From: Tremella fuciformis
Lineage: Eukaryota > Basidiomycota > Tremellomycetes > Tremellales > Tremellaceae
Length of the DNA stretch: 64,000 nucleotides
Direction: 5' to 3'
Assembly (NCBI GenBank): GCA_032768795.1
Contig: CP136495.1
Span: 1,180,501-1,244,500 of the forward strand
Shown: piece by piece, positions 1-64,000 of the stretch
Layout: each line of letters starts with the position of its first letter
Numbering within the stretch: position 1 is the first letter of the stretch
Notes under the pieces: generated by a model
What the model was told of the DNA's origin: nothing
Database searches by the model: none
Seen by the model: only the letters and a program-made list of their open reading frames with translations
Translations under genes and position numbers: made by a program

Positions 1-1870
1 TGGCCCAGAAGCCGTGCCAGGTCGCGGCGTCTCCGGCACGGCCGGAGCGGGACGAGTGGGTCGGTGCGCTTTCAGTGACTTGGACCGCTCGCTCTCACCC
101 GTTCTCCGCGTCCGTGACGGGCCTCGATGGTGCTTGTGGAGCTGCGCCTGTATCGCCAGAGCCTCGTCACGATCGGTCTTGTGCATCGTGACTGTCACGC
201 CGGCCCGCGGGTCGGGCGAGGAGGAGCTCATGGCGTGCTGAGCGAATTGGGCTTGCAGCAGCTGCACGGCCTGCTCGAACTCGGGAGTGTACATGGCCGA
301 TGACCTGTCCTTGTCTCTCTGCCGGGGTGCGTCGGCATGTGTGAGCTCGAACGAGCGCAGATCCACCTGGCGCATCTCGCCGTTCGAGTAGTCCACGTAG
401 TCTTCTGGGTTGTAGTTCTCCAGCCGCCGCTCTCTGTACTGCAGCAACAACCAATAGAAAGATTTCTCCCATGTTTTCCTGCACAGATCTCAGTCGAGAT
501 TCACATGACCAGCTAAGACTCACCCTGGCGCCAGCAGGCTATGGACGAGCTTGGTGGTAGGAGTGTGCTTGAATAGCGCTTGCAAGTTCTGCACGATGTC
601 CTTGTCGAGATCGTGTACCGACCTGACAGGCATGTCAATGGCGTCCAGGCAGGGCGCCTCGACCACCTGAAGCTGCCGTCCCGAGTCAGTAGCCTGTCTA
701 CGACGGCAGAAAGGATGAGCGATGATCTCCCTCATCTGACGGTCAGCTGCCTCGATTCGACCGGTACTTTTAGCATGACACACGGTGATACGCTTCTCTG
801 GGTCGGTGACCAGGATACGGGAGATGAGATCCTTGGCATCTGGGACCATGTCCTCAGGGAGGTTGTACTTGCCCGTCTTGACTTTGCCCAGCAATGTGCG
901 GATATTTTCGTCGTCAAACGGGAGTCGACCTGTAAGCAAAGCATATAGGATGACACCGCAAGACCAAATGTCAGATGCGGCGCCATGATACTGCAAGCCC
1001 TGCCCAATCAGCGCAACAATAAGGATGCAGAGGGGACACTCACGGAGACAATCTCCGGACTTGCATAATGAGGACTGCCACAGCTTGTCTCGAGCATCTT
1101 GCCTTTGTACTCCAGTGCTGCCATACCAAAGTCGGCAATCTTGACATTGCGATCCCCGTCGAGGAGGATGTTTTCCGGCTTGAGATCCCGATGGCAGATG
1201 TTGAAGCGATGGCAGTAGTCTACCGCTGATATAACTTGCTGGAAGTATCGAGATGCTTCGTCCGGATGTAGTCGACCCTTTGACACAAGATAGTCAAACA
1301 GCTCTCCTCCCTCCACATACTCAAGGATTAGATACCTGGGAGTCAGTCGAGGGAGCATACGAAGTGTATAGCTCACAACTCTTTTGATGTCTCCCACACA
1401 TCGTAAAGCCCCATCACATTTGGATGCTCGAGCAGCTTCATGATCACAATCTCCCTCTCAATACCTAGTACTGGCTTGTCCGAATCTTGGCTGGACATCT
1501 CCTGCTGCTGCTTCGAGCCGACTTTATTCTTTTGTATGATCTTTACCGCCGCGTACACCCCTGTCCTGGAATGCTTGGCGATTTTCACTCTTCCTGTACT
1601 GTAAGCCCTTCCGCCCTCATTATGGACTGATTACGCACCACATGCTCCTTTCCCGATCGTTCTTCCTATACGCCATGGTCCAATCACTCTCGGATCTCCC
1701 GGTAGGTCTGCTGCTGCCTTGCCTCCAGTGGCCGCCGACTCCTTCTCAAATCTGGTCGGACCCCTACGACTGTACTTGACCTTGGGCGGAGAGGGTGGAG
1801 GCTCCAAGTCGACCTCTTTGTAGATGACAGAGACAGGGTGAGCTGCAGTCGTAGGTGTTCGTTGGGGCAT
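1..1870 (-). CDS. Gin4/Hsl1/Cdr2-type (Nim1-related) protein kinase, C-terminus beyond the window
   Basis: Serine/threonine kinase of the septin/morphogenesis-checkpoint class (Hsl1, Gin4 and Kcc4 in yeast, Cdr2 in fission yeast), which acts at the bud neck and inhibits Wee1. Exons, in coding order: 1639-1870, 1377-1593, 1044-1335, 784-990, 524-735, 1-478. Lengths keep phase at every junction. Seen: the glycine loop (IGKGACGRVKIA), the VAIK-type lysine (AAVKII), [11 protein letters not shown], and the APE-like SPEIVS. Just after the kinase domain comes the family block [17 protein letters not shown], recovered only after splicing out 479-523. It is followed by a basic, Ser-rich tail running off the left edge. 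The start at 1870 gives an N-terminal extension of about 60 residues before the kinase domain. Which of Hsl1 or Gin4 it is cannot be decided without the missing C-terminus, which may carry a KA1 domain. Confidence 0.9.
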
Positions 1871-2841
1871 CCTGTCGATGACGCTCGAGAGTTTAGGCCG
1901 ACCTCCAACCGCTGAATGAGGGATTTGTGTGGGAAAGTTTTGACAGTTCTTGGGGCTGTATTATAGGAACTTAATGGCAGGGAGGGCCTTTTAGCGAGCT
2001 CTGCAGCTTCTTGGCGAGCGGCAGAGCGGGGATGGTCGACGGCAGGCCAGGCCTGCAAAGGTAAAGCGAAATCGAAGGGGTCGGGACGAAGTAAGACCTG
2101 CGCACATGTCGGCGCATCGAAACAGTTATAATGGACGATTGTTTACGTGTGTTGGATCGACGCTGGTCGAAGCGGCCGGGAATGGCGCACGCTGCGATGG
2201 TCTGGATGGATGAGGCATGAGGGTTGCGTCAGTATGTGTCAGAGCAGTCTTGGCCTCAAGGATAAGACACTGGATGGAGAAGCCACCGAGAAGCCGCTTC
2301 GGGTAGCATACACGTCTGACTTCGGATATGTCGAATACGGCGCCGCCAGCTGGACCAGTGCTGCACTTCGCGAGCTTCGACGCGGGAGCATGAACTTCCT
2401 CCCAAGTCATGGCACTGTGTGACCAGACAGCGACCATCGTTGCTGGTAGCGCGACGAAAAGTCAGGCACATATCGAAAGATGCCCGAAGTCGAATGAGAT
2501 GAGATAAGACAGAAAAGACGTGCTGGACTGACTCGCCGTCTGTGAAGCGCGGGTAAGACTCTCTCGACACGGTCATAGATCGGGGATCGTAATCCTTCCA
2601 AAGTAGACAGTCACTCGATTGCTCGTAAATTCTCTTTAAAGGCTCGTACTCATCGTCACGTGAGCTCCTCTCGTCGTCCTTGTCCGCCTGGTTGGGTTTT
2701 CTTGATCCAACTGCCCTTGCATCTCTCGTCAGCGCCAACCTCCGCTGGCGGCGCCGTCGGTCCAGTCCTGACCGGCAGCTGGAGTCGCTCCTTCACTCCT
2801 CTCCTCGAACGAACTTATTGCTCGTCAGCTACTGAGCACGC
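1871..2841. other. Divergent intergenic region, kinase / PHD-chromodomain gene
   Basis: About 970 bp between two divergent starts. Open frames exist on both strands, but none has family resemblance, a splice-consistent extension or biased composition. I read it as a shared promoter region plus 5' leaders. The last stretch before 2842 is pyrimidine-rich, as expected of a fungal leader. Confidence 0.5.
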
Positions 2842-5196
2842 ATGCCCTCGCCAGTCTCCCGTGAGGCGTCCTCCTCCGCCCCTTTACCCAACCCCTATCT
2901 GGGCGGCGCCGGCGTTGACTATGGCAACATCTCGTTCTATCCGCGCTCGCCATCGCCCAGCCATGGTCGACAAAACTCTCGCGCCAGCGTGCGCTCCGCC
3001 GTGCGCCCGTCCCCGTCCCCGTCCGTCTTAGCTAGCGAAGGGGGTTCTGTCACATCCGCGTCAGGCGAATCAACGCAGCTGCAGCTGGCGAAGATCATTC
3101 AGCTCCTCGCCAGCAAAGATGTCAGCATGCTGCACCTGAATGATCGCCAAAAATCCATGGCTCATCGCGTTGAGGAGACTTCGATTGCCTTGGACGGGGT
3201 CATCGAGCGCTTGTCCTCCAAGATGGACTTGATTCCGGAGCTATCCGAGCAGCTGGCGCTGCAGAACGCCCACCACGAGGCTCTTGCGAAGAACTTGGAT
3301 ACGAAGATGGAGAGTTTCGGCACGGCCCTCAGCGGCGTCAAAGCTGCCAGCTCGACAATCGCTACATTGCTTGACGCCGGCTTGCGCACATTAGGCGGCC
3401 GCATGGACGCCATGGAGGCGGCACATCAAGTGGCGCTGAGCAAGATCGATCAACTTCTCATTGCGGTGACTGAGATGCGGAAACCCCATGCAGAGACCAT
3501 TTCGCGCCGGTCTCAATCCCGGCTTCCAACGCCTGTCGAGTCGCCTCCTTCTGTACGGACAGCCTCTCCACGTCTCTCGCTTCCGGCGTCGCCTCATCGC
3601 CAATCTACATCGACTACGTCTCAGACGGACGACAACGGTGATGGCCGGCCACACAAGCGACCGAGGACACTAGAGAGTTCTGCGGGCCCGCAGAGCGACC
3701 GCCCATCTCAAGGGTCAGCCACGACTTACCCAAGCGCTTCACGAAGTTCTCTTTCGCCAGCTGCGCCTCCGCTCGCCGGCCATGCTATGCTGCCCATTCC
3801 AGTCGAAGATAATGGAGAACCGAACGACGCTGCGGATATGGGTCACGCTCCACTGGACAGTCACCAAGCGGAGTTTGTTGACTCCAGTCCTGAGAACCTG
3901 TTTTTCGATGATCGAGGGCTGGATGATGTCGAAGCTCTGCTTCGTTCGGAGTCCCCTTCGTCGTCGCATGGCGGGGATGACGCTGGAGACGAGGCTGTCG
4001 ATGACGATGGCCCTGCAGGCGGACAAGGACACAACAATGGAGAGCCGTTGGATGTTCGGGAGGCAACGCCAACCGCGGGCGAGGGCCAGAGGGAAACATC
4101 TGAAGCAGAGGACCAGAAGTGAGATATGCTCGGCGACTTTTCGCAAATGAAGCTGACTGGGAAGAGCGGGGCTAACCTCTTCGCCCAGTCAGAGCCAGAC
4201 GCCGGCTCTTACGCCTTCTGGCCAACGTCGCTTTCTGCGAGCGTCGCAGTCAATCGACTATCATAGCCACCCGTTGGACGGCGTTCTTCACCGCGGGGAC
4301 CTGAAGAAGCCCGGGAGCGCAAAACTGAAAGCTCAACTTCCGCCTGGACGCTCTCGCACCTTCTACGGGAAAGTGACCGTCAACGACAAATGCCTTCCCC
4401 CAAGTGACGGTTTGAAGAAAGGCCAGGGGATCTGGCCGAGGAAGGGCGAGTTCACGGTGAAAGGCAAGATCCAAGAGATCATCTGCGACTGCTGTAAGGG
4501 CCGAGTTCACTGGGCTTGTGCCGGTTTCCAAGACAAGGACGAGGTCGATCCTGACAGTTCCTGGGACTGCCCAGACTGTCAAGCTGCCATGGCCCGAGGA
4601 GTCGAGCGGGACGACATTGACATAGCCCCTCAGGATCGCTGCGTGCGATACAATTGTATTTGTCGGTAGGTGTCTTGGTCTCGAGATCAGCGATAGGGAT
4701 TGATCTGATCTTGCAGGGAGAAAAAGGCGACGATACGACAACCCCGGGACGAAGACCTGTATGTGGTCGAGCGAATCGTTGGGTGACTACGGATCCACCG
4801 AGGTGGCTGATCAGAGCTGATACTTCCAGTCGAAAAGCGATCGCGCGACGGCCTGACTTGTCTCGCGTATTCATGTATCTGGTCAAGTGGGCCGGCTGGC
4901 CAGTCAAGGACTCGACATGGGAAAAGGAAGACGAGTTTCCTCGTTCAAACAAGTTTGTCAAAGACTTCGTCCAGGCCGCCACAGCCGAAAGTGTGCCACT
5001 CCGACTCGCCGTGTCCATCTTGGCCGAAGCCCGACCGTATCTGGATGACAAGGGCAACTTCAAGTTCAAGCGCGAGTGGGAAAGCGAAGAACCTTCGTCA
5101 GTGGCTAGACCGGCGGATAGGACCGAGACGAGCCAGACGCAAGAGTCAGCTGCTACCTCTTCCGCAGCAGGACCATCTTCGCATACAGCCTCATGA
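2842..5196 (+). CDS. Chromodomain protein with PHD-like cysteine cluster
   Basis: Predicted 728-residue chromatin protein. Exons: 2842-4118, 4189-4665, 4717-4782, 4830-5196 (phases consistent). Residues 1-425 are Ser/Pro-rich and disordered, with a predicted helical stretch at about 80-195 (repeated KIIQLL, RVEET and LDGVIERL patterns) and an acidic end. Around 522-560 lies a PHD-like cluster: CDCC, then HWAC, then WDCPDC. A chromodomain follows at about 588-655: DLYVVERIVG, then FMYLVKWAGWP and STWEKEDEF. It includes the aromatic residues Y, W and W that make a methyl-lysine cage in this family. It probably reads histone methylation, but the modification cannot be named from sequence. Oddity: the first Cys pair of a canonical PHD finger is not visible before the cluster, while a CIC motif lies after it. 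No orthologue recognised. Confidence 0.8.
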
Positions 5197-5569
5197 CGCC
5201 CGCGCAATCGGCCCACTCGATAGCTCATTTCATCGCTTTTTCTTCTCCCTGATTGTATACGCTCGTCGCTTCCTTTCGGCACATTCGCACTTGCCAAATT
5301 ACACTGTGTATGTTTGTTCAACCTTATCATCGGCGCATGTCTGCTTGTACGACCATGCCGATTCGAGATCGCCCATTCTATACGCACCGCTGCCGTGTCT
5401 GCTTCGACAATGCTGTTTCGCTTCCATCCCGATTCGAGGCTGATGATCACACGTGTTTCGAAGAGTAGCCAAAAAGTCCAAGTAATGCATCATGCAATTC
5501 CCATGCTAGCGTACATTTTCCTCCAGATATATACATGTCGTGGCTTGAGATGCTCGAGATGCTCCGCTG
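5197..5569. other. Convergent 3' region, chromodomain gene / GT90 gene
   Basis: About 370 bp between two converging stop codons, with AT-richer patches of the kind expected for polyadenylation. No further gene seen. Confidence 0.5.
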
Positions 5570-7995
5570 CTACTCTGGGACGTACGAGGCGGCCGCGCGG
5601 TCGTCGGACAATGCGCGCCAATATTCGAGCATGAGAAGGAACATGAACGACTGCATGTCCTCCATCCTGCGCGTCAGCCTGCTGCGAAGACAGACCCTTT
5701 TCATCGACGAGCGCACCTCCACTTCTCCTGCGTGAACTTGTAGCCGTTTTCCGCAATCTCCTTGGCGAGATCATCCCTTCCTGGAGAACTCCCGTCCGGA
5801 GCGCCATTGAAGAAAGCGAGTATGTCGTACATGTCCGAATAGTCCACTTTGACAGGCACATAGTGGTACCACGGGACGAGGAGGTCGCTGAACCATTCCG
5901 GATACAGCGTGGACTTGAGCACGACGTTGTTGCCTGCGAGCAACCGGCGGAATCGAGACGACCAGCCGTTGCCGTCAACGTCGACGACGTACTTATACTT
6001 GACCGCATCTTCTTTGCGCACGCGCGGCATGAAGTCTATTTCGGCGGCCATCTCATCGCAGGAGCCATCCTCTTCCGTGCACTATTGTCAGCACAACGAG
6101 GAAACCGGGCAATTTATGAGCTGGCGTACGTGCATCGGTCCGCCGCTGATTCCCACATCGAACCATGCTTCGTTCATCTCGTTGACTGAGAATTTTTCGG
6201 TCGTCCACTTGCCATCTTTCTGCACGAGAAGAGGGGCCACTGATGTGGATTTGTTGTGTGTGAGAAAGTGAAGTCGCTCGCGCTGACATCCCTTCCATGG
6301 TATCTTGGCGTTGTGCCAACAGCCTGTAGCTGTACCCCGCTGGCAGGTCAGCTCGAGGTCTTCGAGAACCGTGACTACGGGACATACCCAAAACACCTTG
6401 TGGAGCGGCTTCTCCTCCCATGGGATATACTCCACGTTTTCTATACCGTCAGTGTCCGTTTCGAGCAGTCCAATCACATGACAATGCTCACCCCAAACAC
6501 CGTCCAACGGCGCTCCAACTAGATCCGAGCTGTGGATATACTGTATGTCAGCTGTAATCCCCTCACATACTCCAAGCATACCCTACAGGTGGCCACGGCT
6601 AGTCCAAGCTCACCCGCGGCTCGGTGCTTCTCCGAGTGGATCATTATGTTGTGCTGTCGTGTTAACCGAGCTTCGCCTCACACAGACGGAGGATGTCGCT
6701 CACCTGCGACAAGAGATCAGGATTGTAGCATACATCAACCGACTTGACGAAGTCGGCGATGAAAGTTTTGCCACCTAGACGTCAGCCATTCGGGCGCGCT
6801 GCCCACGGGTACTAACCGTGCTCAGTCTCATCGGAAGAGACCACTGGCAACATATCATTCAGCACGACATCGGTATTTCGGGTCTTCAAGGGAGCATCGT
6901 CCGGACATGACCACATCCTTCCGTTGAGCTGAGTGGATGTTGCGGCAAACGAGATCACTCACCAGCCGTAAGTCCACCGCATGGCCTGTTCGGCTTTGTG
7001 CAAGGCAGCCGCTGGCCATTCTGGGGGTCAGCTCATTCGAGACCCTTGAAGCGGGCCAATTCACGTTTGCCTGCTCTTCCCAGAGTCTCTCCTCTTTCCC
7101 GGAAAGATGAGTGCACCATGCCAGAAGGGGCATCATCGATGTTGAACGCGAGCTCGAGGGGCGGGTCATGCTCGAACATGGCTCTGGGCAGAAGGGGAAG
7201 GATAGGCAAGAGTAGCTCTAGCGTGTTGCTACAAGTCAGCCTAGCCCAGTAGCAGCTCGTTCCTACTGACTTGCACCTGAACTGCCACGCCCCGTCACCG
7301 TGCAGCTTGACCATACCTCTCCCTTTCTTATGTGCTTGCTTCGGATTGTACGGTTCCCATGCAGCACACTCGGTCCCCTCATCCCCCATGCCGGGCGGGA
7401 CGAGCTCGAACGTGAAACGGTGATCCTTGTCCCGCTCTGCCCTAGCTCGTTCGCGCAGTGTAGCTGCGGGATGGCTCAGATACTGGATGATCGGGTTAAC
7501 CGCTAGCTGCAGCAGAGGAGGGACTGGCGGGGGATGCGGTTCAGGCGAGCGCTGGGTGAAGGCGAACCACCGCTCGAATCCTCTTGGGGGTTTCATGCCA
7601 AATGCCCTCTCGTACTCGTCGGCGGCATCGTCGACTGACTGGACCTCGGAGATGTGCGCCTCCATCGCCGCCACTTGCTTCTTTGCCCGGGCGATGAGCC
7701 GCTCGATGGGGTGCTGCTTGTCCCCGGGCGTAAACGTGGTGAGCCCCGTGGGATCGATGTCGACATCATATGAGCGCTCATGACCTGCGGCCGGACCGAC
7801 CTGCCCTTTGTGCGCCGTCGACTTGAACTTGGGCAGTGAGAGATGCCCGCCATTCCTGCTTGACGAGTGCAGCTGCGAGGTCGAGGGGGCGGTCGAGCTG
7901 GGAAATAGGAGCTGATGGAGGAGAAGGAGCGACAGGGCGCCAATGACGAGGTATGCCAGCCGAGGAAGGCGGGGAAGTGCCAGCCGGCGAGTCAT
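5570..7995 (-). CDS. CAP10-like glycosyltransferase, family GT90
   Basis: Predicted 669-residue type II membrane glycosyltransferase. The family includes the cryptococcal CAP10 group and the xylosyltransferase Cxt1; GT90 enzymes work in the Golgi on capsule, cell-wall or protein glycans. Exons, in coding order: 7277-7995, 7065-7228, 6963-7020, 6817-6917, 6704-6774, 6582-6653, 6388-6540, 6130-6339, 5717-6081, 5570-5666. The sum is exactly 2010 nt. Seen: a short basic N-terminus followed by one hydrophobic segment (residues about 13-30, signal anchor), a stem region, then the GT90 blocks WRGTATGCWHN, KIPWKGCQRERLHF, YKYVVDVDGNGWSSRF and WYHYVPVKVDYSDMYDIL. The C-terminal block SFMFLLMLEYWRAL ends the protein. 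Sugar donor and acceptor cannot be told from sequence. A role in capsule-like polysaccharide is plausible but inferred. Confidence 0.9.
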
Positions 7996-9333
7996 AGCTG
8001 CGACGACGACGGCGAGCGCCGAGGCAGCCCCGACCTGTCCTTGGCGGCTTGGCGCGCTGCGATATCGACAACTGCAATAGTGATCGCGTGAGAGAGATGG
8101 ACTTTGTTCGGCTCAACGTTGCTGATGGGCCAAAGATTCGGTGCCTGAGAATGCGACTCCGGCGCCGACGGATTCATCCGCAGGCTCGAGCGCTCCTGTC
8201 ACGAACGATATTCAATTCATTGGATCCAGTGGAGCGTACATGGGAATCGTCCTACGGGGTGCGGGAGAGAAGGGTCTCAAAGGAGGCCTGTCTCGGGATC
8301 ATCCATGACGATTCGTACCGTTGAACCCGTCGGCTTTTGGGGTCCATTTCTTTCGATCCGCTCCTCTACCACGGCGACGCCCTCGACTTTGACAATGGTG
8401 GTGACGAAGATGATGACGATGACGGCTCTCACAGCCGAGCACTAACCCAATTGGGAGAACGGCTCGAGACATACCCGAAGCTCTCGTTGGTAACGCGCTT
8501 TGACCTCCTCCGAAGAGATGACACGACCGGCCATTCTCACCACTCTATCCCTGACGCACAGGCCACCGCTGCACACACCATCATCTGACCGGATCCTGAG
8601 CTTTCTCATTACACTCATCGAGCTTTCATTTCTGCCCCTCGTCGCTGCCTCAATGCCATTCCTGTCCTGACATCCATTCTCCACATCGCCCCCGCCGACT
8701 CGCCCTGCTTGCCCCGTGGCCTCGACCAGCTTACGAGCTCCCGGCTTCTGTGTCCATCATTGTACCTCAATTTGAGTGAGACTCGCACGACCCATAGCGA
8801 TCGTGGTCAAAGAGAGAGAGGGGCTGGAGTGAGCCGTCGACGTACGTCCTTTAACCCTGGGTACTCGGTGTCAGTAGCGCGGGAGCACAGATCAACCAAC
8901 GGGCAGCGAGCACCAAGAAGTCTTGTCAGCGAGCGAGCAGCTGCTGCTCCTGTACTTGCCGATCTGTGGGTCTTGCCCCCTTGGGTGTGTATGTCACACC
9001 ACTCGTGCTGATGGTGACTCTGATCCTACGCGTGATGCTGATGGTGATGCTGATGAATTTTCAGGGTGTTTGGGGGCCCAGCTTGGGCTGCAGACCATCG
9101 TCGTCTGCCGCCGGTCAACAGAGCTACCGACGTCGTGTCGCCAACTCTCGCTTTCGCCTCGTCTAGACTCGGCGCCCGCCCGCCCGCCCTCTCTCACCAC
9201 CACCTAGCACCATTACCCTCTTGACTTTTCGCTCTCTTTCTCCTCTCTCTCCCTCTCTTCACCACTTGCATATCTCTTTCACTGACTCATGCTGAATCTT
9301 GCTAGGGCTTGACCTCGGCGTCACAGGCTCTAT
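7996..9333. other. Divergent intergenic region, GT90 / RRM gene
   Basis: About 1.3 kb between divergent starts. It holds a CT-rich tract at about 9231-9264 just upstream of the RRM gene, likely 5' leader, and a short GATGCTGATG-type repeat near 9033-9055. Several open frames of 80-100 codons look like chance. No gene supported. Confidence 0.5.
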
Positions 9334-12300
9334 ATGCCAGACATGCACCAAGCCCTCACACCACAATCCTCCTATACTCTCGTTCAAACCGACGTCGCTC
9401 GCCACCCACTTCAGGCCACCTTCCCCACCATGTTCGGCAATCCCGCCGTCCCGGATATGATACCTCTCGCCAACGCAACTCAAGCCCTTGGCACCTATGC
9501 GCAGATACAACAGATGCCCTTTGCCCAGCAAACACAACAACCCCAGTGGAACAACGCCAATCCCTCTCCTATTTCGCCTCCTGGCGCCGCAACGTTTGCC
9601 ACTGAGCAGAACACCGGCTACATGGCCGTCCTCCAACCTGGTCACTGCAGACCAAATCCCATCTTTGTGAGTCTCTGGTCGTCGGTCGAGAGCGAAAAAA
9701 ATGTTGATTGCAGCTATCTGGAATCCTTTCTATCATCAACATCCCCTCCGCATTGCGAGAGATCGAAATCGCCGACTGTATCCGGGAATGCATCCCGTTT
9801 GAGATCAAGCTCTCGTCGCCTGTGGCATCGAATGAACGACACAAACCCAATGCTTACTACGATTGGATGAACCGTGAAGGTCAGTCAGCACCTCTCGTTA
9901 TATACCAGTCGGTGAACGAGCTGATCGTGAGGGAGGATCAAGTTCACAAACTCGTGGAACAGTAAGACGCAAGCTCGAGTCTCTATGGCCACTGACAGTG
10001 CAGTGGAGAAGGCACTTGCCATCCTCCCGTATCATCCAACCATACTGTTCCACAACGTGATAGTCACGCCTGTCCTTCCTTCTGAGGTGGCTCCGTACAC
10101 GGGCAATCCTGCACGCATCCGCTACATCCAGCCCCGACGACTTGTCGCACCTCTTGATGCTAGTCTCGCCCCGGAGCAGGCGTTACGTGCCCTCCTACCG
10201 ACCCCTGGCGAGGTATTCGAAGCTGCCCGTCCATGGGGAAGTATCCGTCAAATCAAGGTCTGGAGAGACTTTGCTGTCCCCCAAGCATTTGGAGAAGGAT
10301 CAAACTGGCGTGCGTTGATCGAGTTCTGGTATGAGGACGAGGCAGCCACTTTTGCAACAGGCTTCGGTGAGACCGGTAGCTACATGAAAGGCTGGCAAAT
10401 GTGAGTGCGAGATCGACAGAGGACGGTCACAGGCTCACTGTCAGTCTCGTTCAAGCCGAGCCCGCCACCGATCTTCTGCCTTTGGCTTCAGCTGCCACTG
10501 GCTACGTACCCAACTTCTTCCCTGGCGCCACGGCGAATCCTTTGCAGCTACAGAACGTGAGGCAATTCCCCCAAACTACCGAACAGCTATCGCCCGTCAC
10601 TTATCAGGCATCGATGGGCATCATGTCAATTCAGACCTCGCCAACGAGAGGTGCATTTCCGAACTTACCCGGAGTGGGCGAGATGCCTCTCACGCCACCT
10701 TATAGCGATACTACTCCGTGGAGCGCGCACAATATCTTCGCCGGCAAGACAGACTACGATACTGGATTGGTACTCTCACCATCCACCCAAGGTTCTCGCC
10801 GTGGTAGTCTCATCAGCAACAAGGCAAGCATGACCAGCCTCCGCAGTTATGGACGGTCTAGTGGTGGTCGTTCCCGGCAGTGGACTCTGGAGTTTGCAAA
10901 GACGCCAGATGGAGATGTCAAAGCGGTCGGGCTCTCAGCTAATGATGGGATCGTCATACACCACGGTGAGCTGATTGAATCGCCCGTACGGATCCGCGAA
11001 GCTGAAGGGGAAGGACCGGGTCAGCACATACGTCCCGCGCCTCTCATCGGGCCAGGTTCCACCAGTATCTCCGGTTTGGTGGACTACTCCAACGTCTTTG
11101 TCAAGGTGAGCCTGCCACCTCTTCGTCTGCTCTCAGAATGACATGCAGAACCTCGATCCTGATATCAACTCGGATTTCCTCCATGCGCTTTTCTCTCCTG
11201 TAAGCTGGAAACTACGCCACAAGAAGTGCGCTTATCTGTCAGATGGGTGAAATCATCAGCGCTAAGGTCATGCGCGACGAGTCTGGCAAAAGCCGAGGAT
11301 ACGGTTTCGTCAGCTTCCAGCAGCCTGAAATGGGTGGGCAACTTTTGGACTCCGTACAGATTCTGACTTATGCCACAGCCGCCAGGGCGATCAATGCGTT
11401 ACACGGAACAAACCTTGGCAACCAGCAAATCCAAGTCACTCATCACGAGCCTCGCAAGGTCCGACCAGAAAAGATAGCGGAACGCAGGATGCTTGGCCTT
11501 CCTCCTAGTTCTGGCAGAAGCGGTACGCAGCGCGGACGATCCTCCACAAGCCCCACGCGGACCGAAAATGAGCCATGGAGCGCTCGGACTCGTTCTGGTA
11601 GCAGCGAGATCGTGAGTGCTCTTAATGTCCCTGATTCTTTTACTGATGATAAGGCTGTCTCTGAAGACATTCGCTCCCTCAGTCCGGATCGGCGTAAGAT
11701 TGAGCTTGAACGACGGGTCTCCGAACGGGTCAAATTCTTCATTAAGTTCAACAACATCCCATCCCAGTTGGTGGATCCTGCAGTAGAGGCTCTGGTCCGC
11801 ACGGATCTCGAGCTCGTACCTCTGCTCGAGAACCCCGGTGCCTTGCTTGGACGCATCGCCGAGACAGTGGCAACGCTACAGAGCGATCCGGACATGCAGG
11901 TCGGCCACATTGCGAATTCTTTCCCGGCCCCCTCGCCATTATCGATTCCCGAACAAGATCGTTTGCATGCCGAGGTCGAACGAATCGACCCCATGGAGGT
12001 GGATCAGATCATGGATATCCTTCTGGCCTCCGTCGACGTCCATGAGCTACGTCACTGCCTCAACTCCAAGTCCTACTTGGCTGCCACGTATAATGTCGCT
12101 AAGAAAGAGCTCATTCGGCGGCAGGAGATGTCATCTTCTGAGCGAGACCTCGGCTCGAGTCTGTCATCTCAGGTGCCCCAAGTTTCGAAGGAGGGGGCGG
12201 TACCCTCGCTTGGAAGCGATTTGAGCTCGTCTCTTCCGATCGCACCAATTGCTCCGCTCGACATGAGCACCATCGACATCGAGACTCTCGCTGCCATGCC

Positions 12301-12671
12301 TGCACGGACCATCATGGCCCACCTGACGGCCGACTCGTCCGATGTCCTGCTGATGAAGATCAACGTGAGCCGACCTACGGCTAGCAGTGTGCTCGAGCTG
12401 GTCAAGTGGAGTGAGAGCGTGATGAAGAAGGAGCCCGCTGCGAGGAAGAGCGATCTGGCGACGAGGCTTGCCAGGTGCCTCGGGCTGAAGTACAAAAGGA
12501 GCCAAAAGATCAAGTTGGCCGCGGCGATCGTCAATGCGGAGCCGGACGACGAGGCAATGTGCAAATTGTACGTCTTTACACCCACCTCTTTGGAATATCA
12601 CTCATGTGCCCAGGTTGGCGTATCCAGACATCATCGACGTCAAGGCCAAGCTGCGACTGGAGCAGCTGTAG
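9334..12671 (+). CDS. RRM-domain RNA-binding protein with long C-terminal helical region
   Basis: Predicted 1010-residue RNA-binding protein. Exons: 9334-9666, 9714-9961, 9999-10400, 10445-11105, 11149-11199, 11243-11333, 11379-12567, 12614-12671. The sum is exactly 3033 nt. One clear RRM spans about residues 541-620, with the RNP2-like NVFVKNLDPDI, the RNP1-like SRGYGFVSF and a post-RRM VTHHEPRK. Two degenerate RRM-like folds are likely at about 110-195 and 205-335 (LSGILSIINIP; ALIEFWYEDEAATFA). The C-terminal third is helical and includes DPMEVDQIMDILLASVD, which resembles an MLLE/PABC-type helix set but not convincingly. The N-terminus is Gln/Pro-rich. The start at 9334 is the first ATG of the frame; 9346 is an alternative. 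The intron at 9962-9998 is only 37 nt, and that at 11334-11378 is a stop-free multiple of three. Target RNAs unknown. Confidence 0.8.
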
Positions 12672-13278
12672 TCTCATTCATGTCCAAACACCTGTGTAAA
12701 GCAAAACAACTCTCCACTCATGTGTGTACAATCTGATCTCGGCGCACTCTGCACGATACGTCAGCAAAAGTGTACATACTGGCCTGGACAACACAGAAAG
12801 CATGACTCGGCGCCGACCACGGAGACGCCGAGCGACTCGCAGAAGACAGTAGTGAGAGGGGGCTCTTTGCGTGCGACAAAGTCTTGTACATATGCATCGG
12901 TTTCGAGCTCTCCGGGAGCACAAGCTTTTAGCCTCGAGTCCTGCTGAATCTGCCGGTTGAAACAGGACAGGACCAAGGGCCTTGAGGGGTCGGAGCTTGG
13001 ATGACCGGCGGCATTGTACCTACGGCATAGTCGCCGCACTGGCTGCTGATCAGATTTCAGCACTGTTCATCACCCTCTTTCCTTTCTCCTTTACCACCCG
13101 TCATCTCCCTCATCGCCTCGTCACTTCTCCCCCGGGCCGACTCACCGGGCTTCGCGACACCCATATAGACACCACGTTCGGATGTCATGAGCTGCCGACT
13201 CGTCAGAGTCGCATGACGTCCCCTTAGATAGCTCGCACGACCACGATCACGACCACATACCATTGACCTCGCCCGACC
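12672..13278. other. Intergenic region upstream of OCT1
   Basis: About 600 bp between the end of the RRM gene and the OCT1 start, both on the plus strand. Presumably terminator then promoter. No gene or RNA gene seen. Confidence 0.45.
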
Positions 13279-15914
13279 ATGATGAGCAGTGCCGCTCGGA
13301 TGCGCTTGCATCTGCGGCGGCCAGCTTCCCTCGCCTGCTCGCTCGGAAGGCCACTGGCTCCTCCAGCACCTGCACCATGCACATCGCTTGCTCGTCGTGC
13401 GGTCAGCTCGACCCCTCGATGGCGAAAGGAACACCTCGCCCCAGCCACCGGCGAGGCTGTGGCGACGCCCCGATCTGCCCCTCCGCCCCTCCCGCCAGCA
13501 GCCGCAGCCGGGGCATCCTCATCCCCCTACTCCTCGCCACCCCCCGCCGTACTCCGCGCGGGCTCACACGACGCCGACCTGAGAGAAGCCTTTGACCGTC
13601 CGCACCCCCCACATTCCAGCACGTCCCTCGCTCCCACCGGCCTGTTCGACTATGGCCCCCTGTCCGCCCCTCGGGCCCTGCGACCACTGACGGAGCGTAC
13701 GATCTATCACGCTCGAGCGCTCGTCAGGCGCATATGCAACGCCGCTGCCGATCCGACGGGCCGAGAGCTGCGCCTGGTGGTGAAGAACCTGGATCGTCTT
13801 AGCGATCTCCTGTGCGGGGTCATTGATATGGCCGAGCTGGTCAGGAATGCTCATCCGGATCAGCGGTGGGTCGACGAGAGCGATATGGCCTATGAGCGTC
13901 TGTGCAGTTTCATGAACGAGCTCAACACCGATACCGGGCTGTACGAGGTGGGCACCCCCTTCTCTCCCCTGCGGCTCTGATCACGCGAGGAAATGAGGCG
14001 GACGAGGCTGACCAGCAGGCACTCCGTATCACCCTCGCTCACCCCTTCCCACAACCTCTGACTGAGGCCGAGCGCCAAGTCGCCCTCACTTTCCTACGAG
14101 ATTTCGAAAAGTCCGGCATACACCTCCCTCCTGCCACCAGAGCGCGCTTCGTCTCGAAATCCGACTCACTGCTCTCCCTCGGCCGCCAATTCCTCAACGA
14201 TGCGTCATCCGGTCCTGCACCTCATCCTCTCATCGAGATTCCTGACGCGGATCGTCTTCTACGTGGCATGGGCAGCAACTTCATCGACGCTCTTCCGCGC
14301 GGCAGGGGCTCTCACCGCTCGACCGCCTTTGTTGCTCCTGGGTCTTGGGAGGCTCAGATGATTGCACGCTATGCCAGAGAGGGCGAGGCCCGTCGACTCG
14401 TCTACCTAGGCTCTATGCGCCCTCAGGCCGAACGCATACAGGTCCTCGAGTCCATGTTGCGCGAGAGGGCCGAACTTGCCGACCTGCTGGGCAAGGAGAC
14501 ATGGGCCGACGTCGCCTTGGTCGACAAAATGGCCAAGACCCCAGGAAACGTCATGAACTTCCTCACGTCCCTCGCTGAACATCACAAGCCCGCTGCTGCC
14601 GCCGATGTGTCCACCCTTCAGCGCATGAAGGCCGTCGCCATGACGGGCAATCCAGCCATGAACGACGCGATCCTCCCGACACTCAATGCGTGGGACAAGG
14701 ACTTCTTCTCCGAGCGGCACATGATGTCTCTTTCGCCCGTGGCCTCCCTCCCGCCTATCGCCCCGTATTTCTCGACTGGCTCCGCCCTCCTTGGCCTTTC
14801 AAAGCTATTCAGCAGGCTGTACGGCATATCCTTCAAACCCGTCCCTGTGGCCCCTGGCGAGGTGTGGCACCCGTCTGTGCGCCGATTGGATGTGGTAGAC
14901 GAGGTGGAAGGTACGATCGGCGTCATCTACTGCGACCTCTTCTCCCGCGATGGCAAGCCTCCTTCGGCGGCACATTATACAGTCCGATGCTCGAGGCGCG
15001 TGGACGACGATGATCTTCAAGGGGATGGTCTGGAGCCTGGCTGGGATGCACGGTATGGACCCGGTCTGGAGACCGCAGGCGAGCGTGTTCGGGGGAGAGA
15101 GGGACGGTATCAACTCCCGATTGTGGTGCTCACCACCGACTTTGGGACAGTGGAGCAGGACCGGCCGGCCATGTTGACGTGGAACGACGTTGAGACGCTG
15201 TTCCACGAGATGGGCCATGCGATCCACTGTGAGTGTCACTGGTTTCAATAACAGCATTCCTGATGCTGATGGACAGCCATGATCGGCCGCACGGAATATC
15301 ACAACGTCTCTGGTACGCGCTGTGCGACCGACTTTGTCGAACTGCCTTCAATCCTCATGGAACACTTCGTCTCCTCTCCCGAGGTGCTCGGGCTGTTCGC
15401 CAAGCATTACGCCACCGACGAGGCACTGCCACTGCCCCTCCTGCAGGCCCACTTGGACGTCCGCAACTCGCTCTCGGCCCTTGAGACACACGGTCAGATC
15501 ATGATGGCTATCCTCGATCAAAAGTACCATGCCCTACGACCTGACTCATCCTTCGACTCGACGGCGGTGCACTACGATCTGCACGCCGAGCATGGCGTCA
15601 TCCCGCCTGTCGAGGGCACAGCGTGGCAGACGCAATTCGGGCATCTGTACGGGTACGGCGCGACGTACTATTCGTACCTCTTTGACAGAGCCATCGCTGG
15701 GAAAGTGTGGAACACGCTCTTCAATGGCGGTACAGCCGCCGGTGCCCTCAGCCGGGAAGGCGGTGAGGTGTTCAAGGAGCGTCTGCTGAAGTGGGGAGGA
15801 GGCAAGGATCCATGGGAGATGGTGGGCAGTGTCGTGGGCGGGAAGGAAGGAGAGGCGGTCAGTCGAGGCGACGAGGGCGCCATGGCCCTTGTGGGAGGCT
15901 GGATGCTGAAGTGA
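13279..15914 (+). CDS. OCT1: Mitochondrial intermediate peptidase (M3 metallopeptidase)
   Basis: Zinc metallopeptidase of the mitochondrial matrix that removes an octapeptide from imported precursors after the first processing cut. Exons: 13279-13947, 14019-15228, 15277-15914, giving 838 residues, close to the family norm of about 770-800 plus a long presequence. Seen: an Arg/Ala/Ser-rich, acid-poor N-terminus (matrix targeting); the block [11 protein letters not shown] typical of Oct1; the zinc motif FHEMGHAIH; and the downstream glutamate segment [16 protein letters not shown]. The zinc motif is split by the intron at 15229-15276 immediately after its last histidine. The acceptor of intron 1 is a CAGCAG doublet (14013-14018), so the protein may have one extra Gln. 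The 3' end lies only 110 bp from the converging RPP1 gene. Confidence 0.95.
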
Positions 15915-16024
15915 CTTGCACACACCACTTAGATCGTCTTGGGATTTGCTGTGTATTGTTCATATGTAGCTACTAGCTCATAGCATACGGGCGGAGGTGC
16001 TGGATGCATACCATCTGCCCAGAG

Positions 16025-17324
16025 CTAGTTCTTGGCCTTTTTGCTGGGCTTCAGCGGCTCCGATGTGGCCTCCTCCGAGTCTGGCGGCCGCTTTGCAGGC
16101 GGTGTAGGCGGTGCATCTACTGCCGATGGAACAGAAACCAGCCTCGGGGCCGAGACAACCGCCTTGAACGTCCGCCTTGCCTCTGCCAATCAGCCCACCC
16201 GCCCCCATACTCTCGCGAACTGGCAGTACTCACGCGCACGCAGCAAGACCCGCTTGGCCGAATCGTCCAAAGCCTCCTTGGCCAGATTAGCCGGCATGCC
16301 CAAGATCACTCCCAAGCTGATCATGTCCACCGGCGCACGCAGCGCCTCCGAGCCGTACGCCGCGCCGGAAGAGAAGACGATGCCTCGGCCTGACGTGGCG
16401 CGGATCGCCTCTCGCGCGTTGGACATCCAGTTTTGTCGGAACCGCTTGGCCACGTCGGACGGGATGGATGGGTTGGGGAACAGCGCAGGGGAGTAGGTCA
16501 GCTCAAACTGTCGTGTGAGCACCGCACGGCCCTTTATTACAGAATAGTCTCGTGGGGCGACTCACGACGACGCCGTTGCGCTGTGCTTGGCGCAGCTGTT
16601 TCCGATTGAGGCGGTAGTGGAAGCCGCGCTCGTGTAGTGGGAGAGTGATGATGGATATCTGACATCAGCCACTGAGCGCACCCTGCCCAGTACTAGACCC
16701 GCCTGGTTCGGCCCAGGATTGGAGAGGTCTGTGCAGGCGAGCTGGAACGCCTTCTCCGACATGGGCTGCACGGAGAGGATATCGTACGTCCCCAGGACGG
16801 TCGCGTTCGAGCTGGACTGCACGTCAGCCTACAGCCCGCTAGATGCTCGGAGGGACCCACGAAGCAGTGCGTCTTGGCGTCGTCCAGGCGCATGTGGAAC
16901 CGCGTAGCTTGCACGAGTGTCCTGCCTCCGCCCTTAGCGCCCGGCGGGCGTTTCCGCGGGTCCAGGTCGGGATATGGGAGGTGGTGGGTGAATGGGCAGC
17001 CGGGAACGTTGTGACTGGGCTCCGAGGTGATTGTGCACCCTATAACCGTGTACCCGACTGCTCCTCAGCTAGGCCCTCACGATATATGGGTCAGGCTGGA
17101 GGTAGAGGAGGCTCACGGTGCCCCAGCATGGACGTGCTACGCCCCAGTCGGTCTTTCTCCACCGCCGTCAGTTCTGCCCAGTACGCTCCGGGTTGAGACC
17201 AGTCTGGACCACCTGATCCAGCTGGCCCCGTCGCTTTCTCTTTGCCTTTTTGGTTTCGCTTTGCACCTTTTTTCGGCAAGGGATCGTCGGGGAGGGGAAA
17301 GGGAACGTGCAGGTCGTAGTACAT
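16025..17324 (-). CDS. RPP1: RNase P / RNase MRP protein subunit (Rpp30/Rpp1 family)
   Basis: Protein subunit of the nuclear tRNA 5'-processing enzyme RNase P and of RNase MRP. Exons, in coding order: 17117-17324, 16861-17057, 16694-16816, 16566-16658, 16234-16507, 16025-16182. The sum is 1053 nt, 350 residues. Seen: the start MYYDLHVPFPLP (PHP-like fold of Rpp30), LGYTVIGCTIT, ISIITLPLHERGFHYRLN, NGVVFELTYSPAL and the conserved GRGIVFSSGAAYGSEALRAP with PVDMISLGVILGM. The C-terminal tail is Pro/Lys-rich, as is common in fungi. The intron at 16659-16693 is only 35 nt (GTACTG...GTCAG), the shortest canonical intron I can support here and the least certain junction in this model. Confidence 0.93.
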
Positions 17325-17365
17325 CGCCGCCAAGTGCCGTGCTGGCGGCGCTGCAGCTGTCAGAG

Positions 17366-17373
17366 TATAAAAG
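17366..17373 (+). promoter_or_regulatory. TATA-like element in the RPP1/MTF1-like divergent promoter
   Basis: TATAAAAG lies about 125 bp upstream of the Mtf1-like start, inside the 173-bp gap between two divergent genes. The match is good, but no start-site data support it. Confidence 0.35.
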
Positions 17374-17497
17374 ATGAGGAAGAATTAGCGAAAATGGCCA
17401 CCTGATCCGACGTGTTTCACCTCCACCTGAAATTTCCATCAGCTCGCCACCGAACATACCTGCTCTGCAACACACTCAATACAGCTCTGTCACGAGC

Positions 17498-18916
17498 ATG
17501 TCGGCGCTTGCCCCGCTGCCCGCGTACCGCGAGTGGGCCAAAGCCTTCCCGCGGCGGCACCTCGCCAAGACGCCCGAGAGAGAGTCGCCCAACTTCCCCG
17601 GCAGACACCTGCTGGCCAGCACCAAGCTATGCGACGACTTTGTGCGCGCTCTCCAGCTTCGCCCGGACGAGGTGGTGCTTGATCTCTTCAGCGGCCCGGG
17701 GCAGCTCACGCGCTCCCTCCTCGACCCGGCCAACTCGTCAGCGGAACTCCCGCCCCTCGTCGTGGCCTGCGATACGACCCGCGCGATGCTCACTGCCGGC
17801 CTGGGCCTGCCGAAGGACCCACCGCCAGATGCGAATCCTACCGAGCGCGAACTGCCCAACGTCCTTGAGCCGACCGCTCACCCTCGCCTGCTGGGCATGC
17901 ACGGCTCCCCCTACGGGTGGCGCGTGGCCACTGATATGCTGAGCGATCCGCGGGTGGCAGCGTACATGGCTCGCAGTGGCGGCAGGCGACCTTGGGACGC
18001 CGAGGCGCCGCATGTGACCGTGACGGCGCAGCTGCCCGACAGCGTCATTGGCGAGCAGATGGTCTCGCAGTGGATCGGCAGTGTCGTCGAGGGGACCTCA
18101 AAAAGCTGGATATGGGAGTGGGGCAGGGTACGCTTCGGCTGGCTAGTGGGCAAAGGCTTATACGACGTGAGCTACACGAGGCCATTGACTTGATCTGAGA
18201 TGCTGATTTGCAGCGCCTCATGGCCAAGCCGGGCGAGACGATCACCTGCAAGCTGTCCGTCCTCGCGAATGCGCTCTTCCACATCACCCCCCTGCCGCCA
18301 TACCACCACGTCTTCAACGTCGACAAGTCGTCCAAGGCGACCGAGTCGCGCGCCGACAACGGACCTATCAAGCGCCGCCGCGGTCGCCAAAAAGCCAGCG
18401 ACGACCAGCCCGCCGCCTACATTCCGCCCGATCCTTTCCCGCGCACGTACACCGTTGGCGAAGACTTCTACCCCATCCCTGCCAGTTGTGCGACCGGCTC
18501 AACGCCCCTCCCCCGCCCGGCCCTGCTCGGCCTCAAGCTCGAGCCACGCACGGACTGCCTGGTGCTGCCGCGGCAGAAAGACGCATGGGACTTCATCCTC
18601 CGCAAGGCGTTTACACGGCAGAGTCAGCCTATTCGCGAGGCTGTCGGCAAGCTCGCGTTCGGAGGGGACGCCCTGCTGGGCAAGATCGAGGGACGGGTCG
18701 ACGAGGGCAGATTCAGAGGGGTGCCTGTGGCTGGCGACAAGAAGGTTTTGGAACTTCGGACAGAGGAGTGGGCAAGAGTCGTCGATGTTTTCGACCGGTG
18801 GGCCTTCAAGCCAGAAGTGAGTGCGACCCGTTGGGCTGTAACGAGGCTGAGAGCAGTACCTTTTCTACGACTCGATAGCGGATGACGATTTCAACAGGCA
18901 GATCGGCCACGACTGA
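17498..18916 (+). CDS. Mtf1-like mitochondrial transcription factor (KsgA/Dim1 methyltransferase fold)
   Basis: Predicted 443 residues from exons 17498-18166, 18214-18816 and 18857-18916. The fold is that of rRNA adenine dimethyltransferases, to which the mitochondrial RNA-polymerase specificity factors Mtf1/TFB belong. Seen: SAM-binding motif I (VVLDLFSGPGQLTRSLL) at about residues 60-76; the segment RLMAKPG, matching the RLLAKPG block of KsgA; and LSVLANALF just after it. The catalytic NLPY motif expected between them is replaced by AQLPD, and the aromatic residue that stacks on adenine is missing. This argues for a transcription factor rather than an active methylase. A long basic insertion follows the PPYHHVF block (residues about 255-290). 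An active methylase of divergent type cannot be excluded. Confidence 0.75.
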
Positions 18917-19104
18917 TATCCCAGCCTGATGCCAGGCTGTACGGCACATATCCAGCATACATGCCAACACCGGCGCATACCCGACGACCTACACCAGCAT
19001 AGCATTGAACCAGCACGCTCACTCATACATCACATCGCATCAAATCGCATCTTGTAACATCAAACAGTACACACAACATGCATATGCCCTGCTCATGCTC
19101 GTCA

Positions 19105-20210
19105 TTATGCATTCGCCCTTCGCTGCTCGGCGATCCACTCCCGAATCCCTGTGCTGCCCATCTTCAGCTCCTTGAGCTTCTTCTCGTCCATCTCGTTGCG
19201 CAAGTCGGTCGTCTTGATCAGAGTCTCGGCCACATGGTTGCCTTCTCCCTCTTGTTCTGGCTCTGCCGCACCATGGTGGTCCTGCTGCAGAGTTGAGGCA
19301 ATGACGTCCACGATCCAGAGCTCCAGCTCGCTGAGTCCTTTGTCCTTCCTCGCCCGGTTGACTGCCTCGCCTCCACTAATAGTCTCCCGACTGACAACGA
19401 GCGTCTGTATATCGGGATCCCACGCCGTCGGCCCAAGCGGATCATGTATTTCCCTCAGAACCAGCTCGACACCCCCATCGCACCGCTCAAGAAAGTCCTG
19501 CACTCCCCTCATGCGCTCCTCGAGAGATTCGACGAGATCCGCGTTGGATTTGCCAACTAACAGCGAAGGGGCAGTGACGCCCACGATGACTTTGCGGGTG
19601 GACAAGAAGACGGCGAGTTGGAGGAGGAGCTTGTGCGCCGCGTGAAGGTGGTCAAAGGTCCCGCCTAGCGCGACGACTGGCGGGCCTGATCGGGGAACAG
19701 CAGTTCCAGGGGGCTCGTCGACCGGAACTGGAAGGGATATGAAGGCTGTATTCGGTGCAGAGTGTAACGCTGACGTAGCGGCAAGAACTCCTTCTAGATC
19801 AGCTCATCCACGATATTGAAGGAGAGCTGACCGCCTGCAATGAAGCTCATGGCTCCTGGCCGCAGGTCCAGTATGGACTCAACGGGCCGGTCGTCCCGTG
19901 CGAATTGCACCTCGACATCCATCAAGACACGATCGCTCCGCCATTGCGCAGCAGCCAGAGTGGCATACGCGTCTCCGAGAAATGTCTGGAACGTCTGCCA
20001 GTATCGCCTTGGGTCTTGCCGTAGGACAGTGTATAGCTGCGAGGGATACAGAGGGGGAGACGTGAACGCGACGATGAGCTGTTTGACCGAAGGCGGGAGG
20101 TGCAGTAAGGTGGTGTATACCGTCGGTAATAGCGGTGCAGGGTCTCTCAGCACGCTGTGAGTGAAGGGAAGCACAAGGAAGGCATGCTGAGGTGTTGCCG
20201 AGGTGCCCAT
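19105..20210 (-). CDS. CAB4: Phosphopantetheine adenylyltransferase (eukaryotic type)
   Basis: Fourth step of coenzyme A synthesis: 4'-phosphopantetheine plus ATP to dephospho-CoA. Exons, in coding order: 19832-20210, 19105-19793 (355 residues). Seen: the nucleotidyltransferase signature VALGGTFDHLHAAHKLLL spanning the T/HxGH-type motif, then STRKVIVGVT, LVVSRETISGG, and a C-terminal STGIREWI equivalent to the ISSTxIR block. The first 130 residues are a less conserved eukaryotic extension. The joining intron at 19794-19831 is 38 nt with a GTCAGC donor. Without it a stop interrupts the frame, and with it the two halves join in phase. It converges on the Mtf1-like gene and diverges from RPL10. 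Confidence 0.9.
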
Positions 20211-20662
20211 CGTATAGTGTCTGTTGACGTTTAGCTATGCATGGATGGGCGTCAACGAGGTGGAGAGCTGAAGTGGAGGGGAATAGGGATGACAAAGTGC
20301 CACAAATGCATTTCTACTGAGTACCGACAAACTCCGCAACTCGGCCCAAAGGAGCGAGAGCCTGGAGACCGCCAGAGGGGTTCTTGCTAAGCAGCCTGGG
20401 TTTGTGGTTGATCATCGACATCTTCTTTCTTTTCTGTTGTAACAATCAGAAAAGGTGAGCGGCGTCTCTGACTCCATAGCTGGGCTGCAGGGAGCGTGCA
20501 GAGACGCCCACTGGTGTGATTGGAGCAGCGGTGAGGAGGAAGGATTCTGCAAGGAGTTTGAGCGGCGAGCAGGGATTGGCAAGCTTGGATGGGCGGCGAA
20601 GAGACGGTCTTCGGGAGCAAAGAGGCAGCTCTGAATGTGAGACTGACTCGCAGTCTGTCAAA
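20211..20662. promoter_or_regulatory. Divergent promoter region, CAB4 / RPL10
   Basis: About 450 bp between divergent starts, expected to hold the strong RPL10 promoter and its leader. I see no specific element I can name. A leader intron cannot be ruled out. Confidence 0.4.
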
Positions 20663-21406
20663 ATGGGTCGCCGTCCCGCTCGTTGCTACCGATACTGCAA
20701 GAACAAGCCGTCAGTCCGGCGTGTCACGTCGTTTACACATCGCTGACCCACACAGGTTCCCTAAATCGCGGTACAACCGTGGTGTTCCGGACCCCAAGAT
20801 CCGCATCTACGACCTCGGCCGCAAGCGTGCCTCTGTCGATGACTTCCCCTTCTGCTGCCACCTTGTGTCCGACGAGTACGAGCAGCTGTCTTCCGAGGCT
20901 CTCGAGGCCGCCCGTATTTGTGCCAACAAGTACATTGTGAAGACCGCCGGAAAGGAGGCCTTCCACATGCGTGTCCGCGTCCACCCCTTCCACATCATCC
21001 GTATCAACAAGATGTTGTCCTGCGCCGGTGCCGATAGGTTGCAGCAGGGTATGCGTGGTGCTTGGGGAAAGCCGTACGGCTCGGTCGCCCGTGTCAACAT
21101 GTGCGTCTGCGGAGTGTCACCCGAGGAGCCGCGCTGATGAACAGTGGCCAGGTGATCATGTCGATCCGATGCCGAGACCAGCACAAGGCCGTCATCATCG
21201 AGGCCCTCCGCCGCGCCCGTTACAAGTTCCCCGGACGCCAAAAGATCATCATCTCCAAGAAGTGGGGCTTCACCTCGCTTGACCGACCCGACTACGAGGC
21301 CCTCAAGGCCCAGAAGCAGGTCATCAACGACGGTGCCTATGTCCAGTTCCTCAAGCCCAAGGGCAACCTCATGGCCAACCTCCGGACCGCTACTCGTGCG
21401 CAATAG
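20663..21406 (+). CDS. RPL10: 60S ribosomal protein L10 (uL16)
   Basis: Large-subunit ribosomal protein uL16, which joins late in 60S maturation near the peptidyl-transferase centre. Exons: 20663-20709, 20756-21100, 21145-21406 (217 residues, the family norm being about 215-221). Seen: [20 protein letters not shown] at the N-terminus, [38 protein letters not shown] and KKWGFT. The first intron falls after codon 15 (phase 2), and the second has a GTGCGT donor. The ATG at 20663 is fixed by the invariant N-terminal [10 protein letters not shown]. Confidence 0.97.
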
Positions 21407-21745
21407 ACGGTGTAGGGGATACGTAGAGGTTGTACGATGACGATTGCATGCAGGTCCCTTGCATGGTTCATTCTTCCTTGTCAGAGGTCGTGAACTCTCA
21501 TCACACGTCTAGCGCATTGACTTTGCGCGCTCTGTCTGACGCTGTGGCCGTTAAACTGAGGAAACGTCACGGCTAGGATCGGGTCTATCAAAATGATATG
21601 ACAGTCCATTCGATTGAGCCAACTCTGAGCGTCTTGCGCTCCACCACGATTGCCCTGAAGCCAGATCCGCGAACGCACCAGCCAGTGATGCAATGTTACA
21701 TGCTGCATGGTGCAACCGGTCGTGAAAACCCATCACCAAACCCAT
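21407..21745. other. Convergent 3' region, RPL10 / RPL28
   Basis: About 340 bp between converging stops of two ribosomal protein genes. Only terminator function expected; no gene seen. Confidence 0.45.
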
Positions 21746-22485
21746 CTAAGCGACGAGCTTGACCACACCTCCTGCCTCCTTGATCTTCTGCTCCGCCGAA
21801 CGCGACACGAATCGGGTCTTGACGATGAAGGATTTGTCAATGCGGCCCTTGCCGAGCTGAGAGTCAGCGCATACTCTCGCAATGCCCTGCAGTCTACGTT
21901 TCCCATGCTGCTCCTCGTCCTTCTCGACACCTCATAATTGAAAGCCAACTCACCAGCTTGAATTTGCTGAGGTGGGTGAGGTCGATGACGGGGACGGTGC
22001 CTTCGGGGGCCTCAACCTGGGCTTCGGGAAGAGAGATGAGTTTGTCGATGTTGATGGTCGGGCGGAAGTAGTGGTTTTTCAGGAGGTGGTAGTGGCGCAT
22101 ACCGACTTTACCGAAGTAACCAGGGTGGTACTGCGAGTCAGACTTGCTCGACCTCTAATGACTCCCTCCTCTCCCCCCAAGCTCTGAACCGCCTTTCTCA
22201 AGTCAAGCTGCGCTCCTCCTCCTCCCGCCCTTGCCGTTGATCATCATTTCCGCCCATCGCATATCCTCATGATCCTTAATCCACCTCCAAAGTCTGTCCA
22301 AGTCGCCCAGCCTTGCTCTCCACTCCCGCTGGATCATAGCTCACCTTGTCCATGTTGGTTCGGTGGTGGTGCTGACCACCAGCGAGACCACGACCACCGG
22401 GATGCTTCCTGTGCTTCCCCACACGACCGTGACCGGCCGAAACGTGACCACGGTGCTTCCTCGTCCTGGAGAATCGGGTCGGCAT
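21746..22485 (-). CDS. RPL28: 60S ribosomal protein L28 (uL15; L27a of animals)
   Basis: Exons, in coding order: 22345-22485, 21954-22130, 21746-21856, giving 142 residues (yeast protein 149). Seen: [53 protein letters not shown] and the C-terminal [19 protein letters not shown]. The first intron is much longer than most in the window (214 nt, 22131-22344). It could host regulatory sequence or a small nucleolar RNA, as ribosomal-protein introns often do, but I cannot identify C/D or H/ACA boxes with confidence. Confidence 0.96.
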
Positions 22486-22951
22486 CTGCCATCAGCACCG
22501 GTCCATTGCCTCCTCGCTCTTGTTGCGGCTCCCCTGCGTCCTGGCGGTTCTCCTTCCTCGACTGGGGCTGATGAGAGTCCGGGTATACTCACTTTGAATG
22601 GATGTGTTGAAGGATGAAAACCTCACTCCAGCTTCGAGCTCAGCGCATTCAATGCTGGCTCATGCTCAGGGACACAGCCAGCGGAGCCAGGCCGGAGAAA
22701 GCGCCCACCCCAGGCTCGAGCCAGATGTGGCACTTGATATTTCGGAGATAAGGGCGTCAAAGCGAGAGCTGATAAATCCGGTATGAGCGCACGACGGATT
22801 TCCCGGATCCGAGATTTCATCCACCAACCAACTCGAGGCCATGACCGACAGGCAGCCAGCACTCAGATACCCTGCATCAGTCGCATAGCATAGAAGCAAC
22901 GTTTGCATCATACCCCCTCGCACACACGCTCAGCTGAGCCGTCGGCGCTCC
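22486..22951. promoter_or_regulatory. Divergent promoter region, RPL28 / GCN1
   Basis: About 470 bp between divergent starts. No internal gene; no element I can name. Confidence 0.4.
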
Positions 22952-25900
22952 ATGTCGGGCAAAGCCAAAGTCGGCTCATGGCTCGAATCCACGTCCACAA
23001 CTCCGCAAGACGAAGCGTATGACTCGCCGTCCGATGCCGAGTCTTCAACCTCGCAAAGCAGAGTAGCGAAGAATGAGAAGGCGGCTCAGAATCCGATAGA
23101 CTACGACGATGATGAGCTTGAAGACGACGAGAACGACACGGCTGGCAGGGAAGAGGATATTGATTGGGAGACAGTGCTTCCTCTGGTTCGGGGTGCCATG
23201 CTCGACAAGAGCAAGAAGCGTCGGACGGCATTCATCAGTCGCTACCTCTATGTCACAGATACCTGTATGTAGCTCCGTGGGCAATATGGAAGCTCGGCTG
23301 AAAGATAGCTCCCCCCGACACCCAAGTCGGGCCCCTTGTAGGGCGGCTACTCGCTTGTTTGCCCAACCTCTTGCTGCCTGAGCAGGCGGACGGGATGCTC
23401 AAGGTCATGAGGGAGTTGATGGAGAGAGACGAGAGGCAGGGATCGCCGATGAAGCTTGGAGACAAGCTCGCCAAGTCGGTATGCGCAGAAGCGGAAAAGC
23501 TAGCCAGTACCACGAAAGCGTGAGCGATCCTACTCCGCACCCTATCTCGAGACTTATCACAAGCGTCACGCCTTCGGCCTTCACGCCCTTCATTCTTGCC
23601 GTGGTGGCAATCCTCTCCACCCTTGCCCGCTCAAGACAGCCTCTATCTCAGTTCACTTCGACGCCAGTATACCAAGAACTCATTTTGACGCTCGCCGGAC
23701 TGCTTGATGCTTTCGAGACGCAGCTGGGTATTCTAAGCTCCGCGAAGGCGACCCGCATCCGCCGCAAGCTTGGTATTCGGACATGGAGAGTCCTACGAGA
23801 GCTACGAGACGGTCTGGCGGACACTCTTCGCCTGCTCGTCACGAAGTCGACTCCAAACCCCGCTCGACTGGCTGTGCTGATCGGTCACACCGCTGGAGTC
23901 ATTCTGCGACTGAACGATTCCCGGAGGCAAGGCGGTGTCAAAGTACCAAACGGAACCGATCAAATCGACATTCAGAAGGTCAGTGGCCATCCGAGATCTC
24001 TCTGTGGTCGTACTCATGCCATAGGACGCCGTTTTGTCCTTCTACTCCTCCCACATTCTGGGAGCGAAGGCTGCTCTGCCAGGCCACGTCCCGGTCAGTC
24101 CTCGTTCACCGGCGTCGCATGTTTGCATATTGACATTTAGGCGGCTTTCGATGAGTTCATTCAATATTTCGTCACTTTCGAGGATTTGAAATCAAAGCTT
24201 TTACCTGTTGCAGAGCGAATGCTGCTGCGTTCTCCTGAAGTCGCGCTGCCTCGTGAGTGACACCCTCAAGAAGAATCAAAATTTCTAATCTCCCAGTGAC
24301 GGGACGTCTGCTCTCCTCGTGTGCTTTTGACATCACACCGCTTTTGCCCGGCAAGCTCGTTGCCGCCGGTCTGTCGTCGTCCAAATCCACTAATGGCGAG
24401 ACTCGGCAGAAGGCAGTACACTTCGTGGACGTCCTCACCACGCGCTGCACAGATACTGCAGCTCTCGGTAAGATCGCCATCGAGATACTGGCGCTGCCCA
24501 AGACCGGCAAATCTGCCTCAGCAGAGCATCGGATCTGTCTCTTCGATATGGCAGCATCCCTGCCTCCCAGCGATGAAGTGTCGAGTATCGTGGTCGAAAC
24601 TCTCCCGCCTCTTATCAGTAAAGAAGGGAATGAACTGGCCCTCAACGCCTTGTGCTCAGCCTTGACTGTCCATTTGTCCTATCTCGTAACGTCGACGACT
24701 TCCGTTTCACCAAACTCAGTAAATGCTCTGGAAAAAGAGCTCGTTTCGGCCAAATTGCCTGCAAGAAGGGGCGCGGCGAACAGCATCGGTTCTGCCTTTT
24801 GGGCTGTGCATGAGAAAGGGTCGCAGATGTCGATTGAGGGTGCGAAGCTGCTCCAGACCTTGGCCACCCCACTCGCGGCGTGCTTGACTTCGGCGGCCGG
24901 AAACGCTCCGGTCAATGCTGGCGGTTTTCTGGAGGGATATGTTGCCATCGCATTGGCCATCGGACCGTTGGGTCAAGCCGCTGGAGCGACTCTCGCCTCG
25001 AGCCCCGAGCTATCCACGATTCTTGCTGCTGGTGCCAAGCCCTCTTTCCTCTTGAATGAGAAAGTCCACGCTCGCCTACCTGCAATGGAGGACGAAATCT
25101 GGTTGTTGCGATCGTTGGAGATGCTCGTCACGCATCTGAGCGACAAACTCACAACACAGGGCGTAAGGTATGTGACCAAAACCCCGACGTCAGAGTCCGC
25201 TCATCGGAACAGGACGGCCGTTGGGTTAGCGCTCATTCACCTGGCCTTTGAATCCAAACATGCTCGCGTCAGACGAGAAACATACGCAGCGGTTGCTCGT
25301 GTATCTCAGGCAAATCCAAAGCCCATCAGTCGTATCATACGGGAAGCCTTAACGGCATGGCTCAAGATTCAAGATGCCAAGGTGGCCAAGGCGTCCGTCC
25401 AAGATGAGGATGAGGGTACCAAATCCAAGTCTCGGGAGATCGGCCGCCTCTTGCAAGCAACTACCCACGCTTCTCATATCGCCGACCAAACGATCCGCGA
25501 AGACATTGCTGTCGATCTCCTCATTCTTGCTCATCATCCTGATATCGGCGATGAGGCACAGGTGTCTTGGGTCGGCTTGGTCCAGTCACTCAAACTCGAT
25601 CCGGCGGCGGTCGCGTTCGACTTGCGAGAGAAGATTTTCAAGCGCCTTTGGGATGCTGCTGCGGCACCTCCTGCCGATTCTCGTCTGGCCGAGGCAGCTT
25701 TCCGAGCCATCACAACTTTGTGCCTGGTCTGCCCGGACATCTACATTGAAGCCATTCTCTCTCAGCTTAAGGAGGACCTCGATTCCAGAACTTTGGATTT
25801 CATCGGTCCCGAGGAGAAAGGGATTTGGCATACCCCAGAGGGTGAGCTGTATGTGGATGGTGAGTCACTACTGCTCGTTTTTGGTCAGCGATAGCTCAGC

Positions 25901-28900
25901 GCTAGTGCTATCGAACAAGAAAACTACCATCGAGAACAAGAACTCGAAAGACTACGCCACGAAGAAGTGGGAGCAGGAGGTTCGAGACTCCCTCAGCAAG
26001 AAGAAGGCTGCCTCTAATGGCATCACCTTGACGAAAGAGCAGAAAGCCCTTGTCGCTGCCCAGCAGGCAAAGGAGACTGAGATTCGCGCACGGATCCGCC
26101 AATTGCAGGCCCGCCTAGCGCGTGGCGTTCAGCTGGTGAGAAGCTTGGTTGTCTCGAGCGCCGAGAGGGTCACGCGACACGTCGGAATTCTCGCGAGCTC
26201 GATGATTGAGAGTGTCTTCGGCCCGGCGGCCTTTTTGGCAGACGAGCGAGCATTCCCAGTGTTCATTCAACTCTCGACATTGATGTCCGACCGACTTGGT
26301 GAATATCGGCGATTGTCACTCGCGGCTACTCTACGAAGTCTGGACTCGCCCCTTGTGCCGTCTGACTACCTCGACGAGTCTCTCGGCGAGCTAGTCACTC
26401 GTTTGCTGCACCAACTACAATTTGTCGCTGCGCAGAGTCCGTTCGATGGCTCGACTTATACGCTGCTCAGCTTCCTCTTGGCTCGCGTCGTGAAGCTCGG
26501 TGGCGTCGGAGTGGTCTCTTCGTCCAGCGAGGAGGCACAGGAGCAGCTTACTCTGGTGGTCAACATCATCGCCTCGTGTTGTGGCGAATTCGCCGATGAG
26601 AGCTACCCTCGCTCAGAAACGATCAAGTTGTTGATCGATCTAATCAGCACATACCCACGTCTAGGCAAAGATGCTGCGTCTGCCCTGATCGACCTCGGCG
26701 ACGCCATCAAGGATGTCGCCTCGCCTACTGAGAGCCGACAACTGATCCTGGGGACTCTCTCGAAAGACTCTGTCGTCCGAAATGCTGCGTTGCAAGCACT
26801 GCAGCCCGTCGACTTGACCGACTTCGAGTACTCGGAAGAGTTATGGATCGCCGTCCACGACGATGACGAACAAAATGCCAGTCTCGCTTCTCACCTCTGG
26901 GAGGACAACGGTCTAGATGTCCCCGAGACGTACCTAGCTTCGCTCTTGACATATCTCACGCACGACTCTCTTGCAGTCCGGACTTCCACAGCGTCAGCGC
27001 TCGCAGCAGCTGCTCAGCAGTATCCTAGCCAGGTTGTGCCCACCCTCGAAGGCTTGCAGGCTATGTATGCCGACAAGGCACGGCTTCTGCAGCCCGAGTA
27101 TGATCAATTCGGCATGATCATCCTCGAGACGGTCGATCGACAAGATCCCTTTGAGGCTCGAGTCGCCATCGGCTTGTCCGTCGAAAAGCTTGCGCCGTTG
27201 CTGCCTCAAGAGTCTGTCATGACCGTCTTCGATTTCTTCGTCTCGCAGGAAGCTCTTGGCGATCGGCATGGACAGGTGCGGAAGGCCATGCTTGCAGCTG
27301 CATCTACTCTAGTCGATCTGCACGGCGGAAGCCATGTTCCGGAACTGATGAAGATGTTCGAGACTACTTTGGCGTCTGGGGCCAAGTCTGAGACTGCGGA
27401 CTATATTCAAGAAGCGGTTGTCATTGTGAGGAGTTTTATGATCAACACTGGCAGACTGGGCTGACTAGGCTAGCTCTTTGGCCGCTTGGCTAAGCATCTC
27501 GAGGCGAGTGACTCTCGCATTCCCCAAGTTGTCGACCGGCTCGTGGAGGCTCTTAATACCCCATCCGAGCTTGTCCAGTCTGCTGTTGCGGACTGCCTAC
27601 CGCCACTTGTGGCTGGTATGGGGGAAGAGGTGGAATATCTGGTAGACAAGTTATTCTCAACCCTCACGACTGGGTCCAAGTACGCTGCCAGACGGGGTGC
27701 TGCCTACGGCTTGGCGGGCGTGGTCAAAGGCCGTGGCCTCGCGTCGCTGAAGGAGTACGAGGTGATGGATAAGCTTAAAGAAGCTGCGGAAGACAAGTCT
27801 GCGTATCAGACCAGACAGGGCGCGCTCTTTGCATTCGAGTTTGTCTTCCCATCTTGCGAGGACCTTATGACGCTAATAAGACAGGACACTCTCCTCTACC
27901 CTTGGTCGAGCCTTCGGTAAGTTGATGTCCAGTTCTTTGCGGAGTCTAGCTGACCGTCAGAACCATACATCATCTCGTATGTCTTGTTGGACATCCGGAC
28001 GTCATCTGACTCAGTAGAATCATCCCGCTCATGCTTGCCCTATTTGGCGACGCAAATGCCGATGTTCGCGAGGCGACATCGGACGCTGCCAAAGTCATCA
28101 TGTCGCGAGTCTCTGGCCACTGCGTCAAGCTCATGCTTCCAACCCTTTTAAGCGGACTCGAAGAGAAGCAGTGGCGGACGAAGAAGGGGTCCATCGAGCT
28201 GCTAGGGTAAATCTTCTTATGCCTTTTGTCTGATTGCGCTCAAACTCTCAGTTCCATGGCTTTCTGTGCTCCACGACAGCTTTCCCTCTCACTTCCAACC
28301 ATCATTCCGCAACTGACTGGCGTCATCAACGACTCGCACTCCCAGGTCAAATCAGCTGCCAACACCAGCCTCAAACAATTCGGCGAGGTGCTGAACAACC
28401 CTGAGGTCAAGGCGATTCAAAGCACTTTGATGAAGGCATTGGCCGACCCTACGGCAAACATTGGCAAGGCTCTCACTGCACTGCTTAAAACCACCTTCGA
28501 GCACTACCTTGATGCACCCTCTCTTGCGCTAGTCATGCCCATCATCGATAGGGGACTGAGGCAGAGGAGTTCGGAGACCAAGAGGCGATCTGTGCAGATC
28601 GTGGGGAACATGTGAGTCACCCAAAGAAGCCCATGATATGATGCTGATCGTCCAGGGCGTCTCTGACGGAGTCACGGGACTTGATTCCGTACTTGCATGA
28701 GCTCATGCCTCTCGTTCACGAGGTCCTCGTCGACCCGGTTCCGGAAGCCAGAGCTACTGCGGCCAAATCTCTTGGGACGCTGGTTGAGCGTCTAGGAGAG
28801 AGTAATTTCCCCAATCTTGTCAACGACCTTTTGCAAACGCTCAGATCGGACACTTCGGGAGTGGATCGCCAAGGTGCAGCACAAGGTCTCTCCGAAGTCC

Positions 28901-31856
28901 TCTCAGGCCTTGGAATGGAGCGTATGGAAGGTCTCTTGCCCGATGTCATCAACAGCACAAGCTCTCCGCGAGCGTATGTCCGAGAAGGATTCATCTCCTT
29001 GCTGGTCTACCTCCCTGCGACATTCGGACATCGCTTCGCCCCCCATCTTGGCAGGGTCATTCCTCCTATTCTGAACGGCCTGGCGGATGATTCCGAATAT
29101 GGTGAGCGGTCTCGGATTGGCACAGAAAGTGGCTAATCAGCAGTCCGGGAAGCCTCCATGCGAGCGGGCAAAATGATCATCGCCAACTATTCAAGCAAGG
29201 CTATTGACCTTCTCTTGCCAGAGCTCGAGAAAGGAATGTTGGATGGCTCGTGGCGCATCAGGGCATGTCATGATCTAGCTATCGGATCGGCCTCTGCTGA
29301 CTTTACAGCAATCCTCCATCTCACTCACAGGCGAGCTCTTGTACAGAGTTACCGGTATCAGTGGCAAGGTGGAGCTGGAAGAGGAGGAGGTCCCCGCTCA
29401 CGGCGCCGACAACGCACGCAAGGCCCTGCTGGAAGCGCTGGGACCGGAGCGTCGAGACAGAGTGCTGGCTACCCTCTACATTGTGCGCCAGGACAACGTC
29501 AGCACAGTCAGACAGGCCTCCATCCATATCTGGAAAGCTTTGGTCCAAAGTGAGCAGGGCTAGAGGGGCTTATTATATCAAACTGACAGCAGACACCCCG
29601 AGGACTACTCGCGAGATTCTGCCAGTGCTCATGCAGCTCATCATGGGTCTCCTTGGAGATCCGCATGTCGAACAGCAGGAGGTGAGATACTTCATGAATT
29701 GCCCTCACCGGCTGCTGACATCAGACCGCCTCTCGTACACTTGGAGAGCTGTGCAGGAAGAACGGCGAGCGAATCTTCGCGGAGATTGTGCCCATTTTGC
29801 AGAAGGCTATCTCTGCGCCGGATGTGGCCACTCGAGAAGGGGCGTGTCTTGCCTTTGCAGATGTCATGTCAGTGCTCAAACTGAAAAGGGACGAGAAACG
29901 CTGACATTGCAGGGCTGCTTCCAACAAAGACGCCATGGCCGATCACGAGGGAGCTATCATATCTGCCATTCGCTCAGCGCTCGTTGACGAGGAGGCCTCA
30001 GTCCGATCGGCCGCGGCCAAAACATTCGACGCGATGCAGCACTTCATCGGCAACAAGGCTGTCGATCAGACTATCCCTACATTGCTGGAGGCTATGCGCA
30101 ACCCAGGTTCGGGTTCCGAGACTGCTCTACAGGCGCTCAAGGAGGTCATGAGCGTGAGTCGAGCTCATCCCGAGGTTGCGGCTAGGCTAATTGCCAGGTG
30201 CGCGCCAATAGCGTCTTCCCCGTCCTTATTCCGACCCTCATCGCACAACCTATCACCGCCTTCAATGCTCGCGCTTTGGGATCTTTGGTCAAGGTCGCTG
30301 GCAGCGCGCTCAACCGACGACTGGACACTCTACTCAGTGCCCTGGTCAAATCGCTCGAGACCGAGAAGTCCGAAAATATCCTCATCGAGCTCAAGGGTGC
30401 CATTGAGTCTCTCCTCTCTGCGGTCACAGATTCAGACGGCGTACACCTGCTTGAGATGCTGCTGATGGAGTGGTGAGTCCATCTTTGGACCTGTCAGATA
30501 AGAGAAACTCAGCCAGTAGGGCGAAAGATCGCAATGCCACTCGTCGAGCGACGGCGTGCAACATATTCGGCACCTTCTGCCAAGTCTCATCGGCAGATAC
30601 TTCCGACTACCGGGTTGACTGGATCCGCATCCTGATAACCCTCTTTGCTGACCCGAACGAGGTTGTGGTAGATGCCGCATGGGAATCCCTCGAAAAGTTT
30701 GTCAAAACCGTTCCGCAAGACGATCTCAAGGATCTTGTCGTGCCCCTACGTCGCACCATGGAGTCCACTACATCGGCTGGAACGAATGTACCAGGCTTCT
30801 GCCGTCCCAAAGGCGTGCAATCCATCGTTCCGATTCTCCTGGCGGGTGTCCTCTCCGGCACGCAGGAACAAAGAGAGCAGGCTGCTCTTGGTGTTGGAGA
30901 TGTGGTGCAGCGCACCTCGGAGGCGGCAATCAAGCCGTATATCATCCAGCTGACGGGTCCTCTCATTCGTGTCATTTCGGGCGCAGGCATCGCCCCTCAG
31001 ATCAAGACCGCCATGTGCGTCGCACAACATCATGGAGCTTCGTTGCTGACTGCAGTCTTTCCGCCTTGACAGTCTTACTGGAAGAGGTTCCGCAGTTGGT
31101 CAGACCTTTCCACCCTCAATTGACAAGGACATTCGTCAAGAGCGCGTCGGATCCCGCTGCTCTGTCGATTCGGAACAGAGCTGCAGCTGGCCTGGGGGAG
31201 TTAATGAAACACCAGGTGGGTCTCGTCGCAGTGGGATCTCCGGCAGGTGCTGACATTCAAGCCTCGTGTAGACCCTCTGATCACCGAGCTTATCGGTGGC
31301 GTCAAGGCCGGCGACAAAGACATCGCTCCATCCATGGCTCAAGCTCTCGCTGCCGTGTGCAACAGTGCAGGAAAGAATATCGGCACTGCGGCCAAGGCGG
31401 CAATTATCGATCTTGTCGAAGACGCTTTCCTGGCTCAGGCAAATGGTCGGCTCGCTCATTACGATGCTTGGGCTGCCGGAGCTGATATGGCAGAAAACTA
31501 CAACGTGGCCATCGCCAAAGTCGTTGCAGGTCTAGCAAAGCACGATGCCACAAACATACAGTCCATAGTCGAGTGAGTCCGTCTCGAGCAAAGCGATCCG
31601 ACTCTGACTCTTCAGCACCTTCTTGGCCGCCCCTACCCCACCTTTGGCTCTCGTCAGTGTCACGATCTTGACGTGTCTGGAGGATTGCCCAGATGTGTTC
31701 TTTGACTTAGACGTGGCCCAGGTTATAGCCGCAAAGGTATCGTCGAGTGTTGCGTCGGACTCGTCTAGCATAGCGCGTCCAGCAAGGGAGGCTCGAGATC
31801 TGTTAAGGAAGGGAAAGTACGGGGAAGACCCTGCAGTGCAGGCTGCTCTCAGATGA
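22952..31856 (+). CDS. GCN1: Gcn1, HEAT-repeat activator of the Gcn2 eIF2-alpha kinase
   Basis: Ribosome-bound scaffold of the general amino-acid control pathway; it passes the stalled-ribosome signal to Gcn2. Exons: 22952-23264, 23309-23519, 23564-23978, 24025-24093, 24141-24252, 24297-25167, 25213-25859, 25900-27425, 27474-27838, 27885-27916, 27961-27976, 28018-28206, 28252-28611, 28656-29101, 29144-29262, 29309-29549, 29593-29681, 29725-29867, 29913-30153, 30198-30472, 30520-31014, 31056-31215, 31262-31572, 31616-31856. The sum is 7887 nt, 2628 residues (yeast 2672). HEAT repeats run throughout. Characteristic blocks: [62 protein letters not shown] and [14 protein letters not shown]. The intron at 29263-29308 has a GC donor, and exon 11 is 16 nt. 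Confidence 0.96.
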
Positions 31857-32580
31857 CGGAGTAGATGGAAGAGATGGTTGTCTTGCATTGCATATAGCGC
31901 ATGCATAGCGCTTGAAGCTGACAGGGGTATGGCCCGGCGCTATGATAAGGTGGCTTGCGGCATCTGAATTCGTTCAGTCTCATTCGTACCAACAACCGGA
32001 TCCAAGGAAGACGACAGACCAACCAAGCTGCTTCATCTCTGCGACGACGGGTTGTTTGGATGCGGATACATGCAACCCATGCTGTGCGAAGTGATCGGCT
32101 CTCACTGATCATATGACCGAAAAGTCGCCAGGGAGGATACAATGACACCATTCGACACAGGGATTTCTCCTCAATGCCGTGCTCCAGGCGGATCCCGGCG
32201 CATCGCACTGCGAGCGATCAATGTGGGTGAATGAAGCTTGCGAGCCAGCAAAAAGACCATGGGAGAGCGTCGAGGAGGTGGGTGGACGGTACTGACGCCG
32301 TTCTGAGGTGGATGAAATGGATGGAGGCAGCTGTCGGGACGCGCTGATCAGGTCGAAAGAGGTCTTTGCAACCGGTTGATTGAGAAATAAGGGGAGGGGC
32401 AAGGGGAAGCGGGTGACGTGACTCCTGAACCTCAGTGAGACTGAAAGGAGCATGCCCCAACTCACTGGGTTATGCACTGACTGGGCTTTCCAGCTTCATC
32501 GGCGCGATTGGAGCTGCACGAGTTTGATTACCAGAGAGGAGGGGGTGGCAACGACTCCGACCGCGCCAAGGACGATGTCG
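31857..32580. other. Convergent 3' region, GCN1 / first Cys-cluster paralogue
   Basis: About 720 bp between converging stops. No supported gene. It marks the transition from the compact housekeeping block to the loosely packed paralogue array. Confidence 0.45.
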
Positions 32581-33387
32581 TCACGGCAATTCGCACTTGA
32601 TCTGAGGCATCATCGATCTAGAGAGACGATGGGAATGCCTGCTGAATTGTTTGGATGCTCCATGTCTTATATGCTCACTGTCGACGGTTTCGTCTTTGGG
32701 AACTGTCAGACGGTGCGTCACATCGATGCCGGTCTGGTCGAGCGAAGCAGCTTTGGGTTTCTTAGCGTCAACAGCCCGGGTGGCCGAGGAGGAGGCCGTA
32801 GCAGGTGAGGCGCTGCTCGAGATGGGGGTTTTGGTTGTAGTTGATGAGCGTGTGAAGGAACTGCGCGCTGTGTCGATACGAGCGCTCAATACTCTTTCCT
32901 CTTCGGCCGCGAGAGAGTTCGAGCAAGTCGCTTTCGCGATCTGCCGCAGATGATACATGTCCGCCAGAAAGTCGAGATTGAGCTCGTGACCAAAGCTATT
33001 TTGAAAGGCAAAGACGCATGGCACTCGCCAGTTGTGTCGGTTCAATGGGTACAGGACGAATCCCTCGTCGGCGGCATCGCAGCGATCGCACCGGATCCCG
33101 GGCTCCATGCTGCATAGCCGACATGGTAAGAACGCGAAAGGACCGTAGTAGGAGTCTCCGAGTAGACCTCGCCAGAGACAGGATTGGCCCAGCGACCGAC
33201 AGCGAAGGCAGGTGAATATGGGATCTTTATGCCTGCCGGATGAGCTGTTTCTATTGTTGGACTACAGGATTGGAGAGGCTGAGAGCGAAGACGGATTCTT
33301 CAGGCTTGACTAAAACCGAGCAAAGACTCACTTATACCAAGCGCCATTGCCTTTTCCCCTAATCTTCTCAAACCCTAGAGACTCCAT
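32581..33387 (-). CDS. Cys-cluster family protein, copy A (short, inverted copy)
   Basis: Function unknown; 235 residues from exons 33332-33387 and 32581-33232. I assign it by resemblance to the three copies downstream. It starts ME-x-LGF, has an intron in phase 2 at the same place, then HKDPIFTC-x2-C-x6-C-LW-x16-C-x2-C-x7-C-x2-C (residues about 20-70). Here the segment between the second and third cysteines is 6 residues instead of 10, and the final C-x-C is C-x2-C. It lacks the long Pro/Ser linker: a conserved W and the helical module (VFAFQNSFGHELNLDFL) follow at about residue 87. A Ser/Thr-rich tail ends the protein. The start at 33387 matches the paralogues; in-frame ATGs at 33390 and 33399 are possible. 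A diverged but apparently intact member, or a minimal version of the family. Confidence 0.7.
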
Positions 33388-34478
33388 CATAGATGGCATT
33401 GCTAAGAATGTACAGTTCTCGCAACTCGGACATGAGCAGAAAGACGGCGAAGTACGACAAGAAGTCAGCAGCGCGCAGCCAGAGATCCGTGCACCCAGAT
33501 GAATGTGGCGGTTTTATTAGCACTTGGTCTCCTGGGAATTGCCACCCAAACAACGCACCGCTTCCGCCAAGCCTTGTCTCTTGTGTCCATTGTGTGTTCT
33601 CAGCTGCTCGTCCACCATGGCCCCCGGCTCGCTCGGCGGTGCTCCGCCGATCGTGCCGACACTGTCAATGGGGCTGTCTCGATGTGGCATTAAGCGATGT
33701 GTGGCAGTCTGGCCAGGGTCGGCCGAGCTCGGTCGGACCACTACCTTTCGGGGTCTTTCACTAGATCTGCGTGACGGGTCGGGGCAAGGAGTGCATTTCG
33801 ATGTCGCGGATCTGCCGCGTATAGTACGTCGGCCGGTGGGGAAGGGCAGAGCCTCAGGGTCCAGGCCCTCCAGAGAGATCGCAGTCCAGCGTTTCGAGCG
33901 CCTTGAAAGATCTTTGCGCTCATGGTGCAGGTAACTTTCGGATCGACGTTGTCACTCGCTCGTGAAAGTCCAGACTATCACTCTCCCCTCCTATCTGAAA
34001 GGATAACTCTTTCGGGTCCGCCGTCGGCACCGTCGCTACTGCCGTCCCTCCCGCCTTCAATCTCTGCAATCGGAGCCTTTCCAACGGTCCCTCTGGCTGT
34101 GCGTGGGAGGGAATCTGCCAGTGAAAAGGGCCGTTTCCAGGAAGACGAGCGGGATACTCTGCGGTCTATAGCGCCCGACTCGCGGTGTCCCGCCGATGGG
34201 ACCTTGGAGTCCAGCGATACGGGGCGCAGATCGTGGTTTCAGTGATGGATCATCGCGCGAGAGATCCAAGTGCTGCCTGCCGAGATCGGTTAGTGTCATG
34301 CACGCGCCTAGCTCGACAGCTGGGTTTGGGAATTCCTTTTTGTATCTTGTCTCACACCCTGACCGCCGCCTCCTTTCTGCTGGACGACGCGCATCGATAT
34401 GACTCAAATAAGGGCAGTGGGCGAGCCGACACCGCAACGGCACCCCCGCACCGACTTCACAAACTGCATGTGCTGCAA
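33388..34478. other. Divergent region between copies A and B
   Basis: About 1.1 kb separating two divergent members of the paralogous family. Overlapping open frames on both strands show no resemblance to anything and no consistent splicing. A shared promoter is the simplest reading. Confidence 0.4.
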
Positions 34479-35916
34479 ATGGAGGCTCTTGGATTCAGGC
34501 GGGCGGCGCGGAGCGACGGTGTGCTGTACTGGTAAGTGATTAAGTGAGGGGTAGACATCGGTGGCTGAGCGCTGCAGGCATCCCTCCGACCCTTTCTTCA
34601 CCTGTCAAAGATGTGGCGACCTGAGCCGAGCAGCGGATGAGGCGTGTTTGTGGCCATCGCTCATCGCTCTCAAAGGCGACAAGCACCACTATCGTACGAG
34701 AAAATGCTTCGGCTGCGCTCAAGCGGGTGTGCCGTGCTCTTGTGCGGTCGACCCGAAAGACTACGATTTCGTCATCGAGCCGGGGCAAAATACGGTCATC
34801 AAGGACTGGGCAGGCCGAACGATCTCGATGGATGTGTTGAGGGAGTCTCATCAGAGAATCATCGACGCGAAACGCCTTGAAGGGAGAGAGCGAGAGCGAA
34901 CAGGACGCAAGAGAAAGCGCGCAAATGTACAAGACGAGGACGCCCCACAGCCACTCCCGACTACAGCCTTTAATCCCGCCGCAGCCTGGCAAGGACCCGG
35001 ACCCTCAATCAGAGGAGCTGTCAGGCAGGGGCAAAACGAATTTCGAAGCGCTGAACAGTCGCATCACCAGAGGTCGACTTCAAGTACCAGCGAGGTCAAC
35101 TCTAGCAAGTTTTCACCGCTCCACAGGCCGAGTCACAATTTGACCATAGAAGCAAGTCCTCGCCCGCCGTCTACGTCCCCCTTGCCGTCTCTATGGCGTC
35201 ATCGACATTCAGCACGTACTCCTGACGTACTCCGAACGAGTCCCCCTGCACGACCATCCGGCATGATCCTTCCACCTATACTCGCACCTGGGACCGGACC
35301 CTCCGAGATACCCACCTTGCCGAGATTAGTGGCAGCACCCCCCGAGGTCCGCCAGGCCACGGAAGCCCTGTATCTCTGCGATTCCACTTCTCCCGGCGGG
35401 CACGGAGATGGAGAATGGCAAGCCCGCGCGAAGTTCGTTCGTGATGCCGAGCAGCTTTCCGGAGTACCTCTTACACAGAGCTTCCTACACGCTTCTAGGA
35501 CTCAGAAAGCCGATTGTCGCGCCGAGCATCACCTACTTGCGGCTGATAACCTCATGCGGAGGTCACGACTTGACCTAGAAGCCGCTCATCGCAAATTGAC
35601 GGGATCCGGACCTATTTTCCGCGGAGGCTCGGGAGAACGACCTGTACTACTGCCTCCTGGTGTCGAGCAGGACGAAGAGGGGCGATACATGGGAGCATGG
35701 CGAGAGCGAGCGAATGGAGAATTGGAGCTGCAGACGCGACGCCTCCAATCTCTAAGAGAGCAGTTCGAATTCTATGGCAATCCTGAAGATGCTGGAGCCC
35801 GCGAGGCTGATTCTCACTTGCGGGATGGCAATGACAGCGCGAAAAGCGATGTCAACAGGGAACGTCTTGAAAGCCAAGGCACTCAATGTTTGGACCCCAG
35901 ATCGTACCACCGATAG
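34479..35916 (+). CDS. Cys-cluster family protein, copy B
   Basis: Function unknown; 463 residues from exons 34479-34531 and 34578-35916. The 17-codon first exon (ME-x-LGF...LYW) splices in phase 2 onto HPSDPFFTC. Cys cluster, residues 19-73: H-P-S-D-P-F-F-T-C-x2-C-x10-C-L-W-x17-K-C-x2-C-x6-C-S-C, followed by a DFV-x-EPG block. A basic patch (RERERTGRKRKRA) at about 120-133 could be a nuclear localisation signal. The region from about 140 to 297 is Pro/Ser/His-rich and probably disordered. A conserved module begins with W298 (FVRDAEQLSGVPLTQSFL) and continues as a helix rich in Leu, Ala and Arg to about 365. The spacing of seven cysteines plus one histidine suggests zinc binding, perhaps a DNA-binding or protein-binding domain; this is inference. 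Confidence 0.8.
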
Positions 35917-37735
35917 GTCATCTGAGCACGCGCCGGACTGGACTTACAAAGAGAGAAGGCGGCCATTGCTGAGTCGGGCAGGAGTGGCATGATCAGTAGG
36001 GGACGGAACGACGTCTGTGCTACACATAGAGGATACATATGCAAGCTTCGATGCAGTTCGATATGCGCCTGGGTGCCCGAACAGCAGGGAGGGAAAAGGG
36101 GTGTACCAGTACCGATGAGTGAGCGCATACCGAGTGAAGGATGGTCTACGGACTTGAGGCAGGCCCGCTGTCTGCAGTGCCTTTCTGGATGCTATTCTGT
36201 CCGCCCTCACCTTTTTGTTATGACTAGCATCCTTGATGTGATCCTCAAATCCTTGATTCAAGGTGGCGCTGGCGCTGTGGCACTCCAAGAAAAGGTGCCA
36301 CATTGGGAAGATGAATGCTCCGTGCTCCAGCATTGATGCCGTTATAGCCGTGGCGCAACCCTGAGCGGCGTCGACTCGTGCGCTACTGAGCCGAATCACA
36401 AACAACACATGTGATGCTTGAGGCACCTGATCCTTGTTTACCTTCCGGAGTGGCTGACCGAGGTCGTTACCGACACCAAAGGCTTCTCCGTGAGTGGAAA
36501 GGACGCGGACGCAAGCAAGTTCCTGAGCTATCCGCGTCCTGCCCGGTAGGCCGATATTTGCTGCACTTGACTCACCAGCTCCGCCTCCGACGTGCCACGT
36601 TCATGCGATGCCATGATGATCAGGACGAACATGTCGAGACGGCGAGCTGAGCGATGTTTGCCTGCCCCTCGTCCCTAACCCCTGCCTGAGCGCCTGAACT
36701 GCACATGTCTGGAAGGCAAAAACGGGTTGATCCATGGACACACGGCTACACAGGAACTGTCAACAGCGGGCTCACCTCTGACTCCCAATGTTTGCTTCTC
36801 CCTCTCTGTCCAATATAAGCAAAGGGCGCGTTGAGAGGTATGTCATTCACGGTGTTGGCCTTCAGATTTTGCAATCTTGTCGGCCTATGATATCTGCTTC
36901 CCCTACATGGCGCTTGGTCCGTGGTTCTCACCGCGTTTCGTACACACTCGAGGAACATGCGGGCGCAGAGAGGACGAATGGTGGACCAAGGGCCTACATT
37001 GTACCTCTCGGTGTTGTCCCTGAAGAGTGAGTTCGGTTAACGAGAGCAGAATGGTTTGCTTTGATCGAATGTATGAGGTCGCCTCTTGCGACACAAGTCC
37101 CCGTAAGCTCAACCTGCCGCTACACCTCGCGAGGATATGCCACTCCCGAGGCTATGAAATGGGACCTGATATGAGCACTGCTACCGCCCTGTTCGGAAAT
37201 GAACTCACACCGTTGATTGAAAGGCTCGAATTCCTGCCTCTTGAATAGCAGAACAGCCCTCTTGAAGGACCGCGACCGCGTCGCGCGCGGATCTCACTCA
37301 AGCGAAGCCTGGTGCTGCTTTGCTTGGATGTCAGGCGCGTGTTCGCGGTGGACGGAGACGGAGACGGGCATCAATTCCTTTTCCTTTGAGTAAGCCCGTC
37401 GCGGAGAGCTTGTCGCGGTTTGTTACTGCTCGGCACCCACGCCGGCATCCATCGGATTCAGGATGTATGCGATGCTTCAACGCGTTCGGGGGATCGTCAG
37501 CAGCCTTGTCGCCATTTGATTGCCATTTGAGAGGGGTTATAGATGATGACGAGTAAGATTCAAGGTTGAGGGAGAAGTTTGACGACAGTCAATTTGATGA
37601 AGATCCGTGAACCCTTCCTTGAATTCCTTTCTCGATCCGCTTGATGCCGCACTTACAACCGTCAGTCTCGCTGTCAGCCTTCATCCCCTCACGTCTCCAC
37701 CGCCCCGCCTCGATTCATGGCTCGCAAGCAAGACT
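35917..37735. other. Gene-poor spacer between copies B and C
   Basis: About 1.8 kb with no supported gene. Short open frames near 36411-36650, 36788-37030 and 37027-37248 lack recognisable domains, and I could not link them by plausible introns. Possible relics of decayed copies, long leaders or non-coding transcripts; none demonstrated. Confidence 0.4.
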
Positions 37736-38960
37736 ATGGAGAAGTTTGGATTCCTAAAAGCAGACTCCGGAGATGATAAGGATTTATACTGGTGGGCTTT
37801 CCTCCCTCTCAACCCGAGCTCACTGTAACCCCAGGCATCCCACCGATCCATTCTTCACCTGTCAACGCTGCAAAGAGCTCTTCCCTCACACCAAAGACGT
37901 CTGCCTCTGGCCTCCGCTTGTGCCGCTACGCTGGTCAACCGACCGGTACAGGAGGAGGAAATGTTGGCAATGTGCTCAAGCGGGCGTCTTATGTTCGTGC
38001 ACGGTCAAAGGGCTCGACTTCAGTTTGTGGCTACGCCCGGGGCGAAACGCCTCTCTAATGAATGCACACGGGGAGGAGATCAAGCGGGAAGTGGTGGAGG
38101 AGGCTCACAGGAACCGCCTCGCGGTGCGCAGGCTGGACGGCGGCGACTGGGACGACGGAGTACACTGGGACGAGGCACCGAGCACGGCTTCAACGGCTAG
38201 AGGCTTGTTCTTGGACGGCGCGAGGACCGCTCCTCTCAGCTCCCAGCATTCGCTCGCAATGGGCGAACGCAGTCGCGGGAGCCAACATCACGATCTCGAA
38301 CACACCGTTCCTCAGATGGGCAACCGGGGTGGCGCTCCTGGTTCTATCACATTCAACACCTTCCACGGCCAATCTCCCTTTTCCCCACGCATGTCGCCGC
38401 CTGTGCCCCTCTCCGCACCGGTCCCAAGACATCCTCGGAGACTCTCGCCCGACTCGCCGCCTCTCAGAGATACCGCCCCTGCCAATGCCATCCGCCCACC
38501 CCTTGCCTCAGCGTCGTCCCATGACCTGGATGTGGCCTCAAGGCTATTACCTCCGATTCGTGACGCTCGATCTGCCCGGCCACCCGGCACTCAGGCTTCA
38601 ACATCTCCTCCTGCTCAGACCGAGCTGACATCCGTTGTGCTCGAAACGTCTCAAGAGGAGCCTTGGCCCGAGCGAACGGTTTTCATCCGTGACGCTCAAG
38701 CCTTGAGCGGTGTTCCTCTCACACGCTCCTACCTGCTTGCGATGGCGGCCCCAACCCCCTCGGTTGAGCGAGAAGTTGCGAGGCACCTCAACAACGCGGA
38801 GATGCTGTTGCGAGAAGCTCGCAGAGAGCTGGAGCTGGCGGACCAATGCCTGGCAGAATCTACAGGGAAGTCCCCCAGCATAGAAGACGACGGCCAAGCG
38901 GGGGAGGGATCGCCGGACAGCTCGGTTTCACCAGCATCGGCCAGGGACTGCGCAACATGA
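37736..38960 (+). CDS. Cys-cluster family protein, copy C
   Basis: Function unknown; 393 residues from exons 37736-37791 and 37835-38960. Exon 1 (ME-x-FGF...LYW) and its phase-2 intron match copies A, B and D. Cys cluster, residues 20-74: HPTDPFFTC-x2-C-x10-C-LW-x17-K-C-WQ-C-x6-C-S-C, then the DFSLWLRPGRN block. Linker of about 200 residues, rich in Pro, Ser and Arg. The conserved module starts at W296 (FIRDAQALSGVPLTRSYL) and is followed by a charged helix (AEMLLREARRELELADQ). It is closest to copy B in the cluster (C-AQAGV-x-C-SC is shared). Upstream, an out-of-frame ATG at 37717 precedes the start and could act as a small upstream reading frame. Confidence 0.8.
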
Positions 38961-40906
38961 CTCATGTACTTGGCACCCATGTTGTGCCGGGGCGGTGCCC
39001 GATCGCAAGAGACGCAGACAGAATGGTGCGTCCTCACATCATAGATTCAGCCAGGAACTGAAGTTCCTCCAGTTGCCGACCGCCAGCGCCGTTATACCGG
39101 GCATCCGTAAGAGGATCGACTTCGTGCTGCATGATTTGAAGCTCTCTGTGCTGCGTCTCCTGTCAGCACTGACCTTTCTACTGACCCTTGGTTTTGCTGG
39201 GGCTAACCCCGCACACCATTTCCACCTCTCGCCAATGCGTCTGGGACCCCTCGTCCATGCTACCCACCCTTATTTCACCGAGACCGGCCCACAAGAAGCT
39301 GACCGTCGCCATCAGACGACCGGGAGAGTGTCATTGCTGCGCGGTCATTCAGCCATAGAGCATGGTTGCCGAGCTCGCACGTTCAGCATGTCCCGAGGTC
39401 GACGTGAAATCGCAACAGCGCTCCACACAGCGACAGGAGGATGTGGCGGCTCGTTTGTGGCACTTTCAGAGACGCTTATTTCATACTCCACGTCGTTTCG
39501 TCTGACATGAGATATTCACCTCCTTACACTGACGACGAAGAAGAGACTCCCAAAGTGATAGGCGCTGAAGAGCAATGTCATCGCCAGCATTCATCAAGAC
39601 TCCACGCCACGCTGCCATGCCCGCGAACACAAGGACAATCACCATGCGGACAAAAAGGCCCAAAGGATGCACTGCCCTGTTTGACCGAGCGGCCGACGCT
39701 CGGTCGCCGGATGTCCGACAGTTGTTGGACTCTAAGGACCTGGCTCGGTATCAATTGACTTACACAGGGAGCAAGCCCCCAGGATAGCCAAGCGCAGTCT
39801 CATACGGCCTCGTGCTCCGGCTCACATCGCGGCCCTGATTTGAGGTGATTGCGCCGAGCAGGAAAGCCTGATGACTAAGCCTATGTTTCTCACTCTCACA
39901 CGGGCAGCGACCATGTTCATCAATGGCGTTTCTGATTGATTCTCACTGACGGAGTCGGCGGCGAGCCCGTTCTTACCTGAACGTCAATCAGGTTCCTCTC
40001 CTGCCCCCAACCCCTGGCGTTGTCCTTTCTGGAGACTCTCCTTCCATAAGTTCGTTCCTTCAGAGGATTGAGATTGGTATTCTGTGTGCGGTGGCCGTAT
40101 CTGGGTGCGAGCATCAAGTGTGGACGCGTAGGCATGCCCCTGCCATCCAAATCTTCCTTTTGTACTGCCAATCAACCCGGTCCACCTGGAAAAGAAGGTC
40201 TCGACCCTTCTGCGCCACCCCGAGCGGTGCCTCGACCCCTCGGCACGGATGTGGCTTGATCGTTGATCGTGACTGGTTATCAATTGCCTCTGATGATAGT
40301 GGGGGGACTCGCTTTACCCACCTCAGTTGATCGGACTGTAAAAGAGGAGCGCGGGGCGATAGGGCGGCATAGGGATGAGGGATCGAAACTTGTAGAACTA
40401 CCGCCAGCCTCTTCACGAAATTTGCGATGAGGAAAGCGGGTGCCGTGTTGTGATCACAGTCTATTGATCGAGGCGAGGAGAGGGCAGGGTTGGGAGCGCG
40501 AGAGGCGGGAGATGTTTTGCGCGGTCCGTATCCTTGAGAAGGAAGTAACTCGACAAGCGAGCGAGTACGAGCTCAAAGCCTTGGCGTGATGGGGTGTTGG
40601 ACTCCTCCGTGATCCGTCCGTCGTTTTGCATGCGGGGCTCTGGGGCTGGAAGAGATCAGTCATGGCCTATGTGTGCTTCCAGGACGCTGAAAGTGAGAGT
40701 CAGAGGAATAGCAGAGAGAATCGAAACTACAATGGCGCGATGGCCGCACGCGCCGCGCTTGACCCTCTTTCCTCGCTTGTTCCTTTCTCTCTATCCGGCC
40801 AGTCTTACGCCTCCCATCAACTGTCCGGCCAGCCTGACACCACCCATCAACCGTTCCTCAAGCCCGCATCTTATGAAGTCGAGGTACAATGCCCCAAAAC
40901 GCGAGC
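38961..40906. other. Gene-poor spacer between copies C and D
   Basis: About 1.9 kb with no supported gene, only short frames without domains (for example 38995-39510 and 39575-39787). The last 120 bp form the pyrimidine-rich leader of copy D and contain a short tandem repeat. Confidence 0.4.
40794..40853 (+). repeat. 30-bp tandem duplication in the leader of copy D
   Basis: Two adjacent 30-nt units, 40794-40823 and 40824-40853, each starting TCCGGCCAG and containing CCCATCAAC. They match at 25 of 30 positions by eye. They lie 54-113 bp upstream of the inferred start. Confidence 0.8.
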
Positions 40907-42417
40907 ATGGAGGAGCTCGGTTTCATCAAGGTAGATCAAGCCCGAGGGAAGGAGAAAGAACTCTGGTGGTAAGCCCCTTTTGTCAAGTCCGGATCATTTC
41001 GCTCAGCTTACCATCAAGGCATCCGACAGACCCCTTCTTCACCTGCGAGCGATGCAAGACACTGGACGACGGGACCGGGGAGCAGTGCCTCTGGCAGCGA
41101 TTGTATCTGATGATGGGAGAGACCGAGCTGTACCGCAAGAAAAAGTGCTGGCGCTGCGTCAAGGCAGGTGTCCCGTGCTCATGCGCCATATCGACGATCG
41201 ATTTCAACCTCGTCTTGCGGCCCGGGAGACCTGTCTTTCTAAGAGGCTGGGACGGGCAGGAGGTCAGTCTCGCGCAGGTCGTGGCAGCGTACAATGAGCG
41301 CGTGGGGCAGCGACCAAATGAAGAGGGTGGCAGAAGCCCAAGGGAGGTCGATCAACGCTTGCTTGCTGGGCCAAGTGAAGAGAGCAATAATCAGGCATGC
41401 TTTAATCAGCCCCGCTCGACCCTTGCTCCCGATGTGAGATTCGCAATACGGCCGTCCGTCCAGCGACCACTCTCCCCCTACGCACTCGCCAGGCCGCTCA
41501 TCCATCCCATGCCGCCCTTCACCCATCGTGGCCCTCGACCACCATTGCTACCTCGTCCGGCGATCTTGCCTATCGCCCATCGCCCGGCCGTTCCGACACT
41601 TCCATCGCCACAAACCTCTGCTCAGATCCGCCCACCAGTCTTTGCTCCGACCGCAGATCTCCCGGGATCGTCAATCTCCGTCCCGAGTGCCGTGCACACG
41701 GCGCCAATCAGCGCCTCCCAACGGACATCTTCCGTGCACGCCGCGTCTCACGGAGAAGCCGCGCCCTCTACGCAACCAGCAGAGCCAAAAGCGAGAACGC
41801 GCGAGCCCGATTGGTGGTATCACCGAGTGTCGTTCATCCGAGAGGCACAAGAAGTCGGTGGTGTTCCCCTCATCAACACTTTCCTGAGTGCGACAGGAGG
41901 GAACGCGGGAGAAAATGGCACCCTGCGGCTCTCGGACCATCTGAAGAACATCAAACGACTATTGAGCCAAGCTGGCAGGCAGCTGGATCTGGTCATTGAC
42001 CTCAAAAGGGACGATGATACAGTGTCGTATACCGAGGTAGACTTGGAGAGGGCTGTTCGGCTGCGCACTCACCTAGCGCAGATGGAGATGGACATTATGG
42101 CAGTGGGCCCAGAAAGAACTCAGCTAGCTGCAGTCGACGACGCGGCTTCACATATCACCTCTGGCGGTGCTCCTACGAACATCGAGGTCACCGAGAATGC
42201 ATGGCCGTCTCTAGGGCCAAAACGGGAGAACCCAGCAGATCAAGTTCTGTGGCGCAGGGAGCTAGAGGAATCGATCGCGGCGCTGCGACAAGAGGTGCGA
42301 GTGTTGCAGGCGAGGGGGGCTGGGAGTGACGGTGGATCACAGCAGGATTGTGAGATCATTGCCGCTCATATCGAGCACGCCAGCCTTACTGATATGCAGA
42401 ACATGCGCAGATCGTAA
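40907..42417 (+). CDS. Cys-cluster family protein, copy D
   Basis: Function unknown; 486 residues from exons 40907-40968 and 41019-42417. The first exon begins ME-x-LGF and ends LWW, then splices in phase 2 onto HPTDPFFTC. Cys cluster, residues 22-76: C-x2-C-x10-C-LW-x17-K-C-WR-C-x6-C-S-C, then DFNLVLRPGRP. Linker of about 210 residues (Pro/Ser/Arg). Conserved module from W287 (FIREAQEVGGVPLINTFL) into helices, then an extra C-terminal coiled-coil-like segment (LEESIAALRQEVRVLQARG) absent from the others. The acceptor used is CATCAAG at 41018, because it restores the family motif and follows a CTTAC branch-like site. A CAG at 41004-41006 would add four residues in frame. An in-frame ATG at 40889 would add six residues at the N-terminus. 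Confidence 0.8.
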
Positions 42418-43257
42418 TGATAGCTAGTGATGGCTTGCAGCCTTCACTCGGCACGTCATGTCCCCAGCCCGATACAGTACCATGCGTCATGGGTCGCATC
42501 GACCAGCTTACAGCGGTGAATAAAGCCATCTGGGCGTGACGGATGGGGGAAATCCGAGAGCCATAGCAATTTCCCCTTACCAGACTTTTGTATCCCATCC
42601 GCTTGATCAACCAGCACTCATTGGCATGCACCTTTCTTCCCAAAGGCAAAGACCCATGATGAGACGTGACAGCCCGCCCTTGCCGGTAGGCCCCCACCCA
42701 GAGCTGCCGTAAATGAGCAAAACAGTTACAATGGACTGGGAAGTAAACGGCCCTTGGACACGGCCGGCAACATGCGAGACGAGAGAGGTCCCAAGGACGT
42801 TTACATGGGCGTGAAAGGATCCTCGGCTGACCAGTACAAAAGGCATATTTCCTCGTTTCAAAGTGAGCAAATTCCACTCGCATGCGCGGTGATCTCTCAA
42901 GGGCATGGCGAGCGGTCTTTTGGATCTTCTCCTGCTTCCACGCGAAAAGTGAAGTGCAGGACTTTCCACAACCGGAGCAAGGAGCTACGAGTACTTTGTA
43001 TGTTGCAAGGGCCTCCGCACACAGCGGATTGCGGCTGTACCGCACGGCTTACTATGACCTTGTTGCTTTGACTCGCAAAAAATTCAAGCTGCAAGTTACA
43101 GCCCAGTGTTGCAAGACACGAAGCGTGCAGCTGCCAGACCCTCGAGATGCTCCTTTAGGGGAGAGCGGCTTTAGCGTGATGAGCATCTTGGAACCTCAGC
43201 GCGTGAGCAGCATACAACATGACGCAATCGCTAACAAACTGGCTACGATAAGCATGG
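42418..43257. other. Convergent region, copy D / MID1
   Basis: About 840 bp between converging stops. A 219-codon frame on the minus strand (42386-43045) crosses most of it and overlaps the end of copy D, but it has no recognisable domain. I treat it as unproven. Confidence 0.4.
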
Positions 43258-45032
43258 TCATGGCCCGTTGCACCATGAGTTGCCATACAAGTCGCTCCCC
43301 GATATGCCCGTTGCCGAACTCCCATCCCCAACGTCGTTGTCATGACCATAAAAGCCATAACTTTGATTGGCCGTGCTGACAGAACGCTGGGGGCACCGAA
43401 ACAGAAGCGTAGCGGGACAAGCCCTATCTGCGGCATTGCAGGAGGAGAGACAAGGCAGAAGCTCGGTATAGTCATAAGTGTACACGTCGGCCAGTGCGCT
43501 CATCCGCGGGTCGTCTGACGTCCTGTTGACTGCGAATACTGGCGGGCGGTAGCCGGCGTCTTTGATCTCGTCCGAGTCAACCGAGGATGATGCGGACGAG
43601 TTGGCGGTTGTCGGCGAAGTGCATCGAGGAATGGTAACGCGACACACCCAATCTCGATAGGCGGTATAGCAATCGAGACACGATGATACGTGCGAGTAGT
43701 AGTCCCGCCCGCACGCGGTGGTGCCAAGGGAAACGGAGAACGAGTTGAGCGATTGCGTGATGAGGTCGGCTAGAGTGTCTGGGAGAGACTGGACAGGAGA
43801 GGTGGTCGATATCAGATTGCCCGCCGGAGAGACAGCGGTGGTCGAGTTGACGGGTAGGGGAGCGGCGTATGCCACAGAGGGGCAATATGAGGTAGGCAGC
43901 AGTAGCTGGCAGGGAAAGTCGGCTAGCCATTAGTCCCCGTCGGGAAGAAAGATGGGGGCCGGGGCTCACCTTCTTTGGTCGTGAACCACATTGGCTGGCT
44001 CATTGTTCCTCCCGAGTCCACGACAAAAGCTGTGTAATTCGTGGCCCCGTTATCGAGCTGCCCGACGACCCATGTTGTGCAAAATCCCTCTTCGCTGCCC
44101 AAGGCGGTCCATTGGGGGGTCGTTGTATTGTAGATGAGCGTCTCGGATCCAGCTCGACCACTGGTCGTATTAGCCGCCTGGACAGCACACTGCGATTGGC
44201 CGAGGCCCTGGGTCGTAGGAGAGTTTGAGGTTGGTACGACAATCACGGAAACGTCTTCGTTGAAATCGCCTGTTGACGATGAAGCTGCTGACGAGTACGA
44301 AGGGAAGACCATCTGTGCCAAGGGCAGGGTGTAATTCGGATACGTCGGCTGGGTCTGTGGCGATACCAAAAGCAGGGGAGAGAATATCATGGCGCTGTCC
44401 GCGGTAGAGTCGCCGAAGAAAGGCGACTGAGGAGATACGGCATGAAGCGGTTCTGCGGATCAGTCGGGCTTGTTCGGAAGAGATGTCGCCTCACTATCTC
44501 CCGAGACGCCGAGCTGGACGACGATATTCCCGTCGCCCGTCAGATCCGTCGTATCTATGCCAGTGTCCGACAGCCCGAGACCGATGAGCATTTGAGCCGA
44601 CACCGCATCATCGCTGTCTGTCACCGTCCAATTGGCAAAGCCTTCAGTCCAAGCGACATTCCAATTGCTACCAGACCTGCTACGTCGATTCGGGCTCACT
44701 GAGCTTCCTCCCGAGGTCTGATCCTTGACAGACCGGGTGCCGAGTATGAAGGAGGCCGGATCCGCAGTAGACAATCGGACAGTCGGAATAAGCGAGTCGT
44801 TCGAGGAGAGCGAACAGATGTTAAGAGTGATGTACAGGGAAGTCGACTCGGGTAGATCCACGACTACAGCGGGGCTTGATAGATTCAGTGCCGGGAGTGA
44901 CACGAGAGATGGGAGCGTCGAGATTGAGACCGTGGGCGTTGCTGTCGCTGCGGCGGTACTCGAGGTGGACGTGGAGGACTGGGCGAGACATGACTCTATG
45001 AGTGTTGCCCAGAGCCAGTATAGATAAAGCAT
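43258..45032 (-). CDS. MID1: Mid1, regulatory subunit of the stretch-activated plasma-membrane calcium channel
   Basis: Secreted/membrane glycoprotein that works with the channel subunit Cch1 in calcium entry during stress. Exons, in coding order: 44495-45032, 43970-44452, 43258-43922 (561 residues; yeast 548). Seen: an N-terminal hydrophobic signal ending near LIESCLAQ, many N-x-S/T sites, and the C-terminal cysteine-rich region typical of Mid1 (SSCLDCYTAYRDWVCRV, IPRC, LPCLSSCNAADRACPATL, FRCP) ending SDLYGNSWCNGP. The exon 1-2 junction removes an in-frame stop and restores GDKPLHAVSPQSPFFGDST. Transcribed toward copy D of the Cys-cluster array. Confidence 0.92.
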
Positions 45033-45634
45033 TGCCGGAGCTTGGCTGGAAGAGCAAGCATAGTCCTGCTCTGTCCTCGATATCAGTTGTCAGGTCGTAT
45101 ATTGGTCGTCATGTTCGTATAGTCACCATTTAACAATTGGACGAGCTGATCTCACTTCGCACTGCCTGACAATAAGACACCGGGCACGTGGCCGGAAGGC
45201 TGCTCGGGTGGTCAGTGTCAGTCTCATCGATTTGTTTTCGGCCATGTGCCGATGGTCGGACGCATTCTTGGCGTGTCGCTGTCACCCTCGTCGCCCCACT
45301 CCGACTCAATCCACGGCCAAAGAGGCAGCGACGCGGCTATCTTCTTTTCGGTCAAGACAAGTGAACCTCACGGCAGCAATCGCATCGATAAGATTGAGTA
45401 CCAGCACATTGAGGAGGCCTGGGATACGGTTACAGGATCGACGCTGCCTTGACGTCCTTTGGCCTTGTCCGTCTGGTGTCTGCCTCTAGACTGGATCCCT
45501 TTCCGACCACCGCATAGATCCTCTCTATTGGCAGCAGCACACGAGGACGAACAGCCGGCGCCAAGCACGCCCCTGACGACGAAGCGCCATCCTCCCTCCC
45601 TGCCTTCCCGATAGGGGAGAGGGCGTAGCGCACA
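45033..45634. other. Divergent region, MID1 / Gln-Met-rich orphan
   Basis: About 600 bp between divergent starts. Short frames at 45208-45489 show no family and no needed splice. Presumed promoter. Confidence 0.4.
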
Positions 45635-47211
45635 ATGCCACGCGCCAACCGCGCCAAACCCATCACCCTCCTTCTCCCATCCCCTGCCACGCCCGCCCCG
45701 CCACCACTCTTCGACTCGAACGACAATGACAGTGATCAACCGTCATTAGAGGTCCTGCTGCTAGCGAGGGAGATTGCCGCCGAAAAGGGACACGTCCTCG
45801 ACGTCGACGCTTTCTTGCCGCAGAAACCATACATACCGCGAGCCGGACCGTCCACACCGCCACCCTACTCGGCCGGAGAGCCGAGCACCCCTCGTCCGGG
45901 CTATCCCTTCTCTCCCTACGGCCTCCCGAGCCCGGGGTCGGGGTGGAAGAAGAGGGCTTCCAGTCCGGCTTTACATTGGAAGACCAAGAAGAAGCTCGCG
46001 ATGCTCGCTGCGAGGGAAGCCGAGGCCGCTGCTGCTGCGTTGAACGCGCCTGCCCCGCCGGCGACACCGGCCATCGATGCGGACGTCTCAGAAGCGGGCC
46101 CGTCGACGCCTGCTGTAGATACGGCGCTGGCAGATGGTGCGGCTCCTTTGCCAACGCCGCCGCCCGTGTCGGCTGGATTGAAGCGGAAGGTGGACGAAGT
46201 GGACAGGGGGGAGATCCAGGCAGGAGCGAGCTATTGGTGAGTGCAGCCCGGAGCTTCTTCGCATCAGACCCCCTGACATGCAGGAACTCGCTTCTCATCC
46301 GTGCTCGGAAAGATAGGGGACCGCAATGGGACTATAATACCCAGTCGTACCAGGTCGATCGGCTCTCCTTGCGGTACTACACTCACGGTCTCGATCCTCG
46401 ATCCACGCCGTCTCCAGAACCCCCACAACCGTCCGCCCTCCCTCTACCCAGCCCCTCGCCCCACGTTCGCTTGTCCGATCTGCCATCACACAGCAGCTCG
46501 CCGAGCAAGCCCGCGCCCCCAGATCTCGGTATGCAGCGCAAGCAGTCGGCACCGGCCTATGGAGGAGGGCTGTTGTCAGAGACACCAACAAGGCGAGAAT
46601 CCCTCCCGCCTCATGCTCAGCAATCCCCTTCGCCGCATATTTCGCAACACGCCTTCTCTCCCGCCCCTCCTCCTTCCCAACATCAGCAGCACCATCAGCA
46701 GCTACAGCAACAGCAGGCCAACACATATCGTCAGCCGTCGCAATCGCCTTTACCCACCCCGACTTCCAACGGTAGTGCCAATCAGATGAACATGGCCGGT
46801 ATCAATCCCGCCATGCTGCAGCTACAAGCGCAACTCGCCCGGCAGAACCAAGCATCGCCCCAGGGCCAGTTGGCCAACCCGCTACCACAAGGCAAGGGCC
46901 TGAACGCCCAGCAGATGGTGGCGATGGGCATGATCACCCCTCAACAGGCCGCTCAGCTCGGTCAGTTTGGCCAACAGGGCGGGTTCGCAGCTATGGGCGG
47001 TTTGCCAGGTATGGCGGGCATGGGAGGTATGGGCGGTATGCAAGGCATGGCGGGTCTGCCGAATATGGGAGGCATGGGCGCGATGGCAGGAATGGCAGGG
47101 ATGAACCCGAACATGATGCTCAGTCCGCATTCGCAAAACCAAGGGCAGATGCAGCTACAGGGCAGAAGCCCCATGATGGCCCAGCCCCAAGGGTGGGAGA
47201 TCAACTCGTAG
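45635..47211 (+). CDS. Unknown Pro/Gln/Met-Gly-rich protein
   Basis: Not recognised; 509 residues from exons 45635-46236 and 46284-47211. An early helical block (LEVLLLAREIAAEKGHVLD) and a Lys/Ala helix (TKKKLAMLAAREAEAAAAAL) flank Pro-rich segments. A compact conserved-looking core spans the splice junction (WNSLLIRARKDRGPQWDYN, then SLRYYTHGLDPRS). The second half is low complexity: Ser/Pro, a His/Gln tract, Gln-rich stretches resembling transcriptional activation regions, and a Met-Gly-Ala repeat. The composition suggests a nuclear coactivator- or condensate-type protein, but this is only inference. The splice (TG then G, restoring Trp) keeps frame. Confidence 0.7.
46980..47112 (+). repeat. 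Met-Gly-rich repeat tract within the orphan gene
   Basis: About 45 codons dominated by GGM, AGM and GMG units, a degenerate short-period repeat seen directly in the DNA as repeated ATGG/GGCATGG words. Confidence 0.8.
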
Positions 47212-47441
47212 ATCCTCGTGTGTTCGTCATGCGTGCCATGCAGAATATACATCGAGGTGCAGCATGCTGCGTTATCCTCTCCATGAGATACTTACGTATT
47301 AAACGAGTGACAGGTGACCCCTTGGCCAGAGCGGCCGGTGGTATGGTGAGTGAATCTTGGTACGTGGCTATGATACAATACTATAAGGGTCCCTGAGAGC
47401 CCAGAACAAAGTGTCCGTCGAGAACAAGGCTGAGGAACAGA

Positions 47442-48336
47442 TCATTGTGATGCGGCGAGGACGACAATGTTGCCGAATGTCGCGACGCCCTGGTTGAGAA
47501 GCACCAGGTTGCCCGCCGTCTTCTGGCCCTCCTCGGTTGTTGTCGAGCTGCCCTCCCCGGCTGATGAGGTCGAGTTGTACGACACGGTCGAGTTGGACAG
47601 CACCGAGTCGGGGATGATGGTCGTCGTTGCGCTTGCGCTGACGACGGACGAAGACGAGGAAGAGGCGGGGGCGGTCGTGCTTGCTGCGGCGGTCGAGGTG
47701 CTGGTGGACGAAGTGGTGGGTGTGTAGGTGGACGTCGGGGGCGTGTAGGTGGACGTGGGCGCCACGTAGGTCGACGTGCTGGTGGGCGCCTCGTAGGTCG
47801 ATGTGGAGGTGGTGGTCGAGCCGCCAGAGCCATCGTTGTACCACCAGGTCATCTGGAACTGGCCGAGGTCCTCGGACTGCACGCACGTCAGCCAAATTCA
47901 GATCTACAGATCGAAATCAGATGCGACTCACGGCAAAGTGGTCAAAGAGGCCGCGACTGAGGTCGAGCGAACCATAGTCGCATGTCGGGCACTCGTCCGC
48001 GATCGTCGCAGTGGCCGTGTTGCCATTATAGCTGATGGTGATGGACTTGCCGCAGTTTGGCGACGGGTAGCTCGAGCCGAACTGCGCCGAGTTCTGCGCG
48101 ACAATGTAGTCCGAGGCGACGTTGGTCCACCCGCACGCGCCGAGCCCGACGTCGTAGAATGTCGCGCGGCCGCTGTAGGTGTCTCGCTTTGCCAGCGCGG
48201 CGGCCTCGATGTCGCCTGCTTTCTTGTGCTTGGAGGCGTGGCGCGAGCGAGAGCGGGCGCGGGCGGCGGCGTGGTCGGCGGGGTTGGAGAAGGCCGCTGC
48301 AAGCGGCAGCACGAGCAGGAGGGTCTGGGCGAGCAT
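47442..48336 (-). CDS. Secreted RlpA-like double-psi beta-barrel protein with Ser/Thr-rich tail
   Basis: Predicted 279-residue cell-surface or secreted protein. Exons, in coding order: 47932-48336, 47442-47876. Seen: a signal peptide (MLAQTLLLVLPLAAAFS), a basic propeptide-like stretch with a KR site near residues 50-51 (possible kexin cleavage, LAKRDTYSG), then a double-psi barrel like that of expansins and RlpA (SGRATFYDVGLGACGW, IVAQNSAQF, TATATIADECPTCDYGSLDL), with the aspartate of the barrel present. An about 40-residue imperfect T-S-T-Y-x-x-P repeat and a Ser/Thr-rich region follow, probably heavily O-mannosylated. The C-terminus (NIVVLAASQ) is weakly hydrophobic; I do not call a GPI site. 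Related fungal proteins are wall-associated or act at host surfaces. Substrate unknown. Confidence 0.82.
47697..47817 (-). repeat. TSTYxxP repeat region in the barrel protein
   Basis: Four or more degenerate copies of a roughly 8-10-residue Thr/Ser/Tyr/Pro unit (TSTYEAP, TSTYVAP, TSTYTPP, TSTYTPT) encoded in tandem. Confidence 0.8.
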
Positions 48337-50087
48337 CTTGCTTGGAAGAGGTGGGAGGTGAGGGGCGAATGAGTGTGTGTAGCTGGTGGCCGATGGAGCG
48401 GCTAGGCGGGCAGGCCTAAAGGGGGTCCTTGCGAGTCAACAGGCGAAGGATGCCGATTCGGTAGTGTAAGTCGAGGCTTGGCGCTGGGGTGGTCGGCAAG
48501 GTGGCTTTGCTTCGCTGAAGCAAGGAGGCGGCCTGTCGATCGTGGTCGAAGACGGTGATGATTCGAGTAACGAGTGTAGTGTGTCGGTGCGGTCGACACT
48601 GACGAGTGATGGTCGAGCAATGTCGAGGTGGTCGAGCAATTGTCAAAGTGCAAACGAGTATCAAAAGCCCCTCTTCATCTCATTTTCCTCCCCCTTCGTC
48701 TCTCTCTGCTCTTTGCCGTCTGCTGCTGCTGGTGCAGGTGTCCGAAAAGGAATGCAGCCAGCGAGGTATTACCACAGTGAGACGGGGTGCAGCATGTTTG
48801 ACCCCAAAAATCAATCCCGACAACGGGGGGCCAGCCACCCGGCTCGCCACCCTGAACACGTGGTTATCTTACAGGTACGCTCCCTCTTGTCGGGCGTGAA
48901 ACCAGAACCCACAATAGGCGTTTCGGGTCGTGCCGTGTGCCGGACCCTGACTTTACCAGGGTCTATGATGGGCCCGGCGGGATTAGGAACGAGTGTCATT
49001 GATGAATTTTCGAGGGTCGATCTGGCTTCCCCGGCGACGGCGGTGGTCGTGTGGCCGGGCCAGACTCTTAATGCTGATGCGCCAGCTGGACAGCGCCAAG
49101 ACGAGTATACAGCGCTGGAATCAGCCTCGCTCTGCTGGGGCGACTATATGTTTGACTATGCGGTGTCGAGAGGCTGGACGCCCGCGCACGCAGTCCCACC
49201 TGCTGCACTCCACCCCCGCGTCATTGCAGATCATTTGTGCTATCCGACGGGCCATATCACCTGACTGCTCATCGACCGGTCTGGGCCCGTCTGTTCTTCG
49301 CCGCTCGAGCCCCTGCATTCCCCATTTCGCCCCTCCGCTAAAGGATGCATCGTCCTGCGTCATTGATCCCGCCTGATGGCAACGGGCTTGGCATCCATGA
49401 CCATCACGTCGTGCGCCATCCCGGTCAGCATGTCTTCAGTATGTCGATGACGTCTCGAGCACATTCATTGCGCGTGCAGATGATCGCGCGGGCAGTCAGC
49501 TGGAGAGAGCAAGCAGACTGAAAGACTGAAGCGAATGCTTTAATATTGTCTCTGAATGTATATCGATATCCACCGTGGTTATCCAGCATTGAAGGCGATC
49601 AAAATCACTCCCAGACCCATTTTCGTCCGAAACAATGAGGAGAGCTGTTCCTGCTCAGGCCCGCTGACCTGATACACTCTGCGAAACGGCGGGCACAGGC
49701 GCTTTCTCAGCGGTGTGTCGAGATGCTGACAATGCGCTCAACGGGTTCGGTAGTTGCTGATGCTGGCGGCTTCGAAGCAGCGCTTCACCATAGCGAGTCG
49801 GTCGTCTGACCGCTTGGCAGATGTGTCGCATCAGTCCAAAGCTGCGTCCGGACCATCTCTTGATGCGGCTCGAATGTCGGACCAGCAAAAAATGTGTTGG
49901 GCCGCAGCATGTATGCATGCACTACTCAAGTCAGGCATGATGGACCCGCAAGCATCAGACAAGGGTGAAGCTGTGCCACGTGTCGGGATTTACCCTGAAA
50001 ACGCCGACAAAGAAGTCAGTCGCGTTGCCACCAAGAAGAGCAGTCAACACCACATCCTTACATTCTTTTTAGCGGAATCTGGGCAAC
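48337..50087. other. Large intergenic region upstream of the Sos7-like gene
   Basis: About 1.75 kb. A 240-codon frame (48542-49264, plus strand) and several shorter ones are present, without domains, signal peptides or convincing introns. No tRNA cloverleaf or other RNA gene recognised by eye. Confidence 0.4.
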
Positions 50088-51505
50088 ATGGCGGTTGTGC
50101 AAGGTGCATCAACGAGCAGGTTGTCCCTCTCACACCACACAGACCAGTGAGACTCTCATGATCTATTTTGAGATGCGCTCACTGCCTGCAGACTGGTCGC
50201 ATCCTCTTCTCAGCCCCTACATCTCGAACGACATCGAGACCGATTCCACGAACGGGCCTTGAGGGATGTGACGGGATGCGGCAACGAATCGGCCATGGTG
50301 GTGGACCCCAGCAATCCGCTACTGATCAAGTCAGAGATGGAGGCACAGAAGGTTTTTGCCTCAGCTGTGGGGTTTGTCACGAGCTGAGAGACAGGACTAC
50401 TTCCGACGCCTGAAGTTCACCTACCTTGAGCAAGAGGCCAAGCGGAACTTCCTCTTCTCCATCACGGGGGACGAGCCGCAATCGGTGGCGCCTGGCGAGA
50501 ATGAGCAACTTGGTCAGCTGGACGAAAATGGTCTTCGCATTGGAAGCTGACAAGCAGAGGAGAGCAATGCCCAGAAGAAGGCCACGCTGAAGGAGGCGAA
50601 AGACGAGATCATCGCTATGAGCGACGAAGCGGTGCGGCTGGCCGAACATAATGCTCAGCGTCAGCCACCCTTATCGATGAGTCCGCGGAAGAAGCTGAAT
50701 CGCAAGGGCAAACCAGCCTCACGAAATCGGTCGCAGAGATACAAACCCTTCAGAGGCAGATCAAAGATATGGAGCTCGAGCTGCAGAGGATACGGACCAC
50801 CTACCCGCCAGACCACGTAGGTTATGCTTTTATGAGGGTGACCAACGCTGATCATTCAGCGCCTCACTCCTGCACAGGCAGAAGAAGTACTCGATACGCA
50901 AACGCAAGAGATGCAGCAGCTTCAGGAGCAGATTGCCTCGACTTCCACCCAGACAGAATCTGCGCGAGAAGAGCTGTCCCGGTTGGGCAAAGAGGTAAAT
51001 GTTAGCTGCGTGAGCTGGAAGTCCGTTGACAATATCAGGTGCAACGTCTTGCACCACAGAAGGAAAGGGAAGAGGCCAGAGCGAATGAAATCCGAGACTC
51101 AAGGGAAGCGGGAGATACCAAAATTGACGAGCTTTGCAGGTGGTGGGTACCACATCCCGGGCCTGGTGACTCATGGGCTCATTACTAGGCTGTCAGCAAG
51201 CATCTCGATATACCGCAGCCTCATGGGCATTCGGGACATCAAAGCTGTATCGGATCACGAGCTGCATTTGACCTACGATGTCCCTGGATCCCGCAGCGTC
51301 GGTCTTATCCTAGAGTTTGAGACAGGAACAAAGCGTCTGGCTGGAGCAAGGGTACGTCTTAGCTCCCTTCTTCAGCTACAAAATGCTCATAATGTAGCTG
51401 GAGGGAAGCGAGATGGATATCGGAGAAGCGGTCGACGTCGCTATGGGAAGCAACGACGTCCCCAGCCTTGTTGCCGACGTACGAGCGAGGCTCATGTCAG
51501 TTTGA
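50088..51505 (+). CDS. Coiled-coil protein, probable kinetochore Sos7/Kre28-like subunit
   Basis: Predicted 351 residues from nine exons: 50088-50146, 50192-50351, 50395-50512, 50558-50631, 50682-50816, 50860-50994, 51039-51142, 51189-51351, 51398-51505. All phases agree. The block DYFRRLKFTYLEQEAKRNFL (residues about 74-93) resembles the start of the Sos7 coiled-coil domain as I remember it. A long coiled coil follows (EIQTLQRQIKDMELELQRI; QEMQQLQEQIASTSTQTESA), then DELCRW and a small globular end resembling an RWD-like fold (YRSLMGIRDIKAV, LHLTYDVPG, VGLILEF). Sos7/Kre28 partners Spc7/Spc105 in the KNL1 complex. The assignment rests on overall architecture and one motif. The junction at 50632-50681 is the least certain. 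No start upstream of 50088 is needed. Confidence 0.55.
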
Positions 51506-51772
51506 GCGGGGTGTACTCCGGTTCTTGCCTCACGGCCCGATGCAGTGTATCAGTATGCAGACTGCTATGTCATAGCATGCGCGACCTTTCGCTCAATGTA
51601 TCGAGGCAGAATTGAAGTACAGGGGTAGAGTGATGTCGGTCCCTTCTGCGTCTAGTGACTGGTCGGGTTCAGACTTGTCGTGTTCGATGGGGGGAAGACT
51701 GCATGTCTGTGCGCAAGATATGTATGCTGGATATGATGATGTACAATGATGAGTAGTATGTCGGAACTACGT

Positions 51773-53427
51773 TCAAGCTGCAGCGATTTCTTGCTGATGC
51801 ATATCGGCAGCAGCAAACCCATGTCCTGCATGTCAGCACGGGCCGAAGTCTACAAACGAGCACTGACCAAAGCCCATGGAGATGGCAAAATCTTTCTGCC
51901 GCTGGTGAGAGGCCGGATCCTGGGGAAGAACCCAATACTCGTCGATGATAGGTATCTGTAGTAGGTTCATCTGAAAATCAACACCCCATTCGAGCAGTCA
52001 AGTCTTGCCGCACCTTTGGCGTGATGACTATCATCGTGTTGGTCCGCACCTCCATCCAGTCGCTTCTCTCGAATGTCAGCGGCTCGCTCGCCAGCAAGAA
52101 CTTGCTCTCCCGCTTGTCGGCCTTGGTCATGCGGTACTCGCCCTGCTCTTGGTACTCCTCGAACGAGGTGCCGGACGAGAAGAACAGCGACGAAGCTTCC
52201 TTCGTGCGCGAGTTGATGTACCGCGTGGCGACGACGGTCTCGCCGTCGGTCACCACGTAGTTGAGGAGATGAGGAGCGGTCTGGGTTTAGTGTGACCACT
52301 GACTCTGCAGCAACTGCACTCACGATGCCTGCCTGTTTGGAGAGTCTGTTGATATGCGCGATTGTCTCTTGCATGGCCTGACAGAGCTCAGAGTGGGTGA
52401 AGGAGCGCGCATGAGGGTCTTTGAGCTGCTGGTCAGTCACAACATAGTCACTGGGACAGATGAGGCACCTTGGATAAGAACAGGGCGAATGCGTACTCCG
52501 AGTCGGTATACCCTGTCGGGAACAGGTACAGCTCATCGCTCAGTCCCTGCTGCAGAGCGCGGCGTATCAGACTGAACCCGCTGATCTGGACAGTCAGTAC
52601 GATATGTGTCATGGCCAAACGTGGGACACTCGCTTCTCCATTGTGCATCCACTCAGTCGTCAGCATGAGAGCTCAATGGAAGAGGTAGACACACCATCAG
52701 CTTGCCAAAAGACCAAGGGTGGCAGTTCTCCTCGCTAGCTACACAGTCAGCCTTAGTATCTCCTTGTGGGAATATGTCTCACGAGCGCCGGCCATCGTCG
52801 ACGCACGCACATGCGCACTGTATCTTCAGCTAGGCCCCAAGAGTTCTCTAACTGAACTTACAAGACCAGAGGGCTACGGATCTTCTCGGCCAGTCGAGTC
52901 AGATTGGCGTTACTCCATGCAGGAGTAATGCTCTTGAAAATGCACGGCCGCTCGTTCTGCAATTCCTGCTCGAGCTCCCGCCTCCTCAGTAGCTCGGCGG
53001 CCTTCTCCTGATCGCTGACACCATGCGGTCTGGGCTCGACTTCGAGCCCGCCGTTTACAGCCGGCTGATTGTTAGGCGAATGATTGCCGTTGACGGGATC
53101 GTTGACCCCTTCTGCTCCTGCACTGACTACTGGTTTGGGCACCACCTCGCTGACGGGCGGATGGGGCAAAGGGTCGTACCAGCCTATGCCGAAGCCGTCC
53201 GCCTGCATCATCAGCTTGATTGAAACCCAACAAGCACAGGCTACGAACATTGAATGGACGAGATGATGGAAGCCGAAGTTTCGACTCGAAAGCTTGGTTG
53301 ATGATGCTGTGTCGAGGTCGGGTGACGAGATGAGCGAGCTGTATGGGCTCGTTGCCCTTGTAAACGATCTTTCGTATCAGCAAGAGCGAGCCTGTTTGCC
53401 CCTGATGTGACTCACGAAGCGACACAT
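51773..53427 (-). CDS. DUG3: Class II glutamine amidotransferase, Dug3-type (glutathione degradation)
   Basis: Predicted 403 residues. In yeast, Dug3 with Dug2 cleaves glutathione outside the gamma-glutamyl-transferase route. Exons, in coding order: 53416-53427, 53249-53368, 52862-53202, 52783-52817, 52695-52738, 52634-52651, 52469-52585, 52324-52425, 52014-52280, 51868-51970, 51773-51825. The sum is exactly 1212 nt. The first exon is only MCRF and places Cys2, the N-terminal nucleophile of this class, immediately after the initiator. Further blocks: LVTRPRHSIINQAFESKLR, ADGFGIGWYDP, FAHVRAST, NCHPWSFGKLMWMHNGE, GLSDELYLFPTGYTDSEYAF and KFLLASEPLTFERSDWMEV. The intron at 52586-52633 needs a GC donor. 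The acceptor at 52426-52431 is CAGCAG, so one extra Gln is possible. Confidence 0.92.
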
Positions 53428-53973
53428 CCTCAGGGACTCGAGAGAAGATGTAGGGAATCGAGGTAGTAATGAGTCCTCCCGACCTTCTCTATATCTAATA
53501 ATCCGAGAGAGAGTGAGTGGGGGAGAAGGGTGGCAAGTATCAAGTCGAGGATGAAAGGATGAGTGACGGCGGCCAAAGAAGGCGTTTCATTGAGGCTGCT
53601 GTCCCCCCTCCTCGAACAATCAACGGCTCTCCGTCGTCTGGACTCCGCTCGTTGTCGCCATTCGAAGGCCGTGTGATGCTGGAATGACGAATATACGAAA
53701 CATGGCGAAGGAAGACCCGTGTTCCGACCTCGCTGACTTTGACTCGGATCCGGATTGTGCCAGAACCGGGAGCCCCGCAACTCCACGTGGCGCATTAGCT
53801 TCCGTGGTCAGGCGAGACCATTGGTGTCCGCATACGACCATACCTCGCTCTTAACTCCTCCTTACCCAACCCTCAAGCTCGTCTCGAAACAGCTCACTCC
53901 CACTTCTGACAGTCACACGCTGGCACTCCTTCAAAACGGATTGTACAAACACCGCAAATAACAACCACCCATC
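53428..53973. promoter_or_regulatory. Divergent promoter region, DUG3 / Tudor-SN gene
   Basis: About 550 bp between divergent starts. No gene seen; a pyrimidine-rich leader precedes the Tudor-SN start. Confidence 0.4.
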
Positions 53974-56900
53974 ATGTCCACCCGAGCAGTAAGTCGCTCG
54001 TCTTTCCGGTTACCAGCTAGGACTTGGCTGACCCATGGCAGATCGTCAAGGGTAAGTACACACTGACTTGAAATCGCTCATAATCCTCGCGCTGATGTCA
54101 AGCTGTCTTGTCTGGCGACACCATCATTGTGCGCCCGAAGGAGCTGCCGGAAAGGGGCAAGCCCGCCAAGGAGAGGTGAGAGACCAGCTCTTGCTTCAAC
54201 AATTGAGACAGCTTATGCGAGAAGGGTCTTGCACATCGCAGGTCTATCTGCGCCTCGCATGGGCTCCATGAGTCGAGAGGACGAGCCTTTCAGCTTCCCG
54301 TCCCGGGAGTTCTTGCGGACTCTCCTGGTCGGCAAGGAGGTCGCTTTCAACATCACCCATACTCTGGATTCGAAGAATGGTGGTCCAGGCGTGAGACATT
54401 CCTGAGGATATTGAGCCCGGCAGTACTCACTTTCAGGCGGGAGACCGAGAGTTCGCCACAGTCTACATGGCTCCTCCAGGTCCTGGACAGCCACCACGAG
54501 ATGTCGCGATGGAGCTTGTTTCAGCCGGATGGGCCAAATGCCGTGACGGGGTCGGGGAGGGCGATGAAGCTGTCAGGTGAGTGACTCAGCCCGCTTGCTT
54601 GGCGCTGAAACTTAGACGTCTCGGTGCCGAAGAAGCCAGACGAAGAGAGGGTCTGCGCGTGGCCGAGAGCAAGGCAAAAGACGAGGGGAAAGGATTCTGG
54701 TCGGAGACACCAGAAATAGTGAGTGCTTGCCAGAACGGGCACAGCCCAAGCTGAGATCGACTAGCAGCGTACTGTGTCCTTCCAAATGCCTTCCGATTCT
54801 CTAGCTTTCATCAGCGAACACAAAGATCGCGAAATCGATGGTGAGGTATTTGTGATAGTTGTCCAGCGCCATGGGCTGACTGAAAGCCATTGTGGAGCAG
54901 GTCCGCGATGGAACGCAGATGCGCGTCCGCCTTCTTGTCGACGACTCATATCACCAGTTCATCAACCTTGTCGTCGCCGGCGCAAAGTCACCTCGAGCCT
55001 CCGGTCGTGACAATGATGCGTCACCCGCCGAACCCTGGGGAGAGGAGGTACTTCACTTTCTGAAAGAGTCTTTCTTCGCTGACGTCAAGGCAAAATACTT
55101 CACTGAAGTTCGCCTGTTGCACCGACAGATCAAGGTCCGCGTTCTTTCAGCTCCAGCAAGCGCGACTTCGTTTCAAAGTGCAGTTGCAGCGACCAAAGCC
55201 AACGGTGGTGGTCTGCCAGCGCCTACATCCTCAGGCGCAAGCGTCATCATTGGCACGGCGTGGGTCTTGCTACCTGACCTGCTTGCGATTGAGTCGCTAA
55301 TTTCTCTCAGCGTACATCCAAATGGAAACATCGGAGAGTTCCTGTGTGCTGCAGGGCTAGCAAAGGTGCTAGATGTGAGTTGCAGATAGTCCAAGAGTTA
55401 TCGCACTGAGACATAGTGGCACGCAGGCATTCTCGCCCCATATGGCGGTCTGGAGAAGCTGCGTGCGGCTGAACGCAGTGCGAAGGAAAAACGCCTCGCT
55501 TTATGGGAAGGTCTTGGAGCTTCGGCGGCGAAAGGCAGCAATGGGGCTAGCCATGCTGAGGCTCCATCGACAAGAGGCTCGACCTTCGAGGCGACAGTGG
55601 TGCGTGTCTGGGGCTCGGATCAGCTTAGTGTTGTTGCAAGAGGCGACGCCGCCGGCACGGAGAGGAGGGTTCAGTTGGCCTCTGTCCGCGGACCTCGGTA
55701 ATGCTGTCTCTCCGTGGAGTCATATCGCAGCTGACGAAAAGGGGAACTGGAGCCAAAGAAGCGTATTGGGCAAACGAGGCAAAGGAGTTTTTGCGGAAGA
55801 GGCTCGTCGGAAAACACGTCAATGTTCTGGTGGACTACGTCAAGCCGAAAGATGGTGAATACGAGGAGCGCGAATGCGTCACCGTCACTTATGGAGGACA
55901 AAACGCGTCCGTATTCATGTCGATCTAAAGCTCTTAGTCAGGCTGACTCACAGGAATGTCTCTGAGCAACTCATAGAGCGAGGCTTGGCTACTGTGCTCA
56001 GACATCGTCGAGATGATGAAGATCGCTCGGCAGAGCTCGACAAGCTGATCGCGGCCGAGCAAAGGCAGGTTTCAGTCTTGATCGTTGAATTCTGACTCAC
56101 GTGGCAGAGCGACTGGAGAGACCAAAGGCTTGCACTCCACGAAAGATGTCTCTCTGCCCCGTATTGTCGATGCTTCCGAGAGTGGCAGCAGGGCATCTCA
56201 ATATCTGCCATCCTGGAAGCGCGCTGGTCGGCATGCTGCGGTTGTAAGTCTGTGCAATTCGCATCAGGTAGAGTACTCATCGACAGGTGGACTTCGTTTC
56301 GGCTGGATCGAGGTTCAAGCTGTTCTTGCCAAAGGAGAACGCGAAAATCACATTTGTCCTTGCTGGTGCGTATTCGATTCGCCTGAGACTTGTCCAAGGC
56401 GAGGCTCATGGCAGGTATTCGCGCGCCACGAACAGCACGAGCGGGCACAAACGAGAAGTCGGAGCCATGCGGCCCAGAAGCCTATCGATACGCCATGAAA
56501 TTCATGCAGAGAGACGTTGAGATTGGTCATTGATCCGATTTCTTCAGTGATGAGGCTAACGATTACAGCCTTCGACAGTACCGATAAGCAGGGCGGTTTC
56601 ATCGGAACGATGTATGTAGGAGGAAACAACGTTGCGGTGGAGTTGGTACGCGAGGGGTCAGTCTACGCTCAGCACGCATCGGAGTGACTCATTTGTTAGA
56701 CTGGCCTCAGTCCATACGTATTCAGCAGAACAGTTGCCGTACGGCCGAGAACTCGCCGCCGCCGAAGAGGCTGCAAAGAAGGAGCACAAAAATGTGAGTG
56801 ACTCCGTTTTGACTCCTCTTCCTCAACTCACTATTCAGCTATGGGCAGACTACACTGGGGAAGAGGCAGCGACCGTCAAAGCCGATGATGCGGCCGGTGC

Positions 56901-57892
56901 GCTCGCCCCGGAATACTTGGACGTATATGTATCATCGACGAGAGACTCTGATCCGTTTGGATTTTCAGTTCAGATCTTGGAGCCGTCCTGTACGTCTGGG
57001 CTCCAGCGAAAAGTAAGCTCATGCTGACTAAGAGGCGTCGCTTCGCTTGAGAAGCTCATGTCCGACTTCTCGTTGCATCATCGACAGTCAACTTCGAATG
57101 CGCCGTTGAGCTTTTCGCCCAAGACTGGCGATCTGGTGTCGGCAAAGTTCACGGACGACAATCAATGGTGGGTACCAATATTGTGGCTTAGTATCAGGCT
57201 GATCTCAGGTATCGAGCGAAGGTCAAACGTGCCAGTGCCTTAAAGAAGGAAGCCGTCTTGACATTCATCGATTACGGGAATGAGGAGACGCTTCCGTTCA
57301 GCCGCATCAGGCCTTTGGATGCCAAGTTCAGGACTTTGCCCGGAGCGGCTCGCGAAGCAAGACTAAGGTATGCTTTTGCTGAACGATGGAAGATACAGGG
57401 CTGATGTTCCAGCTTCGTGAAGCTTGTGCCCAAGAGCAGCGAGTACGGACCGGAAGCTTGGCGCCGCTTTGGCAGATTGACTGACGTCTGCTATCTCCTT
57501 CCTGTTTAGGTACAGAGCTGACCACACAGGGCAAGAAGCTTGTAGCAAACGTCGACCAGAGAGAGGGCAATCTGCTCCACCTTCGTCTGATCGATCCGTC
57601 AGACCCCAATGCCGCTGAGGACCCGCTTGCATGCCTGAACGCCGATCTGGTCCGAGAAGGTCAGCTCTTGATGTCATACTGCTGCAATAGGAGACACGCT
57701 GATCAGCAGGCTTGGCAACGATCGACAAGTCGTGTCGCTACCTCAACGCGTACCCGGAAATCGTCAAAAAGTTGCAAGATGGTGAGCTCCGCGTTGGCAC
57801 TGCCTGATAGAGGGAGCTGACAAGCAGCAACTGAGGGAGCCAAGCAGGATCGACTTGGTATCTTCGAGTTTGGAGATGTGAGCGAGGACTAG
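53974..57892 (+). CDS. Tudor-SN protein: tandem staphylococcal-nuclease domains plus Tudor domain (SND1 family)
   Basis: Predicted 941 residues from 25 exons: 53974-53988, 54042-54051, 54103-54175, 54225-54390, 54437-54576, 54616-54718, 54765-54840, 54887-55047, 55090-55259, 55311-55374, 55417-55697, 55742-55906, 55954-56064, 56108-56243, 56287-56365, 56415-56525, 56569-56656, 56700-56793, 56839-56989, 57035-57167, 57209-57367, 57413-57485, 57530-57659, 57710-57781, 57828-57892. Frame holds throughout (2826 nt). SND1 proteins act in RNA decay, stress granules and splicing. Seen: [53 protein letters not shown] and [16 protein letters not shown] Tudor domain ([28 protein letters not shown]) is followed by the C-terminal SN half. 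Exon 2 is 10 nt, and the intron at 56065-56107 requires a GC donor. Confidence 0.93.
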
Positions 57893-58021
57893 GGAGGATG
57901 AAATGTGTCTTCATGTCGTGTCTTCACCATTGCACAACCAACACATAGGATCTACAACCAAAGCAAAGCAAACAAGCAGCACAAGCATGCAAATGTCCCA
58001 GATGCTCAACAGCGACGAAGA

Positions 58022-59437
58022 TCAGGTTTCGGCCTCCTGCGGCAAAGGCGCGTAATGCGTTCCAAGTATTCGTTTCGTGAACTGGCCAAATGTCTCGGTG
58101 GGGGAGATGAAGTCATCAACATCGGGTCTAATGCTCTCAGTTCGTGTCCTGGCACTCTCTACGAGGCAAGTGGCAGATGAGGCTCACTGGAGGAAGAACG
58201 CAAATGTCTCTCGTGAGATACTCCCAATCCCAGTTGAAGTCCCCTCGCCTCGCTCGCCCATCACCCCAGAGACGTAATGAGGAGTTGCGGCGAGCCGGCC
58301 GCCAGTCAAGACCTCCATCGCCTCCCCTATCTGGAACGCCAGGCAGTCGGCGGGTATGTTCACCTTGACCGATCCGCCTTGTCCGCCAGACGGCGAGGTC
58401 CCGCGTGGAAAGATCCAGAGGCCGGCTTCTTTCGATGGCGAGGGTACGATTACAGCCGGCGAGGACGAGGCGTCGAGGTATAGGGCGGACGTGAGGCCTG
58501 TCAGGAGGGAGTGATCGAGGTGCGTCCCGCACAAAGCGTCGGCCGAGTCGGGGTTGGACGATTGAGGAAAGTAATGCAGCAATCGAGCCTGTCTATCAGG
58601 CATACCGTCGCGATTCGGCATCTCTCCAAGAGACATATCTTGTGACATCTTGAACCGGTCAATAAGCGCTCGACGCCTTTGCTTTCCGGGACGTCTGATA
58701 GGTTGGGAGCCACTGGCGGTCAGCAAGGCTCGAGAGCCATTGCCTGCGCTATCCCCTGACTTACCGAATGCCTCGCATGCTCTCGCTAATGCGAGCCCGA
58801 CCTCGAAAATGAACTCGCCAAGTCTCTGAATCAGCCTCAACAACATGATCAGAGTCTGGAGATCGTGAGACACGACGTACGCCTTGAAGGTCGATCTGAA
58901 TTCCTCAAGCCCGTCCTCCTCTGGCCACACGTTTCCGTGATAGTACCTGGACGATCAGCTACCCCCAGTCCCCTCAGCAACTTACTCGGGATGCGCAGCT
59001 CGCTTCTCATCTGACACGTCTGGCGAGTCTGACAGGGGATTGGCATAGTATGACCCTTTGAGCGTATCAGGCCTCTACGCATGAGCTTCGCATACAATGA
59101 ATAAGCATAGCAAGCTCACCCCATTCATTATCTCCTTCCCATGACTCCATCCGAACATGTACTGCACATTCTCCCGCGCGTACTTCTCTCGTACGGCTTC
59201 GGGCAGCGATGCGAATTTGTGGCCTAGGCGAAAGAGCTTCTCTCGCAAGGGGGGAAAGTCTGGTGGCAAGTCTGGTCATGAGCCGCGGCCGGGAGGACGG
59301 AGACGGCGCTCACCAGATACAATTATGACGCCAAGGCAACCGGGCTCTGAACCGAATGCTCGAGATACCTCATCGCGGAGCGCCTGGGGCTTTGACCGTA
59401 ATCTGGCCAAAGAGATTGTGACAATGGGAGAAGCCAT
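58022..59437 (-). CDS. 2-oxoglutarate/Fe(II)-dependent oxygenase (isopenicillin-N-synthase-like fold)
   Basis: Predicted about 381 residues. Exons, in coding order: 59314-59437, 59120-59271, 58986-59074, 58765-58946, 58656-58712, 58188-58623, 58022-58127. Blocks: LGVIIVSD, LPPDFPPLREKLFRL, RPDTLKGSYYANPLSD, ARLLHYFPQ, then the iron ligands in GTHLDHSLLTGL (H-x-D) and GGRLAATPHYV (distal H), and SRETFAFFLQPDVDDFI at the end. This layout is common in fungal dioxygenases of unknown substrate; it is not one of the named secondary-metabolite enzymes as far as I can tell. The 32-nt intron proposed at 58624-58655 is tentative. It is needed because the frame before it and the frame of the ARLLHYFP block differ; another joining is possible. 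The ATG at 59437 is the first plausible start. Confidence 0.82.
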
Positions 59438-60751
59438 CGGATCCCGCTGGAAGCTTGTTGCCTTGATACGTGACTTGGAGCGCCCAGTGTCAGACCAGAA
59501 GGCCAGTCTGCCTTCTGCAGGCGCCCACTCGAGTCGAATCAGATACGAGAATGCGAGAGCGTGCCCGTCTGGAGAGCGAAAGACAACGTCATGAGTAGGG
59601 TCGAATTTCCCGTTTGGGCATTTTGACGAGCTCCCACGCGACTGATTTGCTTGTCAGATACGCGGAACCAATAGACGGTTCAATCTTGCCTACCTTCCAA
59701 TACTAATTGCCATTGAAAAGGAGCGCCCGACAGTCACAGCCGGTGCGCCACCCCAGCGTGGTATGGTCTGGTAAGCCTTTCGGGCCCGAGGTGCTTGTAA
59801 CGTTCCAAAACCGAGCGAGACTTGGGAACACGCGGGATGGGAGGTTCGCGCATCCCGTTGACGGCAGTTCCAACGGCGCCGCATCTCGCTCTTGCTCGTG
59901 CGGTACGGCCGAGTGACACGTCTTTCGCAATGACTGCTACAGTGGTGACTCACCGCCCTCCCTCAAGCCGGAAAGCGCAATTATGCATGCCGGGCCCCGT
60001 TTGACTGGGCCCAGCGTGTGTCAGTCGTTCGATGGGGTGCCTGAACGATGCTGAGTCGCCCCCACCTTCACCCGGGCAGGGCATAGCATGACCCCTCCAA
60101 GGGGCGAAGCAAAGTGTGGGTGGACGGGATCAGACGATGTATGATGGAACGCTGGAGCGCTTTCAGACCAAAACGGAATGAGCAAGGGGTATGTCAGCCC
60201 CCTGACAGACCCCGCAGTGTCCCGCGGCGGGCTTTCGATACGTGATACGTCCAGAGGCCCACTTCGGATGACTTTGTCGAGGCGGAGCGTGGCGAGGTCA
60301 TGGGAATGTTGCTGGTTCTGTGGTTGGCTGACTGAAAGAAGATCTTGGGCCCGTTCGTCATCCCGTCAGCGGAGGGGGATCGGGTCACACGTACACGGAG
60401 AGACGGACGATGTCGCAGGATGACAGATTGAACTGTGTCTCAGAAGTGTCAAAACGTATAAGAAAGTGGAGTGAGTGGAATCCTTCTGCATCGACACCCA
60501 GGTAGTCTTCTCGACAGCCAAGTCCTTCTTGACATCTTCCGACCCCACGATCCTAGTCCAGCTCGCAGCATCTCGCAGATCATCTTCTCAGCGCATCCCA
60601 CCAGCAATCACCAACGAGTGTCTCCTCATTGCAATTAAGCTTAACCCGAATTGGCACTGGCTCACCCGAAAACGTGACGGCGAATCCCACCAGTCACACC
60701 GCAGTGCTCGTTGCTTCCTCGCCGACATTCCACCTCTGTAAGACGCTCCTC
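59438..60751. promoter_or_regulatory. Divergent intergenic region, oxygenase / PASK-like kinase
   Basis: About 1.3 kb. GC-rich patches with GGGCCC palindromes occur near 59991-60012, but I cannot assign them. Open frames here have no domains. Presumed promoters and a long kinase leader. Confidence 0.4.
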
Positions 60752-63700
60752 ATGCCTCGGTCACCGAATTCTCGCAACTCCATTCCCCGTCAATCCACCT
60801 CGTCGTTCTTCTCGCCCAAGAACCTCTTTCGCCCTACGTATCGACACCGAAAGCTGAAGATTGACTTCTTGCCGATGGGCGGTGAAGCGGAGCCTTCGCC
60901 AGCTGCACAACGACCCTCCCCGTACCCGCCGCGGCGACCAGACGCGACCGGTGCTGGTGCCCGCTCCCCTCCTCGAGAATGCCAAGCTGTGAGTATTGAG
61001 GCGGATCACGGCCGAATTGGGACGCTCATCCGTTGGATGAAGGTCAACAGGCTTCTAGACGTGCGTAACGATGAGCACGTCGCTTGGCCCGGCCCCGTGC
61101 TGGGAGTCGCTCCAAAGAACAAAGCCTGTGACGAGACAGAACGAATCGCTTCACCTGGTCATACAGCGTCCTTCCCATACCCCCCAGCGATCGATCCCGC
61201 CGAGGCGGCAATGAACGAGTACATGACGTTCAATGCTGAGTCTCCGTTGCCGGAGACAAGTTGGAATGAGCCAAAGCAATACGAGTCCTTAGCAGGTGAG
61301 TGCTCATTGCGTCAGCCTCGTCTGCTCGTTCGCGCGTATATCTCAAGCTGATCATAAGGGCAACGGGACAAGCGAGACTACCCAAGGACTGCAGATGCGA
61401 GCACAGAGTGCGCCGCGCTCGGGGCGCTGGAGCTGCCTTCACAACCGCAAGACTTCGTGCCGCCTGCCTCGCACAACTTTCGTTCTCTCTCGTTGTCGAC
61501 TCCGAAGGCTTCATCGATTAGCTCACCCTCCGCACGCAAGGGCCGCGACATGTATTTGAAACAGGACCCGACACCGGACCTAGACGGCTCCCGTCCTTCA
61601 CGCACCACGCAGGAACGCACTACCGACTCCGACTGTACACCTGAGTTGCTCAGCTCGTCCATACGACAGGCAAGGCGGGTACGAGTCGCTCCAAATCGCA
61701 TCCAGGATCTTTCGCCAGAACAAGAGATGATTATGACCCCGCCGGCTGTTGGGCATACTGGGAGGCCCGACGTCGTGCGACCTCTCCAGACCCCTTCTAG
61801 CTCCCGGCCTCGCCAGGCACTCGAGTCTCTACGACGTCAATCAGACCCCGCGGTGCCCTCCTCCAAGGGCAAGAGAAGCATCGCGCGGAATAACAGCTTA
61901 GCTCCTCAGGACCTGAGCACCCCGGATGCGCGTCGCAGGCTACAGGTGTCGCCGAATTCCCCAACAAGTCCATTTGGAATCAATGCCCCTTCGCCACGGC
62001 CCATACCGTCTCGGCAGATATCGTGGCGGGAGGCGGAACGGAGGGGCAGTCTGCCATCGACCTTGGCAGCGCCTTTTACTTCGCCACCTCCTCAGGAAGG
62101 TTTCACTTCGCAGGTTCCCGTTCCAGCTATACCAAGCATCTTCCGCACCACTCCTCTGCCTTCGCCGACGGAAGAATCCGGTCCCTCGACGGTACATCCT
62201 TTCCTGTCAACTGGATACCAATTTCCGGCTCCTTCCTCACAGACGTTGTGTGCTCAAGGCTCCCCCAGAACACCCGAGGGACCACTCCCTCTTCGCAATG
62301 CTCGGCTGTGCGCTGAGAATGAGCCCAAAAATGTCCTCCAGCCCCCTGGTCTGAATAACGGGAAAATTCCCGTCTCCCCCGCCGATAGCCTTTTGGACGA
62401 CTATTATATGGACTGCCTGGATGCTCGCTCAGATTCGGACCTGGACAAAGACATCAACGACAGCCCCATGATCTCAACCAAAACGGATGTGGACCATGAC
62501 CCTGCTGTCGACCAGTCACACATTGCCGCGGGAGCTCTCAAAGACCATCGCCTTGTGAAAGCCTTCGAAGAGAAGTACGAGCTTGGGGACGAGCTGGGGT
62601 ACGGTGGCTTCGGTTTCGTCTGCGCTGCCAGGCCTCGGCTCGGTAACGGACTGCTAGGTCCCGAAGTGGCCGTCAAATTCGTCTACAAAGACAAAATGGC
62701 ACCCGAAACCGCTGAATACTATGACGGCTGGCCGGGAGAGCCTTATATCCTCAGCCAATGCGAGCACCCAAACATCGTTCGATTCTTCGATTATTTCGAG
62801 GACGATCGGTTCTTCTACTATGTGAGTGACGAAGAATCCGGGGAGAAATGGAGAGCAAAACGCTCATGACGAGGTAACCGAGCTGCACGGAGACCCCTGG
62901 CAGCCTGGACACACTCTGGACGAGGTCGTCCGGCCATCGCTTGTTGCCACCACAAGAGGCCTAAATAGGCCACAGGAGCTTGTTGCCTCCCCAGCTTCTT
63001 CGATCCCTGGCATGCTGTCTCGACTCGAACAGACGCCGACTACTCCGGGAAAATCGAGCAAGAGCCGGCCGAGGATGGGACGGCGCGCAAGTCATGACTT
63101 GTTCGAGTGCGTGGAGAACCATCGCTTCACCGAAGAGCAAGCACGTCACGTCTTCCTACAGATCGGTGAGTCACTCGGAAGAGTCTCGTGTAGGGAGCGA
63201 CGTACACTGACGTCAGTGTCCGCCGTCGACTACATGCACAACAAAGGCTTTTACCACCGGGATCTGAAAGACGAGAACGTGGTGGTGGACCGAGATTTGA
63301 ATGTTCGTCAAACCACTGTCCTTTCTTGACGTGCCCCTCCTTACCATACAGGTCAAATTGATCGACTTTGGCAGCGCCGTAGCAGAAGATGCGGACGGGG
63401 AACAACAGTATTATGATCAGTTCCGGGGTACAATGTCGTACGCTGCACCAGGTAAGTTGGCTATGATGGTCTGCTCTGCTCCTTCTTGCACAGGGCTGAT
63501 AAATAGAAATTATCAATGGGAGCAGCTATCGTGCTGGCCAAGCCGACATCTGGGCCCTTGGCATCATACTCGCCATACTGCTCACTGGAGCCTCTCCTTT
63601 TGTCAGCCAGGAGGATGCTCGCATGGGCTATATCCGGCTGAAGACGCGGGTCGAGGGGGACGCGCGTCACCTGCTTGGCTGGTGCCTCTCGGCAAACGCT

Positions 63701-63769
63701 GAAAGTCGCCCGACCATTGCTCAAGTGGTCCGCCACCCCTGGTGCCAGGAGATGGGCGTCGCCCTCTGA
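60752..63769 (+). CDS. PASK-like serine/threonine protein kinase with long disordered N-terminus
   Basis: Predicted 915 residues from exons 60752-61295, 61359-62821, 62874-63165, 63217-63302, 63352-63451, 63507-63769. The first 580 residues are Ser/Pro/Arg-rich with no PAS domain that I can see. The kinase domain occupies about 585-910: LGYGGFGFVC (Gly loop), EVAVKFVYKD (Lys), CEHPNIVRFFDYF, YHRDLKDENVVVD, LIDFGSAVAED, GTMSYAAPEII and ADIWALGIILAILLTGASPF. The DFGSA and the YYDQFRGT-type segment resemble PAS kinase (Psk1/2, PASK) and CAMK-like relatives. An insertion of about 65 residues, Pro/Ser/Arg-rich, lies between the hinge (YYVTELHGDPW) and helix D (DLFECVENH). In yeast Psk kinases regulate sugar and glycogen flux; a matching role here is only inferred. 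Confidence 0.85.
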
Positions 63770-64000
63770 CTGGCATCTGACCGGCTTTCCTCCCGCACGT
63801 TCGATCCCGTTGGAAGACCCTGAAACGATGAGCTCGTTGTTGAACCGTGCGCTCGGGCGATATTTTAGCAAGGTGTTTCTTGGTTGCTGTTTGTTTGCGC
63901 AGAGCATAGATCAAGTGGTTTCATTTGCTCGCGTGTTCCCGTACACTGTTGTTGTTTTTGTTCTGGAATGTCATCATGTCTGGTCATTGTTTTCCAGGGT

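Follow-up and report, generated by a model that had tools for sequence, protein, structure and literature searches.

Four neighbouring genes of Tremella fuciformis, lying between GCN1 and MID1, resemble one another and were originally predicted to form a locally amplified, fast-evolving family without a name, acting perhaps as regulators or as allorecognition or defence factors. What kind of proteins do these genes encode, and how old is the array? Our analysis indicates that it is a real and old orphan family, probably a working one, with an undescribed Cys domain. The best explanation, to which we give a probability of about 0.4, is an old, lineage-restricted family of nuclear regulators, Zn2Cys6-like in the way they work, membership in Zn2Cys6 itself not being established. 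Positions refer to the window, that is, the whole 64,000-nucleotide stretch of DNA that was analysed, unless a contig or locus handle precedes them; database proteins are called P0001 to P0006.

Four spliced genes between GCN1 and MID1

In our gene models, four intact spliced open reading frames, A to D, lie exactly within 32581-42417. Both flanks were confirmed by Pfam: GCN1 lies to the left (Gcn1_N and HEAT_GCN1_fung, with HEAT-repeat frames reaching about 31485) and MID1 to the right (Mid1, minus strand, frame from 43258). As predicted, one gene is inverted and three are tandem: A (239 aa) is on the minus strand, and B, C and D (463, 393 and 486 aa) are on the plus strand. The expected tiny first exon (53-68 nt) and phase-2 intron (99, 46, 43 and 50 nt in A, B, C and D) were found in all four models, followed by a single, long second exon with its frame intact. 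Third-position G+C is 0.56-0.63 in A-D, similar to the 0.59-0.68 of neighbouring conserved frames. The features are as follows.

32581..33232, minus: gene A exon 2 and stop, with the whole Cys domain and without the C-terminal module
32941..33231, minus: gene A Cys domain (H, seven Cys; C-x2-C-x6-C-L-W, then C-x2-C-x7-C-x2-C)
33332..33399, minus: gene A exon 1 (MPSMMESLGF...), start ATG at 33399 or internal MES; joined to exon 2 in P0002
33400..34478, no strand: divergent A-B intergenic stretch of 1,079 bases, a possible shared promoter
34479..34531, plus: gene B exon 1 (MEALGF...)
34578..35916, plus: gene B exon 2 and stop; counterpart P0001
34579..34860, plus: gene B Cys domain (C-x2-C-x10-C-L-W, then C-x2-C-x6-C-x-C)
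34906..34920, plus: gene B basic run RKRKR, putatively nuclear-localisation-like, present in P0001 too
35410..35607, plus: gene B C-terminal module
37736..37791, plus: gene C exon 1 (MEKFGF...), joined to exon 2 in P0003
37835..38960, plus: gene C exon 2 and stop; counterpart P0006
37836..38117, plus: gene C Cys domain
38658..38861, plus: gene C C-terminal module
40907..40968, plus: gene D exon 1 (MEELGF...)
41019..42417, plus: gene D exon 2 and stop; counterpart P0004, with P0005 a fragment of the same gene
41020..41301, plus: gene D Cys domain
41809..42003, plus: gene D C-terminal module

Eight further intergenic, overlapping and flanking frames had no Pfam match, Rfam had none on 31000-44000, and, apart from the coding motif common to the genes, a repeat search of the array returned only short pairs attributable to chance. 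At 40791-40850, directly upstream of gene D, a 30-nt unit occurs twice in tandem, its copies being 83% alike. Elsewhere, the window carries a tRNA-Arg (CCG) at 6796-6872 on the minus strand.

Two of the gene models are matched by database proteins joined across the predicted splice. P0002, from a contig of 1,749 bases, differs from A at 4 of 239 residues and omits precisely the 99-nt intron, in which there are in-frame stops; P0003, from a contig of 2,076 bases, differs from C at 1 of 393 residues and omits precisely the 43-nt intron. Because these proteins lack exactly the predicted introns, A and C appear to be transcribed and spliced, and the simplest reading of the two source contigs is that they would be assembled transcripts. 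The 5' extensions of both are contiguous with the genome, and the start of P0003 is a GTG, as written by a bacterial-style gene caller. P0005 corresponds to 205 residues of D, 5 of them changed, and does not span the D intron; for B, the protein-collection searches gave no same-species database protein among their matches. The 5' extension of P0002 tracks the genome from 33513 (33400-33513, minus), its first 11 residues being unaligned in that frame, and there may be an indel between P0002 and the genome in the leader of A.

A shared Cys/His domain

All four genes encode ME-x-[LF]-GF, H-x(1-2)-D-P-x-F-T-C-x2-C, C-L-W and C-x2-C-x(6-7)-C-x(1-2)-C, the conserved set of the N-terminal domain being one His, seven Cys, D-P-x-F-T-C, C-L-W and one Gly. 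The His and seven Cys are kept in all seven whole-domain sequences (A, B, C, D, P0001, P0002 and P0003), and it is this pattern that makes the proposed metal binding plausible. The DP is not strictly fixed: P0002, another sequence of A, has DS.

The proteins are not equally close. In a search within the window, B, C and D matched one another with E values of 6e-29 to 1e-35, C and D being 35 and 30% identical to B over the alignment. With a profile built from B, C, D and P0001, A reached 25.7 bits, whereas the highest-scoring of 20,000 shuffled versions of A reached 12.7 (the output covered 15,894 of the 20,001 sequences); exon 2 of A by itself scored 12.3 bits in the same run (E 0.0056 among 799 window frames). 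By these scores A is genuinely, if remotely, related to B, C and D, with much of the support coming from the first exon.

The C-terminal W...F-x-[RF] module, which had been ascribed to all four proteins, belongs to three of them. In B, C and D it reads W-x2-R-x2-F-[IV]-R-[DE]-A-...-G-V-P-L-...-L-x-A, followed by a helix. A scored -1.1 bits on the profile of the module, rank 776 of the 1,132 reported among A and 2,000 shuffles; its W...F stretch, placed directly behind the Cys cluster, is a chance likeness. Between the two conserved parts, the linkers of B, C and D consist to 51-52% of P, S, T, A and G, with 3-3.5% aromatics. C, D and P0004 carry R/K-rich runs immediately before their fourth Cys, and the basic run RKRKR is confined to B and P0001, there being none at that place in A, C or D.

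Searches for named families and further relatives

That the family is unrecognised was borne out. Pfam searches with the four proteins, and then with 9 sequences, gave no credible match at E values up to 10, nor did NCBIfam with loose thresholds. HicA_toxin, the best entry at such thresholds (E 0.079 and 0.22), lay far under the family cut-off and was put down to chance. Sequence searches of the PDB gave best E values of 1.8 and 0.54, none credible; the designed 'Pizza' repeat proteins that a single-sequence PDB search returned for the B domain (E 4e-6) reflect a sum over repeats, with no single stretch passing.

The genome assembly comprises 28.14 Mb in 11 contigs, and searching it with the C-terminal module and with the domains of D, A and B revealed no fifth copy. 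The pattern D-P-x-F-x-C-x2-C occurs at seven places, four of them the array (a reversed control pattern occurs at two); of the other three, one is interrupted by a stop within the motif, and in two the motif does not continue. Two further candidates were rejected. A match of A on contig C8 (L009 1501-1812, C8:1353687-1353998; E 0.0013) ranked 4-6 among about 1,950 reported shuffles and did not align the Cys of A with Cys, so that we do not count it as a member; a match of the C-terminal module at C3:872613 (L043, E 0.054) scored like shuffles. The C8 frame is open over 120 aa, and its 3.3-kb locus also contains a Zn_clus match (C8:1354901-1354975). Separately, contigs C1, C9, C10 and C11 (L055-L058) start with telomere-like TAACCCCC-type repeats, and these TAACCCCC repeats resemble the telomere motif of Cryptococcus and Kwoniella, given as TAAC(4,5) in a published study (PMC11185503).

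The matches listed from 5.8 billion proteins all came from the same species or from one other genome (P0001-P0006). These searches rely on shared 5-residue words, and the candidates scored were the best-sharing 7,996 and 7,998 in two of them and all 5,724 in the third; the lineage restriction of the family is accordingly provisional. Six sequence words of the family retrieved no paper from the literature.

Comparison with the Zn2Cys6 cluster

A family with paired Cys clusters in a fungus raises the question of whether it is a true, highly divergent Zn2Cys6 family, in which two Cx2Cx(6-10)C halves, joined by a loop of 18-19 residues, would form one DNA-binding binuclear cluster. The genome is rich in such proteins: it holds at least 143 PF00172 matches (150 of 199 candidates were scored). 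None of the four array loci is among the 143 Zn_clus matches listed, and the array proteins had no Zn_clus match at E up to 10. At least four genome frames carry two close Zn_clus matches (C2:1326732-1327034, C5:523839-524111, C5:2351203-2351484 and C7:2285956-2286306), and double clusters of this kind may be frequent in the genome.

Profile comparison revealed a weak likeness. The profile of the family Cys domain scored 18.67 against 29 Zn_clus sequences of the genome, over only 11 columns around C-x2-C-x-x-x-G-V-x-C, and this exceeded all 40 Cys-preserving shuffles (best 17.95) and all 40 full shuffles (best 12.6). An earlier comparison (probability 51.6, score 25.7) was set aside, its row L037 having covered two clusters. 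We also scored the family's half-clusters for likeness to the second half of 28 Zn_clus sequences. The p values, uncorrected over eight segments and obtained with residues dropped from longer loops, were 0.001 for the second half of D, 0.004 for the first of D, 0.018 for the first of C and 0.023 for the first of A; the remaining ones were unremarkable (B second 0.042, C second 0.14, A second 0.19, B first 0.079). All are far from real: the medians of true halves were 21 and 15 bits, and the best family value was 6.1. Scored as first halves, the family segments gave -19.7 to -0.8 against a median of 21.2 for the 28 real ones; the basic first half is missing.

Spacing tells a similar story. Zn2Cys6 clusters are spaced C-x2-C-x6-C-x(5-12)-C-x2-C-x(6-8)-C; A has x6, a loop of 18 and x7, and B, C and D have x10, a loop of 19 and x6, so that none of the four fits, although the loop alone does not exclude them, since one of 30 fetched true matches (L024) has a 16-residue loop. 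On three tested features, the Pfam match, the spacing and the basic first half, Zn2Cys6 membership fails as judged from sequence. We consider a divergent Zn2Cys6 cluster unlikely. In its favour are the correct order of the two half-clusters, the first half of A, spaced exactly Cx2Cx6C, the weak profile and half-cluster likeness, the many Zn_clus matches of this genome and the long loop of L024. Against this, the four loci stand outside the listed matches and have no Pfam match, the R-x-R/K-K-x-K-C-D first half found in nearly all of the 28 compared is missing, neither half comes near real scores, B, C and D have x10 in place of x6, and the conserved His and seventh Cys are foreign to that cluster.

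The same eight residues suggest another arrangement, a zinc-structured protein-interaction or adaptor domain with two four-ligand sites made of the His and seven Cys, treble-clef or RING-like and without DNA binding. With exactly eight conserved potential ligands, two mononuclear sites are a better fit than a binuclear cluster of six Cys, and the absence of the basic DNA-contact residues of Zn2Cys6 points the same way; the Cys spacing differs from that of RING, and no Pfam match to RING or treble-clef families was obtained. We regard this alternative as somewhat unlikely. Structure prediction was of low confidence: two AlphaFold2 jobs, in which metals were not modelled, gave mean pLDDT values of 37.6 and 45.6. 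The first model, low in confidence overall, shows the C-terminal module in helices with pLDDT 53-72, and a fold comparison with this low-confidence model was uninformative.

An old array under uneven constraint

The array had been thought to reflect local amplification of a fast-evolving family. A recent amplification is not supported by the substitutions between the paralogues, whose synonymous sites are near saturation: pS in the N-terminal domain is 0.72, 0.76 and 0.83 against pN of 0.39, 0.39 and 0.34, and in the C-terminal module pS is 0.60-0.89 and pN 0.44-0.49. Moreover, a second genome contains counterparts of B, C and D, namely P0001, P0006 and P0004, from source contigs of 17,439, 17,439 and 17,239 bases. 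The near-saturated synonymous sites and these counterparts argue for an old family with no recent burst. Because the contigs of P0001 and P0006 are equally long, the counterparts of B and C are probably on one contig. The first exon of P0001 is read in another frame, as by a caller without introns. No counterpart of A was found in the second genome by the protein searches, the third of which left A out.

Fast evolution applies to the disordered linkers and not to the Cys domain. Identity of B to P0001 is 80/94 in the Cys domain, 78/171 in the linker, 45/66 in the C-terminal module and 45/102 in the tail; the corresponding values for D and P0004 are 54/64, 56/99, 44/64 and 45/129, and for C and P0006 44/48, 95/176, 54/68 and 6/22, with only the later part of the D and C Cys domains compared since P0004 and P0006 are incomplete at the start. 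Overall, the Cys domain (complete for B only) is 84-92% identical and the linkers 46-57%.

These data also bear on allorecognition or defence. A local cluster, a restricted distribution among the matches listed and fast-changing linkers would suit such factors; the duplications, in contrast, are old, with clear second-genome counterparts and a constrained Cys domain, and two same-species sequences differ little (4/239, 1/393 and 5/205 residues for A, C and D, one sequence each). A role in allorecognition or defence found no positive support and seems most improbable, and of the two functions originally proposed, regulation is the better guess.

A separate Cys-cluster frame beside a chromodomain

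D's best non-family match in the genome (E 0.0075) is a stop-containing frame on contig C3 (L006 1543-1764 minus, C3:2320627-2320848) with a C-x2-C-x9-C-x8-C-x2-C-x6-C cluster, then S-F. This different Cys-cluster frame occurs twice, the copy on C9 (L060 1501-1722, C9:761221-761442) being 60% identical to that on C3, and a chromodomain frame lies on the other strand of the same 3.2-kb C3 locus (Chromo E 2e-13). Chromodomains occur in some Ty3-like elements, and the frame is possibly mobile-element cargo. It resembles D in its second half-cluster C-x2-C-x6-C-S and the following Q-E-V-S stretch, and differs from the array family in its C-x2-C-x9-C-x8 spacing, in lacking D-P-x-F-T-C and C-L-W and in the stop behind the C3 cluster.

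Could the array be a domesticated mobile-element product, its Cys domain taken from such a transposon-borne frame? The position of D's best outside match beside a chromodomain frame, with a second copy on C9, speaks for this origin. The likeness is weak, however: the back-search to D gave E 0.206, and the C3 and C9 copies ranked 7 and 13 among the roughly 4,800-4,900 reported of 5,001 sequences, having come first in a run of 2,000 shuffles; furthermore, neither repeats nor Rfam matches mark the array as an element. We think a mobile-element origin very unlikely, and would treat the two frames as a lead towards one, their relation to the array not being established, and not as members.

Discussion

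In the nuclear-regulator reading, the N-terminal domain of one His and seven Cys would fold around zinc and would be the part that recognises DNA or chromatin. It is followed by a linker whose Pro/Ser-rich composition suggests disorder, and in B, C and D by a helical module that may serve dimerisation or partner binding. The proteins would be located in the nucleus, as the basic run of B and P0001 hints. A, which lacks the C-terminal module, could be a short form, placed divergently 1,079 bases from B, that modulates the others or competes with them.

This reading is supported by the His and seven Cys, present in all seven whole-domain sequences; by the far better conservation of the Cys domain and C-terminal module than of linker and tail; by the P/S/T/A/G-rich linkers, the basic runs and the spliced A and C proteins; and by a Zn_clus profile score above shuffles together with some of the half-cluster p values. 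It is weakened by the low-confidence AlphaFold2 models, the unremarkable half-clusters, a basic run in B only and the want of any Pfam match in B, C and D. A bolder version, which we find doubtful, would see in the Cys domain a small zinc domain of a new type, its two metal sites built from the one His and seven Cys. The regulator family using it would be old and so far known from a single fungal lineage, its syntenic array having been kept longer than synonymous sites record.

If the regulator reading is right, an undescribed metal-binding domain would be added to fungal regulators, and what looks like a recent lineage-specific burst would in fact be an old and constrained cluster. Four genes at one locus, deletable as a block, would also offer a clear case for studying the function of orphan tandem families. 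If the domain is instead a far-diverged Zn2Cys6, it would be an ordinary extension of a known family.

Two known systems invite comparison. Like the fungal Zn2Cys6 proteins (PF00172), the family combines an N-terminal Cx2C-based cluster with a disordered linker and a helical C-terminal part, and its half-clusters are weakly second-half-like; unlike them, it lacks a Pfam match and the R-x-R-K-x-K-C-D first half, is spaced x10 in B, C and D, has a loop of 18-19 residues and an extra conserved His and seventh Cys, and is only 239-486 aa long. It also resembles the tandem, taxonomically restricted genes of fungi in being a local paralogue array with no named domain and few database relatives. It departs from them in that its duplications are old, three of its paralogues are kept in a second genome and two of its domains are constrained.
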